From assembly GCA_930633525.1 (NCBI GenBank), contig CAKNFP010000001.1, positions 1,404,001 through 1,468,000 of the forward strand: a DNA stretch of 64,000 nucleotides. Reading direction: 5' to 3'. The notes under the pieces are model-generated. The model ran no database searches. It was not told the DNA's origin and saw nothing but the letters and a program-made list of their open reading frames with translations. Shown one piece after another: positions 1 to 64,000 of this stretch; position 1 is the stretch's first letter, and each line of letters opens with the position of its first letter. A program made the translations under genes and the position numbers. Origin of the DNA: Hyphomicrobiales bacterium. Lineage in GTDB: Bacteria > Pseudomonadota > Alphaproteobacteria > Rhizobiales > Beijerinckiaceae.

Positions 1-1
1 G

Positions 2-1558
2 GCCGTCGAAGGGGCATGGTACGATCACGCGCTCGCCGAGCGGGTCATTGAGGTCTGGCCAACCTTCTTCCGGCACACCGAAGGGCGGTGGGCAGGCAAG
101 CCATTCCATCTCACGCCATGGCAGGCCTGCGTTGTCCGGCTGCTCGTTGGCTGGAAGATGGCGGACGGCTTTCGGCTCTTCCAGCGGATGTTCCTCTGGG
201 TCGGCCGCAAGAACGGCAAGACCGAGTTCATGGCGGCGCTCTCGCTGCTGTTTTGGCTGCTCGATGGGGAGATGGGCGGGCAGGCCTACGCGATGGCCCG
301 CGATGAGAAGCAGGCCAAGCTCGTCTTCGACAAGGCCAAGCGGATGATTGCCCTGTCTCCCGCCTTCGCCAAGCGAGTGCAGCAGTTCAAGAAGTCGATA
401 TATTGCCCGCAGCTCTGGGCAAAATTCGAGGTCCTGTCCGGCAACCCGGAGGGCAAGCACGGCCTTTCGGCCTCGGTCATCGTCGGCGACGAGATGCACG
501 AATGGCGGGACGACCTCCTGTACAACACGCTGCATCAGTCCATCGCGGCTCGCGATCAGCCGATCGAGCTGCTGGGCTCCACCGCTGGATTCAAGGGGAA
601 AGGCTACGGCTGGACGCTCTGGGAAGAAAGCCTCGCGATCCTTGAGGGCCGGCGGAACGACCCGCGCTCCCTCGTCGTCATCTTCGCTGTCCCCGCCGAT
701 GCCGACTGGTCTGACGAAAGCCTCTGGCCTCTCGCCAATCCCAATCTCGGGATTTCGCCGAAGCTGGAATACCTGCGCGATGAGGCGGCCAAGGCGGCCG
801 ACAATCCGCGGCTCGAATCCAACTTCCGGCGCTATCACCTCAACCAGTGGGTGGCGAACGAAGCCCGATGGTTCCCCATTCACCGCTGGGATGCTTGCTG
901 CCTTGGTCCCGATAGCTGGCGCCAACGCGAAGACAACATGCGCGGGCGCGCTTGCTGGGGCGGCCTGGACCTGTCGCGCACCCGCGACGTGACGGCCCTC
1001 TTCTGGTGGTTCCCGCCGGAAGATGGCGGCACGGTGTGGGATGTCCTCTGCCGCTTTTGGGTGCCAGAGGACACGCTCGAAGAGCGGGTGCGCCGCGACC
1101 GCGTGAAATACGACCTCTGGCACCGCGAGGGCGCGCTCCTGACGACGCCGGGCGATTGGGTTGATCAGAACGCCATCAAGGCGGCCATCCAGGAGGATGC
1201 TTCGCGGTTTGATGTGCGCGGCATCGGCTACGACCCCTGGGGTGCGACGAAGCTGGCGCAGGAGCTGCTCGATGAGGGCGCGCCGATGGTTGAGGTGCGC
1301 CAGGGTATCCCGTCACTCGGTGAGGCGTCGGTCGAATTCGAGAAGATGGTCTATGCCAAGACCATGGACCACGGCGGGCATCCTGTCCTGAGGTGGATGA
1401 TGGAAAACGTCATCCTCTACGTCGACCGCAACGGCAATTTCAAACCCGACAAGGGCAAGTCGTCAGAGAAGATCGACGGCATCGTTGCCGGTGTCACCGG
1501 GCTCGCCCTCGCCATGAAGGATGAGGGTGCCCCGTCTTTCTGGGAAACGGCGGACTGA
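2..1558 (+). CDS. Phage terminase large subunit (5' partial)
   Basis: ATPase-nuclease motor subunit that packages DNA into the prohead. The reading frame is open from base 2, so the gene begins upstream of the window and an internal ATG at 158 is not the start. Visible features are the Walker A-like GRKNGKTEF, a Walker B-like VIVGDEMHEW, and a C-terminal RNase H-like nuclease region with acidic positions in GLDLSRTRD, GIGYDPWG and EKIDGIVAG. This is the HK97/Terminase_1 type. The portal gene starts 3 bases after the stop, the usual packaging-operon order. The family is clear; only the N-terminus is missing. Confidence 0.95.
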   Translation, partial: AVEGAWYDHALAERVIEVWPTFFRHTEGRWAGKPFHLTPWQACVVRLLVGWKMADGFRLFQRMFLWVGRKNGKTEFMAALSLLFWLLDGEMGGQAYAMARDEKQAKLVFDKAKRMIALSPAFAKRVQQFKKSIYCPQLWAKFEVLSGNPEGKHGLSASVIVGDEMHEWRDDLLYNTLHQSIAARDQPIELLGSTAGFKGKGYGWTLWEESLAILEGRRNDPRSLVVIFAVPADADWSDESLWPLANPNLGISPKLEYLRDEAAKAADNPRLESNFRRYHLNQWVANEARWFPIHRWDACCLGPDSWRQREDNMRGRACWGGLDLSRTRDVTALFWWFPPEDGGTVWDVLCRFWVPEDTLEERVRRDRVKYDLWHREGALLTTPGDWVDQNAIKAAIQEDASRFDVRGIGYDPWGATKLAQELLDEGAPMVEVRQGIPSLGEASVEFEKMVYAKTMDHGGHPVLRWMMENVILYVDRNGNFKPDKGKSSEKIDGIVAGVTGLALAMKDEGAPSFWETAD

Positions 1559-1561
1559 TCT

Positions 1562-2785
1562 ATGAAATCTGGCCCGATAAGGGTCCTTGCCCGGCTGTTC
1601 GGGGGCGAGGGCAAAAGCGCGACCGTGCTCGATAGTCTGCCAAACGTGATCAGTTACCCGGAGTCGCGCTCCGGCGTCACGGTGGGCGGGCTTGGTGCCC
1701 TCGAAGTGACCACGGTGCTGGACTGTGTGCGTGTCCTTGCCGAAGGCATCGCCCAGGTCCCGTTGAAGGTCTACCGCCCGGCGAAGGGCGGTCGCGGCAG
1801 CGATCCCGCGACCGATCATCCGCTGTATAAGCTTCTCTACAAGCGGCCGAACCCGTGGCAGACATCCTTCGAGTTTCGCGAGATGCTGATGGTGCACCTC
1901 GCGCTGTGCGGCAACGCGTATGTATTCAAGAACTACGTGGGCGGCGAACTCTACGAGCTTGTGCCGCTGGAGCCGAAGCGGGTCACCGTCCAGCGTGCGG
2001 CTGATCTCTCGTTGAGCTACCGCGTGATCGCTGAGAACGGATCCTCGCAAGTCTTCCCGGCGGCGTCCGTCTGGCATTTGCGCGGGCTGTCCTGGGATGG
2101 CTGGCGGGGGCTGGACACGATCAAGCTAGCGCGGGAAGCGGTCGGCCTCGCGGTGGCGACAGAGGCGGCCCACGCTCGCCTGCACAAGAATGGCGTGCAG
2201 TCGAGTGGCGTCTACTCTGTGTCGGGCGAACTGAAGGGCGACCAATACAAGCAGTTGTCGAAATGGATCTATGATCACATCGCCGGTGGCAATTCCTTCA
2301 AGCCGCTGATCCTGGATCGCTCCGCCGCATGGACCCCGACCGCTATGAAGGGCGTCGATGCCGAGCACTTGAACACCCGCAAGATGCAGATTGAGGAGAT
2401 TTGCCGCGCTTTCCGGGTATTTCCCCAGATGGTCGGCCATGCCGGTGATCAGACCCCCACCTTCGCCTCCGCCGAGCAGTTCTTTACCGCGCACGTCGTC
2501 CATACCCTCGGGCCTTGGTTTTCCCGCATAGAGCAGTCGGCTGGCGTCAACCTGATTGCCGATGACGATGACGCCTTCGTGCGGTTCACGGTGAACGGGC
2601 TGATGCGCGGCGCCATGAAGGATGAGGCGGAATATTTCGCCAAGGCGCTCGGCTCCGGCGGCTCCCGCGGCTGGTTGACCGCCAACGAGGTGCGGAACCT
2701 CAAGGATATGAACCCGGAGGATGGCGGCGACGAGCTGCCGCAGCCGATCGTCAGCGCGCCGCCCGCGCCGAAGAAAGAGGGTTAG
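1562..2785 (+). CDS. HK97-family portal protein
   Basis: Predicted portal ring subunit at the capsid vertex through which DNA passes. The protein is 407 aa, normal for HK97-type portals. It shows the family's layout: an early ATTVLDCVRVLAEGIAQVPL-type segment, a mid-region of beta strands around LVPLEPKRVTV and VWHLRGLSWDG, and a C-terminal helical part (RKMQIEEICRAFRVFPQMVG) with an SAEQFF motif. It lies directly after the terminase and one base before the protease gene, so the packaging and head genes are tightly coupled. No disruption seen. Confidence 0.93.
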   Translation: MKSGPIRVLARLFGGEGKSATVLDSLPNVISYPESRSGVTVGGLGALEVTTVLDCVRVLAEGIAQVPLKVYRPAKGGRGSDPATDHPLYKLLYKRPNPWQTSFEFREMLMVHLALCGNAYVFKNYVGGELYELVPLEPKRVTVQRAADLSLSYRVIAENGSSQVFPAASVWHLRGLSWDGWRGLDTIKLAREAVGLAVATEAAHARLHKNGVQSSGVYSVSGELKGDQYKQLSKWIYDHIAGGNSFKPLILDRSAAWTPTAMKGVDAEHLNTRKMQIEEICRAFRVFPQMVGHAGDQTPTFASAEQFFTAHVVHTLGPWFSRIEQSAGVNLIADDDDAFVRFTVNGLMRGAMKDEAEYFAKALGSGGSRGWLTANEVRNLKDMNPEDGGDELPQPIVSAPPAPKKEG

Positions 2786-2786
2786 A

Positions 2787-3494
2787 ATGGAACAGCATAG
2801 GGTCCGCTTCGGCGAGGTCAAATTTGCGGGCTCTGACGACGAGATGGCGTTCGCGGGCTATGGCGCTGTTTTCGGCAATGTCGATTCGCACGGCGACGTC
2901 ATCGCCAAGGGCGCCTTCACTGCCACGCTTGCCCATATCGCGAAGACCGGCGTTTTCCCGTCGATGCTCTCCCAGCATGGCGGCGGGCTTCTTGCGGGTG
3001 ACCCGACGCCAATCGGCGTATGGACGGAGCTGCGCGAGGATGACGTAGGGCTTTATGCCAGGGGCGTGCTGGCGCCGACCGAGAGGGGGCGCGAGGCCTA
3101 TCAGCTTCTCAAGATGAAGCCCCGTCCTGCCATTGACGGCCTGTCCATTGGCTTCATCCCAAAGGAATGGGCGATGCGGGCGCGCCCCGAGGAGCCGCGC
3201 CGCACGCTGAAGTCCGTCGAGCTTCTTGAAATCTCGCTCGTGACTTTCCCGTCGAACCCGAAGGCCCGGGTGCATTCAGTGAAATCGCTCGATGGGCACG
3301 TGTGCCGCGCCATCGAAGAGCGGCTGAAAGACGAGCTGAAGCTATCGAACGCCGCCGCGGTGAGCGCGGTCGCGATCATGAAACGGCATCTCCGTGAGGG
3401 GGATGAAGAGCCGAATTCCGCCCCTCGTGATGAGGGGGCAGCGGCCGAGCTGCGCGCCATGGCGGCGCGCGTCCGGGCACTTCGCCCTAGCTGA
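2787..3494 (+). CDS. HK97-family prohead protease
   Basis: Serine protease that matures the prohead by cleaving the capsid delta domain. The start is the ATG at 2787, one base after the portal stop; the frame is open further upstream, but that part overlaps the portal gene. The 235-aa product opens with AFAGYGAVFGNVDSHGDVI, typical of the family, with SQHGGG (candidate catalytic His) and ISLVTFPSNPKA (candidate Ser region) in the expected positions. The C-terminal ~70 residues are a charged helical tail, often seen in these proteases. The capsid gene follows after 17 bases. Confidence 0.92.
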   Translation: MEQHRVRFGEVKFAGSDDEMAFAGYGAVFGNVDSHGDVIAKGAFTATLAHIAKTGVFPSMLSQHGGGLLAGDPTPIGVWTELREDDVGLYARGVLAPTERGREAYQLLKMKPRPAIDGLSIGFIPKEWAMRARPEEPRRTLKSVELLEISLVTFPSNPKARVHSVKSLDGHVCRAIEERLKDELKLSNAAAVSAVAIMKRHLREGDEEPNSAPRDEGAAAELRAMAARVRALRPS

Positions 3495-3511
3495 TCACAG
3501 GGAAACTCTTC

Positions 3512-4786
3512 ATGGACCCCGAACTCAAAGCGCTTCTCGATACGCAAACCAAGACCTTCGAGGAATTCAAGGCCGCCAACGATGCCGCCCAGGCTGAGAT
3601 CAAGAAGCTCGGCGCCGCCGATGCGCTGACGCTTGAAAAGGTCGAGAAGCTGAGCCAGGCGCTGGATGCCTCGCAGGATGCTCTCAAGAAGCGGGCCGAT
3701 GACACCGAGGCGCGCCTCAACCGCATGCAGATGTCCGGCGGCGGCACAGGCGGCGAGGAGGCCAAGCATGCCGAGGCATTCGCCCGTCAGATCGGCGGCG
3801 ACTTCTCGGTCGATGACCTGAAGTCGTACCACCGCAGCATGGACACGTATCTGCGCAAGGGTGCCGCAACGCCCGCCTCGGATGTAAAGACGCTTTCAGT
3901 CGGGTCGGAGCCGGATGGCGGCTATCTCGTCACGCCTGACACCTCGGGCCGCATCATCCGCAAGATCTACGAATCCTCGCCGATCCGCCAGATTGCGACT
4001 GTCCAGTCGATCGGAACCGATGCCTATGAAGGCTTGATCGACAATGGTGAGGCAGATGCCGGCTGGGTCGGTGAGAAGCAGGCGCGCCCGGAGACGGATA
4101 CGCCGCAGTGGGGCAAGTGGACCATCGCGGTCAACGAGGTCTACGCGCAGCCCGCGGCCACGCAGAAGGTGCTGGAAGACGCGCAGATCGACCTTGAGGC
4201 ATGGCTTGAGGCCAAAGCTTCGGAGAAGATCGCGCGCGTGGAAAATCTCGCCTTCCTTCGCGGCGACGGCAACCTGAAGCCGCGCGGCCTTCTCGACTAC
4301 CCGACCGCTGCCACCCCGGACGCCTCGCGCGCATGGGGAACCTTCGAGCATATTGGGACGGGTCAGTCCGGCGCCTTCCCGTCGTCCAACCCTGCCGACA
4401 AGCTGCTGGATGTCATCTATGCGCTGAAGCCGGCCTATCGGCAGAATGCGCGCTGGCTCACGTCGCGTCCGGTGATCGGGACGATTCGTAAATTCAAGGA
4501 CGGGCAGGGGAATTACCTCTGGCAGCCGGGAATGCAGGCGGGCCAGCCGTCGTCCATCCTGGGTTTCCCTGTCACGGAATGCGAGGACATGCCCGCGCTA
4601 GCGGCGAATTCCCTGTCCATCGGATTCGGCGACGTGCGGGAGACCTATACGATCGTCGATCGTGTCGGCATTTCCGTCCTGCGCGACCCCTACACCACGA
4701 AGGGCTTCGTGAAGTTCTACACCCGCCGTCGTACCGGCGGCGGGGCGCTGAATTTCGAGAGCTTCAAGCTTCTGAAGTTCATCTGA
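3512..4786 (+). CDS. HK97-family major capsid protein
   Basis: Main shell protein of the head, 424 aa. Residues 1 to about 75 form a charged, probably coiled-coil delta domain (FEEFKAANDAAQAEIKKL) that in this family acts as an internal scaffold and is removed by the protease encoded upstream. The rest is the HK97 fold, starting around LSVGSEPDGGYLVTPD, with the conserved EAWLEAKASEKIARVEN helix, an FLRGDG turn and the C-terminal DRVGISVLRDPYTTKGFVKFYTRRR-like region. Placement after protease and portal supports the call strongly. Confidence 0.96.
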   Translation: MDPELKALLDTQTKTFEEFKAANDAAQAEIKKLGAADALTLEKVEKLSQALDASQDALKKRADDTEARLNRMQMSGGGTGGEEAKHAEAFARQIGGDFSVDDLKSYHRSMDTYLRKGAATPASDVKTLSVGSEPDGGYLVTPDTSGRIIRKIYESSPIRQIATVQSIGTDAYEGLIDNGEADAGWVGEKQARPETDTPQWGKWTIAVNEVYAQPAATQKVLEDAQIDLEAWLEAKASEKIARVENLAFLRGDGNLKPRGLLDYPTAATPDASRAWGTFEHIGTGQSGAFPSSNPADKLLDVIYALKPAYRQNARWLTSRPVIGTIRKFKDGQGNYLWQPGMQAGQPSSILGFPVTECEDMPALAANSLSIGFGDVRETYTIVDRVGISVLRDPYTTKGFVKFYTRRRTGGGALNFESFKLLKFI

Positions 4787-4801
4787 TCGCTTAGCGAAAA
4801 A

Positions 4802-4822
4802 GGCGGCCGCCCGCCGGCCGCC
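4802..4822 (+). other. GC-rich hairpin after the capsid gene
   Basis: Perfect inverted repeat GGCGGCC / GGCCGCC with a 7-base loop in the short gap between capsid and the next gene. No T-run follows, so it is not a classical terminator. It may attenuate transcription or stabilise the capsid mRNA end; the role is inferred. Confidence 0.5.
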
Positions 4823-4854
4823 GGTTACCAGCCATCATCTCAAAGGAATTCGTC

Positions 4855-5304
4855 ATGACCCCTGAACGCGATGGGTTCAGCCGCATCGATGCGGCTTATG
4901 CGATCGAGCCCGCCACTCTGTCCGCCGACAGCACCCCGGCGACTGTGGATATGAAAGGTGCCCGCCGCGCAACGCTACTCCTCGGCATCGGCGCGGGCGG
5001 CATCACCTTCACCGGCACCAACAAGATTGAATTCGTGCTCACGCACAGCGATGACAACGTCACCTACACGCCCGTCGTCGCCGACGACCTGATCGTTGAC
5101 GCCTTGGCGCCGGCGTCAATCACTGACGGCGTCGTCCGCGCGTTGATTGCGGCGCACGCGGCCGCGACCCTCCAGAAGGTCGGGTATATCGGCGGCAAGC
5201 GTTACCTCAAGCTGCTCGCCGACTTCAGTGGGACGCATGGGACCGGCACGCCGATTTCGGCCGTGGTCGTTCGGTCCGACCTCGACCTGCAGCGCGTTGC
5301 GTGA
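4855..5304 (+). CDS. Probable minor virion or head-decoration protein
   Basis: A 149-aa protein of unassigned family, mostly beta-strand in appearance (ATLLLGIGAGGITFTGTNKI, FVLTHSDDNVTY). No signal peptide or membrane segment. It lies between the capsid and head-tail connector genes, where HK97-like phages often encode capsid-associated or decoration proteins. A Shine-Dalgarno-like AAAGGA lies upstream of the ATG. Function is inferred from position only. Confidence 0.7.
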   Translation: MTPERDGFSRIDAAYAIEPATLSADSTPATVDMKGARRATLLLGIGAGGITFTGTNKIEFVLTHSDDNVTYTPVVADDLIVDALAPASITDGVVRALIAAHAAATLQKVGYIGGKRYLKLLADFSGTHGTGTPISAVVVRSDLDLQRVA

Positions 5305-5325
5305 CGGGCTGCGGGAGCATTTGAC

Positions 5326-5979
5326 ATGACCGTTGCCGTGATCACGCCGCCGGCCCCGATCATTTCGGCGGTCGAGGCGCGTAGCCAGCTATCGATTGGT
5401 CCGGAGATCGCGGACGACACGCTCGACGCGCTGATCGCCGCGGCGACGGAAGTGCTGGACGGTCCCGGCGGCTGGCTCGGCCGGGCCTTGGGCGAACAGA
5501 CCCTGGAGCAGCGCCATAGTGGCCTGTATTGGGTCTGCTCGCCCGTTTTCATGCTCTACTATCCGCCCCTCATCGAGGTGGTCAGCGTCAAATACCGCGA
5601 TCCCAACGGCATCGAGCAGACCATCGATCCCGCCGACTATAGGGTGATTGGCGGGGCAGGGGCCACGGGCATCGCGCGGCTCGCTCCGACCTATGGGAGC
5701 CCCTGGCCGCGGGCGCAGGCGAGCGAGGAATCCGTCAGGGTCACCTTCAGGGCCGGGTATCCCGTGGTCGATGGCAAGAGCACCGTGCCGGCGCCGATCC
5801 GTTATGCGGTGCAACTCGGCGTGCGCGAATTGCTCGATGTCGGGCGCGAATTATTCCTGAAGCGCGAGGATGTCGAAGGCGTCCTCAACCGTGAATGGGT
5901 CGTCTCCGAGGCTGCCGGCAAGGTAATTGGCGGTGCCGTCGAGAAGCTTCTCTCTCCCTATCGGATTTGGATGTCATGA
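5326..5979 (+). CDS. Head-tail connector protein (gp6-like)
   Basis: A 217-aa protein with the layout of HK97 gp6 / phiE125 gp8 connectors: an N-terminal helix pair (VEARSQLSIGPEIADDTLDALIAAATEVLD), a beta-rich middle (YYPPLIEVVSVKYRDPNG, YRVIGG) and a C-terminal helix (PAPIRYAVQLGVRELLDVGRELFL). It would form the ring beneath the portal. Its stop codon overlaps the next start in an ATGA arrangement, suggesting translational coupling. Confidence 0.85.
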   Translation: MTVAVITPPAPIISAVEARSQLSIGPEIADDTLDALIAAATEVLDGPGGWLGRALGEQTLEQRHSGLYWVCSPVFMLYYPPLIEVVSVKYRDPNGIEQTIDPADYRVIGGAGATGIARLAPTYGSPWPRAQASEESVRVTFRAGYPVVDGKSTVPAPIRYAVQLGVRELLDVGRELFLKREDVEGVLNREWVVSEAAGKVIGGAVEKLLSPYRIWMS

Positions 5980-6314
5980 GCCTCGCCGCCGCGACCATAG
6001 CCGCACTCGACCGGGCCATTGCCCGCGCCGGCACGCCCGTCACCTTCCGCCAGATCAATCCGCATCCCGCGGCGCCGACCGACACCGCATGCCGTGCGCA
6101 TGTGCGCGATGGCGACGCGGTCGTCGCCGGCAATGGCGTGTCCCAGGTCAAGGCCGTCGTCATTCTCTCGCCGACTGGCCTGCCGGGCCTGCCGAAAAAG
6201 CTCGATCAGATCGTCATCGACGGCAAGGTGCGGACGGTGGAACTGCCGCGCTTCAAGCGGATCGATGGGCAGGTCGTGCGCATCGAGCTCGATTGCACGG
6301 GTGCGGTCGGCTGA
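5976..6314 (+). CDS. Head closure / head-tail adaptor protein
   Basis: A 112-aa protein starting at ATG 5976, whose ATGA overlaps the connector stop; the frame is open upstream but that part overlaps the connector gene. The sequence is beta-rich in its second half (QVKAVVILSPTGL, QIVIDGKVRTVELP), as expected for a small head-closure protein of the HK97 gp7 / SPP1 gp16 type. Family assignment rests on size and gene order rather than a decisive motif. Confidence 0.72.
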   Translation: MSLAAATIAALDRAIARAGTPVTFRQINPHPAAPTDTACRAHVRDGDAVVAGNGVSQVKAVVILSPTGLPGLPKKLDQIVIDGKVRTVELPRFKRIDGQVVRIELDCTGAVG

Positions 6315-6913
6315 TGGCCCTCCGCGTCCGCACGAAGATCATCAACCGCGACATCGTCGCCTTCGTGAAACAGGGCATTTCGGCTGAAGCGGCGGCGTCC
6401 ATGCGCGCCGACATCGCGCGCGAGGCGCTCGCGGAGGCGCAAGAGCAGAACCGCAAGGCCCTCGGCCGCCTGCCGCCGCACGAAACCTACGTCGATGGCC
6501 GCAAGGGCGCCCCACTCGAGAGCGTCAAGCCAACCGGCACCGTGCTCTTTGAGTTCGATCTCTACAATGAGCTCTTTTCGTGGATCGGCGAGCAGCTCGT
6601 GCTGCATTCCCCGGTCCTGACGGGCCATTACCGCCAATCGCATCTGTTCTTCGCCGATGGCGCTGCGGTCGACCCTGGCGCCGCGTTGCCGGAGGCGGGT
6701 GAATATCTCTTCGTCAACGACAGGCCCTATGCCCGGATGATCGAGGGTGGATCGTCAGACCAGGCGCCGGACGGCGTCTATGAGGCGGTGGCGGCCCTTG
6801 CCAACCGGCGCTTCGGCAATGTGGCGCGCATCCGCTTCACCTATCGCACGGTTGTCGGCTCCAGGAAGGACGCCAGCACCCGCCAACCCGCCATCGTCAT
6901 CACCCTGAAATAG
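6314..6913 (+). CDS. Neck/tail completion protein (HK97 gp10-like)
   Basis: A 199-aa protein starting at ATG 6314, overlapping the previous stop by one base. It has a basic N-terminus, a hydrophobic-amphipathic segment (FEFDLYNELFSWIGEQL), and HSPVLTGHYRQSH followed by ARMIEGG, a pattern frequent in gp10-type tail proteins (SPVDTGxxRxS ... vExG). It sits between head closure and tail terminator, matching the standard siphophage order. Role in joining head and tail is inferred from family and position. Confidence 0.75.
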   Translation: MALRVRTKIINRDIVAFVKQGISAEAAASMRADIAREALAEAQEQNRKALGRLPPHETYVDGRKGAPLESVKPTGTVLFEFDLYNELFSWIGEQLVLHSPVLTGHYRQSHLFFADGAAVDPGAALPEAGEYLFVNDRPYARMIEGGSSDQAPDGVYEAVAALANRRFGNVARIRFTYRTVVGSRKDASTRQPAIVITLK

Positions 6914-6921
6914 GCCAGCCG

Positions 6922-7332
6922 ATGCCCAGCCAAGCAGTTGCCGAGGCCGTCGCGGCGCGGCTCGACGCCCTGTGGTCACAATGCCCCGTCTTCGGCATCA
7001 ACCAGGAGGCGACGGCTCCCGCCGACGCCTCGCCCTATCTCGCGGTGCAGTTTCCTGTCGCCAACCGCGACCAGATCACCATCGGCGCGCCAGGCAACAA
7101 CATCTTTCGCGAATGGGGGGCCTTTCGCTTCGTTCTCCACACAGAGCGCGGCGCCGGCCCCGCCAAGGCCCTGGCCTGGGCGGGCGAGCTGGCGCTGATG
7201 TTCCAGGCCAAGCAGTTCGGCGTCGTCACCACCTATGCGCCGTCACCGCCGACGCTCGATGAACGCAACTACGACGGCAATTACTGCGTCGTCTCCTTCG
7301 CCGTTCCCTACTTCGCCGACACGCGCGGCTAA
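6922..7332 (+). CDS. Tail terminator-like protein
   Basis: A 136-aa protein resembling phage tail terminators of the DUF4128 type, which cap the tail tube and set its end. Visible features are an N-terminal helix (AVAEAVAARLDALW), the strand YLAVQFPVANRDQITIG, and a central EWGAFRFVLHTERGAG segment followed by a helix and an alternating C-terminal strand. It is directly upstream of the tail tube gene, as expected. Confidence 0.75.
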   Translation: MPSQAVAEAVAARLDALWSQCPVFGINQEATAPADASPYLAVQFPVANRDQITIGAPGNNIFREWGAFRFVLHTERGAGPAKALAWAGELALMFQAKQFGVVTTYAPSPPTLDERNYDGNYCVVSFAVPYFADTRG

Positions 7333-7353
7333 GCGCTTTCCCCCTTTTCACCG

Positions 7354-7375
7354 GCGGGCGGGTTGCCCGCTTTTC
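7354..7375 (+). terminator. Possible intrinsic terminator before tail tube gene
   Basis: Stem GCGGGC / GCCCGC with a 5-base loop, followed by TTTTCT. It lies in the gap between the tail terminator and tail tube genes. In a single late operon it may act as a partial attenuator; strength cannot be judged from sequence. Confidence 0.5.
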
Positions 7376-7419
7376 TCGGGTCGCCTGCGGCTCCCGCACG
7401 ACCACGCATGGAGGCTCGT

Positions 7420-8895
7420 ATGGCCGAACTTCAGTCAACCAACCGCGTCAAGCTGTCCAAGGTCCGTGAGTCCATCGCCGGCACCACGCCGGCCAATCCC
7501 GCTTTCAAGGAGATCCTGCAGACGTCCAGCGGCCTCAATGCCGCGCCGCAGACCGTGACCTCGAATATCATCCGTTCCGATCGTCAGGTCGCCGATCTCA
7601 TACTCGTCGGCCTCCAGGTCGGCGGCGATGTCGGTGGTGAGCTCGCCTTCGGCGCGGCCGACGAGGATTTCGAGGAGGCCCTGCAAAACCTCTGGGTGAA
7701 CAAGCCGGCCATCGTCGTGGCAACGGCCGACACGGAAATCTCCGATGTCTCGGCGACCACGCTGACCGTCGCCTCCGGCGGTGCCAATTTCAAGGCCGGC
7801 CAGCTGGCGGCGCTCAGCGGCATGCCGACCGCGGGCAACAACAAGATCGCCCGGGTGTCGTCGTCAACCACAACCTCCATCGTGTTCCCCTCCGCGTCCT
7901 TCGCAGCGGAATCGGCCCCGATCCCGGTTGGTGCCGAGGTGCGCGTTGTCGGCCTCGAGGGCGCGGCGACGGATCTCGCGGCCGTCACCGCTGGCGGCAA
8001 CGGCCTCACCTCCGCCGCGCTCGATTTCACGACGCTCGGCTTCAATGTCGGCGAATGGGTCAAGATCGGCGGCGCGGCTGTCGGCGCGCAGTTCGCGACG
8101 GCCACGAATAACGGCTGGGCGCGGATTGCGGCGATCGCCGCCGGCAAGCTCAGCTTTGACGAAGTCCCGGCCGGCTGGGCGGCGGACACCGGCACCGGCA
8201 AGACCATTCAGCTGTTCGCCGGCGACTTCCTGAAGAACGGCACAACCAAGCTGCCCTCCACCTTCGAGCGCCAGTATCTCGACCATTCCCCGGTGTCCTA
8301 CGAGTATTTCCGGGGCCTGGAGCTCAACACCCTGAGCATCAGCGCGCCGGCGCAGCAGATCGCGACCTACGCCAAGTCCTATATCGGGCGTTCGGCGGAG
8401 ATCCTGTCTGCCCGGCTCTCCGGCGCGACCGATGTCACGCCCGATGTCGGCGACGTGCTCAACACCTCGTCGAATGTCGGGCGCATCAGCGTCGGTGGCC
8501 AGGAGGTCGCCGGCCCCAACTTCGTCATGTCGGCGACCATCGAGATCAACAACAACCTGCGCGCCCAGAACGCTGTCGGCTATCTCGGCGCCGTTGGCAT
8601 CGGCAATGGCGAGTTCACCGTCACCGGTACGCAGGAATTCTATTTCGGCGACAAATCCGTCTACGAAAAGGTACTGGCGAATGCGCCGTCGAATTTTACC
8701 ATGGTGCTCGGCCGCCAGGACGGCGCCCGGCAGTCCATCCTCGTCGATCTGCCGCGCCTCAAATATGCGACGGGCGCCCCCGCCGTCAGCGGCAAGAATG
8801 ACGACGTGATGCTGTCGGCCAACTTCCAGGCCATTCGCCACCCGACGCTTGGCTACACCATGGCGGTCCAGCGTTTCCACTATCTGCCGGCATAA
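7420..8895 (+). CDS. Major tail tube protein
   Basis: A 491-aa protein starting at ATG 7420, preceded by GGAGG with normal spacing; an in-frame ATG 12 bases upstream contains the Shine-Dalgarno itself and is rejected. The N-terminus (KVRESIAGTTPANPAFKEIL) is typical of long tail tube proteins of alphaproteobacterial siphophages. The middle ~200 residues (SDVSATTLTVASGGANFKAG onward) are Ala/Gly/Thr-rich beta structure and look like an inserted domain. The C-terminal half returns to the tube fold. Placement before the tail chaperone supports the call. Confidence 0.85.
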   Translation: MAELQSTNRVKLSKVRESIAGTTPANPAFKEILQTSSGLNAAPQTVTSNIIRSDRQVADLILVGLQVGGDVGGELAFGAADEDFEEALQNLWVNKPAIVVATADTEISDVSATTLTVASGGANFKAGQLAALSGMPTAGNNKIARVSSSTTTSIVFPSASFAAESAPIPVGAEVRVVGLEGAATDLAAVTAGGNGLTSAALDFTTLGFNVGEWVKIGGAAVGAQFATATNNGWARIAAIAAGKLSFDEVPAGWAADTGTGKTIQLFAGDFLKNGTTKLPSTFERQYLDHSPVSYEYFRGLELNTLSISAPAQQIATYAKSYIGRSAEILSARLSGATDVTPDVGDVLNTSSNVGRISVGGQEVAGPNFVMSATIEINNNLRAQNAVGYLGAVGIGNGEFTVTGTQEFYFGDKSVYEKVLANAPSNFTMVLGRQDGARQSILVDLPRLKYATGAPAVSGKNDDVMLSANFQAIRHPTLGYTMAVQRFHYLPA

Positions 8896-9001
8896 CCCGG
8901 CTCCACCAACGTCGTGAGATCCTGGACGGATCCCTCGCGACCGGCGGGAGGCGGGTCACAGCGCCTTCCGCCACCCTTTCTGTGACAAGGAGACTTTTCT
9001 T

Positions 9002-9466
9002 ATGGATCTGAAATCAGCGAAGGTTGACGGCGCCCTTATCGAGGCCGGCGAGTGGGTGAAGGACATCCCCGAGATGGACAACCTCGAGCTCAAGGTGCGT
9101 GGCCTCGGCTGCGTGGAGTTCAAGCGTTATTTAGCCAAGCGCTACCGGCTCGTGCCGAAGGGCGCCCGTCACCGTGACGGCTCCATTGATCCGAATTTGC
9201 AGGACGTCATCGCCACCGATGCTCTGGTGGAAACCGTCCTGCTCGACTGGCGCAACGTGGAAGAAGGCGGTGTGCCGGTGCCTTACAGCAAGGATGTGGC
9301 GCGCCAATATCTCACCAATCCGGATTACCGGCCCTTGCGGGATGCGGTCTCCTGGGCGGCCAACGTCGTTGCCTCCGGCGGCGCGCTGTCCGATGAGGAT
9401 GTGTTGGGAAACTCCGCGCCTATGTCGAATGGCAGCACGGCTGGAGCCGCCATCACGACGCTCTAG
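9002..9466 (+). CDS. Tail assembly chaperone, short form (gpG-like)
   Basis: A 154-aa acidic protein with AAGGAG upstream of its ATG. It lies between tail tube and tape measure, the position of the lambda G chaperone. The sequence includes KVRGLGCVEFKRYLAKRYR and DVARQYLTNPDYRPLRDAV, common in siphophage chaperones. Near its end, positions 9406-9412 form a -1 slippery heptamer in the reading frame, so this is the unshifted product. The last ~17 residues are low-complexity, as expected for the short form. Confidence 0.85.
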   Translation: MDLKSAKVDGALIEAGEWVKDIPEMDNLELKVRGLGCVEFKRYLAKRYRLVPKGARHRDGSIDPNLQDVIATDALVETVLLDWRNVEEGGVPVPYSKDVARQYLTNPDYRPLRDAVSWAANVVASGGALSDEDVLGNSAPMSNGSTAGAAITTL

Positions 9467-9744
9467 TCGCCAATTTCGAGCGAATCGGGCAACCGGTGCC
9501 AGACCATCTGCTGGCGCCGGATCTCGATCCCGTCGAGGCCGAGATCGTCGACGCCTTCAACGATCTCACCTCCGACCGGCCCGTGGGTTTCGGCGTCGGG
9601 CCCATCCCCTTCACGGCCATCGACCGCTACGCCGCGCGCTACGGCTTCGATGCGCCCGACGAGTTCGATTTCCTGCGGCGTGCCCTGCGCGCCATGGATG
9701 CGAAGTTTCTGGAGCTGACGGCGAAACCGCGCGGAAAGACTTGA
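9002..9744 (+). CDS. Tail assembly chaperone, frameshift product (gpGT-like)
   Basis: Predicted -1 frameshift extension of the chaperone. Ribosomes slipping at G GGA AAC (9406-9412) move from the codons GGA AAC to GGG AAA and enter a frame open from 9397 to the TGA at 9742-9744. The fused product would be about 247 aa. The downstream frame reads as a good protein (VEWQHGWSRHHDALVANFER, then EAEIVDAFNDLTSDRP) well before its only start candidate, a GTG at 9496, which argues for fusion rather than separate initiation. This is the lambda G/GT arrangement; slippage itself is inferred. Confidence 0.85.
9406..9412 (+). promoter_or_regulatory. -1 programmed frameshift slippery site GGGAAAC
   Basis: Heptamer of the X XXY YYZ form, phased as G GGA AAC in the chaperone frame. 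Lambda uses the closely similar GGGAAAG between G and T. The -1 frame downstream is open to 9744 and protein-like. Confidence 0.85.
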
Positions 9745-9788
9745 TCCCGCGCGGATCGCATCGCTAGCATGCCCAAAACTTGGGGGTG

Positions 9789-10100
9789 ATGATGCGTTGG
9801 GCAGTTCTGGTCGCGCCGTTGGCGCTGGTGGGGTGTATTTCGGCGAAGCCGGGGGCGGAGTCTGTACAGTTGTTGGCCAATGCTGAGCTTGTCAAAGGCT
9901 GCGCCTTTATCGAACAAGACAGTATTGGTATTGACGCATTGGAGAGCGGGGGGATCGACAATCTCCGCAAGGATCTTATTACAAAAATGAAGAACAAGGC
10001 GGTCTCTGTTGGCGGAACTCATGTTCTCACATCGGGGCCTACAGTGTCTCTACCGGGACCGGTAACAAACATAACCGGCGACATATACCGCTGCGGCTAG
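9789..10100 (+). CDS. DUF4156-like phage lipoprotein (moron)
   Basis: A small exported lipoprotein: MMRWAVLVAPLALVGC is a signal peptide ending in a lipobox (LVGC), so the mature protein would be lipidated at the Cys. The mature part ends in GGTHVLTS ... GDIYRC with paired cysteines, resembling DUF4156 lipoproteins. It is inserted between tail chaperone and tape measure, with lower GC than its neighbours and its own terminator at 10123. A weak promoter-like pair, TTGATC (9741) and TAGCAT (9765) spaced 18, precedes it. The start could be ATG 9789 or 9792. A role in the lysogen envelope or superinfection exclusion is conjecture. Confidence 0.72.
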   Translation: MMRWAVLVAPLALVGCISAKPGAESVQLLANAELVKGCAFIEQDSIGIDALESGGIDNLRKDLITKMKNKAVSVGGTHVLTSGPTVSLPGPVTNITGDIYRCG

Positions 10101-10122
10101 AAATCGCAGCATAGGAAATAAC

Positions 10123-10154
10123 AAGGCCGTCCTTTTGGGCGGCCTTTTCTTTTG
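10123..10154 (+). terminator. Rho-independent terminator after lipoprotein gene
   Basis: Stem AAGGCCG / CGGCCTT (extended by TCC/GGG pairing in the loop) followed by TTCTTTT. It ends the lipoprotein unit just before the tape measure start at 10164. Confidence 0.8.
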
Positions 10155-10163
10155 GGGTGACGC

Positions 10164-13100
10164 ATGGACCTTGCGAATGCGAAGGTGGTTCGCCTCGTCG
10201 AGACGCGCTACACCTCCGAAGGCGCGGCCAAAGCGATCGGTGATGCCGACAAGGTCGCGGAAAGCCAGGAGAAGGTCAGTCAATCGACTGGCGCCGTGGC
10301 GGAGGCGACGGACAGGACGGCCAAAACCATCCTCAGCGCCGAGGGCTCCTACAAGCGCCTGCTGACGTCAGTCGACAAGCAGTTCCGCGCGCAATCGCAG
10401 CTTGCCTCCGGGCAGGCCGCGCTCAGTCGCGCCATCCAGCAGGGGGTCATCGACACCCGCGAATATGATCGCGTGATGGCGTTGCTGGCAACGCGCTACG
10501 GCGGCGTCAAGTCGTCAAGCACCGAGCTCGTCATCGCCAACGACAATGTCGCCGGAAGTTTCGCCCGCGTCGTGCAGGCGGCCCAGGCCGCCGTGCCCGG
10601 CCTCGCCCGGTTTGGCGGGTTCGTGCCCAGCATCAGCGGGCTCGCGGGTGGCATCGCGGCTGTCGGCACCGCGGCGCTGGCCGCGGGAACGGCGATCGCA
10701 TCGGCTGGCGATGAATTCACGCGCTATGGCAATCTGTTGCAGGCAGCGGGCGTATCGGCGGCGGAGCTCGGTGCCCGTCAACAGCTGCTTGTTGACCTCG
10801 CCCTGAATACCCGCACCGCGCTCGAGCCGACCGTCACCCTCTATGCCGGCCTGTCGCGCTCGACGCAGGAGCTCGGCAAGTCGCAGGCCGAGGTTGCCCG
10901 CGCGACCGAGACGATCAACAAGGCCTTCAAGCTCGGCGGCGTATCGGCGGAATCGGCGGCCGGCGCCATCCTCCAGCTCAACCAAGCCATGGCGGCCGGT
11001 GCCCTGCGCGGTGATGAGCTGAATTCCGTGCTCGAAGGCGCGCCGCCGCTCGCGCGGCTGATCGCCAAGGAATTTGAGGTCGGCATCGGCGAGCTGAAGA
11101 AGCTTGGCGAGGAAGGCAAGCTCTCCGCCACGCGGGTGTTCGACGCCATCGTGAAGGGCTCCGACGACATCGATTCGTCCTTCCGCGACAGCAAGGTCAC
11201 GATGCAGGACGCCGCCACCAATGGTGTGACGGCCTTCACCGACCTGGGCGCGGCGCTCGATCGGGTGCTTGGGATTTCAACGCGGGTTGCGGGCGCGATC
11301 AACAGCGTCGCGGCGAGCGTTAGGAATGTCGCGGCGGCCGTGCGCGAACTCCCTGATGGCATCGAGCTGGCCAATATTCAGGGGTTGGACAAGCAGATCC
11401 AGGAATATCAATCCCGCGCGGGCAATCGCGCCTATGCCAACGCCCTATCAGGCGGTGTTGACCCTATCACCGGGACCATCATTGATGGATCGCGTGAGGC
11501 GACTGACGCCACCAAGGAGCTCATCGCCCAGCGCGACAAGCTGATCGAACAGCGGATCAACCGCCAGGTTGGCGTTGCGCCGGGCGTGCCGGACCCCGCG
11601 GCCCAGCTTGTCGGCATCGCCAATGATAACATCAAGAGATCGATCGACGGGATCGGCGCGCAGGCCGACGCCATGGATGAGCTCGGCCGCAGCGTCGACA
11701 AATCCTTCGCCGGCATCAGCAAGCTCGGCGAGGCCAACCGGGCGCTCGACAAGTCGTTGCAGGATGCGACGCGCAACGGCCTGAAGCCCTTCGATCGGGC
11801 GGTATCCGACGCGCAGAAAGGGTTGGCGGAGCGGAAGAAAGTCGCCGAGGAGATGGCGAAATCGGGCGTCGCCCAGGCCGACATCAACGCCTATCTCGCA
11901 AAAAGCGAGTCGGTTTACGCCAAGGAGGTCAGCAACGCCAGCGCCGCCGAGGCGAAGCGCTCCAAGAGCAACAAGGACACCGTCAGCTCCTATGACAGCC
12001 TGTTGCAGCGCACGCGCGACCGCATCGAGGAGTTGCGTCTCGAGCGGCAATATGTGGGGCAGACCAGCGACGCGGTGATGAAGCTGAAGCTGTCGCACGA
12101 CCTGGAGCGGGCGGCGAAGAAAAGCGGAACCGCCGTCACGGAAGAAATGCGCCGGGAGTGGGATCTCCTCGGCGACAGTCTCGCGGGCGCCACGCGTGAC
12201 CTGGAGAATACCCAGCGCGCCTATCAGGATTTGCAGGACGCGCAGAAATTCCTTGGCGATAGTCTCTCGAGCTTCGTCGAGGACCTGGTGTCCGGCACGG
12301 GCTCGCTGGAAGATGCTCTGAAGCGGCTCGCCGATACCTTCCTGAAGTCAGGCTTGCAGGCCCTTCTCACCGGCGAAGGACCACTCGCCGGCATCCTCGG
12401 CGCGTCTGCGACCGAAAAGGGGAAGCAGGGGGGCCTCCTTGGCTATCTCATGGGCAACGATGTGAAGTTGTTCCGCGACACCGTGGCCAAGGGAACCGAG
12501 GACGGCTTGAAGAAGGCCGTCGGGAGCACTCCAGGCGGTGCCGGCGGAGACGCTGCCACGAACTTGTTCGGCGTGGATGGCAAAATGCTAATGGGCGGGA
12601 TCACCGCGCTAGCATCGCTTGGCGCAGCGTATGGGGGGGGCTTATCCAGCAGCTCTCCAACCATGGGGGCGGCAACTGGCGCCCTGTCGGGTGGCGTCGG
12701 CGCGTTGTCGTTGATGGCGATCCCCGCAATTGCCGCAATCCCGGGAATCGGCCCCCTCCTCGCTGTTGGTGGCGCGCTATTGGGCGGCGGCCTTGGTTTC
12801 ATGGGCGGATCGCAGTCTCAAAAGCAGCGGAAGGAAGAGCTGAAGCGCCAAGCCGAAGAGAACTATCAGCAGGCTAAGCCTCAAGTTGCTCAACTCGGTC
12901 AGATGTTCCGCGGCGACGAACTCGGTAACATCCAGCAGCAGATCCAGGCCGGAATCGACAAGCTCAACGAGCTTGGCCCGGTCCTCGTCAACGCCGGCCA
13001 TGTCGACGAGCTGATCGCGCTGCAGAAGGATTACAACACCTTCGTCAGCCGCCTGAAAGACGAGTTCCGCGACGACTTCACCGGCACGATCGAGGAGTTG

Positions 13101-15089
13101 CGCGCCGGGCTCGGCGCCCAGGGGCCGTTCAAGCAGGCCTCTGACGCGGTGAAGCAGTTCGGCGATAGCGCGAAGTCCTTCATTGCCGACACGGCCACGT
13201 CCTTCGGTGAAGGCGCTTGGCAGATCCAGAACGCGCGCGATGCCTCGATCGACTATGCCTTGTCGATGCTCGATCAGGCCAAGACGCTCACGGAAGTGCA
13301 GCAGTCCATCCAGTCGATCAACGGCACGGCTGCCGGCCTGTCGAAGGTGCTTCAGGATCTCGGCATGTCGGCCGAAGACGCGGCCAATGCCATCAACCAG
13401 CGCGTCGGCGCGGCCATGGATCGGCTGCGGTCGGCCTTCACCGATGGCCTTGAGCGCCGGCTCAATGAGGCGAGCGATCGCGGCTATATCAATGAGATCA
13501 GCGATCAGATCGCGCAGTACCGCAAGGATCTGGCGGACGCGGCCGCACTCGGTCTCGATGGCGCGCTCGCGGCCAAGGTCTTCGCGGCCGAGGCGCAGCA
13601 GATCGTCAACGGCGCCGAACTCGCGGGCGATGCCTTCAACGCCCTCGTGCAGCAGTTCCCGGAATTGGCCGGCGTCGTGAAGGAATTTTCGCAGGCGCTT
13701 GCCGACATGGGCAACGACCTTGCCGCCATCGCCCAGCGCCAGCAAGGTTACTATGATCGCATCTTCAACGCGGCCAATGACAACAGCACCCTGGAAGGCG
13801 CCCTGAAGGCCTTCGACCGCCAGGCGCAGCGCGAGCGCGAAGCGGAGATGAAGGCCGGCGGACAGGCGATCACCGATCTCGAGCTTGCCCTTGCCGCCGA
13901 GCGCGTGAAGATCGTCAATGACTTCGCGGCCAAGGCGAAGGCGGCTGAGCAGCAGGCGGCCGAACAGGCGGCGCGCGCGGCTCAGCAGAAGGTCGATGAA
14001 GCCCAGCGCGCCGTTGATGACGCCCGCGCCGATCTCCAGCGGGCCTATGAGCAGCAGGCCTCCACCATCAACGCCACGATCTCGCGGCTGGAAGCCTTCA
14101 CCTCATCAATCCGCAAGATGCGCACCGATCTGCGCTTCGACGACAGCCTGTCGCCCTATAACGATCGCCAGCAGCAGCAGGAAGCCCAGGCCACCTTCCA
14201 GGAGTTGGCGGCCAAGGCCATGGCGGGCGATCAGACAGCCATGGACCAGCTCGCCGACGCGGCGCGCCGGTATCTGGAGGAATCGAAAGCCTATTACGGC
14301 TTCAACGAGGTCTACGCCCGGATATTCGAGGAAGTGCAGTCGACCCTCGAGGCGGTCGGCAGCAAGGCGCAATCGGAACTCGATATCGCCCGCGCGCAGC
14401 TCGCGGCGCTCGACGCACAGGTCAGCGGCCTCCTCACGGTCAACGACAGCGTGCTGACGGTGGCGGCGGGCATCGAAAAGCTGAATGCGGCGGTTGCCGC
14501 CTTGGCCGCGGCGCAGGCTGCCCAGATCGGCAACGGCACAGGCACGCCCGACCAGCGCACGGCCTATGTCACCTCGCTCTACCAGAAATACTTCGGCCGC
14601 CAGCCCGACCAGGCAGGCCTTGATTTCTGGGTGAAGTCGGATCTGTCAACGGCGCAGCTCGACCAGGCTTTCGCAGATGCGAAGGAGGCCGGGGCCATGC
14701 GGCTCGGCGGCATCGTCGGCGCCTATGCCCGTGGCGGGCTGATCGGCAACGGCATCTTTGACGTCGACAGCGTCATCGCGCGCTATGCCGGCGGCGGCAA
14801 CATCGCGCTGGCTGGCGGGGAGTATGTCATGCCCGCCAACCAGACGCGGGCCAACCTCCCCGTGCTCGAGGCGATGCGCGCCGGCCGGGCGCCGGCCAAC
14901 GACGACAGCGCCAAGGAGGAGATCCGGGCGCTCAGAGCGCTCGTCGAACAATTGATCGCCGTGTCCGCGCAAGGCCATCGGGAGGTCGCCGCGGCCGTCG
15001 TCGAAAATACCAGTGCGGTGAAGGAAGACACCCGCAAGGCGGGTACTGCGCAGATTGCTCGGCAGCCTGGCGTTAGAAAGGCGTCGTGA
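10164..15089 (+). CDS. Tail tape measure protein
   Basis: At 1641 aa this is the longest gene in the window; the protein sets tail length and is ejected during infection. The N-terminal ~350 residues contain the tape-measure domain (LLATRYGGV, DEFTRYGNLLQAAGVSAAELG, AMAAGALRGDELNSVLEGAP). Two hydrophobic stretches follow, around AGGIAAVGTAALAAGTAIAS and the Gly/Ala-rich segment near residues 810-890. Long coiled-coil helices occupy residues 900-1450. The C-terminus holds a DUF4214-like segment (SLYQKYFGRQPDQAGLDFWV, about 1468-1488) and a charged tail. The next gene's start overlaps its stop. Confidence 0.95.
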   Translation: MDLANAKVVRLVETRYTSEGAAKAIGDADKVAESQEKVSQSTGAVAEATDRTAKTILSAEGSYKRLLTSVDKQFRAQSQLASGQAALSRAIQQGVIDTREYDRVMALLATRYGGVKSSSTELVIANDNVAGSFARVVQAAQAAVPGLARFGGFVPSISGLAGGIAAVGTAALAAGTAIASAGDEFTRYGNLLQAAGVSAAELGARQQLLVDLALNTRTALEPTVTLYAGLSRSTQELGKSQAEVARATETINKAFKLGGVSAESAAGAILQLNQAMAAGALRGDELNSVLEGAPPLARLIAKEFEVGIGELKKLGEEGKLSATRVFDAIVKGSDDIDSSFRDSKVTMQDAATNGVTAFTDLGAALDRVLGISTRVAGAINSVAASVRNVAAAVRELPDGIELANIQGLDKQIQEYQSRAGNRAYANALSGGVDPITGTIIDGSREATDATKELIAQRDKLIEQRINRQVGVAPGVPDPAAQLVGIANDNIKRSIDGIGAQADAMDELGRSVDKSFAGISKLGEANRALDKSLQDATRNGLKPFDRAVSDAQKGLAERKKVAEEMAKSGVAQADINAYLAKSESVYAKEVSNASAAEAKRSKSNKDTVSSYDSLLQRTRDRIEELRLERQYVGQTSDAVMKLKLSHDLERAAKKSGTAVTEEMRREWDLLGDSLAGATRDLENTQRAYQDLQDAQKFLGDSLSSFVEDLVSGTGSLEDALKRLADTFLKSGLQALLTGEGPLAGILGASATEKGKQGGLLGYLMGNDVKLFRDTVAKGTEDGLKKAVGSTPGGAGGDAATNLFGVDGKMLMGGITALASLGAAYGGGLSSSSPTMGAATGALSGGVGALSLMAIPAIAAIPGIGPLLAVGGALLGGGLGFMGGSQSQKQRKEELKRQAEENYQQAKPQVAQLGQMFRGDELGNIQQQIQAGIDKLNELGPVLVNAGHVDELIALQKDYNTFVSRLKDEFRDDFTGTIEELRAGLGAQGPFKQASDAVKQFGDSAKSFIADTATSFGEGAWQIQNARDASIDYALSMLDQAKTLTEVQQSIQSINGTAAGLSKVLQDLGMSAEDAANAINQRVGAAMDRLRSAFTDGLERRLNEASDRGYINEISDQIAQYRKDLADAAALGLDGALAAKVFAAEAQQIVNGAELAGDAFNALVQQFPELAGVVKEFSQALADMGNDLAAIAQRQQGYYDRIFNAANDNSTLEGALKAFDRQAQREREAEMKAGGQAITDLELALAAERVKIVNDFAAKAKAAEQQAAEQAARAAQQKVDEAQRAVDDARADLQRAYEQQASTINATISRLEAFTSSIRKMRTDLRFDDSLSPYNDRQQQQEAQATFQELAAKAMAGDQTAMDQLADAARRYLEESKAYYGFNEVYARIFEEVQSTLEAVGSKAQSELDIARAQLAALDAQVSGLLTVNDSVLTVAAGIEKLNAAVAALAAAQAAQIGNGTGTPDQRTAYVTSLYQKYFGRQPDQAGLDFWVKSDLSTAQLDQAFADAKEAGAMRLGGIVGAYARGGLIGNGIFDVDSVIARYAGGGNIALAGGEYVMPANQTRANLPVLEAMRAGRAPANDDSAKEEIRALRALVEQLIAVSAQGHREVAAAVVENTSAVKEDTRKAGTAQIARQPGVRKAS

Positions 15090-15292
15090 TGTGGCGAAAG
15101 ATTCTCGGCACCGGCCGTAATCGTGAGGGCAATATCATTGCGCTCATTCTCCTCATGATCATGGCCCTGATTACCGTCGTGATCTTCGGCCCCCTTCCAG
15201 GTGATCTGGACAGGGCATCTCTGTTCCTTGTCCTCGGGAGCCTTCTCAATCTAACGCTTGGCTTCCTCTTCGGCTCTGCGGGCCGCGAATAG
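15089..15292 (+). CDS. Small two-helix membrane protein
   Basis: A 67-aa protein with two hydrophobic segments (IIALILLMIMALITVVIF and LFLVLGSLLNLTLGFLFG) separated by a short charged turn. The ATG at 15089 overlaps the tape measure stop as TGATG. Size and topology fit a class II holin or a small phage membrane protein, but it is far from the endolysin, so the holin call is uncertain. Confidence 0.7.
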   Translation: MWRKILGTGRNREGNIIALILLMIMALITVVIFGPLPGDLDRASLFLVLGSLLNLTLGFLFGSAGRE

Positions 15293-15304
15293 GTAATTTC
15301 GTCC

Positions 15305-16840
15305 ATGCTCTATCTTGTCGAGATCGACGCCCATAACGGGGCGGCGCTGCTGACGTTTCGCTTCGCGACAGAAGCCTACATCACCAGCCCGTCAGACAGC
15401 CCCGCCAACACCATCTATGAGCCGCGCATCGTCGACCCCGGCTCCTTCTCCGCCAATCTCTACAACGCGGGGCAGACCGGCGGCAACGCCTCCATCGGCT
15501 TCGGCGATCTCATCCTCGCCAATGCCGATGGTGGGCTTGATGCGTGGTTTGACTATGGCTTCGACGGCCGCCGGATCGAGATCAAGCAGCTGGCGAGCGT
15601 CGCTTCGCCCTTCTCGACAGCCGTGACGGTGTTCAGGGGCACGATCGAGACGATCGACACGACCGATGCCTGGCAAACGCTGCGCGTGCGGATCTTCGAC
15701 AACCGGCTGACACTCGACAGGCCGTTGCAGGTCAACCGCTATGCCGGGACGACGCTTGGTGCCGGCAACACCGCCGAGGGCACGGAAGACCTGCGCGACC
15801 AGCCGAAGCCGCTCGTATTCGGCAAGGTCTATGGCGTCCGGCCCTATGCCGTGAACCCGTTCGACGGCGTGTTCCAGGTGGCGGACAACGCCGTCAACGA
15901 CATCGACGTCTTTGACGGCGGCTCCTCGCTCACGCAGGTCGGCAACTACACCTCACTCGCCGCCCTGATCGCCGCGACTGTCCTGCCGGGCCGCTATGCC
16001 ACCTGTTTCAGCCTCGGGCTTTTCCGCATCACGCGCTCCGCCTTCCAGCTCACCGCCGACGTGCAGGAGGGCGTGTTTGCCAATGAGAAGAATGCCGCCG
16101 CCATCGTCCGCAAGATGCTCCAGCGCGCTGGCCTCACCACGGCGGATTATTCCGAGGCGAGCCTCGCGGCGCTGAGCAGTCTCAGTCTGTCCGAATGCGG
16201 CGTCTGGATCGACAGTGATCAGCATATCCTGGACGCCGTACAGCAAGTGCTGAACTCGGTCGGCGCCTGGATCGCGCCGAACGCCAATGGCGTGCTGGAG
16301 GTCGGTCGCTTCGAGGCGCCGGGAACGCCGGTCACCACCATCACGATGGACGACATCATCCGGCCGGAGAATATGACCTTCGAGGTCACGAATGATGCGG
16401 GCCGAGGCGTGCCCGTCTGGCGCGTCGTCGCCCGCTACAAGCGGAATTATACGCCGCTGTCGGGCTCCGAGGTCGCGAAGTGCACGCAGCAGAATGAGGA
16501 CTACAAGGCCTATCTCGCCACGGAATGGCGGGAGAGGAAGGCGGAAGATGCCGCGATCAAGACCAAGTACAAGAACGCGGGCGAGCTGACGATCGAGACA
16601 TGCTTCACGCAGCCGACCGACGCGCTTGTCGAGGCGACGCGGCTGCTCTCGCTCTACAAGGTCAGGCGTGACCGGGTGAAGGTCGTGCTGTGGGCTGAGC
16701 GGGCCGCGGGCATCAAGCTCAACGACACCGTCACCGTGCAGGTGCCGCGCTTCGGCTATGCGGCCGGGCGCCTCATGCGCGTGATCGGGCGCGATGAGAA
16801 TCGCGCCGAGAACATCGTCACCCTCGATCTGTTCGGCTGA
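15305..16840 (+). CDS. Tail tip / baseplate hub-like protein
   Basis: A 511-aa protein after the tape measure, where distal tail and hub proteins are encoded. The N-terminus is beta-rich (LVEIDAHNGAALLTFRFATE, RIVDPGSFSANLYNAG). The C-terminus (AAGIKLNDTVTVQVPRFGYA, LMRVIGRDENRAENIVTLDL) resembles the end of phage hub proteins that also occur in tail-tip attachment proteins. No enzymatic motif is recognised. It ends 5 bases before the next gene, so it is part of the tail operon. The precise hub or distal-tail role is inferred. Confidence 0.72.
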   Translation: MLYLVEIDAHNGAALLTFRFATEAYITSPSDSPANTIYEPRIVDPGSFSANLYNAGQTGGNASIGFGDLILANADGGLDAWFDYGFDGRRIEIKQLASVASPFSTAVTVFRGTIETIDTTDAWQTLRVRIFDNRLTLDRPLQVNRYAGTTLGAGNTAEGTEDLRDQPKPLVFGKVYGVRPYAVNPFDGVFQVADNAVNDIDVFDGGSSLTQVGNYTSLAALIAATVLPGRYATCFSLGLFRITRSAFQLTADVQEGVFANEKNAAAIVRKMLQRAGLTTADYSEASLAALSSLSLSECGVWIDSDQHILDAVQQVLNSVGAWIAPNANGVLEVGRFEAPGTPVTTITMDDIIRPENMTFEVTNDAGRGVPVWRVVARYKRNYTPLSGSEVAKCTQQNEDYKAYLATEWRERKAEDAAIKTKYKNAGELTIETCFTQPTDALVEATRLLSLYKVRRDRVKVVLWAERAAGIKLNDTVTVQVPRFGYAAGRLMRVIGRDENRAENIVTLDLFG

Positions 16841-16845
16841 CCCTC

Positions 16846-18186
16846 ATGGCAGATAGCGCAATCGTCATCGCATCGGTCAGCAAGGCTGGCGGGGCGGGCC
16901 AGATCACCTTGCTTGTCGGCACGAGCGGCGGCGGGGAAGACGAGTGCCTGATCTACATGACCTTGAACAGGGTCGAGATCTACGCATCCAAGACCAACAA
17001 CCGCGCCACCGCCACGAAGATCGGCGACACGATCGGCACCTTCGTGCACGGCAATCTCGGCGTGTCCGAGACCTGGTATTACTGGTTCCGGGCGATCGAC
17101 AACAACACCCCGCCGCTGGTCGGCGAATGGTATCCGTTTTCGCCCACTGACGGCGTTGTGGCGACGACCAGCAACCAGGTGCCGCCGCCGAATTCGGTCG
17201 GTACGACGCAGCTGCAGGATGGCGCGGCGACCGCGCAGAAAATTGCCAATCTCGCTGTTGGCTCGGCCCATATCCAGGCGCTCGCCGTCAAAACAGCGAA
17301 CATCGACAACCTTCAGGTGACCGATGCCAAGATGGTCAGCATGTCGGCCGCCAAGCTGACAGCGGGCGTCATCACGGCGACGATCACGATGAGCACGCCA
17401 GTCATCAACGGCGGCAGTATCAACGGCGCGCGTCTCACCTTATCTGGCGGCAACTTCAATTCGCCGATGATTGACCTTGGCGGCGTCGCGCAAACGAACA
17501 TTTCGACCGTCCGGTTGACGCAAGCCGGGGCGAATAGCGAGGCTGTTCTTTGGGCCATCAACAGCGGCGCCGGCACAACCTGCCATGGCATTCGCGGCAC
17601 CAAGACCCTGATACCCGGCGGGGACGTATCGAGCGGCCTTGTCGGTGCGGCCAACGGCAGGGCCTTCTATGCGGAGATTGGCACCTATGGGCCGTTCACC
17701 GGCTCGCATGACGCTTTCATAGACAAGGATGCAGTGACGACGCTCGGCGACATCGTCTGTGATGTCAGGGTGATCGCCCGCAAGGGCATCAACGACACCA
17801 TCACCGAGGTGAAGCTCTGCGATGCGGTCGGCATGAAGAGCGCCGTTGGCGTGATCTCGATGCGATCGGCCTTCGACCCATCGACTGTGCTGGCGACATT
17901 CATCGAGACGGCCAATACCGCCTGCAACTTCCTGCGCCGCTACTGCACGGAGCGGTTCGATTTCCTGGTGATGAACGGTCTCGGCGACGGACTTCTGAAT
18001 GTCTGTGGTCGTGGCGGCGATCTCCAGCCGGGCGATCTCATCTGCACCTCGGATCTCGCCGGCAAGGGCCAGCGCCAGGCGGATGACCTTGTCCGCGCGT
18101 CCACCGTCGCGAAGGTGCGCGAGGCTGTCACCTTCTCCGATCCCGACGAGGTCAAGCTCGTCGCCTGCATCTATCTCTGCGGTTGA
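16846..18186 (+). CDS. Tail spike/fibre-like protein
   Basis: A 446-aa protein. Residues 1-110 look like a fibronectin III-like beta sandwich (RVEIYASKTNNRATA, ETWYYWFRAIDNN). Residues 125-200 are a repetitive coiled or beta-helical connector of the central-fibre type (ATAQKIANLAVGSAHIQAL, TANIDNLQVTDAKM). The C-terminal ~110 residues contain a GDLICTSDLAGKGQ and VAKVREAV pattern seen in self-cleaving chaperone ends of phage spikes (Peptidase_G2-like). The autoproteolysis idea is an inference. Placed among tail fibre genes. Confidence 0.75.
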   Translation: MADSAIVIASVSKAGGAGQITLLVGTSGGGEDECLIYMTLNRVEIYASKTNNRATATKIGDTIGTFVHGNLGVSETWYYWFRAIDNNTPPLVGEWYPFSPTDGVVATTSNQVPPPNSVGTTQLQDGAATAQKIANLAVGSAHIQALAVKTANIDNLQVTDAKMVSMSAAKLTAGVITATITMSTPVINGGSINGARLTLSGGNFNSPMIDLGGVAQTNISTVRLTQAGANSEAVLWAINSGAGTTCHGIRGTKTLIPGGDVSSGLVGAANGRAFYAEIGTYGPFTGSHDAFIDKDAVTTLGDIVCDVRVIARKGINDTITEVKLCDAVGMKSAVGVISMRSAFDPSTVLATFIETANTACNFLRRYCTERFDFLVMNGLGDGLLNVCGRGGDLQPGDLICTSDLAGKGQRQADDLVRASTVAKVREAVTFSDPDEVKLVACIYLCG

Positions 18187-18192
18187 GGCGCC

Positions 18193-19059
18193 ATGGCCGA
18201 CAACAGAATCATGCTGCTCTATAACGCCCTGTCGGACGGAGGCGCCTTCGCGGCCGGCTATGGATCGTGGACCGCAGGCCTGCCGCTCGCCAATCTCCAG
18301 AACAACCAGCTGTTCAGGCGCGCCCGCTCCACCAATCTCACCCTCGCGAGCACGCGCTTTCGCATCGCCTTCTCATCCCCCATCGCGCAACGGGTGTTTT
18401 TGCTCGGGCCGCATAACGGCTCCGGCGGCATGCAATACCGCATCCGTGGCTATTCGAACTCCGGCTATTCAACGCTCGTCTTCGACACCGGGTGGATAGG
18501 CCGCTCGGTCTCATCGCTCACCCTGCCGTGGGAGACCTTCAACTGGTGGCTGGGCGGCGCGGGCACCGAGAACGACGACCCGGAGGTCAGGCCCTGGATT
18601 ATCCACGTCTTCGACGAGCAGGTCTCGGCGCAATTCTGGCAGCTCGAGATCGACGACACCGGCAATGCGGCAACCTATTTCGAAGCGGGCCGGGTGTTCA
18701 TGGCCGACTGGTGGGAGCCGTCCATCAACTACCAGTATGGCAACAATGGTCTGACCTTTGAGCCCAACGTCATCCGTGAGACGTCGGCATCGGGTGTGGA
18801 ATATTCGAGCCGGCGCGGGCCGGCCGTGCGGGTTTTTTCATTCAACCTCGATCACCTGCCCGAGGCAGAGCTGTACTCCTCGGGCTATCGCATGATGCGC
18901 ATGGCGGGTGACGACCGCGAGGTCTTCGTGATCCCGGATCCGGCCGACGCCTTCATTCAGCGTCGCGCCTTCCTGGGCCGGCTGCGCACCATCGGCGGCC
19001 TCTCGCAGAACACCTACCAGCGCGGCGCGACCTCCTTCGAAATCAAAGAACTCATCTAG
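18193..19059 (+). CDS. Phage tail protein of unknown role
   Basis: A 288-aa protein, no signal peptide or membrane segment, with a jelly-roll-like alternation of strands (RFRIAFSSPIAQRVFLLGPH, QFWQLEIDDTGNAATYFEAG). The part around FEAGRVFMADWWEPSINYQYG resembles carbohydrate-binding-like modules seen in phage tail proteins. It lies between the spike-like gene and the long fibre, so a structural tail-tip role is likely. Nothing more specific is supported. Confidence 0.65.
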   Translation: MADNRIMLLYNALSDGGAFAAGYGSWTAGLPLANLQNNQLFRRARSTNLTLASTRFRIAFSSPIAQRVFLLGPHNGSGGMQYRIRGYSNSGYSTLVFDTGWIGRSVSSLTLPWETFNWWLGGAGTENDDPEVRPWIIHVFDEQVSAQFWQLEIDDTGNAATYFEAGRVFMADWWEPSINYQYGNNGLTFEPNVIRETSASGVEYSSRRGPAVRVFSFNLDHLPEAELYSSGYRMMRMAGDDREVFVIPDPADAFIQRRAFLGRLRTIGGLSQNTYQRGATSFEIKELI

Positions 19060-19073
19060 ACCGGAGGCCCATC

Positions 19074-22019
19074 ATGGCTTTTGACCCGACCGCACTCGCT
19101 GCGGTGGCGCGGCTTATCGCGATCATTCCAGCCAATTTCACCGGCTTCAATCATCAGACTGTCTTCCCCCAGACGGGGAATGACATGGGCGTGGTCGCCA
19201 ACGCCATCGCGGCCGAAGCCTTGCTCGCGATCAATGCGGCGGCGAACCTGGCCGGCACCTCGACCACCTCAACCGCGATCGGCACCGGCTCCAAGTCGTT
19301 TGTCACCCAGGCCGGCAAGTCGTTCAATGTCGGGCGCTATGTGCAAATCGTCTCGGCGGCGAACCCGACGACGCGGCAGATGTCGGGGCAGATCACGGCC
19401 TATTCCGGCACGTCGCTCACCGTCGAGGTCACCACCGCGCTCGGCTCGGGGTCGGCCGCTGACTGGACGATCTATCTGTCTGGCCCGGCGGGCAAAGGCG
19501 AGCCCGGCGACGATGGCAACACCATTCTGGGCGGGGGCGGCGCACCCGACAGCGGTGATGGCATCGACGGCGACTTCTACATCGATACCACGGCCAACGC
19601 CATTTATGGCCCCAAGGCCGCCGGGGCATGGGGTGCCGGCAAAAGTCTTGTTGGACCGGCGGGTAATACTGTCCGGTCTGGGACGGGCGCACCATCTTCG
19701 GGGCTCGGGGTCGATGGCGATTGGTACATTGATACCGGCGCCAACACGATCTACGGCCCTAAGACTGCCGGCGCTTGGGGCAGTAGTCGCAGCATCAAGG
19801 GAGCGGACGGGAAGACCGTCCATTCCGGCGCCGGCGATCCCGGTGGTGGCCTCGGCGTCGATGGCGACTTCTATATGGACACTGTCGCCCTGAAGATCTT
19901 CGGGCCAAAAACCTCCGGCTCCTGGGGCGCGGGCGCCGGCCTGCGCGGGAGCGCCGCCACCTTGGAAGTGGGGTCGGTGGCGACCGTCGCCGCCGGCGAG
20001 CCAGCGACCGTCATCAATGTTGGGACGCCGCAGGCTGCCACCTTCAATTTCGAAATCCCGGAGGGGGATCCCGGTTCTGCCGCGACGATCGAGGTGGGCA
20101 CCGTGTCGGGCCTCCCGGCCGGATCGACCCCGACTGTCACCAATGTGGGCACTTCGGGCGAGGCCGTCTTGAACTTCGCCCTTCCTCAGGGCGCTGCCGG
20201 CCCGGCCGGCCCTGTCATTGCCGCATCGTGGAATTTCTCCACCACCACCACGGACGCAGACCCCGGCAACGGCAATGTGCGGCTCAACCACGCAACGCCT
20301 GCCTCTGCCACCTTCCTCTATTTCGACAACCTCGATGCGGGGGGCGCCACGGTCACGGCCTGGCTCGATGCCCTCGATGATTCCACGACCTCCGGCAACA
20401 AGGGCACCATCCGCCTTGCGATGGTCGATACCCCGACGACCTTCGCCGATTATCGGGTGACGGGCGCGGTCGTCGATGGAACCGGCTATCGCAAGGTGCC
20501 GGTTGCCTATGTCACCGGCAGCGGCACGCCGACGAACGGCGCCAAGCTGGCCTTCAGCTTCGCGCGGACGGGCGACGCTGGCCCGCCCGGCGCCGGATCG
20601 GGCGACGTCACGACCACCGGCGCGGTCGCTGCCGGTGATATCGCTGTCTTTGCCGATGGGACCGGAAAGGTTCTCGAAAGCGGCGGCACCTTCAGCTCGT
20701 ATTCCGCCTCACTCCTTGGTGGAGCGAATGAGGGGGCATGGAAGGCAGCGCTCAACCTGGAGATCGGCGTCGATGTCCAGGCCCATTCCGCGACGCTGGG
20801 TTCGTTCGCCTCTCTGGCGACGGCGGCCAACAAGGGCTTTTACGCGACCGGCGCGGGCGTCGTCGCCGAATACAACCTGACGTCCTTCGGCAGGACGCTC
20901 GGTGGCCTTGCTGATTATGCCGCGCTCAAGGCGGCGCTCACTCTGGTGAAGGGTGATGTCGGGCTGGGCAATGTCGATAACACGTCGGATTCGACGAAGA
21001 ATGCCGCTACTGCCACGCTGACCAATAAAACGATCAGTGGGCTGGCCAACACGATCACCAACCTGGTGCTCAGCATGTTCGCGTCCGGTGTCATCGACAC
21101 CGATGGGACATTGTCGGCCAACAGCGACCTCAAGCTTGCCACGCAGAAGGCGGTCAAGACCTACCTCGACCAAGCATTCGCGGCCAACGATGCCCTGGTG
21201 ATGAAGGGCGGAATCAACGCCTCGACCAACCCGAACTATCCCGCCGCTGACGCGGGCCATGTCTACCGCATCACGACCGCCGGCCGCATCGGTGGCGCCT
21301 CCGGCCCGGTCGTCGAGATCAACGACACCATCACCTGCTTTGTCGACGGCTCGACCGCCGGCAACCATGCGACGGTCGGCGCCAACTGGTTCATCACCCA
21401 GGTCAATATCGACGGCGCGGTGACCGGTCCGGCCTCATCGACATCCGGGCGCATTGCCACCTTCAACGGCTCATCCGGCAAGGTCATTCAGGATGGCGGC
21501 AAGGCGCTGCCGACGGGTGACGTCGTCGGCACGTCCGACGTCCAGACCCTGTCGAATAAAACCCTAACGTCTCCAGTCATCTCCTCACCAACTGGCCTCG
21601 TGAAGTCAGATGTTGGCCTCGACAACGTCAGCAACACCGCGCCCGCCGACTTGCCAATTTCGGCGGATACGCAAGCGGCCCTCGACGCGAAGGAAAAGCT
21701 CGGTGAACTCGCCGGCATCAACACCCAGACGGGCACCACCTACCAACTCGCGCTGGCTGATCTCGGCAAGGTTGTCGAGATGAACAACGGATCCGCCATG
21801 ACGCTGACCGTGCCGCCGAACTCGACAGTGACCTTCCCTGTCGGTGGCCGCATTGATCTCACGCGTCTCGGCGCTGGCACGCTGACTATCGCCGCCGGCT
21901 CAGGCGTCACCATCCGGTCGGCCGGCGGCAAGCTCAAGATCGCCGATCAGTACGGCATGGCCTCGCTCTACAAGCGCGGAACCAATGAATGGGTGCTTGC
22001 GGGAGGGCTCTCGTCATGA
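19074..22019 (+). CDS. Long tail fibre with collagen-like and tail-fibre repeats
   Basis: A 981-aa fibre. After an N-terminal attachment region (FDPTALAAVARLIAIIPANF) there are three tandem repeats of about 46 aa (GVDGDWYIDTGANTIYGP type, residues ~150-295) joined by Gly-rich collagen-like turns (GPAGKGEPGDDG). Two repeats of VGTVSGLPAGSTPTVTNVGT type and two GDVGLGNVDNT-type tail-fibre motifs (near 620 and 845) follow. The C-terminal 80 residues form a compact beta domain. Repeats like these allow recombination with other phages. A GGAGG precedes the ATG; the stop overlaps the next start. Confidence 0.88.
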   Translation: MAFDPTALAAVARLIAIIPANFTGFNHQTVFPQTGNDMGVVANAIAAEALLAINAAANLAGTSTTSTAIGTGSKSFVTQAGKSFNVGRYVQIVSAANPTTRQMSGQITAYSGTSLTVEVTTALGSGSAADWTIYLSGPAGKGEPGDDGNTILGGGGAPDSGDGIDGDFYIDTTANAIYGPKAAGAWGAGKSLVGPAGNTVRSGTGAPSSGLGVDGDWYIDTGANTIYGPKTAGAWGSSRSIKGADGKTVHSGAGDPGGGLGVDGDFYMDTVALKIFGPKTSGSWGAGAGLRGSAATLEVGSVATVAAGEPATVINVGTPQAATFNFEIPEGDPGSAATIEVGTVSGLPAGSTPTVTNVGTSGEAVLNFALPQGAAGPAGPVIAASWNFSTTTTDADPGNGNVRLNHATPASATFLYFDNLDAGGATVTAWLDALDDSTTSGNKGTIRLAMVDTPTTFADYRVTGAVVDGTGYRKVPVAYVTGSGTPTNGAKLAFSFARTGDAGPPGAGSGDVTTTGAVAAGDIAVFADGTGKVLESGGTFSSYSASLLGGANEGAWKAALNLEIGVDVQAHSATLGSFASLATAANKGFYATGAGVVAEYNLTSFGRTLGGLADYAALKAALTLVKGDVGLGNVDNTSDSTKNAATATLTNKTISGLANTITNLVLSMFASGVIDTDGTLSANSDLKLATQKAVKTYLDQAFAANDALVMKGGINASTNPNYPAADAGHVYRITTAGRIGGASGPVVEINDTITCFVDGSTAGNHATVGANWFITQVNIDGAVTGPASSTSGRIATFNGSSGKVIQDGGKALPTGDVVGTSDVQTLSNKTLTSPVISSPTGLVKSDVGLDNVSNTAPADLPISADTQAALDAKEKLGELAGINTQTGTTYQLALADLGKVVEMNNGSAMTLTVPPNSTVTFPVGGRIDLTRLGAGTLTIAAGSGVTIRSAGGKLKIADQYGMASLYKRGTNEWVLAGGLSS

Positions 22020-22975
22020 GGATGACAATGGGGGTTCTGGCCGGCGCGGCCTCAGAAGCGCCTTATCTTGCCATCCCGTCCGTCTACTGGACAGATGGTG
22101 ACGCCGGTGCGGACCAGGGATGCTACTACTCAACAAACGGTACGAGCTATGCAGCAATCACGCCAACGCTTCCCAGTAATGGCATAGGCGACAATGCAAC
22201 GGATGGATCCGGTCTATGGGTCGCATGCCCGCCTTCGAACGCGTCTGCGAACGAGATCTATGTATCGGACAACCCATTAGTCGGATGGGATACGTACTCG
22301 CTGTCGTTCCAGCCAACCGGCGTTTGCTATGACGGAAGCAACTTTGTCATCTGCGGAGCGGGCGGGAATATCGCATATACCAGCAACCCGCGCGGATCGT
22401 GGACATCATGGTCATCAGGCGTCGCAACATTTTTGAGTGCAATAGGATTTGGTGGCGGAAATTATGCTGTAGTTGGAGACAATGGGTACCTCAGGGTTTC
22501 TACCAGCAGGGGCGGGACGCTGACCAACCGATTTTCTGGGACATCAGTCGGGGTGGCCTGCGTCAAGTATGATCCCGTGGGTAATCTGTGGGTTGCTGGC
22601 GGCAGCGGCGGAAACCTCTGGTACCAAAGTGGTGGGGCTGCCGCAGGAACGAATTGGAATCGCACTTCATCTGGAAGCAGTCAGATCAACTTCATCGACA
22701 TGACGGGCTCCATGGCTGTGTATGTCGCGAGTGGCGGCTTCATGGGGTATACGGCAACACCATCAAGCCCAGGGTCTTGGACGACTTCAAGCCCGTTTGG
22801 TGGGTCGGCAAATATGTGGTGCGTGAAATACTCACCTCTTCTGGGGCTATGGATCGCGTTGGGCGTGAACGTATTGCGCACGGCAACCACTCCATCTGGA
22901 TCGTGGACCAGTCGCATGCCGGGCGGCACATCGGGCGCTCAGAATGCCCGCAAAGGCCTAATCGTCACTGGCTAG
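22016..22975 (+). CDS. Putative receptor-binding tail protein, propeller-like
   Basis: A 319-aa protein starting at ATG 22016 in an ATGA overlap with the fibre stop. It is built from repeated Gly/Trp-rich strands of about 40-50 aa (NPRGSWTSWSSGVATFLS, GNLWVAGGSGGNLWY, SSPGSWTTSSPFGG), like beta-propeller blades. Its GC content and codon use are visibly lower than in the fibre gene, as is common for swapped receptor-binding tips. It is followed at once by a terminator. The receptor-binding role is inferred from position, repeats and composition. Confidence 0.72.
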   Translation: MRMTMGVLAGAASEAPYLAIPSVYWTDGDAGADQGCYYSTNGTSYAAITPTLPSNGIGDNATDGSGLWVACPPSNASANEIYVSDNPLVGWDTYSLSFQPTGVCYDGSNFVICGAGGNIAYTSNPRGSWTSWSSGVATFLSAIGFGGGNYAVVGDNGYLRVSTSRGGTLTNRFSGTSVGVACVKYDPVGNLWVAGGSGGNLWYQSGGAAAGTNWNRTSSGSSQINFIDMTGSMAVYVASGGFMGYTATPSSPGSWTTSSPFGGSANMWCVKYSPLLGLWIALGVNVLRTATTPSGSWTSRMPGGTSGAQNARKGLIVTG

Positions 22976-22997
22976 CCGCCCTCCGAGGCGGCTTTTT
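22974..22997 (+). terminator. Rho-independent terminator of the tail operon
   Basis: Stem GCCGCC / GGCGGC with a 6-base loop followed by TTTTT, overlapping the stop codon of the propeller-like gene. It separates the tail genes from the lysis genes. Confidence 0.85.
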
Positions 22998-23156
22998 CAA
23001 TTCAGGTGCAAGCCCGCCCCCCGACTGCTGGCTTGCGCCGGGGGAAGTGAGCAGCCAGGGGCGGTGCCTCATCGCCGGGGGTGCGGGTCTGAGGTTGGCC
23101 ATCGGAACACGGCTTAGACCGCGCCACAAGCGGGTCTGATCTTCGGAGACATCCAA

Positions 23157-23282
23157 ATGAAACATCTGCTGATCGTGGCGCTTGTCGCCGCGGCCGTGAG
23201 CGCTTGCGCGTCTCGCGACAAGACCGATTGGGCTGGTGTCGCCAACGGCGCCCGCTGCGTCGTGGAGGGTTGCCGGCAATGA
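23157..23282 (+). CDS. Small phage lipoprotein of lysis cassette
   Basis: A 41-aa product: MKHLLIVALVAAAVSAC is a signal peptide with a lipobox-like end (VSAC), followed by a short Cys-containing tail (GARCVVEGCRQ). CGGAG upstream gives a plausible Shine-Dalgarno. The stop overlaps the endolysin start as ATGA, so it is coupled to lysis. It may be an outer-membrane-anchored lysis accessory protein; no family is recognised. Confidence 0.6.
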   Translation: MKHLLIVALVAAAVSACASRDKTDWAGVANGARCVVEGCRQ

Positions 23283-24136
23283 CCATCAACCGCTCCACCT
23301 TCTTCGCTTATGCGCGCCGCTCGCCGTTCGGCGACAGGCTCACGCAACAGCAGGTCGATGGCATGACCGACATCCTCGACGAGTGGGATGCCAACTACAG
23401 CCGCCTGCCGCTGACCTATCTCGCCTGCTACCTCGGCCAGGCGTTCCGCGAGACCGGCGGCACGATGGCCCCGGTGCGTGAGACTTTCGCGACCAGCGAT
23501 AAGCAGGCCATGGCGCGGCTCGAGACGGCGTGGACCTCCGGCAAGCTGCCCAGCGTGAAAACCCCGTACTGGCGCAAGGGCTGGTTTGGCCGCGGGCGCA
23601 TCCAGGTGACTCACGCCGAGAACTATGCCTATGCCCAAACCAAGTCTGGCCTTCCGATCTTTGGCGACCGGTCGCTGATGCTCGACAGCAAGGCTGAACT
23701 CAAGGTCTCGCTGCCCGGTACCATCGAGGGGTGGTGGACGCGCGGCAAGCACCGCATGTCGATGTATCTCGATCGCCCCAACCCGGATTTCGAGGGCGCC
23801 CGGCGCATCGTCAACGGCACGGACAAGGCGAAGTTGGTGGCGACCTACTGCGAGGCTTTCCTCGCCGCCCTCAAGGCCGCCGAGATCGGCAAGGCGCAGC
23901 CTGCCGACGCGCTGCCGGCGCTCGCCGTGCCCGATGACATCAAGCCGGTTGAGAGCAAATCGCTCTGGTCGGCGCTGCTGACCTTCGCCACGGGCGGCGG
24001 CGGTCTCGCCTTCCTCGGCGCCATCGACAACCCGATGTCGCTCGCAGCCTTCGCCCTTGTGCTGGCGGCGGGTGGCATCGGCCTTTGGCTGGTGTTGACC
24101 GGGCGCGTCACCTTCAACCGGCGGCCGGCGGCATGA
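23279..24136 (+). CDS. Endolysin, GH19-like, with C-terminal membrane segments
   Basis: A 285-aa peptidoglycan hydrolase, starting at ATG 23279 in an ATGA overlap; the frame is open upstream but overlaps the lipoprotein gene. The catalytic part shows QAFRETGGTM with Glu58 as the candidate acid and FGRGRIQVTHAENY, the GH19/lysozyme-like substrate-cleft motif. Residues 1-190 suffice for this domain. The C-terminus carries two hydrophobic segments (ALLTFATGGGGLAFLGAI and AAFALVLAAGGIGLWLVL) ending in a basic tail, so the enzyme is probably membrane-tethered or has a holin-like part. No Sec signal at the N-terminus. Confidence 0.85.
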   Translation: MTINRSTFFAYARRSPFGDRLTQQQVDGMTDILDEWDANYSRLPLTYLACYLGQAFRETGGTMAPVRETFATSDKQAMARLETAWTSGKLPSVKTPYWRKGWFGRGRIQVTHAENYAYAQTKSGLPIFGDRSLMLDSKAELKVSLPGTIEGWWTRGKHRMSMYLDRPNPDFEGARRIVNGTDKAKLVATYCEAFLAALKAAEIGKAQPADALPALAVPDDIKPVESKSLWSALLTFATGGGGLAFLGAIDNPMSLAAFALVLAAGGIGLWLVLTGRVTFNRRPAA

Positions 24137-24399
24137 TCGCCGCCGCTCTCGGTGAGGTGTTGGCCTTCGTCAGGCGCTACCCGCGCCTCATCGCCACGCT
24201 GCTTGCGGCGCTCGCCCTCATCGTCGTGGCCGCTCTCATCTACCGCCAGATCTACAGCAGCGGCTACGAGGCCGCGCAATCGGCCATCGCCAAACAGGAC
24301 AAGGGGGCCGTCGATGCGGCTGACAAAGCTTCTGCCCGTCGTCGGGCTTGCATTGATTCTGGCCGGGTGTGGAGCGTCGCGACCGGCCAGTGTCGCTGA
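24133..24399 (+). CDS. Rz-like inner-membrane spanin subunit
   Basis: An 88-aa protein from ATG 24133 (ATGA overlap with the endolysin stop). One N-terminal transmembrane helix (LIATLLAALALIVVAALIY) is followed by a short helical, charged periplasmic part with Cys near the end. Another gene encoding a lipoprotein starts inside it at 24314 in a different frame, the hallmark of Rz/Rz1 spanin pairs that fuse the two membranes at lysis. The periplasmic part is shorter than in lambda Rz. Confidence 0.75.
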   Translation: MIAAALGEVLAFVRRYPRLIATLLAALALIVVAALIYRQIYSSGYEAAQSAIAKQDKGAVDAADKASARRRACIDSGRVWSVATGQCR

Positions 24400-24538
24400 T
24401 GGGGAATGCCGGGTGTTTCGGGCTCCTGGTGTGGTGATCGACGGCCGTACGGCGGCTGATCAGGACTGGATTGACGACACCATCGAGCGCGGCGTTGCGG
24501 GCTGTGGCTGGGCTCGCCCGCGATCGAGGAGGCTATGA
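24314..24538 (+). CDS. Rz1-like spanin lipoprotein, nested start
   Basis: A 74-aa lipoprotein whose ATG lies inside the Rz-like gene in another frame, preceded by AAGGGGG. Signal sequence MRLTKLLPVVGLALILAGC ends in a lipobox (LAGC); the mature part contains DGRTAADQDWIDDTIERGVA and three more Cys. The overlap by 86 bases and lipoprotein nature fit an outer-membrane spanin. Its stop overlaps the start of the next membrane protein. Confidence 0.78.
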   Translation: MRLTKLLPVVGLALILAGCGASRPASVADGECRVFRAPGVVIDGRTAADQDWIDDTIERGVAGCGWARPRSRRL

Positions 24539-24786
24539 TGGATGAACAGAAACCACCGACCGAGCGCATGGCTGATTTGCCTGACGAGACCCGAGCCTTC
24601 TTGGCTCAGTTGCAGCCGGGCGATATTGAGCTGCTGAGAGAGGGCCTCGGGCTACTACGCTCGATCTTGACCGTTGGCCGGTTCATGCGATGGCTCGTTA
24701 TAACCCTTGCTGGCCTTGTTATCGGCAGCGTCATGTTGTGGGAGAACATCCAGAAGGCTGGCGCATGGCTCAAATCGATGCGATGA
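24535..24786 (+). CDS. Small membrane protein, holin-like
   Basis: An 83-aa protein with GAGGAGG upstream of the double ATG (24535, 24538). The N-terminal ~50 residues are polar and acidic, the C-terminal part has one clear transmembrane helix (WLVITLAGLVIGSVMLW) and a short basic tail. Being last in the lysis cassette and having one TM helix, it could be a holin or lysis regulator; topology alone does not decide. DNA becomes AT-rich right after it. Confidence 0.68.
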   Translation: MMDEQKPPTERMADLPDETRAFLAQLQPGDIELLREGLGLLRSILTVGRFMRWLVITLAGLVIGSVMLWENIQKAGAWLKSMR

Positions 24787-24809
24787 AATTAACCAAGCAA
24801 GTAAGAATG

Positions 24810-25379
24810 TTACCAACATCGAGGTATGTCTCGCATCCCGAAGTCTATAATTTTCTCGATATTACCGTCGCAGTCCAGGGTAACGGACGCGTCAATTATG
24901 TGGCCAATTCCTGCTTTTTGGAATGCCTCTATCAAATAATTTTTATTGGGAGCGTTCACAACTCCAATTTTATGAAGAGTTCCTTTAACGAAAGCCCCCT
25001 CAAACGCAGCGCCCTCGATGAATTCGGCCGTAATATCCAAACCCTCCCGGTCAAAAACTATATTTCTTTCGACCAGATTAACTGGTGCGATCACGAATTT
25101 ACTCAACGCGCTGTTGGTCGAGGCGATTTCTAAGGCTTTCCATTCAGATCGGAATGTGTCGCTGCAATGGCCGTCATCATTGCCTTCATCGCGTCGATAA
25201 AGCTTCCGGATGCGCTTGGTCAAATTATCCACGAATATAGTACCATAAGCACCTTCACCGAGATATATGAAATTGGTTCCTTCTATTTTAGATCCTTTAT
25301 GGTTATGCATTCCTGCCCCCTTTCCCGCCTTATCCAAGACAGCGGCATCACCAAGTTCTGAGTAAGTTACATAATACAC
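24810..25379 (-). CDS. Small kinase-like protein, AT-rich accessory gene
   Basis: A 189-aa product if the GTG at 25379 is used; ATG at 25310 with AAAGGGGG six bases upstream is an alternative giving 166 aa. It has kinase-like landmarks in the right order: a Gly-rich loop LGEGAYGTIFV (residues 40-50), a Lys-bearing strand KRIRKLYR, a helix with Glu (FRSEWKALEIA), HIID as a possible catalytic-loop remnant at 160-163, and IIDFGMRD (DFG) at 177-184. The C-lobe is almost absent, so it is far shorter than normal protein kinases. Strand and low GC mark it as cargo. Activity is unproven. Confidence 0.62.
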   Translation of the reverse strand: MYYVTYSELGDAAVLDKAGKGAGMHNHKGSKIEGTNFIYLGEGAYGTIFVDNLTKRIRKLYRRDEGNDDGHCSDTFRSEWKALEIASTNSALSKFVIAPVNLVERNIVFDREGLDITAEFIEGAAFEGAFVKGTLHKIGVVNAPNKNYLIEAFQKAGIGHIIDASVTLDCDGNIEKIIDFGMRDIPRCW

Positions 25380-25432
25380 TTTTTTAGATCGAATGCGGTC
25401 TCTCGCATCTTTTATCGCAAAAACTGAATCAC

Positions 25433-25915
25433 CTATTTACCGGTCAACATCTCAAAAACCGTTCTTTGTTTCATGTATGGAGCTGCAAGTTTTGCGAAAT
25501 CACTCTGCAGTGCACGAAACCGTTTTTCTGAGCCAATCCGCGCTTCATAAGCTTGCTTATAATCCTCGGCCATAGATTGTCCAGCCAACATAGCAAAGCG
25601 CCCATCCAAGTGATTGTTAGTCAGGGTAGCCAGCTCTCTCTCAATCTGCGCTGCCTTTTCGGACACCGTTGAAGAGAACAGGCAATCGAGTTGCATGCGA
25701 GCGTTCCATATGCGCCGTAACTCATCTATTTTGGGGACACTCGGAGGGTCCATCATCAATATTTCCTGCAAGCGCGCATCACATGAAATATTGAATTCGC
25801 GATATGCATTAAATCTTTTCTCAAAAAGATCAATATATAGCTTCCTATCTTGTATAAGCGCAGTAATTACAGCGATGATCGCGCCAATTATGCCTAATAA
25901 AACGGTAGACACCAT
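25433..25915 (-). CDS. Single-pass membrane protein, accessory gene
   Basis: A 160-aa protein starting at ATG 25915 with GGAGGA seven bases upstream. Residues 3-20 are a transmembrane helix (STVLLGIIGAIIAVITAL); the rest is cytosolic-looking, charged and helical, including coiled-coil-like ERELATLTNN and YEARIGSEKRFRALQ. No family recognised. It is the first gene of a minus-strand AT-rich pair with the kinase-like gene 53 bases downstream, against the direction of the lysis genes. The pair looks like lysogenic-conversion cargo; an immunity or defence role is only a hypothesis. Confidence 0.65.
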   Translation of the reverse strand: MVSTVLLGIIGAIIAVITALIQDRKLYIDLFEKRFNAYREFNISCDARLQEILMMDPPSVPKIDELRRIWNARMQLDCLFSSTVSEKAAQIERELATLTNNHLDGRFAMLAGQSMAEDYKQAYEARIGSEKRFRALQSDFAKLAAPYMKQRTVFEMLTGK

Positions 25916-26159
25916 TTATATGTCCTCCATCGCAGCTGGCGCCAGGTGCAAGCTTCGAATGTGCGTTGAGCCAAAGGAAATGCGCGGAACAAGGATTCGT
26001 AATCATGTATTTCCCCATGCAGCCGCGTCAATATCTCTTATCTTCCCCGTGTGTCTTCTGTCAGATCTCATCACATGCTACGTCGGACCCTGCACCTCTC
26101 GCTGAACAGGGCTGCCAATGAAGAAAAATGGCCACACTCGGAATCTGCTTGACTCTTTT

Positions 26160-26174
26160 GTTCTTATTTTGTTC
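26160..26174 (+). promoter_or_regulatory. LexA-type box GTTC-N7-GTTC
   Basis: Perfect match to the alphaproteobacterial LexA half-sites GTTC and GTTC separated by seven bases, 30 bases upstream of the gene at 26204. A second perfect copy lies at 27453. Binding is inferred from the motif. Confidence 0.75.
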
Positions 26175-26203
26175 CATGGCGGCGGGGCTATGGAGATTGA
26201 GCC

Positions 26204-26650
26204 ATGATGCTCACACTTAGCGTTGACGTGCCTGGCGCCACTGATGAAGAACTCATGCGAGGCCTGCATGCTGCGGCTGCGGTGTTTCGTGAGCAAAAGG
26301 TGTCGCCGCTGGCCGCGCTGGACGGTTTCTTTGCGCTCGAAGGATGGACGGATACCTGCGGCCTTATCCCTTATAGCGAGGAAAACGACCGGGCCATTGA
26401 CGTCTGGCACGAAGCGGACAAGGCAGCAGTCGATGCGATATGCGCGAACTGGCCATTCGATCGTGAACGTCCAGAGTCGTCTGGATTGGATGTCGTGAAG
26501 CCCGAAGGTGGCTGGCCCGACCAACCACCGGAGGGTGAGGATGACCCTGACGACGATGGGCAAAGCCATTATGACTACGAGAGCCACCGCCGCTTCAAGG
26601 AGCAGTACGACGAGGCCGTCAAAGAGACGGAAGCGCCTCGTCGTTCTTGA
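26204..26650 (+). CDS. Acidic protein of unknown function, LexA-box controlled
   Basis: A 148-aa soluble protein starting at ATG 26204 (second ATG at 26207), with GGAGA upstream. The N-terminal half is globular (VDVPGATDEELMRGLHAAAA, WTDTCGLIPYSEENDRA); the C-terminal third is strongly acidic and disordered (GEDDPDDDGQSHYDYE). The acidic tail could mimic nucleic acid, which is speculative. A LexA box lies just upstream, so DNA-damage induction is likely. Its 3' end overlaps the SRAP gene on the other strand by 32 bases. Confidence 0.65.
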   Translation: MMLTLSVDVPGATDEELMRGLHAAAAVFREQKVSPLAALDGFFALEGWTDTCGLIPYSEENDRAIDVWHEADKAAVDAICANWPFDRERPESSGLDVVKPEGGWPDQPPEGEDDPDDDGQSHYDYESHRRFKEQYDEAVKETEAPRRS

Positions 26651-27347
26651 CGCCTCGCGCCACGATCTGGAGCGAGCCATCCGGCAACGGACGCTGTAGG
26701 TCTTTGGCCTCGCTCCACGGTGCCCGCATCCAGATATCCCGCTCGTCTTCTGTGGTGAGGATGACGGGCATGGCCTTTGGATGGATCGCGCCCACTTCCG
26801 CGTTCGGATCCGTGGTCAGGAAGGCATAGAGGTCGGCGACCTCCATTCCGGTCTTGACCTTGCGCACGCTTGGCCAACGCTCGGTCCAGATCCCGGCGAA
26901 GAAGGCCAGGGGGCGCTCCTCGTTGAAGGCGAACCAGATATCGCCGCCGGCCGCCTTGTTGAACTCGCTGAAGGAGGTGAACGGCACGAGGCAACGGTTG
27001 TCCGGCCCAAGCCAGCGCTGCCAGTGCTTGCTGTCGGTGTTGCGGACGTTGGTCGTGCCACCGTCCGGCTCCATCTTCAGCAGCTCCTTGAAGTCGACCG
27101 TCTGGCCCTTGGCTTCGAGCTTCTCGGCGCGCTTCTTCGCGGCCTGCATCAGCGCGAACTGGGATGACGGCATTCCCCATCGCGCCAGGGCCAGCGCCCG
27201 CCCGTTCGGCCCGTTGCGCACGATCGGCGCGGAATAGTCTGGGAAGACGCCGGGCATGCGTTGCAGGTTGCCCGTGTAATCCTCGAAGGCCCGCGTCAGC
27301 TCGCGGATGGCCTGTTGGCCCTTGGTCATGGAATAGAGGTTGCACAC
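26619..27347 (-). CDS. SOS response-associated peptidase (SRAP/YedK-HMCES-like)
   Basis: A 242-aa protein of the SRAP family, which protects abasic sites in single-stranded DNA by forming a thiazolidine crosslink through Cys2. The GTG at 27347 is chosen as start: it is directly followed by TGC (Cys2, MCNLYS) and lies six bases after AAGGGAG. The ATG at 27353 would add two residues before Cys and abuts the Shine-Dalgarno. The later active-site positions are visible: Asn in TNVRN, Glu in PFTSFSEF, His in IHPKAMPVIL. A LexA box lies upstream at 27453. Carried by the prophage, near its right end. Confidence 0.88.
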   Translation of the reverse strand: MCNLYSMTKGQQAIRELTRAFEDYTGNLQRMPGVFPDYSAPIVRNGPNGRALALARWGMPSSQFALMQAAKKRAEKLEAKGQTVDFKELLKMEPDGGTTNVRNTDSKHWQRWLGPDNRCLVPFTSFSEFNKAAGGDIWFAFNEERPLAFFAGIWTERWPSVRKVKTGMEVADLYAFLTTDPNAEVGAIHPKAMPVILTTEDERDIWMRAPWSEAKDLQRPLPDGSLQIVARGVKNDEALPSL

Positions 27348-27452
27348 GGGCATCTCCCTTGATCGTGCCAGCTTCGCACGGTCCTTTTCCCCCAGGCAAG
27401 CGGCGACGAGAATCACGCGGCGTGCCAAAAGGCACAGATTGTAAATCCATTT

Positions 27453-27467
27453 GTTCTTTTTTTGTTC
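27453..27467 (+). promoter_or_regulatory. LexA-type box between divergent genes
   Basis: GTTC, seven T, GTTC: a perfect alphaproteobacterial LexA motif in the divergent region between the SRAP gene (minus) and the gene at 27501 (plus). It could control both directions. Oriented like the box at 26160. Confidence 0.72.
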
Positions 27468-27500
27468 TCATTTTTTACGGTCGGCATAAAATGGCGGGCC

Positions 27501-27695
27501 ATGAGCAATCTCGATCCAGACAAGGCCGTCGAGGCAATAGCAGCTGCCTATTTGGCTGAGGAACGTGACGCCATGGCCGCGCTGAAAGCGGCCGTCCGTG
27601 ATGCCCTGGCGGACCTCGCCGAGCGTGAGCGGCGGCTTGCCGAGGCCGGGCGCCTTGTCTCCCGTGGCTATGTCCGCGGCCGGGAGATCACCTAG
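27501..27695 (+). CDS. Small helical phage protein
   Basis: A 64-aa protein, almost wholly helical and highly charged (AVEAIAAAYLAEERDAM, LADLAERERRLAEAGRL), probably a coiled coil. ATG 27501 is preferred; the frame is open upstream to 27462 but the extra residues (FSFFTVGIKWRA) sit on the LexA region. Its stop overlaps the next GTG start. It may be a small DNA-damage-induced phage regulator; no family recognised. Confidence 0.6.
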   Translation: MSNLDPDKAVEAIAAAYLAEERDAMAALKAAVRDALADLAERERRLAEAGRLVSRGYVRGREIT

Positions 27696-28012
27696 TGATC
27701 GTCGCGCACAAGCTGTCGGACTTCCCGTGGGTCTGGGTGCGCATCGGCTGCGACGTCTGCCATCGATCCGGGAAATATCGCCTGGCTCGTCTCGCCGAGC
27801 GCTTCGGCGCTGAAATCCCGCTCGACGATCTCGTGCGCCAACTCTCGATCGATTGCCCGCGGCGCCGCATGGGCACGATGAAGCGCAGCCGCTACAACGG
27901 CGAGCCCTGCTTCGCCCGCCTCGTCGATCTCTACAAGCCGCCTGGTCCGCCTGATATCCCAGCAGGAATGGTCAAGCTGCGCGTCGTCAATGGCGGGCTA
28001 TCGGAAGAGTAA
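27695..28012 (+). CDS. Small Cys-containing protein of unknown function
   Basis: A 105-aa protein starting with GTG 27695, overlapping the previous stop (TAGTG). It contains a CDVC pair near residue 20 and single Cys at ~55 and ~73, with a basic middle (DCPRRRMGTMKRSRY). A zinc-binding or nucleic-acid-binding role is possible from these features but not established. It is co-transcribed with the small helical protein, downstream of the LexA box at 27453. Confidence 0.6.
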   Translation: MIVAHKLSDFPWVWVRIGCDVCHRSGKYRLARLAERFGAEIPLDDLVRQLSIDCPRRRMGTMKRSRYNGEPCFARLVDLYKPPGPPDIPAGMVKLRVVNGGLSEE

Positions 28013-28211
28013 TCGCTCGATAATTGGATTCCCGTCTCAGGAACCCCAAAGCTAGTGGGAAAGACGCCGCGGGAAAGCAATGCTTTGATGCGGGGTGTAA
28101 TTCTTTCCCACGTCATTATATGTTATTGGTATATATGACTTTTCACACCTCGCCCCCGGGCACCACTCCTTTCCTGACCTCAATTAAATCAGTCACTTAG
28201 GCGACATTTTT

Positions 28212-28246
28212 GTCCCACGGCCGATTTTTGCCGTCGGAAGTGGGAC
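28212..28246. other. Interrupted inverted repeat at integrase 3' end
   Basis: GTCCCAC (28212-28218) and GTGGGAC (28240-28246) with inner CCGA / TCGG complementarity. It lies 9 bases beyond the integrase stop and may terminate integrase transcription or bind a protein. The surrounding 28013-28254 gap holds no convincing gene. Confidence 0.5.
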
Positions 28247-28254
28247 ACATCTGT

Positions 28255-29298
28255 TCACGGTTCGCCCTTCACCATCTTCGCCATGGCGCTGGCTACCAGA
28301 ACCTTTTGACGGGCCGCACGGGTGTAGCGAGCCACTTCTTTCGACGTCCGGTGGCCGGTGATCGCCTTGATCTCCTCCTCTGTACAACCGAGCTCGGCTA
28401 GCCGTGACGCCGACGCTTTCCGGAGCCCGTGCGCCGAGCACTGCGGCAGGCCCGCCTCGTCACACCGATCGCGAAACCAGTTGCCGAATCCGTTCGCCGT
28501 GAAGCCCCTGTTGAACTCTGTCACAAGGAATGTCAGATCGCCGACCGGCGAGGCATCAATGATAGACTGCAGGGGCGCGACGATCGGGATCTCGAGCCGC
28601 ACAGGCGCCCTTACGCGGTTCTTCACCTGCGTGAAGACCAGCCAGCCGTCCTGGACGTGCTGCTTGCCAAAGAGCACGACATCAGACCGTCGTTGCGCGG
28701 TATAGAGAAGCAACGCCAACGCAAGCCGGGCCTTGGTGCCTACGGGATGTCTTTTCTCGAAGGCCTCGACCTCTTCCAGTGACCAAGAGTGGAAGCCCTC
28801 GGACCCTGTCTTGATGTAGGGCACGTCCTTCGCCGGATTTCAATCGCAGCAGTCGTTGTTCACGCCGAAGGCAAAGACCTGCCGCAGATATTTCACCAAC
28901 GAATTAGCGGCCTCGGGGCGATCAGCCTTCTCGTCACGCAGCCGCCGCACATGGCGCGGCTCCATCATCTTATAGGGCTTGTCTCCATGTTTCTTAGAGA
29001 AGGCGTCGAGCACCAGCCGCCGCACCCGCTTGGTGCGATCGTCCAGCCTTTTGAACTCTGCGCTGCCGTAATAACCCACAACCAGCCATCGCATCGTGTT
29101 CTGCTGCGGGCGGGAATCCTGCTGTTGCGCCTTCTTGGGCGCTTCCCCCGTCATTGCCTTCCGGTATGCCTCCCAGAAAGCGGACGAACCAACTGGCGTC
29201 GGCAGACGCACCTTTAACTGCCCCGCCCTACGGAAATAGATCCGCACGTTCCCGTGCCGGTCCATGTCCTCGACGACGTATTTGATCGACGCCTTCAC
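28255..29298 (-). pseudogene. Tyrosine-recombinase integrase with in-frame TGA
   Basis: One continuous frame encodes an integrase of about 347 codons but is interrupted by TGA at 28840-28842. Upstream: GTG 29298 start (GTGA overlap with the excisionase-like gene), N-terminal and core-binding part. Downstream: full catalytic domain with Arg in TAQRRSDV, HGLRK, GHRTSKE and the Tyr of RYTRAA. The codon lies in NDCCD-stop-NPAKD; CGA (Arg) to TGA is the simplest change. An internal GTG at 28824 could allow a catalytic fragment. Probably inactive unless read through; sequencing error is also possible. Confidence 0.85.
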
Positions 29299-29564
29299 GC
29301 CGCGTCCTCGTCCCAGGGGTTGGCGCTCTCGATACTCGGCAGAGCCTCAAAGGCATGGTCCACGCGCACGCGATCCCAGATCCGGCGTGCGTTCACTTCC
29401 TTCGGTGTGGGCATCCGCCCATCCCGGACCATGAAATCAAACATGGAAGCGGACACCCCGATATAGGCCGCAGCCTCCACACGGGACAGACCGCGGGGCG
29501 GAAGCGATAGCGGAAGCACGTGCCGGCGGCTCGGGCCGGCATTCTCATTGGCAGCAATAGTCAT
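29295..29564 (-). CDS. Excisionase-like HTH protein
   Basis: An 89-aa protein starting at ATG 29564 with GGAGG eight bases upstream; the frame continues upstream without a good start. The middle has the AlpA/excisionase-type winged HTH signature: GLSRVEAAAYIGVSASMFDF, then MVRDGRMPTPKEVNARRIWDR. It would bind DNA at the att site and/or regulate int. It overlaps the integrase start, so the two are co-translated. Position next to the tRNA supports the recombination role. Confidence 0.75.
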   Translation of the reverse strand: MTIAANENAGPSRRHVLPLSLPPRGLSRVEAAAYIGVSASMFDFMVRDGRMPTPKEVNARRIWDRVRVDHAFEALPSIESANPWDEDAA

Positions 29565-29802
29565 CAGGCTCGCCTCCAAGGCAGCCGAAAGGGTCCGACC
29601 AAATGGCCGGGGCTTGGCGATGCGCAAAGCGCATCGTCCGCAGAAGCGGCTTGGAATGTCAGAGAGGGTTGCGCGAGCCCGGCGTCCGTGACGCTGCAGG
29701 ATTTGGCCGTCGAGGGACAGCAAGCGTGCGCACATTAAGCCGGCAGGCGCATGAAGTCAAGATATAGTTGCGGTGCGTTCGCTGTTCCACTAGGGCTAGC
29801 GC

Positions 29803-29877
29803 TGGGGGCCCGTGGGTGACTCGAACACCCATCCGTCAGGTAGAAACTGACGATCTATCCGGTTGAAGTAACGGGCC
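29803..29877 (-). tRNA. tRNA-Arg (anticodon UCU), atypical D-stem
   Basis: Folds as a tRNA on the minus strand: acceptor GGCCCGT / ACGGGCC fully paired, anticodon stem GTCAG / CTGAC with loop TTTCTAC (anticodon TCT), T-arm GGGTG / CACCC with loop TTCGAGT, and an encoded CCA. The discriminator is C, unusual for Arg. The D-arm keeps GG in the loop but CTTC / GATC gives two mismatches (C-C, T-T). It may be functional but weak, or a degenerate copy. It is the probable integration site, its 3' end facing the prophage. Confidence 0.8.
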
Positions 29878-29885
29878 GGTTCGGG

Positions 29886-30023
29886 TCACGCTACCAGGGC
29901 CAGCGAGGGCGGGGGCTCGCACTGGTCCTGCCACCAAGCCGACAGTCGCTCATGCAATTCGAACGACATCGCGATCTCTGCGTGAACGCGCTCGCCATCA
30001 TGCCCAATGATGAGCATGGACAT
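29886..30023 (-). CDS. Small protein beside tRNA (hypothetical)
   Basis: A 45-aa reading frame from ATG 30023 (a second ATG two codons on): MSMLIIGHDGERVHAE, then a helix FELHERLSAWWQDQ. The composition is protein-like, but no Shine-Dalgarno precedes it. It overlaps the end of the next upstream small gene by 26 bases, so it could be coupled. No family recognised. Confidence 0.4.
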   Translation of the reverse strand: MSMLIIGHDGERVHAEIAMSFELHERLSAWWQDQCEPPPSLALVA

Positions 30024-30132
30024 CGACGATGTCAGTCAGGAGGGCCGCCAGGTCGGCGGCCCCCGCGCCCTCCATGGGCGCACATCTTAATCTTGGCTTG
30101 GACGTGGGGACGGCGACGGCGAGTGAGGTCAT
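29998..30132 (-). CDS. Small hypothetical protein
   Basis: A 44-aa frame from ATG 30132 with AGGAGA seven bases upstream, a good start. It ends in a helix (AADLAALLTDIVDVHAHHW). A perfect 8-bp inverted repeat (GGGCCGCC / GGCGGCCC, 30042-30062) lies inside it. It is divergent from the XRE regulator at 30272. Together with 29886-30023 it covers most of the 394-base stretch between tRNA and XRE gene. Confidence 0.42.
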   Translation of the reverse strand: MTSLAVAVPTSKPRLRCAPMEGAGAADLAALLTDIVDVHAHHWA

Positions 30133-30271
30133 GTGGCAGTCTCCTGGCTTCTGGGTGAAGACGTTCCGTGCTATGCATCGGCCCGTCTGTGAGCTAATCT
30201 AGCTCATCTGCGACCAATGTCAACAAATTCGATCATGGATGATGTAAATTGGCTCATAACGGCTCTTTGGT

Positions 30272-30520
30272 ATGATCACCGGTGCGCAGATCAGAATGGC
30301 TCGAGGCCACCTCCGCTGGTCAGTTCGGGACCTTTCCGAAGTCTGCGGCGTCTCCGCAGCGACCATCAAACGAATGGAAGATGCGGACGGCATGCCGAAT
30401 TCGCTCGCTGCGAATCTCTCCGCCATCCGCACCGCTCTCGAAGCGGCTGGCATCGTATTTCTGGACGACGGTCAGTACGTCGACGGGGGGCCGGGGGTCA
30501 GACTAAGGAGGGGCAACTGA
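30272..30520 (+). CDS. XRE-family HTH regulator
   Basis: An 82-aa protein consisting of little more than one XRE helix-turn-helix (QIRMARGHLRWSVRDLSEVC, GVSAATIKRMED), a helical dimer part and a C-terminal strand ending DGGPGVRLRRGN. Small regulators with this ending are frequent in Rhizobiales islands. The codons for its VRLRR end (GTCAGACTAAGGAGG) also supply the Shine-Dalgarno of the next gene. It probably controls its own operon; targets unknown. Confidence 0.8.
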   Translation: MITGAQIRMARGHLRWSVRDLSEVCGVSAATIKRMEDADGMPNSLAANLSAIRTALEAAGIVFLDDGQYVDGGPGVRLRRGN

Positions 30521-30927
30521 CAAACACTGCCCACTTCACGCTGCTCGAACGCGCGGTTCTTGCCGCGATCTCTGACCAATACCCTCTGCACCGGACTCTC
30601 TTAGAACGCCAGGTCGCTCACGCTGCCGTCGCGTCCCGACGCAACTCTAGGGCCGGCTTCTTTGTTGACATCACCGTGGACAAAGATGCCACGCCACCTG
30701 TCGATTGCGGGCGCGTCCTCGGTAATGTCTGGGCCACGATTTCGGGCTTCTTGGATCCCGTTGGCTTCCTACTTTTCGTTGATGGCAGCGGGTACATAGA
30801 CTGCCTTGAAGGGGCGGCTATCAGGGACCAAACGGCCGACATCGATTTTTCATCGGTGACTTTCGAGATAGTCAACGACGCAACCTCCACATCAGGCGGC
30901 CCAGGTGTCAGGCTGAGGAGGGAATAG
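30517..30927 (+). CDS. Hypothetical protein with probable CTG start
   Basis: A 136-aa protein. The best start is CTG 30517: it lies five bases after AAGGAGG and overlaps the XRE stop as CTGA, and no ATG, GTG or TTG occurs early in the frame. Upstream the frame is open but runs inside the XRE gene. The product is a soluble alpha-beta protein (TLLERAVLAAISDQYPLHRT, NSRAGFFVDITVDKDA, GFLLFVDGSGYIDCLEGA) ending GGPGVRLRRE, the same ending as the XRE protein. No known family. Confidence 0.65.
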   Translation: MTNTAHFTLLERAVLAAISDQYPLHRTLLERQVAHAAVASRRNSRAGFFVDITVDKDATPPVDCGRVLGNVWATISGFLDPVGFLLFVDGSGYIDCLEGAAIRDQTADIDFSSVTFEIVNDATSTSGGPGVRLRRE

Positions 30928-30928
30928 A

Positions 30929-31411
30929 TTGAGGCTCATGCCGGCGCTAACCGCAATCGCCCTGGCCGCGGCTCTGACGACGACCTCGCCCTCCCTAGCG
31001 AATGACGACATCCGACAGAAGCTGCCGGATGTCGCGTGCTTCTACGCAGTTTTTGGCTTCGCAGAATACACTGCCAAGCGCTGCCCCGCATTACTCGACC
31101 GCGACAAGCTGCCGGCACTTCGGGGCGTGACAAGTGCAATTGAGACGGCATTTCGACGTAGCTCTCGAAGCATAGGCGTGGCTCCATGGGACATACGCCG
31201 CGTTCTGGAAGAACAAATGCGAAGCTTGTCCCGCGCACCTGGTTTCTGTGAAAGAGCAAAAAGCTCGCTTGAGGGGTACTCATCTGTCACAGCTCAAGAT
31301 TTTCGCGCGTTGAGCCAAGACATCCGCAAGCGCGGAATTGCGGCCTTACCGACCGGTTGTCTGGATCAAATGTACAAAAACAATCCGAACCTGCCGCGGA
31401 TCCCAGACTGA
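30929..31411 (+). CDS. Exported Cys-containing protein, unknown
   Basis: A 160-aa protein with a Sec signal peptide (LTAIALAAALTTTSPSLA) and four cysteines in the mature part, probably periplasmic with disulfides. TTG 30929 is preferred over ATG 30938 because it is six bases from the AGGAGGG encoded by the previous gene's end. It is the last gene of the XRE operon. No family recognised. Confidence 0.62.
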   Translation: MRLMPALTAIALAAALTTTSPSLANDDIRQKLPDVACFYAVFGFAEYTAKRCPALLDRDKLPALRGVTSAIETAFRRSSRSIGVAPWDIRRVLEEQMRSLSRAPGFCERAKSSLEGYSSVTAQDFRALSQDIRKRGIAALPTGCLDQMYKNNPNLPRIPD

Positions 31412-31536
31412 AGATGGACCTATGACTCAAATCCTTGCATCCCATATCACGAGCCCTCGCGACCCTATCCAGTCAAAGCAGGCCAAATCAGGATCTAACG
31501 GTGATGCGGCTTACCGATGAGGAACTGAAGGATGGC
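31412..31536 (+). other. Remnant coding-like stretch before IS3 element
   Basis: Two short overlapping frames: 31422-31520 (32 aa) and one beginning MRLTDEELKDG at 31504. The latter runs straight into the left inverted repeat of the IS element, so it may be the start of a gene cut by the insertion. The sequence beyond the right IS end (32768 onward) does not continue it clearly. Confidence 0.3.
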
Positions 31537-31562
31537 CTGCTGCCGGTTCTGTGGACGGTCGG

Positions 31563-32423
31563 TTAGGCTAATCCCACCTTTTTTTCGAACTCGACCGGGC
31601 TGATGTAGCCGATCGTCGAGTGCCTGCGAACGGCGTTGTAGAACCGCTCGATGTAATCGAACACGTCGGCACGAGCATCGTCGCGTGCCCGGTAAACCCT
31701 GCCTCCGATCCGCTCGGTTTTGAGCGAGGAGAAGAAGCTCTCCATCGCGGCGTTGTCCCAGACATTGCCAGAGCGGCTCATTGAGCAGGTGACGCCGTTG
31801 TCGGTCATGAGCTTCTGGAACGGCTCGCTGGCATACTGGCTGCCCTGGTCAGAATGGTGCAGCAGGGCATCCGGTTTTCCCCGGCGCCAGATCGCCATCA
31901 TCAGCGCATCGGTCACGAGCCCGGCGGTCATCTCGGCCTTCATCGACCAACCCACCACACGCCGGGAGAAGAGGTCGATGACGGCTGCAACGTAAAGCCA
32001 ACCTTCTGCGGTCCAGATGTAGGTAAAGTCGGCGATCCAGCGTTGGTTGGGCCGTTCGGCGTGGAACTCCCGGTCGAGCGTATTCGGGGCGATGGCCGAT
32101 CGCCGGCCCTCATCCTTGGGCAGGTTGCGCCGACGCGGTCTGGCACGCAAAGCCTGGGCGCGCATCAGCCGCTCGATGCGATGCAGGCCGCAATCGATCC
32201 CTTCCGCCAGCACGTCCCGCCAGACGCGCCTGGCACCATAGGTCCGATCCGAACGAAGGAAGCTTGTCCGGACCCTGTTGCCGATCTCCTCGTCGTCGCG
32301 TGCTCGACGGCTCGGTGACCGGTTGAGCCAGGCATGGAAGCCCGAGCGCGACACATCCAGCGCTTCGCAAAGCCACGCCACCGGCCAGATCCCCCGGTGC
32401 TTCGCAATGAACGTGAACCTCAT
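31563..32423 (-). CDS. IS3-family transposase OrfB (DDE catalytic part)
   Basis: A 286-aa catalytic protein. HTH_21-like N-terminal part (GFHAWLNRSPSRRARDDEEI), then the rve integrase core with DDE residues in WIADFTYI, HHSDQGSQYAS and AAMESFFSSLK; it ends in the usual YNAVRRHSTIGYISPVEFE. It is normally made as an OrfAB fusion by -1 frameshift at AAAAAAG upstream of its ATG, and the -1 frame is open into it. Confidence 0.93.
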   Translation of the reverse strand: MRFTFIAKHRGIWPVAWLCEALDVSRSGFHAWLNRSPSRRARDDEEIGNRVRTSFLRSDRTYGARRVWRDVLAEGIDCGLHRIERLMRAQALRARPRRRNLPKDEGRRSAIAPNTLDREFHAERPNQRWIADFTYIWTAEGWLYVAAVIDLFSRRVVGWSMKAEMTAGLVTDALMMAIWRRGKPDALLHHSDQGSQYASEPFQKLMTDNGVTCSMSRSGNVWDNAAMESFFSSLKTERIGGRVYRARDDARADVFDYIERFYNAVRRHSTIGYISPVEFEKKVGLA

Positions 32424-32710
32424 GTCACGTCCTTCGCGAAGTAGGCTGCGGCCTTTTTTAGGATATCGCGCTCCGCCTTGAGCTTGGCCACCTCGCGCCG
32501 CAGCTTCTCGATCTCAAGCTGCTCCGGCTTCATCTGGCCGTGGCCGGGAAAGGCCTGCGCTGGATCGGCAGCAAAGAGCTTCACCCATTTGCGCAATTGG
32601 TTCTCATGGACATCCAGATCCCGAGACGCCTGCGCCACACTCACTCCGCGGTCCTTGATCAGGCGGACCGCCTCGATCTTGAACTCACGCCCAAATTGTC
32701 TTCGCCGCAT
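32420..32710 (-). CDS. IS3-family transposase OrfA
   Basis: A 96-aa DNA-binding subunit: HTH (FGREFKIEAVRLIKDRGVSV, AQASRDLDVHENQLRKWV) followed by a leucine-zipper-like helix (EIEKLRREVAKLKAERDILK). The heptamer A AAA AAG (minus strand, plus positions 32453-32459) is phased to send ribosomes -1 into orfB, giving the fused transposase. Confidence 0.92.
   Translation of the reverse strand: MRRRQFGREFKIEAVRLIKDRGVSVAQASRDLDVHENQLRKWVKLFAADPAQAFPGHGQMKPEQLEIEKLRREVAKLKAERDILKKAAAYFAKDVT
32453..32459 (-). promoter_or_regulatory. -1 frameshift site AAAAAAG of the IS element
   Basis: Heptamer phased A AAA AAG in the orfA frame, a classic IS3-family slippery site; the -1 frame passes through the orfB ATG without a stop. 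Confidence 0.85.
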
Positions 32711-32872
32711 ATCCCACCTCCGGGTTCATGAAACACCCAATCTCGGTGTCCACGAAACAGGCAGCAGGCTAGCCCAGGTAAGAACTAAAGAACTTAGGAC
32801 GAGGCCGCTGGGAAGTCCGCAATGTCAGTAGCATGGAGGCCGCAGTTCGATCGACTCCCTCCCATCCCGGTA

Positions 32873-33682
32873 TCAGTCTGCAACTAGGATCTTGCCGCCC
32901 CGGCGAAGATAGAGCTTTTCAGACAGCAGATTGACCTGCTCCTTGGTCGTCACCTCGATAAGCTGACGGGCCAGGACGGCAGTCCGTGGATTGCTGGCGT
33001 CGAAAAGGAACAACTGATCCCGGCGCGCTAGCACTACCAGAATGTCAGCCGGGAATTGTCCTTCGATCGACTTCCAGAACTCGTTGATGAGGATGAGGCT
33101 GCTGGACAGCATCTCATTCCCCTCGATCACATACAGCCCGCGATCCGCTTTGACCTTCGGAAGCCATGCCCGAACGTTCCTCAATGCTACCTTCCGGACG
33201 TCCGCTATGCTTCTGCCTTTGATGCTGGAGGGCGGTAGAGGCGACAGGGAGTCCGGCGCATCGATCATGTAGGCAATGACGAGATCCGCGCTGAATGGCT
33301 CATACAGGATCTCGATGCCGGATTTCTTGGCCAGGTCGATGTATCGCCGCGTTCTCACGACAGCCACGATATTGTCGTCGGAGCTTTTGGCCTTGCCGTC
33401 GACAATAGAGCGCGTGAAACGATTGATCAGCGCTTGAGCATCCTCCATTGGATAGGCGTTGAGATACTGGAAGACGTTGGACACATCGGCCGTCACAGAC
33501 GACCGCCCGATCTCCACCTGAATTTTTGCTGGATCGTTTGGGTCTGCGGCGACGCGCGATACGTCCTTCCTCTTCTGGAGAGCAGCGATCACCAATTCGC
33601 GGAATTCAGAGATATTCGCAAAGCGTGGTACCGCCGCTTTGGATTGCCCGAACCATCCGAGGATCGAAGACAGCAACGACAT
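32873..33682 (-). CDS. DUF1444 family protein
   Basis: A 269-aa soluble protein resembling DUF1444 (YtpQ-like). ATG 33682 is chosen because a G-rich Shine-Dalgarno precedes it and MSLLSSILGWFG fits; the frame is open to 33748. Visible are RTRRYIDLAKKSGIEILYEPF, DLVIAYMIDAPDSL and DRGLYVIEGNEMLSSSLILI, the family's conserved blocks. Function is unknown for the family. It is separate from the IS and the NADH dehydrogenase gene. Confidence 0.75.
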   Translation of the reverse strand: MSLLSSILGWFGQSKAAVPRFANISEFRELVIAALQKRKDVSRVAADPNDPAKIQVEIGRSSVTADVSNVFQYLNAYPMEDAQALINRFTRSIVDGKAKSSDDNIVAVVRTRRYIDLAKKSGIEILYEPFSADLVIAYMIDAPDSLSPLPPSSIKGRSIADVRKVALRNVRAWLPKVKADRGLYVIEGNEMLSSSLILINEFWKSIEGQFPADILVVLARRDQLFLFDASNPRTAVLARQLIEVTTKEQVNLLSEKLYLRRGGKILVAD

Positions 33683-33877
33683 AGCGAACACCCCCCGCCT
33701 GTGAATCGGCATCATGAGGACCGTCTTATGCGTCGGATTCGGCATCATTGGTCCAATTCTTTGTTGCTACATTACAACACAGCGACGCGGCAGCGCATGG
33801 CATAGCGGGCCTCCCTTGCAGTCTGATGCAATCGCATCGACTGGCCTCCTTGAGGAAGCGCGTTAATGCTGGAGGAG

Positions 33878-33903
33878 GCTAAGCCCCGCCAACGGGGTTT
33901 AGC
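33878..33903. terminator. Hairpin terminator after the NADH dehydrogenase gene
   Basis: GCTAAGCCCCG and CGGGGTTTAGC arms around a short loop. It lies 34 bases beyond the stop of the minus-strand NADH dehydrogenase gene and upstream of the DUF1444 gene. T-run weak. Confidence 0.55.
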
Positions 33904-33936
33904 CCTTAAGAATGTGGGTCTGAAATCTCCGCCTCT

Positions 33937-35250
33937 TCATTTTGGCTCGGCCGGGTCCAGCTTGGCTGGCCCGCCCGCAGCGCTACCCTGGGTGATTAGC
34001 CGCGAGCTGCGTTGATCGCGAGTGTGAATCCACAGCCAGCTCAGAGCAACGCTCAGCCGGTTGCGCACGCCGATGAGAAAGTAGATGTGGGCGAGGCCCC
34101 AGATCCACCACGCGAGCGCGCCGCGTAGTTTGACTCGGCCAAAGTCGATGACCGCGAGCCGCTTGCCAATCGTCGCCAGACTTCCGGCATGACGGTAGCG
34201 GAACGGCGATCCCTGATGGCTGCCAGCGAGGCGAGCGCGGATTGTCGCCGCTACGTGCTTGCCTTGCTGCTTAGCTGCCGGTGCGATGCCGGGCACTGGA
34301 TTGCCATGGTAATCAGCAACGGCTGCCGCATCGCCAATTACAAAAATCTCCTTATGACCCGGCACTGTCAGATCGGCCTCGACCCGCGCCCGCCCGGCTC
34401 GATCCGAAGGGGCGCCGATCCATTGTGCGGCGGGTGAGGACTGGACGCCGGCTGCCCAGATGATCGTCGCGGCCGGTAGGGTCCTTTTTCCATAGACCAC
34501 GCTGTCGGCCGAGCAAGCGGTCACCGGCTGGCCGCGCTCTACCTCAACGCCGAGCTTTTCCAACGAGTGCTGCGCGTAAGCGGATAGATCTTCGGTGAAG
34601 GCCGCGAGCACGCGCGGGCCGGCCTCGATCAGCACAACGCGCGAATCTCGCGTGTCGATGCTGCGGAAATCATCGACGAGCGTCGTTCGTGCCAATTCCG
34701 CAATCGTGCCGGCGAGCTCGACCCCGGTCGGCCCCGCACCAATGATGACGAATGTCAGAAGTGCAGCGCGTCGTTTTGGATCGGTCTCGCGCTCGGCGCG
34801 CTCGAAAGCAAGCAGGATGTGCCGGCGCACCGTCGTTGCATCTTCCAGCGTCTTGAGGCCCGGGGCGAACAGCTCCCAATCATCATGGCCGAAATAGGCA
34901 TGACGCGCGCCCGTCGCGAGCACCAGCGTGTCGTAAGAAACGGCCGAACCGTCATCGAGCAGGACACGCTGATCGTCTGTGGCGATACCCTCGACTGTCG
35001 CCAGCAGTGTCGCGACATCCTTGCGCTTGCGCAGAAGATGCCGGATTGGCCATGCAATCTCCGACGTTGCGAGCGATGCGGTCGCTACCTGGTAGAGCAG
35101 GGGTTGAAAGAGATGATGATTGCGCCGGTCGATCAACGTTATGCGAACCGGCGCGCCCGCGAGCCGATGCACGGTTTCAAGTCCGCCGAAGCCCGCGCCG
35201 ACCACAACGACGTGATGAAGCTGATCACTGGCTGTTGACGCGTTCGTCAT
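33937..35250 (-). CDS. ndh: Type II NADH dehydrogenase (NDH-2)
   Basis: A 437-aa flavoprotein that oxidises NADH and passes electrons to quinone without pumping protons. It has two dinucleotide folds: FAD-binding VVVVGAGFGGLETVHRL near the N-terminus and NADH-binding FVIIGAGPTGVELAGTIAEL in the middle. The second FAD motif is IFVIGDAAAV, followed by the quinone-site-like AAKQQGKHVA. The C-terminus has a hydrophobic amphipathic part (WWIWGLAHIYFLIGVRNRL) for membrane attachment. It overlaps the upstream DUF695-like gene by 26 bases, so the two are probably co-transcribed. Confidence 0.92.
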   Translation of the reverse strand: MTNASTASDQLHHVVVVGAGFGGLETVHRLAGAPVRITLIDRRNHHLFQPLLYQVATASLATSEIAWPIRHLLRKRKDVATLLATVEGIATDDQRVLLDDGSAVSYDTLVLATGARHAYFGHDDWELFAPGLKTLEDATTVRRHILLAFERAERETDPKRRAALLTFVIIGAGPTGVELAGTIAELARTTLVDDFRSIDTRDSRVVLIEAGPRVLAAFTEDLSAYAQHSLEKLGVEVERGQPVTACSADSVVYGKRTLPAATIIWAAGVQSSPAAQWIGAPSDRAGRARVEADLTVPGHKEIFVIGDAAAVADYHGNPVPGIAPAAKQQGKHVAATIRARLAGSHQGSPFRYRHAGSLATIGKRLAVIDFGRVKLRGALAWWIWGLAHIYFLIGVRNRLSVALSWLWIHTRDQRSSRLITQGSAAGGPAKLDPAEPK

Positions 35251-35998
35251 GACTAAGCGGCCTTAATAATACTTCTCCGAGACGAAGTTGTATCGCTGTA
35301 GGGGGGCGGCGTCGACGCCGCCTGCTCTCCGGCTCGCCGAACAGCGAGGAAAGGGCGGCTTCGATAGTCGCGTATAGATCGAGCAACATCTTGTCTGGTC
35401 GATGCTCCGCAATGGTCCGAATCGCAGAATCAAAAAGACGATCCTCCGGAGCGTAGGCCGTACTAGAGACGAACCTCGCGAAGACAACCTCCAGGGCAAG
35501 CGCCCCGATTCGGGCTTGATCATCCGGAGGCAAGTTCTGCCGTGTTGCGGCAGCGTCAAAGGTGTCGAGCGGGTTGGCCGGGTCCAGCGTATCAACGGTC
35601 ACGCGCCAGTATGTATTCCATTGGAGATCACTCTCTCCGCCCACCGCGAATTGGTATGCGGGGAATTGTTGCATCACCTGCGTCGCCGCGCATGACACAT
35701 GCTCCACATCCATGGCGTAGAAATAAAACATCCTCTGCCCTCGGCTGGTGACAGGGCCGACGAAAATAGTGGCCCCATCGTCCTCGACCGCCGCCACGGC
35801 AGCGTCGCCAATCTGCTTGAGATCCTGGAATTCCTTGTTGCTCGACAGGCCGTCCAGCGTCGGCATCCGCATCGCAATCCGTAACCATGCAACGCTGTCG
35901 TATCCCGTCACGGGGGTGGACCGGGCGATGCCAAGGTCGAGCTGCACCGGCGCCGGCTTCCCTCCGTTGTCGTCGAGGTAAAAATCCCCGGTCGTCAC
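35225..35998 (-). CDS. DUF695-like protein
   Basis: A 257-aa soluble protein. The segment TIFVGPVTSRGQRMFYFYAM and LQWNTYWRVTVDTLDPANP resemble DUF695 proteins, which have no defined function. The last ~35 residues are Arg-rich (ESRRRRRRPP) and lie in the overlap with the NADH dehydrogenase gene, suggesting that the C-terminus has been extended. No membrane or signal segment. Call is moderate. Confidence 0.6.
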   Translation of the reverse strand: MTTGDFYLDDNGGKPAPVQLDLGIARSTPVTGYDSVAWLRIAMRMPTLDGLSSNKEFQDLKQIGDAAVAAVEDDGATIFVGPVTSRGQRMFYFYAMDVEHVSCAATQVMQQFPAYQFAVGGESDLQWNTYWRVTVDTLDPANPLDTFDAAATRQNLPPDDQARIGALALEVVFARFVSSTAYAPEDRLFDSAIRTIAEHRPDKMLLDLYATIEAALSSLFGEPESRRRRRRPPTAIQLRLGEVLLRPLSHDERVNSQ

Positions 35999-36107
35999 TC
36001 ACCGCGGTTCTCCCAAGCCGCGCCGTCCACCGTATCATAGGACGGCTGATCGATCCAAAGAGACAGCGGCCGGGAGTCCACGGATAGGGCCGAGAGAGCA
36101 GCCGCCC

Positions 36108-37009
36108 TCACGCCAGCACGAAATCCGTGAAGGTGGCAGCGCCGAGGCCGGTGAGGACGAAGTCTGATGTGACGGAGAAGGTGGCGTCGCCATTGACGTT
36201 GATGCAGATGACGGGTTGGCCGTCGAGGGTGACGCGGGCGATCGGGCCGTCGGCGAAGACGCTGGCGACCGTCTGGGCGGAGGCGGGGCCGAGTTCGGTG
36301 ATCGCGGTGGCGGTGAGATAAAGCGGCACGAGACTGAGCTTGGCGCCGTTGTGGACGAAGCCGACCACATTGCCGGTCGGGTTGGAGGCCGCCAGCATCT
36401 CGCCGGCGAGGTCATAGATCATGAAGCTGGGGAGACCGGTGATGGTGTAGGTCTTCGCCCGGGGAGGACCTGCGCATAGGTGCCAAGCGTCGTGTCGAGC
36501 GGCGCGGCGGCCACCCAGGCGTCGATCTGGGCCTTGGCCGCGGTGACCGAGGCGGAGGTCTGGTCGACGCTGTTCAGGATCGACTGCTGCCAGGAGAAGG
36601 CGGGGGCGGCGCCGGCGGCCAGGAACTTCTCGGCGAAATAGACGCCGACCGTGGTGCGGTTGGCAAGCACGGCGCCATCCGTCCCACCGACCCCGAGGAG
36701 CGTCAGGAGGACCGGGGCGATGCCATTGGCCTGCAGTTCATTGGCCCAGAAGGTCTGGCCGGCCGCATCGGGGATGCGGTTGTAGAGATGGACATAGAGC
36801 GAGGCGATGAAGATATGGGCGTTGGTGAGGGTCGGGCTGTCGAGCCAGGGATTGAGGGCCTTGGCCTCGGCCGTGGCCGCCCAGGCATTGATGAAGGCGG
36901 TCTCGGTCATGGTGGGATAGAGGGAGACCCACCAAGCATAGCCGTTGGGCTCCGGCGCCCGCCCGAGGAGGGCATTGCACATCTGCGCGGTGAATTGTTG
37001 GGCGGGCAT
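36108..37009 (-). pseudogene. DUF4214-type protein broken by a frameshift
   Basis: Two adjacent frames form one gene. The first (ATG 37009) has DUF4214 repeats: QMCNALLGRAPEPNGYAWW and SLYVHLYNRIPDAAGQTFWA. The second reads KTYTITGLPSFMIYDLAGEM to a stop at 36108. They are joined around 36465-36475 where CCCCGGGCG (minus strand) appears to lack one base; adding a G restores AQVLPGAKTYTITG. This may be decay, a phase-variable tract or a sequence error. DUF4214 often occurs in secreted or surface proteins. Confidence 0.75.
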
Positions 37010-37027
37010 ACGTATTGTCCCCAACTT

Positions 37028-37300
37028 CTATCCAAGCTCTTTGAAATAAGACCAGTACTCTGGATCTATGTATTCTATAATATTAATTACAGAAGATAGG
37101 TATTTCAATATGTATTTTTGCTCGTCATCCATGATTATTTTGGATTGATGTGCGCCACAGAGCAGCATTTCTAGAGCAAGCGCATATTCGTCGTGATCTG
37201 AATAATGTTGCGATTCTCGAATTGATTGCTCTGGAATCTTGTTGATCAAAGTTGCGCGAAGCCGATCTATAGCTTGATCTGAGTTTTCGAAATCCTTCAT
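37028..37300 (-). CDS. Immunity-like small protein (cognate of EndoU-type toxin)
   Basis: A 90-aa acidic, helical, AT-rich gene starting at ATG 37300 with GAGG seven bases upstream, 10 bases after the toxin-like frame. The size, position, low GC and sequence (HDEYALALEMLLCGAHQ) fit a small immunity protein; MafI-like proteins pair with EndoU toxins elsewhere, so this is a reasonable but unproven match. Intact although the toxin frame is broken. Confidence 0.65.
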   Translation of the reverse strand: MKDFENSDQAIDRLRATLINKIPEQSIRESQHYSDHDEYALALEMLLCGAHQSKIIMDDEQKYILKYLSSVINIIEYIDPEYWSYFKELG

Positions 37301-37310
37301 TTCTAAACCT

Positions 37311-38325
37311 CTATGGATTCCGAGGGACGTTTGTCGGATGCCCGGTCACTACGTTTCCGTTTTTGTCGACCGCTGTTCTGATCTCGATTCCATCACGCAC
37401 GCCTTCCTTTACTGCACGTGAGCCGCTTGATGTTGATGGCACGTTGGGATCTCGGGCGATATCGGCAATTGAATTTAATGTCTTATTGTCCGACCAGCTC
37501 GACGGGAACTCAGATTCTCCAGATCTACCGGTACCGCCGCGATGCCCTCCGCCTGGTCCCCCCTTTATCTCCATCAAGTATATGCTTTGCACGGTCTGGG
37601 GTTATGATGTCTTGCCAACGATTTGGATCTTCCGGATCATTTGGATTAGGCGGTGTGGCGTTTGTGCTGGTTGCAGGCGGGCTGGCCGGTGGGCTCGCGC
37701 TGGGAGAAGACGGCTTGTTGTTCAGAACACTCTTCTGGATATATTCAAAACGATTGCCGACCGGATCGACCTGCGCCGTCAGATTGCCCCAGCAGTCGTA
37801 GGTCATCGCCGTGACGGCGAGTGTGTTGTCGGTGTTCCGCCAGCGATCGACCTGGGTCAGGTTGCCGAAGGTCGGCGCGGTGGTGAACGGCTGATTGTCC
37901 CAGAGGTAGCGGGTGTCGAGCAGCGGGGTGGAGCTTGTGCCCTCCGCGCCATAGAGCCGCTGGGCGAAGGGCTTGTCGACGATAGCGGTCGGTGTTGTAG
38001 CTGTAGTCGCGGACGTGGTGGCGCTCGTCGCCGATCGAGGCCAGGTTCCCGTGCTCGACGAGATGGGTGATATTGGCGAAGGTGTCGAAGCTGCGGGTCA
38101 CCTGCGAGGAGCGGTCGCCGCCGGTGAGCTTCTCGGTGAACTGGCTGGCGGTGTTCAGCGCCGTGTAGGGCAGCGTCGTGTTGTTGATCGCATAGGTCTG
38201 GTCGACCTGGCGCAGCAGCGTACCGGCGGCATTGCGGACATAGCGGTGCACCGCCTTGCCGACCGCCGCATAGGCCTGCGAGAACTCATAATCGGTATAG
38301 GGACAGTCCCCGACCGCGACGCAGG
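37311..38325 (-). pseudogene. Rhs/YD-repeat remnant with EndoU-type toxin end
   Basis: Minus-strand remains of a large polymorphic toxin. YD-repeat coding (HRYVRNAAGTLLRQVDQTY, DTRYLWDNQPFTTAP, DCWGNLTAQVDPVGNRFEY) is followed by a proline-rich linker. A pretoxin end (ITPDRAKHILDGDKGG) leads to the EndoU-type block: GGGHRGGTGRSGESEFPSSW, then VTGHPTNVPRNP. Two single-base frameshifts break it, near 37975 and in a G6 tract at 37558-37563; removing one base at each restores one frame. The 5' end is cut off by an IS5-type remnant at about 38325. The usual Tyr in the last motif is His here. Confidence 0.82.
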
Positions 38326-38480
38326 GCGGCGCCTATCCTCTCAACCGCTCTGCCGACCGGCGTCGAAATGTCATCGAGCGCATGTTCGGAAAGCTCAAAA
38401 ACTGGAAACGCATCGCCACCAGATACGACAGGCTCGCTGCCATCGCCCTCGTCGCTCTTGCGACGCAGTGGCTCAAATGA
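38325..38480 (+). pseudogene. IS5-type transposase C-terminal fragment
   Basis: An open frame with no start, about 50 codons ending TGA at 38480: SADRRRNVIERMFGKLKNW then RIATRYDRLAAIALVAL, the last catalytic-helix region (with Glu) of IS5-family transposases. The rest of the element is missing, and it abuts the Rhs remnant. A relic of the insertion or deletion that truncated the Rhs gene. Confidence 0.78.
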
Positions 38481-38833
38481 GTCCCCTACCTGGTGTCCCA
38501 GGCAGCCGCGTGGTTGTCGGCCAGGGCAATCGAAGGGCGGAGAGGGGCTGGGCGACGGTCGCGGAAGGGCTTTTCCGGCCGAGGTAATGCGTCCATATCG
38601 CGGGCGACTTGTCTTCCCCACACGCCGCTCGAGGCGGCTGTATCGTGGCTTGCGCGCCCGAATTCGATCTCTTAACGGGATTGATTGCACAGACCATCTG
38701 GGGCAACCGGCGCGCAAAGCGTGGCCCTCGCATTTTTTGCGGGCCCCTACGGATCCGATCGCGCTGCCGTGCATTAACTATCCATGGTGAACACACCGGG
38801 GTCTTGCGCGTTCTGCGCCAGGAAACTTACGTC
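38481..38833. other. Intergenic stretch without a convincing gene
   Basis: About 350 bases between the IS5-type fragment and the glycosyltransferase. Short frames on both strands overlap heavily and have no good starts. It should hold the promoter of the glycosyltransferase-debranching pair; I cannot assign one. Confidence 0.5.
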
Positions 38834-40006
38834 ATGAGCACAGCTATCGACGGTTCCGCGCCAACGTTTCTGCCTCGCCCTGTCCGCAACACGCTTCCCA
38901 CCGCAAGCAAACCTCTCAAGATCGCCCAGATCGCTCCGCTCGCCGAATGTTGTCCTCCGCGGCTTTACGGTGGCACGGAGCGGATCGTGTCTTTTCTGAC
39001 CGAGGAGCTGGTGCGACTAGGGCATGACGTCACGCTGTTCGCCAGTGGCGATTCGCGCACGAAGGCGAAGCTCGTGCCCTGCACCGACATGGCGTTGCGG
39101 TTGAACCCCGCGGTTCGTGATCCCATTCCTTATCATATGATCATGCTCGATCAGGTGCGGCGTCGGGCCGAGGAGTTCGACATCCTCCATTTTCATGTCG
39201 ACGTGCTGCACGCGCCCTTGATCAGCGCCTTTGCAAGCCGGACGGTGACCACGCTGCATGGGCGGCTTGATCTGCCGGATCTCGTGCCTTTCTACCGGGC
39301 TTTCCCCGACATTCCCCTCGTCTCGATCTCCGATGCCCAGCGCCAGCCGATGCCGCCTGTGAACTGGGTCGGCACAGTGCCGCATGGCGTGCCCGTCGAT
39401 ATGCTGCCGTTCGTGGATGAACCCATGGGCGGCTATCTCGCGTTCCTGGGGCGGATCTCTCCGGAGAAACGGCCTGATCGCGCGATCGCGATCGCCGCGC
39501 GCTCGGGCGTGCCGCTCAAGATCGCTGCCAAGGTCGACAAGGTCGATCAGGCCTATTGGGATGAAGTCATCGCGCCGTTGATCGCTGTGCATCCCAATGT
39601 GACCTTCATCGGCGAAATCAACGACGCGCAGAAGCCGGCATTCCTTGGCAACGCGCGAGCCTTGCTCTTTCCCATCGACTGGCCCGAGCCCTTCGGTCTC
39701 GTGATGATCGAGGCGATGGCTTGCGGCACGCCCGTCATTGCTTTTGGCAGCGGCTCCGTGCCGGAGGTGATTGACGATGGTGTCAGCGGGGTTATCGTGC
39801 ATGATGTGGATGAGGCCGTTGAAGCGGTCCGCCATATTAATCACCTGAGCCGGCGCCTGGTTCGGGAGACTTTCATGCGCCGCTTCACGGTGGAACACAT
39901 GGCCCGCGCCTATGTGGCGATTTACCGGGGGCTCGTGGAAAACCGCACGGGGGATGCGGAGCGCTCCCTGTTGCCTCGGGATGTGCCGCTGCAGGTTGTT
40001 GCCTGA
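38834..40006 (+). CDS. Glycosyltransferase family 4
   Basis: A 390-aa GT-B fold retaining glycosyltransferase; ATG 38834 fits the N-terminus KIAQIAPLAECCPPRLYGGT, the donor-side Gly loop; the frame is open much further upstream but that part is low quality. The C-terminal half has GRISPEKRPD and the EX7E motif in EPFGLVMIEAMACGTPVIA. It is followed by a glycogen-debranching-type gene 97 bases downstream, so a role in alpha-glucan or trehalose-like metabolism is likely. Exact substrate unknown. Confidence 0.88.
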   Translation: MSTAIDGSAPTFLPRPVRNTLPTASKPLKIAQIAPLAECCPPRLYGGTERIVSFLTEELVRLGHDVTLFASGDSRTKAKLVPCTDMALRLNPAVRDPIPYHMIMLDQVRRRAEEFDILHFHVDVLHAPLISAFASRTVTTLHGRLDLPDLVPFYRAFPDIPLVSISDAQRQPMPPVNWVGTVPHGVPVDMLPFVDEPMGGYLAFLGRISPEKRPDRAIAIAARSGVPLKIAAKVDKVDQAYWDEVIAPLIAVHPNVTFIGEINDAQKPAFLGNARALLFPIDWPEPFGLVMIEAMACGTPVIAFGSGSVPEVIDDGVSGVIVHDVDEAVEAVRHINHLSRRLVRETFMRRFTVEHMARAYVAIYRGLVENRTGDAERSLLPRDVPLQVVA

Positions 40007-40102
40007 CGGTGGCAACAACGCGAGGTCCTCGTCGCGCCGCCGCATCAGCTATTTCGATGCAGGCACCGGCCTCAGGATGGATGATGACAGCGGACCAGCG
40101 CC

Positions 40103-42355
40103 ATGCAGACAAGGACGGCTGAGACTGCGGCGCATGCGCCGGCACCGCTGAACGTGGGCGATGCACCACTCGCCCAGTTCTTCATTCCAGCGGCTGCCTC
40201 GCTCCAGGAGCGACGGCCGCGAACCCTGAAGCACGGCGACACCTTCGCCGTTTTCGACCACAATGGCGATGCGCTCGCCGGTCCGGGCAGTCCGGAAGGC
40301 GTCTATCACCGTGACACGCGCCATCTGTCGCACTTCTTTCTCACAGTGGGCGGCGTCAGGCCGATGCTGTTGTCCTCGACCTTGCGCGACGACAACGCGT
40401 CGCTGACCTGCGATCTCACCAATCCCGACCTCTACGATGACGCTGGCCGGCTCGTCCTGGGCCACGATCTCATCCATATCAGGAGGTCGCGCTTCCTTTG
40501 GGACGGAGCCTGTTTCGAGCGTCTCTCCGTCCGCAATTTCGACGAGCGCCGCCGGAAGGTGCGCATCGAGATCGCCTTTGCTGCGGATTTCGCCGATATC
40601 TTCGAGGTGCGGGGAACCCGGCGCGAGAGGCGCGGCCGCGACCACCCCGCGGAGATCATGCCTCACACCGTGACGCTTGCCTACACCGGCCTCGATGACC
40701 GGCGACGCGAGACCATCCTTCATTTCGACCCCGCCCCGGTCGCGCTGACGTCATCGCAGGCCGTGTTCGAGTTTTCGCTGGCGCCACGCGAAGCACAACT
40801 CGCCTTCATCGAGATTATTAGCGATGTCGGCCGCCATCGAGGGGGGCAGGCGGCGGGTGAGGCGTCGGCCGGCAATCACGATACCCGCCGTGCCTTTTTC
40901 ATGGCCCTGCGCGATGCGCGGCGGTCCCTCAGGGTTTCATCGTCCCGCGCGGCCACGGTCGCGACCTCGAATGAGATCTGCAACGAGGCGGTGCGTCGCA
41001 GCGTGTCCGATCTCTATATGCTGGTGACCGATACGCCCGAAGGGCCCTATCCCTATGCGGGCATCCCCTGGTTCAGCACCGTGTTTGGGCGCGATGCACT
41101 GATCACGGCGCTCGAAATGCTTTGGCTTGATCCCACTATCGCCCGTGGGGTGCTCGGCCATCTCGCCGCCAATCAGGCGACGCGGCATGATCCGGTCGCG
41201 GACGCCGAGCCCGGCAAGATCCTGCACGAATTACGCCAGGGCGAGATGGCGGAACTCGGGGAGGTGCCGTTCCGCCGCTACTACGGCAGTGTCGATTCCA
41301 CACCCCTGTTCGTCATGCTGGCCGGTGCCTATTTCCAGCGGACCGGCGATCTCGGCCTTATGACGAAGCTCTGGCCGCATATTGATGCGGCTCTCAAATG
41401 GATCGACACGGATGGGGACCGCGACGGCGACGGTTTCGTCGAATATGGCCGGCGCACCGCTGATGGGCTGATCAACCAGGGTTGGAAGGACAGCCACGAT
41501 TCCATCTTCCACGCTGACGGCACATTGGCCGCGGGGCCGATCGCGCTGGTGGAAGTGCAGGCCTACGTCTATGGGGCCTGGCGTGCGGCCGCGCATATTG
41601 CGCGCGCCCTCGGACACGGCCGTCGCACGCAGGAGTTCAACGACAAGGCGCGCATTCTGCGCAAGCGATTTGACGAGAGCTTCTTCGACGGGGACCTCGC
41701 CACCTATGTGCTCGCACTCGACGGGCAGAAGCGCCCTTGCCGTGTCCGCGCCTCCAATGCGGGCCATGCGCTCTTCACGGGCATTGCCTTGCCCGAGCGA
41801 GCGCCGGTTATCGTCGAGACCTTGATGGCGCGCTCGTCGTTTTCGGGTTGGGGGGTGCGCACGGTCGCGTCCACCGAGGCGCGCTACAATCCCATGAGTT
41901 ACCACAACGGCTCGGTCTGGCCCCATGACAACGCGATCATCGCCGCAGGCTTTGCCCGTTACGGCTTCCGTGCCCAGGCCGCCCGGATTTTCGAGGGGCT
42001 GTTCTCCACCTCTCTCTATATCGATCAGCGGCGGTTGCCCGAGCTGTTCTGCGGTTTCCCGCGCCAGCGCAGCCGTGGGCCGACATTCTATCCTGTCGCA
42101 TGCATTCCCCAGGCCTGGGCGGCGGCCGCGCCCCTGTCACTGATCCAGTCGTGCCTCGGGCTTGGCTTCAACATGGCCGAACGCGAGACGATTTTCGACG
42201 AGCCGGTGCTGCCCGATTTCCTCGACGAGGTCACCCTGCGCCGCCTCGCGGTGGGCGAGGGATCCGTGGACGTCGTCTTGCGCCGGGCGGGGCATCAGGT
42301 GGTCGTCAATGTGCTCTCGCGCCGGGGAGACGTCCGCGTGCTGACGCGCAGCTGA
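40103..42355 (+). CDS. Glycogen debranching-type amylo-alpha-1,6-glucosidase
   Basis: A 750-aa protein with an N-terminal GDE_N-like beta domain (HGDTFAVFDHNGDAL, GVYHRDTRHLSHF; residues ~45-260) and an (alpha/alpha)6 barrel (residues ~300-700). The barrel motifs are PYAGIPWFSTVFGRDALITA, DSTPLFVMLAGAY and GWKDSHDSIFH, which would contain the acidic catalytic residues, and YNPMSYHNGSVWPHDNAII. It removes alpha-1,6-linked glucose from branched glucans, or acts on a related oligosaccharide. It lies downstream of the glycosyltransferase. No signal peptide, so cytosolic. Confidence 0.9.
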   Translation: MQTRTAETAAHAPAPLNVGDAPLAQFFIPAAASLQERRPRTLKHGDTFAVFDHNGDALAGPGSPEGVYHRDTRHLSHFFLTVGGVRPMLLSSTLRDDNASLTCDLTNPDLYDDAGRLVLGHDLIHIRRSRFLWDGACFERLSVRNFDERRRKVRIEIAFAADFADIFEVRGTRRERRGRDHPAEIMPHTVTLAYTGLDDRRRETILHFDPAPVALTSSQAVFEFSLAPREAQLAFIEIISDVGRHRGGQAAGEASAGNHDTRRAFFMALRDARRSLRVSSSRAATVATSNEICNEAVRRSVSDLYMLVTDTPEGPYPYAGIPWFSTVFGRDALITALEMLWLDPTIARGVLGHLAANQATRHDPVADAEPGKILHELRQGEMAELGEVPFRRYYGSVDSTPLFVMLAGAYFQRTGDLGLMTKLWPHIDAALKWIDTDGDRDGDGFVEYGRRTADGLINQGWKDSHDSIFHADGTLAAGPIALVEVQAYVYGAWRAAAHIARALGHGRRTQEFNDKARILRKRFDESFFDGDLATYVLALDGQKRPCRVRASNAGHALFTGIALPERAPVIVETLMARSSFSGWGVRTVASTEARYNPMSYHNGSVWPHDNAIIAAGFARYGFRAQAARIFEGLFSTSLYIDQRRLPELFCGFPRQRSRGPTFYPVACIPQAWAAAAPLSLIQSCLGLGFNMAERETIFDEPVLPDFLDEVTLRRLAVGEGSVDVVLRRAGHQVVVNVLSRRGDVRVLTRS

Positions 42356-42507
42356 GCTCCTGTACGTCTTCGCGGCGCTGCGACGATGGATCTACGACTA
42401 TGGTATGAAATTGCCATGGCCTTCGGCGGGACCATCCCGAATGAAACTATTATATTTCGTTGCGAGAGAAACTATACATTCAAGGTGACGTTCCATTTTG
42501 CGTGTAA

Positions 42508-44151
<1,644 letters not shown>

Positions 44152-44487
44152 AGGAGCCCAGCCGCGGTTCCGTTCAGAAAAAAGACGAGCCAATTCGGCT
44201 TTAATGCCACCGGATGAATCCATCCGATCTAGGCTCGTGCCATCCCCGGCGCTGCGCGCCGCCGGGGAGGACACTGAGGTTCGTGTGTGCCGAACTTTGC
44301 TTTCAATGTCATAGTCGAGCTTGCCCTGGCTATCCCTGGATCTCCATTTGGTCCTAGGTCGGCGGCCTGTCACACTCCGGTCACCCAAGCTTTTCTATAG
44401 AAGCTCCCTGTCCTGTCGCTGCCATGGATAGTCATTGACGGCCATGGCCTGACGTTTTTCTTGCGCGCAAGATTGGGGATTTCAGAG
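44152..44487. other. Intergenic stretch, no gene seen
   Basis: 336 bases between the CoA-transferase and the glycerophosphodiesterase. A minus-strand frame overlaps here but has no protein-like composition. It contains a lightly T-rich section near 44455; promoter elements for the next gene are likely but not identifiable with confidence. Confidence 0.5.
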
Positions 44488-46464
44488 ATGGCCGAGACGA
44501 TTGCTCAAGACGTGAAGGCACCACTGGTCATTGGCCATCGTGGTGCCAGTGCTTATCTTCCCGAGCATACGATAGAAGCCTACAAGCTTGCTATCGAACA
44601 GGGCGCCGACGTGATCGAGCCCGATATCGTCGTCACTAAGGACGGCCATCTCATCGCGCGTCACGAGAATCTTCTCAACGAAACGACCGATGTGAGGGAT
44701 CATCCCGAATTCGCCCATCTGTACACGACCAAGATGGTCGATGGTCAGACGGTGTCCGGCTGGTTCGCGGAAGATTTCACCCTCGCCGAGATCAAGACCC
44801 TCTATGCGCGCGAGCGCATCCCGACCATCCGGCCGGAAAGCGCCGAGCATAATGATCAATACCGCATTGCCACGCTCGAGGAAGTGATCGCCCTCGTCAA
44901 CCAGGTTGAGGCAGACACCGGCAAGAAGATCGCCATTGCGCCGGAGACAAAGCATCCGACCTACTTTTCCTATACCGGCCAATATGTCGATGGATCATTC
45001 ATCCATGTCGACACCAGCCGGATGCTTGTCGAGAAGCTGGTCGAGCTTGGATTTACCGAAGGAAACCGGGTCTATATCCAGTCCTTCGACGTGCTCAATC
45101 TGATCCAGCTGGCCAAGGAGATCATGCCGGAGGCCGGGGTGGATTATCAGATCGTGCAGCTATTGGGCGGTGCGGCGGATATCTATTTCCACTTCAATCC
45201 GGAGTACAAGGAACTCGGTGCCAATCCTGATCTTTACAAGGATTTCAACTTTCCGTTGACAGCGGCGAGCGCGCTCAACACCGACCTTTATACGCCCCAA
45301 GCTGTTAAGGCGATGGCGGCGCTCTACGCCGACTTCCTCGCTCCCTCGAAGGACGCGATCATCCGCACGGCCACCCTCATGAACCCGGTGGACGCCAATG
45401 GCGATGGGGTGGCGCAGGTCACACGGATCGTGACCGGCATCCTGGACCTCGCGAAAGTCGCCCATGATGCAGGCCTCGGAGTCATTCCCTGGACCGTGCG
45501 CGCGGACGAACCGTTCCTGGCGCTGAACCCCGACGGCACCGTGCAGCGGCCGGTCGAGGAATTCGTGAAGCTGCTCGACCTCGGCCTCGATGCAATCTTC
45601 ACCGACTTCCCCGACCTTGGCCGCATGATCGTCGATCAATATGTGGCCGGCGACGGCGCGATCGCCGCGACCAACAGTTCCGGCGGCAACGACATCCTCG
45701 TGCGGGATCCGGCCGGCCTGACGGCGGAAAAGGGAACTGAAGGCTACGATCTCGCCCTTTATGGCGGCGATCAGGCGATTGCCCTCGCCTCCAACATCGA
45801 GAGCCTGCGCCTCAGCGGGTCCGGCGATGTCGAGGTCACCGGCAACGACCTCAACAATATTCTCCTGGGCAATGCCGGGGACAACGTCTTCATCGAGAGC
45901 CGTGGGAATGATCGGATTGATGGCGGCGCCGGCCAGGATACGCTTGTGCTGAGCGGCGGACGCGGCGACTACGACATCCAGATCGTGAACGGACTGGTTG
46001 AGATCGCCAATGCGGCGCAGGGCTCGGTGATGCGGGTCAGCAATGTCGAGACGCTGCGCTACGCCGATGGGGAAGCGTCGCTGCTCACGACGGGCCAGAG
46101 CGATCTCCAGGGCTTGTATCATGCCTTCTTCGGGCGCGAGGCCGATGCGGGCGGTCTTGATTTCTGGCTGGCGCAGGGTCTGGCCGGCCAATCCGTCGCA
46201 GCGATCGCGGCCAGTTTCGCCACGTCGGACGAGTTCCGCTTGCGCTCGGAGGACGTGGAGACGGGCGCTTTCGTGGAGGCTCTCTACACAAAGGTGCTGG
46301 CGCGTACTGGCGATCAAGGCGGTCGCGACTTCTGGGTGGAGCAGATCGACTCGCAGGCCATATCGCGGGCCGAAGTTGCCCTCTCCTTTGCCCGGAGTGA
46401 CGAAGCGGAAAGCAAGATCGCCTTGCTGACGCCGCCGGCGGATATCTGGCCCGATCTCGCCTGA
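44488..46464 (+). CDS. Glycerophosphodiester phosphodiesterase with DUF4214 tail
   Basis: A 658-aa protein; ATG 44488 with GGGGA eight bases upstream. Residues 10-380 form a GDPD TIM barrel: VIGHRGASAYLPEHT (His-Arg pair), VIEPDIVVTKDG (Glu/Asp metal ligands), APETKHP and DAIFTDFPD. Residues 390-530 have RTX-like Gly/Asp repeats (ILLGNAGDNVFIE, GGAGQDTL). Residues ~540-640 hold two DUF4214 units (LYHAFFGREADAGGLDFWL, LYTKVLARTGDQGGRDFWV). No Sec signal, so type I secretion is probable. It would release glycerol-3-phosphate from glycerophosphodiesters outside the cell. Confidence 0.9.
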   Translation: MAETIAQDVKAPLVIGHRGASAYLPEHTIEAYKLAIEQGADVIEPDIVVTKDGHLIARHENLLNETTDVRDHPEFAHLYTTKMVDGQTVSGWFAEDFTLAEIKTLYARERIPTIRPESAEHNDQYRIATLEEVIALVNQVEADTGKKIAIAPETKHPTYFSYTGQYVDGSFIHVDTSRMLVEKLVELGFTEGNRVYIQSFDVLNLIQLAKEIMPEAGVDYQIVQLLGGAADIYFHFNPEYKELGANPDLYKDFNFPLTAASALNTDLYTPQAVKAMAALYADFLAPSKDAIIRTATLMNPVDANGDGVAQVTRIVTGILDLAKVAHDAGLGVIPWTVRADEPFLALNPDGTVQRPVEEFVKLLDLGLDAIFTDFPDLGRMIVDQYVAGDGAIAATNSSGGNDILVRDPAGLTAEKGTEGYDLALYGGDQAIALASNIESLRLSGSGDVEVTGNDLNNILLGNAGDNVFIESRGNDRIDGGAGQDTLVLSGGRGDYDIQIVNGLVEIANAAQGSVMRVSNVETLRYADGEASLLTTGQSDLQGLYHAFFGREADAGGLDFWLAQGLAGQSVAAIAASFATSDEFRLRSEDVETGAFVEALYTKVLARTGDQGGRDFWVEQIDSQAISRAEVALSFARSDEAESKIALLTPPADIWPDLA

Positions 46465-46484
46465 GGCGACGGCGTCCGAAAAGG

Positions 46485-46517
46485 AAAAGCCCGGTCCAAG
46501 TGGCCGGGCTTTTTTTG
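46485..46517. terminator. Bidirectional terminator between GDPD and FtsK genes
   Basis: Stem AAAAGCCCGG / CCGGGCTTTT followed by further T, between convergent genes. A-run on the left and T-run on the right let it work on both strands. Confidence 0.85.
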
Positions 46518-46537
46518 TCGTTGCGAGCGGGGAGGGG

Positions 46538-49351
46538 TCAGATTTCCTTCAGGATCTCGCGCTTGCCGGCATGGTTGGCCGGGCCGACGATGCCCTCGTT
46601 CTCCATGCGCTCCATGATCGACGCCGCGCGGTTGTAGCCGATCTGCAGGCGGCGCTGGATATAGGAGGTCGAGGCCTTCTTGTCCCTCAGCACGATCATC
46701 ACCGCCTGATCATAGAGGTCGCCGCCTTCCTCGCCGAAGGAGCCCATGCCGGTCTTGTCGAAGACCGCACCGTCCTCGCCGTCGCCAGCGGCTTCGGAGG
46801 CGGGCTGCTCGTCGTCGTCGCTTGTCGTGACGGCGTCGAGATAATCGGGCCGGCCCTGCAGCTTCAGATGATCGACGACCTTCTCGACCTCGCGGTCCGA
46901 GACGAAGGGGCCATGCACGCGGGTGAGGCGGCCGCCGCCAGCCATGTACAGCATGTCGCCCTGGCCGAGGAGCTGTTCGGCGCCCTGTTCGCCCAGGATG
47001 GTGCGGCTGTCGATCTTCGACGTCACCTGGAAGGAGATGCGGGTCGGGAAATTCGCCTTGATGGTGCCGGTGATGACATCGACGGAGGGGCGCTGCGTCG
47101 CCATGATCAGATGGATGCCGGCGGCACGGGCCATCTGCGCGAGGCGCTGGATGGCGCCTTCGATGTCCTTGCCGGCGACCATCATCAGGTCGGCCATCTC
47201 GTCCACCACCACCACGATATAGGGCAGGGGGGTCATGTCGATGGGCTCGCCATCGCTGTCGAGGAAGTCGTCCTGGGTGCCCTGGGCGCGCGCCTCGACG
47301 GCGCGAGCGTTGAAGCCGTCGATGTTGCGCACACCGAGCTTCGACATCTTCTTGTAGCGATCCTCCATCTCGCGCACCGCCCATTTCAGGGCGACGACGG
47401 CCTTGCGCGGATCAGTCACGACCGGCGTCAGGAGATGCGGGATGCCTTCGTAGATGGAAAGCTCCAGCATCTTCGGATCGATCATGATGAGCCGGCAGGC
47501 CTCCGGCGAATGCCGGTAGAGCAGGCTCAGGATCATGGTGTTGATGGCGACCGACTTGCCCGAGCCGGTGGTGCCGGCGACGAGCAGGTGGGGCATCCGC
47601 GCGAGATCGACGATCACCGGTTCTCCACCGATGGTCTTGCCGAGGCAGACGCCGAGCTTGGTCTGCATCGTTTCGAAATCGCGGCTGGAGAGAAGCTCCC
47701 TCAGCCACACGGTCTCACGCGCCTTGTTCGGCAATTCGATGCCGATGACGTTGCGGCCGGGGACAACGGCGACGCGGGCCGAGATCGCGCTCATCGAGCG
47801 GGCGATGTCGTCGGCGAGGCCGATGACGCGCGATGACTTGGTGCCGGGGGCGGGCTCCAGCTCATAGAGCGTCACCACTGGGCCGGGATTGGCGTCGATG
47901 ATCTCCCCGCGGATGCCGAAGTCATGCAGGATCTGCTGCAGGTCGACCGAGTTCTTCTCGAGCAACTCCTCCGAATGCTCGAGATTGGGCTCGCTCGCGG
48001 ATGGCTCCGTGAGCAGTTCGAGTGGCGGCAGCTCGAAGCCGGCGCCGAGCAGGCGTCGGACCGGGAGCGGTTCGGGCGCCTGCTCCATTTCGATCGCGGC
48101 AGAGGCAGCGAAGTCGGCTTCATCCCCGGTCGGCGCCTCGCCTTCAACCGGCATGGCAGTGGCCGTTTCCTCGGTGGTCTCGACTGCGGCCTCAACGTCA
48201 ACTGCGTCGACGGGCGCGACGCCCATCTCCGGAGCGGGTTCCATGTCCGGAAGGGCCCCTATGGCGGGCGGCAGCCATCCGAACGAGACATTGACGGAGA
48301 CTGACGGTGCGAGCGGAACCGGGGTCGATGATGCGGGCGCCGCTGGCATCTCCGCCGGAGGCTGCCGCCGCGATGCCTTCTGGCGGGCGATCAGCGGCGG
48401 GGGACGGCGTATGGGTGCCTCGGCCTCCGCCTGTATCGGGCTGTCCGGCGCAGGCGCGCTATCGGCGGCGTGGGCCGCCGGAGTATCAAGGCGATGCTTG
48501 GCATTCGGGTCATTGTCCTGCGTCGCGTCCCGGCGGGGCAGGGACGTGAGGCCGATCTGGATAATCTCGGCAAGGCTCTGCAGGCGCGAGAGACGGCCGG
48601 GCGCAACCGCGACATCGATCTCATCACCATCGTCTTCGATGACCTGGAAGGGATCCGAATCCGGCCATTCGTGTTCGGCCATGTCCCAGACGCCTTCGGG
48701 CCAATGCTCGCCTTCGTCTTCGGCTATCCCGCGCTGCCGAATGTCGTGCGGCGCACTCGTATCGTCCCTCTCATGGGCCTCATAGGCTTCATAGGCGGCG
48801 TTGAAGTTCGACACAGGTGACGACAGCTCCGCGACAGGCGGCGTCAGATGCGGAGGCTCCTCGGACGCGGGCGGCGCGCTTGCGGACAGCTGGCGCGGCG
48901 CGTCACGCCACACATATTGCTTGTCGGTGGCCGGCGCGGATTGGCTTTGCGCGGCATGGACCGGCATCAGCGATGGTGGCGGAAGCGCCGTCGGCGGCAG
49001 CCGCGTTTCCATGGCGGCGCGGTCTTCACGGTAGAGCGCGTCGGCGATGTCGCTGGCTGCCGGCATCAGCCGCTGGCTGTCGCCGGCGTCGGCGGCCGAA
49101 TCATACTCTGTCCGCAGCAGGTAATCCGGTGTGCGGGTGAAACGCGCATTCGAGCCCATTGCGAAGAACTGCAGCCAGCTTGGCGCGGGCGGACCTTCCA
49201 GTGGATCGGGCCTGAGCCCAAGTGGTGCATAGCTTGACCGCTCGTGGGCATCCGAAGCCGTAGCCGGCTTTTGTCCACGCTCCCCGCCCTTGGCGAGGTA
49301 AGAATCACCACGCGAATTGTTCAGTTTCGGAGGCTGTGCCGGAGATTGCAT
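46538..49351 (-). CDS. ftsK: FtsK/SpoIIIE-type DNA translocase, soluble form
   Basis: A 937-aa ATP-dependent DNA pump. The N-terminal ~430 residues are Pro/Ala/Glu-rich and disordered with no transmembrane helices, unlike classical FtsK; some alphaproteobacteria encode such a second form. The motor follows: Walker [16 protein letters not shown], Walker [13 protein letters not shown], the [18 protein letters not shown] segment, and a C-terminal gamma winged helix ([20 protein letters not shown]) that reads KOPS-type DNA. Probable role in chromosome dimer resolution and terminus segregation. Stands alone. Confidence 0.92.
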
Positions 49352-49548
49352 GTGCCGTCGACTACCCTGTTACGCCTACGCTCAACGCTCTGAGCGGTGA
49401 CCTTGGCAGGGAATATGAATTACATCCTTAACGAAGGATGGGTTTGTCGCGCTATTCTGTGTGTCGGGACACGGCATCGCGCCGTGGAAGGCCCGCGATG
49501 CCTGTCTCCGTGCTGGAGGCGCAAGTCTGTGGAATGGGGAAAACTCAT

Positions 49549-50322
49549 ATGCCTGTCGATCTGAATGCCGATATGGGCGAGGGTTTCGGCCCGTGGGTCA
49601 TGGGCGATGATTCGGCGATGCTCGACATCATCACGTCGGCCAACGTGGCTTGTGGGTTCCACGCCGGCGATCCCCTTATTATGGCGAATGTTGCACGTGA
49701 GGCACAGGCCAAGGGCGTCTCCATCGGCGCGCATCCCGGCTTCAACGATCTCTGGGGCTTCGGCCGGCGGGCGATCCGCGGTGACAGCCCATCCGATACC
49801 GCAACGATGGTCGCTTATCAGATCGGAGCCTTCCAGAGCGTGGCGGCGCTCGCGGGGCACCGCGTCACCCATGTGAAGCTGCACGGCGCGCTCTCCAATA
49901 TCGCGGCCGAAGACGACGATCTCGCACGTGCCTTGGCAGGCGCCATCCGCGCGGTCGATCGTGATCTCGTCTTCCTGGTCATGCCGGGCACGGCGCTGGA
50001 GCGGGCAGGCGATGCCGCAGGCCTGCCACTGGCGCGGGAGATTTTCGCCGACCGCACCTATGACGACAGTTTCAACCTCACGAGCCGCAAGATCGCCGGG
50101 GCGGTTCTGCACCAGCCTGACGCGATTGTCGCCCATGTCATGCGCATGGTGGAGGAAGGAGCGATCATCACCACCTTGGGTAAGCGCCTAAAAGTGGCGA
50201 TCGATTCCATCTGTGTGCATGGTGACAATCCGCAGGCAGTGGCCGCTGCCGCCGCGGTGCGCGGCGCGCTCACGCAGGCTGGCATCGAGGTCAGGCCCTT
50301 CGCGTCGCGTAAGCCTCGCTGA
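49549..50322 (+). CDS. pxpA: 5-oxoprolinase subunit A / LamB-YcsF protein
   Basis: A 257-aa protein, ATG 49549 chosen because MPVDLNADMGEGFGPW matches the family's N-terminus; an ATG at 49534 is also possible. LamB/YcsF signature: SANVACGFHAGDPLIM, IGAHPGFNDLWGFGRR, VTHVKLHGALSN. In other bacteria PxpA works with PxpBC to open 5-oxoproline to glutamate using ATP. B and C are not next to it here, so partners must be elsewhere. Confidence 0.88.
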   Translation: MPVDLNADMGEGFGPWVMGDDSAMLDIITSANVACGFHAGDPLIMANVAREAQAKGVSIGAHPGFNDLWGFGRRAIRGDSPSDTATMVAYQIGAFQSVAALAGHRVTHVKLHGALSNIAAEDDDLARALAGAIRAVDRDLVFLVMPGTALERAGDAAGLPLAREIFADRTYDDSFNLTSRKIAGAVLHQPDAIVAHVMRMVEEGAIITTLGKRLKVAIDSICVHGDNPQAVAAAAAVRGALTQAGIEVRPFASRKPR

Positions 50323-50480
50323 AACGTCAAACGGCTCTGCCAAAAATCGCCGCTGCCTCCCATCCTGATGATGGCCCCACGGCTGGGATCACTTTAGAGT
50401 GGTTCGACCGGGCCGCTGGGAAGCCATGCTGTCCAGGGGGTTAGGGATAATCAAGACGGATTGTCGGTGAGGAAACGGAT

Positions 50481-52187
50481 ATGGCTCGCGGCCTGCGCAA
50501 GGGTTTGACCAGCTACGGCGACGATGGATTCTCGTTGTTTCTGCGCAAGGCCTTCATCAAGGCCATGGGCTATTCCGATGATGCCCTCGATCGCCCGATC
50601 GTCGGCATCACCAATACCTACAGCGACTATAATCCCTGTCACGGTAACGTGCCGCAACTGGTGGAGGCCGTGAAGCGCGGCGTCATGCTGGCCGGCGCCA
50701 TGCCCATGGTGTTTCCCACCATCTCCATCCACGAGAGCTTCGCGCATCCGACATCCATGTTCCTGCGTAACCTGATGGCGATGGACACCGAGGAGATGAT
50801 CCGCGCCCAGCCCATGGACGCGGTGGTGGTCATCGGCGGCTGCGACAAGACGCTGCCCGCGCAGATCATGGCGGCGGCCAGTGTCGACCTGCCGACGGTG
50901 GTCGTGCCGGTCGGCCCGATGGTCGTCGGCCATCACAAGGGCGAGGTGCTCGGCGCCTGCACCGATTGTCGCCGCCTTTGGGGCGCACACCGCGCCGGCG
51001 AGATCGATGCCGCGGAGATCGAGGTGGTCAATGGCCGCCTCGCCCCGTCGGTCGGCACCTGCATGGTGATGGGCACCGCCAGCACAATGGCCTGCGTGAC
51101 GGAGGCCATGGGCCTCTCGTTGCCCATGAGCGGCACAATTCCAGCGCCCCACGCGGAGCGTGTGCGTCTCGCGGAGGCAAGCGGGCGGCGCGCGGCGGAG
51201 ATGGCGGTTGCTGGTGGCCTGAGGCCGAGCGAACTCCTGACGCCCGCCGCCTTCCGCAACGCGGCCGTCGTGCTGCAGGCCATCGGAGGGTCCACCAATG
51301 GCGTTGTTCATCTGGCGGCTATCGCCAACCGAACGCCGCATGCCTTCTCGCTGGACGAACTCGACGCGATCGGCCGCCTGGCGCCAGTCCTCGTGGATCT
51401 CAAGCCGTCCGGCCAGCATTATATGGAGCATTTCCACCACGCCGGCGGCGTCCCCAGGCTGCTGGCCAATCTTGGCGACCTCATCGATCTCGATGCGCCG
51501 ACCATCGCGGGCGGTACGCTGCGTGATGTCGTGGCCGCGGCGGAGGACGTGCCCGGCCAGGATGTCATCAGGGCACGCGACAGGCCGATCAAGGATGTCG
51601 GCTCCATGGCGGTGCTCTACGGCAATCTCGCGCCGCGAGGCGCCATCATCAAGCAGGCGGCGGCAAGCCCGGAGTTGCTGCAGCATACCGGTCGGGCCGT
51701 GGTGTTCGAGAACGTCGCCGACATGGGCGCCCGCATCGACGATCCGGACCTCGACGTCAAAGCCGACGATGTGCTGGTGCTTCGCAACACCGGCCCGAAG
51801 GGCGCGCCCGGCATGCCGGAGGCTGGCTACCTGCCTATTCCGAAAAAGCTCGGCCGGCAGGGTGTCAAGGACATGGTGCGCATCTCGGATGCCCGCATGA
51901 GCGGTACGGCATTCGGCACCATCGTGCTGCACATCACGCCGGAATCAGCTGTCGGCGGTCCGCTGGCGCTGGTGCAGACGGGCGATCGCATCCGCCTCGA
52001 CGTCGCGTCGCGGCGCATCGATCTCCTCATCGACGAGGCCGAGATGGCGGCGCGGCAGGCGGCCCACGCGGCCGAGCCGCCGCACCCTGTCCCGGAGCGG
52101 GGCTATGCCAGGCTCTACCACGACAGCGTGACACAGGCCGACGAAGGTTGTGATTTCGGCTTCATGGCACGGCGGCCCGGCGAATAA
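50481..52187 (+). CDS. IlvD/Edd-family dehydratase, sugar-acid type
   Basis: A 568-aa Fe-S dehydratase. Cysteine motifs are SDYNPCHGN, VIGGCDKTLPAQ and GTCMVMGTASTM; conserved GGSTNGVVHLAAIA and SDARMSGTAFGTI blocks are also present. It lacks the biosynthetic IlvD gene context and sits near an aldolase, so a sugar-acid dehydratase (arabinonate or xylonate type) is more likely than branched-chain synthesis. The family is sure, the substrate is not. GAGGAAACGG-like start region precedes the ATG. Confidence 0.87.
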   Translation: MARGLRKGLTSYGDDGFSLFLRKAFIKAMGYSDDALDRPIVGITNTYSDYNPCHGNVPQLVEAVKRGVMLAGAMPMVFPTISIHESFAHPTSMFLRNLMAMDTEEMIRAQPMDAVVVIGGCDKTLPAQIMAAASVDLPTVVVPVGPMVVGHHKGEVLGACTDCRRLWGAHRAGEIDAAEIEVVNGRLAPSVGTCMVMGTASTMACVTEAMGLSLPMSGTIPAPHAERVRLAEASGRRAAEMAVAGGLRPSELLTPAAFRNAAVVLQAIGGSTNGVVHLAAIANRTPHAFSLDELDAIGRLAPVLVDLKPSGQHYMEHFHHAGGVPRLLANLGDLIDLDAPTIAGGTLRDVVAAAEDVPGQDVIRARDRPIKDVGSMAVLYGNLAPRGAIIKQAAASPELLQHTGRAVVFENVADMGARIDDPDLDVKADDVLVLRNTGPKGAPGMPEAGYLPIPKKLGRQGVKDMVRISDARMSGTAFGTIVLHITPESAVGGPLALVQTGDRIRLDVASRRIDLLIDEAEMAARQAAHAAEPPHPVPERGYARLYHDSVTQADEGCDFGFMARRPGE

Positions 52188-52222
52188 GCGGCCTCCACGA
52201 GCGTCGGGATGCTTGCTGTGGC

Positions 52223-52388
52223 ACCCCACCCCTTACCCCTCCCCGCAAGGGGGAGGGGCGCGTTCCACGTGGAGATTTCTGGAAAGCACGTTGGCGCTCC
52301 CCAACGCGTCCCGATACCCAACCGTTGACGAACAACGCGCAACGCTGCCTCGCCCCTCCTCCTTGCGGGGAGGGGTAAGGGGTGGGGT
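52223..52388. repeat. Long inverted-repeat element (REP-like)
   Basis: Two 38-base arms (52223-52260 and 52351-52388), inverted, with one mismatch; core ACCCCTCCCCGCAAGG. About 90 bases separate them. It lies between convergent genes and resembles the element at 58367. Could act as terminator or be a small mobile palindromic repeat. Confidence 0.75.
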
Positions 52389-52417
52389 AGCCAGCTGACG
52401 CTCTAATCGCCGAACGC

Positions 52418-53188
52418 TCAACCTTTGTAGGCTTTGACGAGGGCGTCCGTCTGCCGAGCCAGGATCCCGGCATCGATCCCCACGGCGACGAAGGTGAAGC
52501 CGGCGGCGATGACATCGCGGCAGTCGGCCTCGGAGGCGGAGAGGAAGCCTGCCGCCTTTCCGGCCGCCTTGATGCGTCGGCCGCCCTCGATGATCGCGCT
52601 CCAGATCTCCGGTTCACGCCATTTGCCGGCCTTCCCGAAATCGGCGGACAGGTCTGCCGGACCGATGAACAGGCCATCGACACCGTCGATCGCGGCGATG
52701 TCCTCGATGGCATCCAGTCCGCGGCGCGTCTCGACTTGTACCAGGACGCAGATCTCATCGACCGCCCGCCCGAAGTAGTCCGGCACGCGGCCATAGCGGT
52801 TGGCCCGGCTGAGGCCGCTCAGTCCGCGAATCCCGTGCGGCGGATAGCGGGTCGCGGCCACGGCCTGTCGCGCTTCCTCCACCGATTGCACATAGGGAAA
52901 GAGCAGGGTGCGCGCGCCCATGTCGAGCAGACGTTTCACCAGGACCGGTTCGTTCCACGGCACGCGGACGATCGGCTCCGCCACGCCGCCCTCCGCTGCA
53001 CGCAGGTGGTGGCCGATATCCGGCAGCTCGTTCGGCGAGTGCTCCATGTCGATGAGCAGCCAGTCGAAGCCCGCGCCGGCGGCGATTTCCGTCGAGGTCG
53101 GGCTTGCGGTCGTGAGCCAGAAGCCGATCAGCGGGTTGCCCGCCTGTAGTCTGGACTTGAAAGAATTGGCGGGGAGATCGGTTCGCAT
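52418..53188 (-). CDS. HpcH/HpaI-family aldolase
   Basis: A 256-aa class II aldolase. ATG 53188 is chosen; a GTG directly before it is an alternative. Conserved blocks are FDWLLIDMEHSPNE, EPIVRVPWNEPVLVKRLLDM, GARTLLFPYVQS, LVQVETRRGLDAI (Glu metal ligand) and GLFIGPADLSADFG. The family cleaves 4-hydroxy-2-oxo acids or related 2-keto-3-deoxy acids. Its neighbour, the IlvD/Edd dehydratase, makes 2-keto-3-deoxy acids, so the pair may act in sequence although convergent. Confidence 0.88.
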   Translation of the reverse strand: MRTDLPANSFKSRLQAGNPLIGFWLTTASPTSTEIAAGAGFDWLLIDMEHSPNELPDIGHHLRAAEGGVAEPIVRVPWNEPVLVKRLLDMGARTLLFPYVQSVEEARQAVAATRYPPHGIRGLSGLSRANRYGRVPDYFGRAVDEICVLVQVETRRGLDAIEDIAAIDGVDGLFIGPADLSADFGKAGKWREPEIWSAIIEGGRRIKAAGKAAGFLSASEADCRDVIAAGFTFVAVGIDAGILARQTDALVKAYKG

Positions 53189-53315
53189 CACGCTGTCCTG
53201 TTCGTTTCCTCGTCGCGTTGGCGCGCAGGATCAACCGAAAGGCCGGCAGGGGCAAGGGGCGGCTGCTGGAGGCCGCCGCGAAGCCCGTCATTGCGCGATG
53301 GCGCCAACGGGCCTG

Positions 53316-54239
53316 CTAAACGCCCGCCTTTGCCGCGCTGTGGGGCAGGCAGTGATCGCGCAGATGATCGGCCAGCAGCAGATAGTCGCGTCGCCGGGCG
53401 GCGCCGGTGCGCCACACGAGCGCGAGGCTGCGCTTGGCGCGGGCGTCTGCATAGGGCAGAAGCCGCAGGCGTGCGCCACGGGTCGCGCCCGCCTCCACGG
53501 CGATGTCCGGCAGCAGCGTCACGCCCATGCCGAATTCGACCATCTGCACGAGCGTCATGATGCTGGCCGCCCGCACATCGTCCGCCTCGGGCAAGTCGTC
53601 GAGGCCTATGGCTGCGATGACGTGCTCGCGCAGGCAATGGCCGGCCTCGAGCAGCAAGAGTCTTTCGCCCCTGAGCTCACCGAACTCGACGGTTTCGCGA
53701 TTGGCGAAGGGGTGGTCGAGCGGCACCGCGAGATGGAACAGGTCGTCGCCCAATATTTTGCATTCCAGCCCTTCGAGAGCGTAGGGCGTGGCGATGAGCG
53801 CGGCATCGAGGCTGCCGCTGCGCAAGGCTTCGAGAAGCGAGCGGGTCAATCCCTCGCGGACGAAGAGGTGCAGCTCCGGGTAGGCGTCACGCAGGCTGGG
53901 AACCACTTTGGGCAGGATGAACGGCGCGACGGAGGGGATGACCCCCAGGCGCAAGGGCGTGGTCAGCGGGCGCACCGCCTCCGCCACATGTTCCGGTAAT
54001 TCCTCCACGAGGCCGATGATCGCCTTGGCGCGCCTCGTGACGGCCTCGCCGGCCGGCAGGAGCCGGATGGCTCTGGCGGAGCGGTCGACGAGGTCCGTGC
54101 CGAGCTCCGTTTCCAGCGCCCGGATAGCCGCGCTCAGGGTCGACTGGGTCACTCCGACCCGCTCCGCGGCGCGAGAGAAGGACATGGTTTCGGCCAGCGC
54201 CACGAGATAGTGCAACTGGCGGAAGCTGACGTTCAACAC
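53316..54239 (-). CDS. oxyR: OxyR-type LysR regulator, divergent from ahpC
   Basis: A 307-aa LysR-family regulator. The N-terminal HTH is SFSRAAERVGVTQSTLSAAI; the effector domain follows. The redox loop LLEAGHCLREHVIAAIGL keeps the peroxidatic Cys (GHCLR) but the position nine residues later, which is Cys in E. coli OxyR, is Ile. It is divergent from ahpC-ahpD, the classical target. The peroxide-sensing mechanism may differ, perhaps using another Cys or none. Confidence 0.88.
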   Translation of the reverse strand: MLNVSFRQLHYLVALAETMSFSRAAERVGVTQSTLSAAIRALETELGTDLVDRSARAIRLLPAGEAVTRRAKAIIGLVEELPEHVAEAVRPLTTPLRLGVIPSVAPFILPKVVPSLRDAYPELHLFVREGLTRSLLEALRSGSLDAALIATPYALEGLECKILGDDLFHLAVPLDHPFANRETVEFGELRGERLLLLEAGHCLREHVIAAIGLDDLPEADDVRAASIMTLVQMVEFGMGVTLLPDIAVEAGATRGARLRLLPYADARAKRSLALVWRTGAARRRDYLLLADHLRDHCLPHSAAKAGV

Positions 54240-54308
54240 GCTCTACCCAATCACTGTTCAAGGTTCGGCGCGGCACGCGCACATGCCGGCGTTCAGGGCG
54301 ATTAGCAC

Positions 54309-54327
54309 CTATCGATATCGCCGATAG
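54309..54327. promoter_or_regulatory. Candidate OxyR/LysR operator
   Basis: Inverted repeat CTATCG / CGATAG with a 7-base spacer in the oxyR-ahpC intergenic region, compatible with a LysR-type site. It contains the CTAT/ATAG half-site flavour of OxyR boxes. Binding is inferred. Confidence 0.5.
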
Positions 54328-54458
54328 TTCGCATTTGCACAATCGGTTTGATTGCACTGCACCGGAGGGGCTATGCCAAAGCCCATAGGGAATCATGTCT
54401 ATGCATTTCAGGGCGCCGACATGAGCCCGCATCCATCTTTGGTACGAGGATTTCAACC

Positions 54459-55013
54459 ATGCTCGGCATCGGCGACAAGCTGCCCACATTCCAGGTCACC
54501 GGCGTGAAGCCCGGCTTCAACAACCACGAGGAAGGCGGGGTCTCGGCCTTCGAGGCGATCACCGAGGCGAGCTTCCCGGGCAAGTGGAAGATCATCTTCT
54601 TCTACCCGAAGGATTTCACCTTCGTCTGCCCGACCGAGATCGCCGAATTCGCCCGTCTCGCCGATGACTTCGCCGATCGCGACGCGGTCGTTCTCGGTGG
54701 CTCCACCGACAACGAATTCGTCAAGCTGGCCTGGCGCCGCGACCACAAGGATCTCAACAAGCTTCCGATCTGGTCGTTCGCCGACACCAACGGCTCGCTC
54801 GTCGACGGCCTCGGCGTGCGCTCTCCCGATGGCGTCGCCTATCGCTACACGTTCATCGTCGATCCCGACAACGTCATCCAGCATGTCTACGCGACCAACC
54901 TTAACGTTGGCCGCGCGCCCAAGGACACGCTGCGTGTGCTCGACGCGCTGCAGACGGATGAACTCTGCCCCTGCAACCGCGAGGTTGGTGGCGAGACGCT
55001 CAAGGCGGCCTGA
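54459..55013 (+). CDS. ahpC: Alkyl hydroperoxide reductase AhpC (2-Cys peroxiredoxin)
   Basis: A 184-aa peroxiredoxin, cytosolic; ATG 54459 is chosen, as MLGIGDKLPTF fits the family start. Peroxidatic Cys in FTFVCPTEIAEF; resolving Cys in DELCPCNREVGG. The length is normal. It is divergent from oxyR and followed by ahpD after 99 bases, so peroxide-inducible expression is likely. It is the variant that works with AhpD rather than AhpF. Confidence 0.94.
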   Translation: MLGIGDKLPTFQVTGVKPGFNNHEEGGVSAFEAITEASFPGKWKIIFFYPKDFTFVCPTEIAEFARLADDFADRDAVVLGGSTDNEFVKLAWRRDHKDLNKLPIWSFADTNGSLVDGLGVRSPDGVAYRYTFIVDPDNVIQHVYATNLNVGRAPKDTLRVLDALQTDELCPCNREVGGETLKAA

Positions 55014-55112
55014 TTCTGTTGCCGATTTATTGCGTATTGGCGGGCTCCCCTGTGGGGCCCGCCACTTATCTGTCCCGGCCGCGTCGCCGGGATTTTTGTG
55101 TCGAGGGTTCCG

Positions 55113-55640
55113 ATGTCGATTGATACGCTCAAGTCCCAGATCCCGGATTTTGCCAAGGATGTCCGCCTCAATCTTTCGTCCATGGGGAGCGACGAAAGCC
55201 TGACGCCGGCTCAGAAATACGGTCTCTTCGTCGCCTGCGGCATCGCCTCGCGGAACGAGGTCGTGAGCAAGGCCCTCGTTGCCGAGGCGACAGCGCATAT
55301 CGACGCGACGACCCTGGCGGCGGCGAAGGCCGCGGCCGCGATCATGGGCATGAACAATGTCTACTATCGCTTCGTGCATCTGGCGGCGAACAAGGACTAC
55401 AAGACGCTGCCGGCGAAGCTCCGCATGAATGTCATCGGCAATCCGGGCGTGCCGAAGCTCGACTTCGAGCTGTGGTCGCTGGCGGTGTCGGCCATCAACG
55501 GCTGCGGCATGTGCATCGATGCCCATGAGGACGTGCTGCGCAAGGGCGGCGTGACGACGGAAGCGATCCAGACGGCGGTGCGCTTCGCGGCGATCATTCA
55601 GTCGGCGGCGATTGCCGTGGAAGCCGCTGACGTCGCCTGA
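55113..55640 (+). CDS. ahpD: Alkylhydroperoxidase AhpD
   Basis: A 175-aa protein starting at ATG 55113, with GAGGG upstream. The CxxC active site is in [17 protein letters not shown], where Glu/His act in proton relay. It reduces AhpC in actinobacteria and many alphaproteobacteria. It directly follows ahpC, consistent with an oxyR-regulated operon. Confidence 0.93.
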
Positions 55641-55696
55641 CACAGCTGCTCGGGCAGGCGCCTCACGCCCCCTGGTCGGGCGCGAGGCTTGCAGCA

Positions 55697-55822
55697 TCAA
55701 GGCTGTAGTGCTGCGGCACCCGGTATCGCCTTTGGATATGGCAGCTTATCGACTGTCGTGCAGGCGAGTGCCGTATTCATGGCAGCGATCAATGAAAGCG
55801 TGGTAGCGACTGAACGGAGCAT
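55697..55822 (-). CDS. Small exported peptide, possible lipoprotein
   Basis: A 41-aa frame on the minus strand: signal-like MLRSVATTLSLIAAMNTALAC followed by TTVDKLPYPKAIPGAAALQP. AAAGGGGG with seven-base spacing precedes the ATG. The lipobox (ALAC) is imperfect at -3. It occupies most of the useful part of the 405-base ahpD-glpD gap; the rest (55823-56045) is an AT-richer stretch likely to hold promoters. Confidence 0.45.
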   Translation of the reverse strand: MLRSVATTLSLIAAMNTALACTTVDKLPYPKAIPGAAALQP

Positions 55823-56045
55823 GTGGCGCCCCCTTTGGGCCATTTTGCTGGCCTCTGATATCGGACGTAATTGTTAAGTTTAAATCTCGTATAGCGGAAA
55901 ATATATCCGGATTTAAACTTCAAGGGCGGATCGCTTACTTGGCTGGCCTCAAGGGCTCAACGCACCCGTATCCAAGCTGTGGCCGAGCGAGAAGACTATA
56001 GTTTTCGAGAAAGAGCGGATCGCGTAGCGCCGTCGCCGAGCTAGG

Positions 56046-57608
56046 TCACGAGACGGCGCGGGCGGTGGATCGGCAGTCTTGGGCGAACCACCGGGAAAGT
56101 TTGTCCCGCATCGCCGGGGTCGCCTCGATCACAAGTTTAGTGCGGCGTTTGAGTATATCGTCCGGGCTGCGTGCCCATTCATGGTTCACGAGGTAGTCGG
56201 CCTCGCGGGCATAGAGCCCGGAGCCGAAATGCTCGCCGAGATCGGCGAGGGATCGTGCATCGCCGACAAGCGTCTCCGCCAGCGTCCCGTAGCTATGGAC
56301 ATAGCGCGACGCGAGGTCGGCCGGCAGCCAGGGATGGCGGGCGGCAAAGTCGCGTGCGAAGGTCTCGATGCTGACGCCGCCGAGGTCGCCGCCGGGCAGG
56401 GGAGCGGTTTTGGTCCAGCCCGTGGTCGAGGCGTTGAGGAAGGGCGCCAGCTTGTCCAGCGCATGCTCGGCGAGCCTGCGGTAGGTTGTGAGCTTGCCAC
56501 CGAATACCGACAGCAGCGGCGCGGTCCCGTCGCTGCCACCGGAGACGTCGAACACGTAGTCGCGCGTGACTGTCGAGGGATTGTCGGATGAGGCATTCTG
56601 AGCGGCATCGTCATAAAGAGGCCGCACGCCGGAATAGCTCCACACCACGTCCCCGGGCTGTACTTGCTGTGCAAAGTACTCGCTGACCGCCTTGCAGAGA
56701 TAGGCGGTCTCGGCGGGTGAAATGGCGGCGACGGCGGGGTCGCCGTCATAGGCCACATCCGTGGTGCCGATCAGCGTATAGGCGTCATGATAGGGTATGA
56801 CGAAGACGATGCGCTCATCCGGGTTCTGCAGGATATAGGCTTGGTCGCCCTCATAGAGGCGCGGCACCACGATATGGCTGCCCTGGACGAGCCTGAGGTG
56901 ATCCTGGGACTTCGCGTACAGCACATGCTGGAGCACATCGGTGACCCAGGGGCCGGCCGCATTCACCAGCGCGCGGGCCTTTATGGGGCGTGTGCGGCCA
57001 TCTTCGTCTGTCAGCGTCGCATGCCATAGCGCTCCCTCGCGGCGGGCGGCGGTACAGGCGGTGCGGGTCAGGATTTCGGCACCGCGCCGGGCCGCGTCCA
57101 TGGCGTTCAGCACCACGAGCCGGGCATCGTCGACGGCGCAGTCTGAATAGACGAAGCCCTTCGTGAGTTCTTTCTTCAGCGGCGCCCCTTCGGCGCCTCG
57201 CCGCAGGTTGATCCCATGCGAGCCCGGCAGGCGCGAGCGCTTGGCGAGATGATCGTAGAGAAAGAGGCCGATGCGGATCATCCAGGCTGGACGCAGCGTG
57301 GCATTGTGCGGCAGCACGAAACGGAGCGGCCGCACGATATGGGGCGCGATGCCGAGCAGAACTTCACGCTCGGCCAGCGCCTCGCGCACAAGCCGGAACT
57401 CATATTGCTCGAGATAGCGCAGGCCGCCGTGAATGAGCTTGCTGGAGGCCGAGGAGGTGGCGGAGGCAAGGTCGTCACGCTCGCAGAGGATGACCTTCAA
57501 GCCACGCCCGACAGCATCGCGGGCGATGCCCACGCCGTTGACGCCGCCCCCAATGACCAGGAGGTCGAAGAATTCGCCCGGCTCATCTATCGCTTGCTGC
57601 GGGACCAC
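56046..57608 (-). CDS. glpD: Aerobic glycerol-3-phosphate dehydrogenase
   Basis: A 520-aa FAD enzyme oxidising glycerol-3-phosphate to dihydroxyacetone phosphate and passing electrons to quinone. FAD motif FDLLVIGGGVNGVGIARDAV; signatures SSKLIHGGLRYLEQYEFRLV, ARALVNAAGPWVTDVL, YTLIGTTDVAYDGDP and VFGGKLTTYRRLAEHALD; C-terminal capping helices. Start ATG 57608. With the glycerophosphodiesterase at 44488 it could use released glycerol-3-phosphate, though they are not linked. Confidence 0.94.
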   Translation of the reverse strand: MVPQQAIDEPGEFFDLLVIGGGVNGVGIARDAVGRGLKVILCERDDLASATSSASSKLIHGGLRYLEQYEFRLVREALAEREVLLGIAPHIVRPLRFVLPHNATLRPAWMIRIGLFLYDHLAKRSRLPGSHGINLRRGAEGAPLKKELTKGFVYSDCAVDDARLVVLNAMDAARRGAEILTRTACTAARREGALWHATLTDEDGRTRPIKARALVNAAGPWVTDVLQHVLYAKSQDHLRLVQGSHIVVPRLYEGDQAYILQNPDERIVFVIPYHDAYTLIGTTDVAYDGDPAVAAISPAETAYLCKAVSEYFAQQVQPGDVVWSYSGVRPLYDDAAQNASSDNPSTVTRDYVFDVSGGSDGTAPLLSVFGGKLTTYRRLAEHALDKLAPFLNASTTGWTKTAPLPGGDLGGVSIETFARDFAARHPWLPADLASRYVHSYGTLAETLVGDARSLADLGEHFGSGLYAREADYLVNHEWARSPDDILKRRTKLVIEATPAMRDKLSRWFAQDCRSTARAVS

Positions 57609-57698
57609 CGTATCTCCAGCCCGTCATCAGTTCATGCCCGCACGCTATGATGCGCATGGGCGGATATCAAACGGAAAAGCGAAGGGTTGGCAGAGCCT

Positions 57699-58178
57699 TT
57701 AACCGGCGACGATCTCGATCGGCGCGGCGAGGTCGAAGAAGATGTTGTCGCGACCGTCGCCGGTCTGGGCCATGACAGACGCGAACTGCGACGGGGCTTC
57801 GAGCGCCGTGACACTCCGGTGCCAGACGTTGCGCTTGTAGGTGATGCCTTCGCGCTTCTCAGTGATGAAGGCCTTCGTCGATGCGATATCCGGCGAGCCG
57901 TCGGCGGCCGTGTCACAAACGATGAGCAGGCAGCGGCCGCCTTCCGTCGGAATGAAGCTCTGCGCCGAGAACGGATGCCGCTCGAGCCGATCGATCACGA
58001 CCGGCAACGCGTTGGCCGTGTCGATGCGCAGCAGGGAGAGTGACGGCACCGGCGCGTCATCCGTGCGATCAAAGGCGCCCGGCACAGGTTGCTGCTTGAC
58101 CTCGCCCTTATGCGCGAGCACTTCACCATAAGGCGCAAAGGCCTCGGCGGTCAGCGGTACGGCTTTGAAACGTTGCAT
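57699..58178 (-). CDS. allA: Ureidoglycolate lyase
   Basis: A 159-aa protein; ATG 58178 (MQRFKAVPLTAEAFAPYGEV) fits the family start, while the frame is open upstream. AllA blocks are RHPFSAQSFIPTEGG, TYKRNVWHRSVTAL (with the metal or substrate His) and DNIFFDLAAPIEI. It splits ureidoglycolate into glyoxylate and urea in purine breakdown. Other allantoin genes are not in the window. Confidence 0.9.
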   Translation of the reverse strand: MQRFKAVPLTAEAFAPYGEVLAHKGEVKQQPVPGAFDRTDDAPVPSLSLLRIDTANALPVVIDRLERHPFSAQSFIPTEGGRCLLIVCDTAADGSPDIASTKAFITEKREGITYKRNVWHRSVTALEAPSQFASVMAQTGDGRDNIFFDLAAPIEIVAG

Positions 58179-58366
58179 GGGAGCTCCAGAAGGTAAGAGG
58201 CGCCTTTGTAGACCCGTAGAGAAGGGGCGAACAGGGGGTGATTGGCGTTTCTCTACCATCGCACGTTGCCACTTCTCACCGATGATCCCCTAATGCGAAG
58301 CATGGAGGCCAGCGGCCCCCTGCGGCAGCTTCCCGGATGACAGATATGCACGACGCATGCAGTGCA

Positions 58367-58507
58367 GATCCCTCTCCTTCGGGGGAGAGTGGCGCCGCAG
58401 GCGCCGGGTTGGCCGCGCTCAGTGAAACCTCACAGCCTTGTGCCTGACGGCCGGCCCCCACCCGACCTCGCTCACGCGAGGCCACCCTCCCCCGAAGGGG
58501 AGGGATC
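58367..58507. repeat. Inverted-repeat element (REP-like), second copy type
   Basis: Arms of 27 bases at 58367-58393 and 58481-58507, inverted with two mismatches (core CCTTCGGGGGAG). The design matches the element at 52223. It sits in the gap between allA and the SDR gene, a likely dispersed intergenic repeat. Confidence 0.72.
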
Positions 58508-58600
58508 CGCGCGGAAGCGCTGTGAGGGCAGAGTCGCCACAGCGGCCCAAAGCTCGGAATTGATGATCGCGGGGCCGAGAGGCTACCAGCCACCCACGGC

Positions 58601-59368
58601 CTAGAGGACGGAGGCCATGCCGCCGTCCACGAAAATCAGCTGGCCGTTGACATAGCTTGATGCCGGCGCGGCGAGATAGACGACGGTGCTGATCAGCTCT
58701 TCCGGGCGTCCCCAGCGGCGCGCGGGGGTGCGGGCCTTGACCCAGGCGTCGAAGGTCGGATTGTCGATGAGCGCCTGGTTCATGTCGGTGATCATGTAGC
58801 CCGGACCGATGGCATTGGCCTGGATGCCGTGCTCACCCCATTCGGCGGCCATGCCGCGCGTCAGCATCTTGATGCCGCCCTTGGCGACCGTATAGGGGGT
58901 CACGGTGGCGCGGGCGAGCTCGCTGGTCAGGGATCCGATATTGATGACCTTGCCCCGGCCGCGCGGAATCATGCGGATGGCCGCCTCGCGCCCGATGATG
59001 AAGGCGCTGGTGAGGTTTGTCTCGATCACTTTCCGCCATTCGTCGCTGGCAAGCTCGACCATCGGCTTGCGCAACTGGATGCCGGCGTTGTTGACGAGGA
59101 TGTCGACGGCGATGCCCTCGACATCGAGCCTGGCGAAGGCGGCCTTGATCGCATCTTCGTCGGTGACGTCGAAGGGCGCCTCATGCACGGTGAAGCCCTC
59201 GGCGCGCATCTCGTCGGCGGCGGTCTTGAGGCGGCTGGCATCGACACCATTCAGAACGATCGCCGCGCCGGCTTCGGCGAGGCCCTGCGCCATGGCGCGG
59301 CCGAGGCCGCGCGAGGAGCCGGTGACGAGGGCGGTCTGCCCGGTGAGGTCAAACAGGTTCTTGGCCAT
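58601..59368 (-). CDS. SDR oxidoreductase, gluconate 5-dehydrogenase-like
   Basis: A 255-aa short-chain dehydrogenase. Cofactor motif TGSSRGLGRAMAQGL, NNAG in DILVNNAGIQLRKP, catalytic Ser in NIGSLTSEL, and Tyr-x3-Lys in YTVAKGGIKML. The sequence resembles gluconate 5-dehydrogenases (IdnO/Gno). It follows the enolase-superfamily gene on the same strand by 10 bases, so they form an operon for sugar-acid use. Confidence 0.88.
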   Translation of the reverse strand: MAKNLFDLTGQTALVTGSSRGLGRAMAQGLAEAGAAIVLNGVDASRLKTAADEMRAEGFTVHEAPFDVTDEDAIKAAFARLDVEGIAVDILVNNAGIQLRKPMVELASDEWRKVIETNLTSAFIIGREAAIRMIPRGRGKVINIGSLTSELARATVTPYTVAKGGIKMLTRGMAAEWGEHGIQANAIGPGYMITDMNQALIDNPTFDAWVKARTPARRWGRPEELISTVVYLAAPASSYVNGQLIFVDGGMASVL

Positions 59369-59378
59369 GGATGGCTCC

Positions 59379-60584
59379 TCAGACGGCCGAACGACGGACG
59401 ATCAGGTCGGTGCGGTCAAAGACCGCGGGCAGAAGGTCGAGGCCGAGACCCGGTCCTTCCATCGGATAGACATAGCCGTCCTTGATGGTCGGCGTCACGG
59501 TGACGAGTTCCTTGTACCAGCCGGTGTAGAAGGCGCGTACCGATTCCTGGATCAACGTGTTCGGCTGGCTGAAGGACGTATGCACCGCAGCCGCGAAACC
59601 GACGGGGCCGATGCAGTCATGCGGCGCGAAGGGGCGGTGCCAGGTTTCTGCGAGCGAGGCGATCTTGCGCCCTTCCGTCAGGCCGCCGGACCAGCAGAGG
59701 TCGACCATCACCACATGGGTGGCGTCGCGATCGAGCATGTCCTTGTAGGGCCAGCGCGAGCCGAGCGTCTCGCTGGCGCAGACCCAGACGTCGGTCGAGC
59801 GCGCATATTCACCGAGCGCCTGCGGCGAATTCATGCGGATCGGATCCTCGAACCACATGGGCTTGTAGGGTTCCAGCGCCTTGGCGATCTGCTTGGCGGT
59901 CGGCAGGTTCCAGAGCGAATGGAACTCGACCATGATGTCGATCTCGTCGCCAACCGCCTTGCGGATCTTCTCGAAGGGCTCGATCGCCTTCTTGAGCTGG
60001 GCGGCGGTGATGTAGAGACCCTGGTTCTCGATGGCAGGCGGATCGAAAGGCCAGATCTTCATGGCCGTTATACCGTTTTCGAGCAGGTTCTCGGCGAGCG
60101 CGCCGGCGTCGGTCATGAAGGCTTCGAGGTCTTCATAGGGGCCGGCGGCTTCGCTCTGGCCGAAATTCCAGTTCGAGACGGGCTTGATATTGTTGGAGCG
60201 CACGTAGCCGTAGCCGGCGCAGGTGTTGTAGATGCGCAGCTTGTCACGGCACAAACCTCCGAGCATCTGGTGGACGGGCAGGTTGCAGACCTTGCCGAAC
60301 AGGTCCCACAGCGCGATGTCGATCGCGGAGGCCGAGCGATACTCGACGCCTGTCGAGGATTGCGCCATCGGCAAATTCACCATGTCCCGGTGGATGGCCT
60401 CGATATGCAGGGGATCGCGGCCGAGAAGGCGGCCCGCGAGCGTGTCATGGATATGGGCCTCGACAGCGCCGGCGCCGTAAAAGGTTTCGCCGAGCCCGAT
60501 CAATCCGGAATCAGTATGGACGCGGACCCAGAGAACATTGGCGAATTCCTCGGTGCGCAAGGTCTCGATGGACGTGATCTTCAT
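59379..60584 (-). CDS. Enolase-superfamily sugar-acid dehydratase (MR/MLE type)
   Basis: A 401-aa protein with AGGAGG before ATG 60584 (the frame is open to 60632). Mandelate-racemase-like lid domain (TDSGLIGLGETFYGAG), then a TIM barrel. Metal ligands appear to be Asp/Glu in IMVEFHSLWN, FEDPIRM and ASETLGSR; the general-base region is FAPHDCIGPVGFAA (His-Asp). Probably a sugar-acid dehydratase; the exact acid cannot be read. First gene of the minus-strand operon, divergent from the GntR gene. Confidence 0.87.
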   Translation of the reverse strand: MKITSIETLRTEEFANVLWVRVHTDSGLIGLGETFYGAGAVEAHIHDTLAGRLLGRDPLHIEAIHRDMVNLPMAQSSTGVEYRSASAIDIALWDLFGKVCNLPVHQMLGGLCRDKLRIYNTCAGYGYVRSNNIKPVSNWNFGQSEAAGPYEDLEAFMTDAGALAENLLENGITAMKIWPFDPPAIENQGLYITAAQLKKAIEPFEKIRKAVGDEIDIMVEFHSLWNLPTAKQIAKALEPYKPMWFEDPIRMNSPQALGEYARSTDVWVCASETLGSRWPYKDMLDRDATHVVMVDLCWSGGLTEGRKIASLAETWHRPFAPHDCIGPVGFAAAVHTSFSQPNTLIQESVRAFYTGWYKELVTVTPTIKDGYVYPMEGPGLGLDLLPAVFDRTDLIVRRSAV

Positions 60585-61163
60585 CGGTTGGTTTCCTCCT
60601 GAAACATTCTTGTCTCTGCCGACCCGTTCCATCGGGTCCTGACGGAGACGAACCTTGTCTTCTGACTTAGTGACGAGCCGCGCGGCGGAGAGCCGTGGCG
60701 GCGCGCGACCGCACCGCTAGCGGGCCACGGATCGTAGAGGTGGTGCCAGGCGGCATTCCACGCAGGGCATGCGCGGCGCTGCCGTAGTCCATGCCAACGG
60801 GATCCAGCGCGGCTCCATAGGCGCCGGGGGCGCTCGGGCCCGCGCGCTCGTCGGATCTGGAGGGGCTGCAGTGGAAACGCATTGACAACATTGCCGATGA
60901 TCGCGTCACGCCGTGGTCGGTGCCAGGGTTGCCAAGGGCTGAAGGCCATAGCCAGCGCAGCCTCGCACCTGATCGCACCGCATTGGCCAGAGTTATATTT
61001 CCGTTTGTAAAATATTACAACATGTTTTAAAATGCAGTTGCAACGGGGACGAATAACGCCCGTTCCGGCCTCTTCCTGTCGGAGTTTCGACAGGCGGTCG
61101 TGCAAGCTCAACGAAGGTCCCAGCCGCTTCTCCTGCGGGTGGGGAGGGACAAGGAAACGCTTG
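60585..61163. other. Divergent regulatory region, no gene
   Basis: 579 bases between the dehydratase and the GntR gene. Reading frames here are not protein-like. It contains the AT-rich palindrome at 61005 and must hold promoters for both operons. Confidence 0.6.
61005..61020. promoter_or_regulatory. Candidate GntR/FCD operator palindrome
   Basis: TTGTAA-AATA-TTACAA: two perfect inverted 6-base arms in the divergent region. Spacing and symmetry fit an FCD-type GntR operator. It stands out as the only AT-rich palindrome in the region. Confidence 0.6.
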
Positions 61164-61943
61164 ATGGCGCAGACACGCAGCCAGTCCACGCTTACGGCGG
61201 TCGATACTGCCGAGCCTGCTGCGCCGCGCCGCCGCAACCGGGTCAACCTGTTCGACCTTGCCTATGAGCGGCTCGAGGATCTCATCATCAACTGCGAGTT
61301 GAAGCCCGGGCGTTTCCTGGCCATCCAGGATCTCCAGGATATCAGTGGCTTCGGGCGCACGCCGGTTCATCAGGCGGTCAGTCGCCTGGCGGCGGATACG
61401 CTGGTTATCGTGCGGCCGCGTCACGGCGTGCAGATCGCCCCGATCGATCTCGCCCGTGAACGTGTGCTGCTGAGGCTGCGTCGTGATCTCGAGCGCTTCG
61501 TCATCAGGCTCGCCACCGAGAAGTCGGGACCTTCCCATCGCAATCAGTTGCTGCATCTCGCGCGTGCGCTGAGGGAGCGCCGCGACACCCTGACGCTCAG
61601 CGAGTTCAACACCTTCGACCGGCGCATCGATCAACTGATTCTGACGGCGGCGGGGGAACCGTTCCTGGAGCATACCCTGCGTCCGCTGCACACGCTGTTC
61701 AGGCGGATCGGCTGGATCTTCCATAATGTGATCGCCTCGGACGAGAACCTCAACGCGACCATCGACAGCCATCTCGCCATCCTGGATGCGGTGGCGAGCC
61801 GGCAGGTCGAGCGGGCGGTTTCCGCCTCCGATGCCCTGATGGATTTCGTCGACAGCATGTTCGACATCATGGAGCGAGAGGTCGATCCCTCCCTGCTCGA
61901 TTGCAACCTCGCACCCTTCGTTGCGTCTCACTCAACCCGATGA
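61164..61943 (+). CDS. GntR-family (FCD) transcription regulator
   Basis: A 259-aa regulator; ATG 61164 has AAGGA nearby, and the frame is open upstream to 61032. N-terminal winged HTH (YERLEDLIINCELKPGRFL, FGRTPVHQAVSRL) and C-terminal helical FCD effector domain with candidate metal residues (FDRRIDQLIL, DSHLAILDAV). It probably senses a sugar acid or intermediate and controls the divergent operons through the palindrome at 61005. Confidence 0.88.
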   Translation: MAQTRSQSTLTAVDTAEPAAPRRRNRVNLFDLAYERLEDLIINCELKPGRFLAIQDLQDISGFGRTPVHQAVSRLAADTLVIVRPRHGVQIAPIDLARERVLLRLRRDLERFVIRLATEKSGPSHRNQLLHLARALRERRDTLTLSEFNTFDRRIDQLILTAAGEPFLEHTLRPLHTLFRRIGWIFHNVIASDENLNATIDSHLAILDAVASRQVERAVSASDALMDFVDSMFDIMEREVDPSLLDCNLAPFVASHSTR

Positions 61944-61999
61944 ACCCACAAAAAGGGGCAGGGCGCGTCAGTCGCCTGCCTCAAGTTCGGATCCTGGTC

Positions 62000-62980
62000 A
62001 TGCGCATAGTCTTTCATGGTGAAAACGCCGCATCCTTCAGCCACGGTTTCGCTGATCTTGTCGGGCCGGCTGATATCACCGTCCTGCCCGATGTCCTCGC
62101 GAGCGAGGCCGACCACGCTGCTTATGCGGCTGCGGACGTCGTGGTGGGCACACGCTACAATAATTCACTGCCGCGCCCTGAAGGCTTGAAACTCTTCCAT
62201 GTGCCGGGCGCCGGCTACGATGCGGTCGATCTCACGCTGCTGCCCGCGTCGGCGACCGTCTGCAACTGTTTCGGCCACGAGCAGGCCATTGCCGAATATG
62301 TGATGGCGGGAATTCTCGCCCGTCATGTTCCGCTCGCCGATGCCGATGATAAGCTTCGCAACAAGGACTGGTCCTATTGGGCGGGAGCGCCGGAGCGCGT
62401 CCACGACGAACTGGCGGAGAAGACCATCGGCCTCCTCGGTTTCGGCCATATCGGCAAGGCCATTGCCGCACGCGCGAAAGCCTTTGAAATGAAGGTCAAT
62501 GTCGCCAATCGCTCGCCAGTGCCGACCTCCGCGCTGGTGGACAGGTCTTTCACTCTGGACCGGCTGGATGATTTCTGGGGATCGGCTGATTTCATCGTGG
62601 TGTCAGTCCCGCTGACTGCCGAAACCACAGGAATTGTCAGCAAAGATTCCTTCGATGCGATGCGCTCTTCTGCCGTCGTCTTCAATGTAGGGCGGGGGCC
62701 GACGATCGACGAGAAGGCGCTATACGAGGCTTTGCGGGACAACAAGATCGCCGGCGCCGTTATCGATACATGGTATGTCTATCCCTCGCCGGATAAGCCT
62801 GCTGTGCTGCCGTCAATTCTACCTTTTCATGAATTGCCCAACGTCGTGATGACCCCGCATATGTCCGGCTGGACAAGCGGGACCATTCGCCGGAGACAAA
62901 AAACCATTGCCGACAATGTTCTGAGCCGCATAGCCGGGCGGCCCTGCACAAATGTCGTGCGTGAGGGGGGAGGGAGCTGA
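62000..62980 (+). CDS. D-2-hydroxyacid dehydrogenase family protein
   Basis: A 326-aa NAD(P)-dependent enzyme; ATG 62000 (MRIVFHGENAASF) is chosen. Rossmann motif GLLGFGHIGKAIAARAKAF; catalytic Arg in VFNVGRGPTID, Glu region PSPDKPA, and His in VVMTPHMSGW. It reduces or oxidises 2-hydroxy acids; the island context suggests a sugar-acid breakdown product. It lies 56 bases after the regulator gene. Confidence 0.87.
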   Translation: MRIVFHGENAASFSHGFADLVGPADITVLPDVLASEADHAAYAAADVVVGTRYNNSLPRPEGLKLFHVPGAGYDAVDLTLLPASATVCNCFGHEQAIAEYVMAGILARHVPLADADDKLRNKDWSYWAGAPERVHDELAEKTIGLLGFGHIGKAIAARAKAFEMKVNVANRSPVPTSALVDRSFTLDRLDDFWGSADFIVVSVPLTAETTGIVSKDSFDAMRSSAVVFNVGRGPTIDEKALYEALRDNKIAGAVIDTWYVYPSPDKPAVLPSILPFHELPNVVMTPHMSGWTSGTIRRRQKTIADNVLSRIAGRPCTNVVREGGGS

Positions 62981-63069
62981 TCGACAGGTGCGAGGCGCAT
63001 CCCCCGGGATCCAACGAAGAACCGAGGTTGACGAACGACGCGGATCATCCGCGCACAGGGAGAGAATTC

Positions 63070-63876
63070 ATGTTGTCATTCAAAACCTTCAAATACGCGA
63101 TCGCAGCGCTCGCGCTGGGCGTGGCGGCGGTTAGCGCGACGAGCCAGGCTTCCGCGCAGACCGTTCAGGACATCGTCAAGCGCGGCAAGGCGCGCATCGG
63201 CGTGCTCATCGGCGCTCCGCCCTATGGCTCCGTCGATGCCCAGGGCAATGCTGTCGGCTATGACGCAGATGTGACGGCGCTCATCGGCAAGTATCTCGGC
63301 GTGCCTGTCGAGATCGTGCAGCTCACACCGCCGTCGCGTATCCCGGCGCTTGAATCGGGCAAGGTCGACTTCCTCGTCGCGACTCTTGCCCCGACGCCGG
63401 AACGCGCCCGTTCGGTGCTGTTCACCATTCCCTACAGCATGTTCCAGCCGGGAATCTATGCGCACAAGAACGCCAGTATCACCAAGTGGGACGACCTGAA
63501 GGGCAAGAAGGTTGGCGTCAATCGTGGCTCGAGCGTCGAGCATGAGCTGACGAGCCGCGAGAAGGACCTGAACCTCCAGATCATGCGCTTCGAGGACGAC
63601 GCGACCGTGATGATGGCGCTGTTCACCGGCCAGGTCGATGCCATTGCCGGCCCGGATGCCCAGGCCAACGCCGCCATGAAGGCGCGAAATGTCACCGACT
63701 ACGAGCAGAAGTTCATCTTCGCCCGGCAGCCGAATTCGATGACCGTGCGTAAGGACCAGACCGACCTGCGCGACTGGCTCAACAATGTGATCTATTACAT
63801 CAAGCTGAACGGCGAGCTTGACGCGATCTCCCGCAAGTGGGTCGGCACGCCGCTGCCCGAGCTGCCGGTGTTCTGA
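63070..63876 (+). CDS. Amino-acid-type ABC transporter substrate-binding protein
   Basis: A 268-aa periplasmic protein; ATG 63070 with GGGAGA upstream. Signal peptide MLSFKTFKYAIAALALG to ASAQ. SBP_bac_3 fold: IGVLIGAPPYGSVDAQGNAVGYDADV, IPALESGKVDFLVATLAPTPERA, MALFTGQVDAIAGPDAQ. Permease and ATPase genes would lie beyond the window edge, where 63877-64000 shows no gene. Ligand unknown. Confidence 0.9.
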   Translation: MLSFKTFKYAIAALALGVAAVSATSQASAQTVQDIVKRGKARIGVLIGAPPYGSVDAQGNAVGYDADVTALIGKYLGVPVEIVQLTPPSRIPALESGKVDFLVATLAPTPERARSVLFTIPYSMFQPGIYAHKNASITKWDDLKGKKVGVNRGSSVEHELTSREKDLNLQIMRFEDDATVMMALFTGQVDAIAGPDAQANAAMKARNVTDYEQKFIFARQPNSMTVRKDQTDLRDWLNNVIYYIKLNGELDAISRKWVGTPLPELPVF

Positions 63877-64000
63877 CCGGCTGCCATCGCGATTTGCGCC
63901 CGCCGGGTCAGGTTTCCTGCCCCGACGGGGCTAGCCAAGTCATCGGCGCGCGGTCTTGACCCAAGGCCCGCGCGCCGCCCGCACTGAGCGCGTTGACGAC

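Follow-up and report, generated by a model that had tools for sequence, protein, structure and literature searches.

A protein with a predicted minimal kinase fold and a membrane protein encoded in a variable cargo slot of an alphaproteobacterial prophage

Introduction

Compact kinase folds are found in the minimal effector kinases OspG, NleH and HopBF1, for which structures have been solved; OspG and HopBF1 have full lengths near 200 aa, and all three are injected into host cells. The PRPK/Bud32 and RIO kinases, including the small RNA kinases Ark1/ArkI, retain the catalytic Asp and Asn, and Stk is a full-size eukaryote-like kinase. Stk of prophage 933W is reported to exclude phage HK97 (PMC3681748). 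Antiviral hot spots in P2, P4 and other prophages and satellites are small variable loci flanked by conserved phage genes, some with defence genes, and variable prophage defence loci also include kinases (PMC9122126).

In the present study, two minus-strand genes were analysed in a prophage within 64,000 nt of a Hyphomicrobiales genome (GenBank assembly GCA_930633525.1, contig CAKNFP010000001.1, positions 1,404,001 to 1,468,000), referred to here as the window. As with Stk, a kinase-type gene is carried by a prophage (PMC3681748), the likeness being one of working only. The locus resembles the P2 and P4 hot spots in being small, variable and flanked by conserved phage genes, but it belongs to another phage type and has a different place, with the lysis genes on one side and the SRAP/integrase end on the other.

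The two genes and the AT-rich cassette

Both of the minus-strand open reading frames proposed in an earlier note on this DNA are present (25433-25915 and 24810-25379). The membrane-protein gene (25433..25915, minus strand) encodes 160 aa, with a single hydrophobic helix at the N-terminus and a soluble part of helical appearance. Its single N-terminal hydrophobic stretch, with a best 19-residue mean hydropathy of 2.59, agrees with the one transmembrane helix previously assigned to it. The kinase-fold reading frame is open upstream to a GTG at 25379, giving 24810-25379 (minus strand) and the 189 aa previously quoted as a maximum, however the ATG at 25310-25308 is probably the start of the gene, which would then be 24810..25310 and encode 166 aa. 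This length is likely because the relatives P0001, P0005 and P0006 begin at the position of this internal ATG and, in the AlphaFold model of the 189-aa form, pLDDT is <50 only in residues 1-23; a purine-rich stretch is also present upstream of the ATG. Counted from there, the gap to the membrane-protein gene is 122 bp. The pair had been described as antisense to the lysis operon, which is correct as to strand, but neither gene overlaps the lysis genes and both are instead convergent with the holin-like gene at 24535-24786.

The genes are contained in an AT-rich cargo cassette (approximately 24787-26146, 45 % GC, unstranded) that is missing from the sibling prophage L036. As previously noted, this DNA is more AT-rich than its surroundings: the GC content of 24790-26146 is 0.452, compared with 0.627 for the whole window, and it is the lowest in the window, where the next lowest non-overlapping stretch of equal length, in 100-base steps, has 0.551. 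Third-position GC is 0.45 in both cassette genes versus 0.62-0.87 in eight other measured genes. Scans for promoters and terminators gave results at chance level.

The left border is the 83-aa holin-like gene (24535..24786, plus strand), labelled by eye from its one hydrophobic stretch and its position after the lysin, with homologues in L036 (71 %) and L019 (59 %). The siblings whose homology brackets the cassette are prophages of the same genus. One of them, L019, comes from a different genome; it has 90 % identity to window positions 22975-24745 and diverges thereafter. At the right border (26147..26650, plus strand), homology to L036, L037 and L040 starts at 26140-26147, and a 148-aa gene (26204-26650, plus strand) without a Pfam match is conserved in three sibling prophages at 69-84 % identity. 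The SRAP-family gene that follows (26619..27347, minus strand) was the right anchor for locating sibling slots. The integrase gene (28255..29298, minus strand) has an in-frame stop codon at 28840-28842, which may prevent the prophage from excising on its own, unless the stop is a wrong base call. A DNA search of the genome for another copy of the tRNA-Arg region close to the integrase gave none, therefore the left attachment site was not found. Just beyond the integrase end, an ORF at 31563-32423 (minus strand) has, by eye, the look of an IS3-type transposase.

A variable slot in sibling prophages

The cassette occupies a variable cargo hot spot between two conserved phage genes. Slots were counted in fetched loci having both the SRAP anchor and a lysis-side phage match, which gave seven, including the window; one is empty and at least four kinds of content are present. 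The empty slot is in L036 (G000:C1:2295000-2310000), a further prophage of the genome that contains the window, with 97.8 % identity to the window prophage over 6.6 kb of tail genes and a different lysis module. Only about 100 bp lie between its holin-like homologue (8885-9130) and the conserved junction at 9235, with no kinase or membrane-protein gene. The slot of L020 (genome G001) holds a gene for a 601-aa ATPase (5463-7268, minus strand, 45 % GC), AAA_21-like/OLD-like, with AriAB as its best PADLOC match (E 2.7e-26), 143 models matching this generic ATPase. In L037 (genome G003), a 1265-aa SIR2 gene (5071-8868, minus strand) matches Dsr1 (E 6.5e-72). Three further slots, L039 (5831-8163), L040 (5958-7837) and L023 (6397-8288), contain a trypsin-like gene and then a gene of 417-422 aa, which may be another cargo system; the trypsin-like genes of L039 and L040, which were scanned, have PADLOC matches to protease domains only, and the cargo of L023 was assessed by eye.

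Some of these slots have a weak left anchor: in L039 and L023 it is a lysin similarity of 35 %, and L037 and L040 have DNA matches of short length. Thirteen further SRAP stretches, read in 12 genomes belonging to the family, as well as L038, were left out as they have neither the lysis-side anchors nor the 148-aa gene; L019, having the left anchor only, was not counted as a slot, and L021 and L022 (lysin relatives with no SRAP anchor) were not used. Recognised defence-type genes are present in two of the six filled slots (L020 and L037). The slot is not reserved for defence, since one of the seven is empty and three hold the protease module. For the earlier suggestion that the pair is defence or exclusion cargo, the support is thus one of position, the slot being variable among siblings and shared with defence-type genes.

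Kinase fold of the second protein

AlphaFold models of the window protein and of a Vibrio relative (29 % identical) are both confident and both have the strand and helix order of the kinase fold. In VIA-align, every one of the 50 entries for the window model is a kinase or a kinase-like enzyme, as are, by title, 49 of the 50 for the Vibrio model, the remaining one (6zxg_z) being titled as a ribosomal subunit. PRPK is first in the list for the Vibrio model and joint first for the window model, and the pseudokinase MLKL is among the matches of the Vibrio model. The similarity is moderate (TM 0.33-0.53). With Foldseek, the best match of the window model is OspG (E 2.5e-4); the Vibrio model gave no match at E <= 0.001, with RIO2 at the top of its list. 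Profile comparison with hhalign against a bacterial kinase profile gave E 1.7e-4 at a probability of 50 %, with none of 100 shuffles equally good. This profile was made from 9 of 11 loci, L060 and L061 having been dropped for lack of a motif and L062 kept though it is under Pfam's cut-off; an earlier one from four of the 11 loci gave E 1.4e-4 and a probability of 53 %. With a two-locus aminoglycoside-phosphotransferase-like profile there was no match (probability 0.4 %). It is very probable from the models and the profile comparison that the second gene encodes a protein-kinase fold, and the structure prediction proposed as a check on the earlier assignment gave this fold, rather than an unrelated one, for both the window and the Vibrio protein. 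The accompanying remark that known phage kinases are larger is only partly right, since structural matches, weak and kinase-like, exist to predicted proteins of phages that are 180, 191 and 206 aa long.

The compact fold is shared with OspG, NleH and HopBF1, with VIA-align Z values for the window and Vibrio models of 8.7 and 9.1 against OspG and of 7.8 and 8.7 against HopBF1. The PDB chains of OspG, NleH and HopBF1 have no sequence match at E <= 10, by phmmer or by profile, and, in contrast to these injected effectors, nothing in the evidence collected points to injection of the prophage protein. PRPK and RIO2 are likewise top structural matches, with scores tied with those of Hanks-type kinases, but the PRPK/Bud32 and RIO kinases have more of the C-lobe than the prophage protein.

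Sequence searches returned little. Neither cassette gene has a match in Pfam, PHROGs or PADLOC up to E 10, toxin and antitoxin families included. Ten members of the kinase family had four unrelated weak Pfam matches, in one member each (best E 0.021). Searching PDB by sequence, the single protein matched one kinase chain (E 1.8), a 3-row family profile no kinase chain, and a 10-row profile an IF-2 fragment (0.35) and the AAK1 kinase (1.0). In phage and plasmid records, tblastn with five family queries found only one phage, of Pseudomonas, whose two records (E 1) were taken as chance matches. No relative of the kinase family or of the membrane protein was present in the viral contigs scanned, and the genome contigs scanned contained one kinase-family locus, L002. 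In samples of related genomes, the kinase was found in 1 of 60, 1 of 385 and 1 of 398, in each case the window's own, and the membrane protein in 2 of 297, including the window's own. The window's own genome (G000) has no match to Pfam Pkinase (PF00069) at E 0.001 over its whole length. No literature joining 'prophage' with 'minimal kinase' was found, which, the coverage being incomplete, is weak proof of absence. Judged by these searches, the kinase-fold family is rare and undescribed, with members from Rhizobiales to Vibrio.

The membrane protein and the question of pairing

An RKLxxDLFxKRF stretch is conserved in the membrane protein, whose relatives include proteins of 33 % and 27 % identity on two plasmids of Methylobacterium. 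One of the plasmids has an annotated tape-measure gene; on the other, the relative is approximately 1.7 kb from a ThsA-like SIR2 gene. A third, weak relative (E 4.8e-4) is in another genome, where recombinase-like ORFs were seen nearby by eye. None of these three neighbourhoods (L004, L005 and L073) contains a kinase relative and, conversely, L002, the sole readable neighbourhood of a kinase relative, has no membrane-protein relative. The kinase match in L002 begins 55 bp downstream of a nuclease-domain (MTES_1575) ORF; this ORF and the large DUF4011 helicase ORF that precedes it, in different frames within 5031-9945, together match PDC-S37/Hhe, as if a single gene had been interrupted.

The earlier note took the two genes to be a membrane-linked kinase pair, to be checked by co-occurrence. 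Adjacency supports this, but no other locus holds both genes (0 of 4, a small sample): each of the four has one gene without the other, an outcome that the note itself had named as refuting, and this, with the 122-bp gap, counts against the pairing. The same two observations favour two unrelated cargo genes sharing one slot, the membrane protein having a separate function, and this explanation falls just short of an even chance. Set against it are the strand, the low GC and the third-position GC of 0.45 common to both genes, and their presence as a single cassette between the borders. That the kinase-fold and membrane proteins form a true two-gene system is about as probable as that they do not.

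The conserved core and the missing C-lobe

K59, E79, D163 and D179 are invariant in all 10 family members. The Gly-rich loop reads GAY in each of the nine rows that cover it (P0002 is shorter), and the Asp of the DFG motif is followed by F in eight members and I in two, with G (five), A (four) or S (one) in the third position. The Gly-rich loop, Lys, alpha-C Glu and DFG recognised in the single sequence are thus all present and kept in relatives. All 10 members end 10-19 residues past the DFG Asp, and because of this the activation segment and helices F to I of the lower C-lobe are absent, bearing out the previous observation that most of the C-lobe is missing. Of the canonical, Hanks-type features, these parts and a Pfam Pkinase match are lacking. 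The effector kinases differ in this respect: the aligned ranges stop at OspG 162 and HopBF1 174-175 and the chains continue.

The HIID motif of the earlier note fared less well. Its Asp is invariant, yet displaced relative to HRD, and its His varies (His, Tyr or Asp). In the nine-locus profile alignment of the 10 members, the register of the HRD Asp is residue 160, occupied by His in six, Tyr in three and Asp in one, with the invariant D163 three residues past it; the register of the catalytic Asn is residue 165, with Ser in nine, Cys in one and Asn in none. In the models, D163 is eight residues past the C-lobe helix and two residues before the next strand, which presumably places it near the expected HRD Asp when counted from the helix and near the expected Asn when counted from the strand. 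Because D163 is near both spacings, the catalytic loop looks contracted, and D163 may be the base or a metal ligand.

For the activity of the protein, these residues can be read in either direction, and the sequences make an active enzyme about evenly balanced. A pseudokinase, which would bind nucleotide or protein without phosphate transfer and act as a sensor or scaffold, for example in gating the membrane protein, is a real possibility, though less than even; defence would still be possible for such a protein. It would account for the residues at the HRD Asp and Asn registers, and is in keeping with the activation segment missing in 10 of 10 members and with MLKL among the Vibrio-model matches. 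However, retention of Lys59, Glu79, the catalytic-loop Asp and the DFG Asp in all 10 would be unusual were catalysis lost.

Discussion

The best explanation, given about an even chance of being correct, is that a temperate phage carries both genes as accessory cargo with the job of protecting the lysogen from other phages, through exclusion or abortive infection; it is favoured because of the slot position, the sharply bounded cassette with an empty counterpart in the same genome, and the company of defence-type genes in sibling slots and beside relatives, and it has precedents in Stk of 933W (PMC3681748) and in variable prophage defence loci (PMC9122126). Counting against it are the negative PADLOC result for both genes, the mixed content of the slot, the generic nature of the AriAB-matching ATPase, the failure to find the two genes together elsewhere, the variable residues at the HRD Asp and Asn registers and the moderate structural similarity. 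The pair would then sit in the slot for interchangeable cargo that separates the lysis genes from the SRAP/integrase end. The 166-aa protein would be a kinase-fold domain of which the N-lobe, a single helix of the C-lobe, a shorter catalytic loop and the DFG strand are left, and may bind ATP-Mg via Lys59, Glu79 and Asp179. Upon infection, a host or phage target would be modified with Asp163 as base or metal ligand, with the missing substrate-binding half perhaps supplied by a partner or by the target itself, and the membrane protein would either anchor the kinase-fold protein or act as a separate effector.

It is rather unlikely that the cassette is instead host-fitness or host-rewiring cargo (lysogenic conversion) that plays no part against phages, or an addiction pair of toxin-antitoxin type by which the prophage is maintained. 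The small two-gene layout in a cargo slot would suit such roles, and the protease modules in three sibling slots indicate that non-defence cargo is possible, however defence-type genes are present in the same slot and near relatives, and no toxin or antitoxin family was matched. An RNA kinase, in which the minimal domain phosphorylates tRNA or another RNA rather than protein, would explain the absence of a protein-substrate groove, but is improbable. That the gene is what is left of a larger kinase, decaying within a defective prophage, as the small size, the mostly missing C-lobe and the integrase stop codon might suggest, is very improbable, because an end point and core residues common to nine relatives, including that of Vibrio, and confidence in both models make the short form the family's normal form.

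Within the reading as anti-phage cargo, a bolder version, which we consider unlikely as a whole, would make this a new kinase family, smaller than any matched, with a contracted loop and no activation segment, acting as an anti-phage enzyme of temperate phages and mobile elements in which a target or partner completes the active site, or RNA is modified. If the protein is active, it would show how little of the kinase fold is enough for catalysis; if inactive, it would be a pseudokinase of compact form. The slot also offers a location in which to seek more anti-phage genes.
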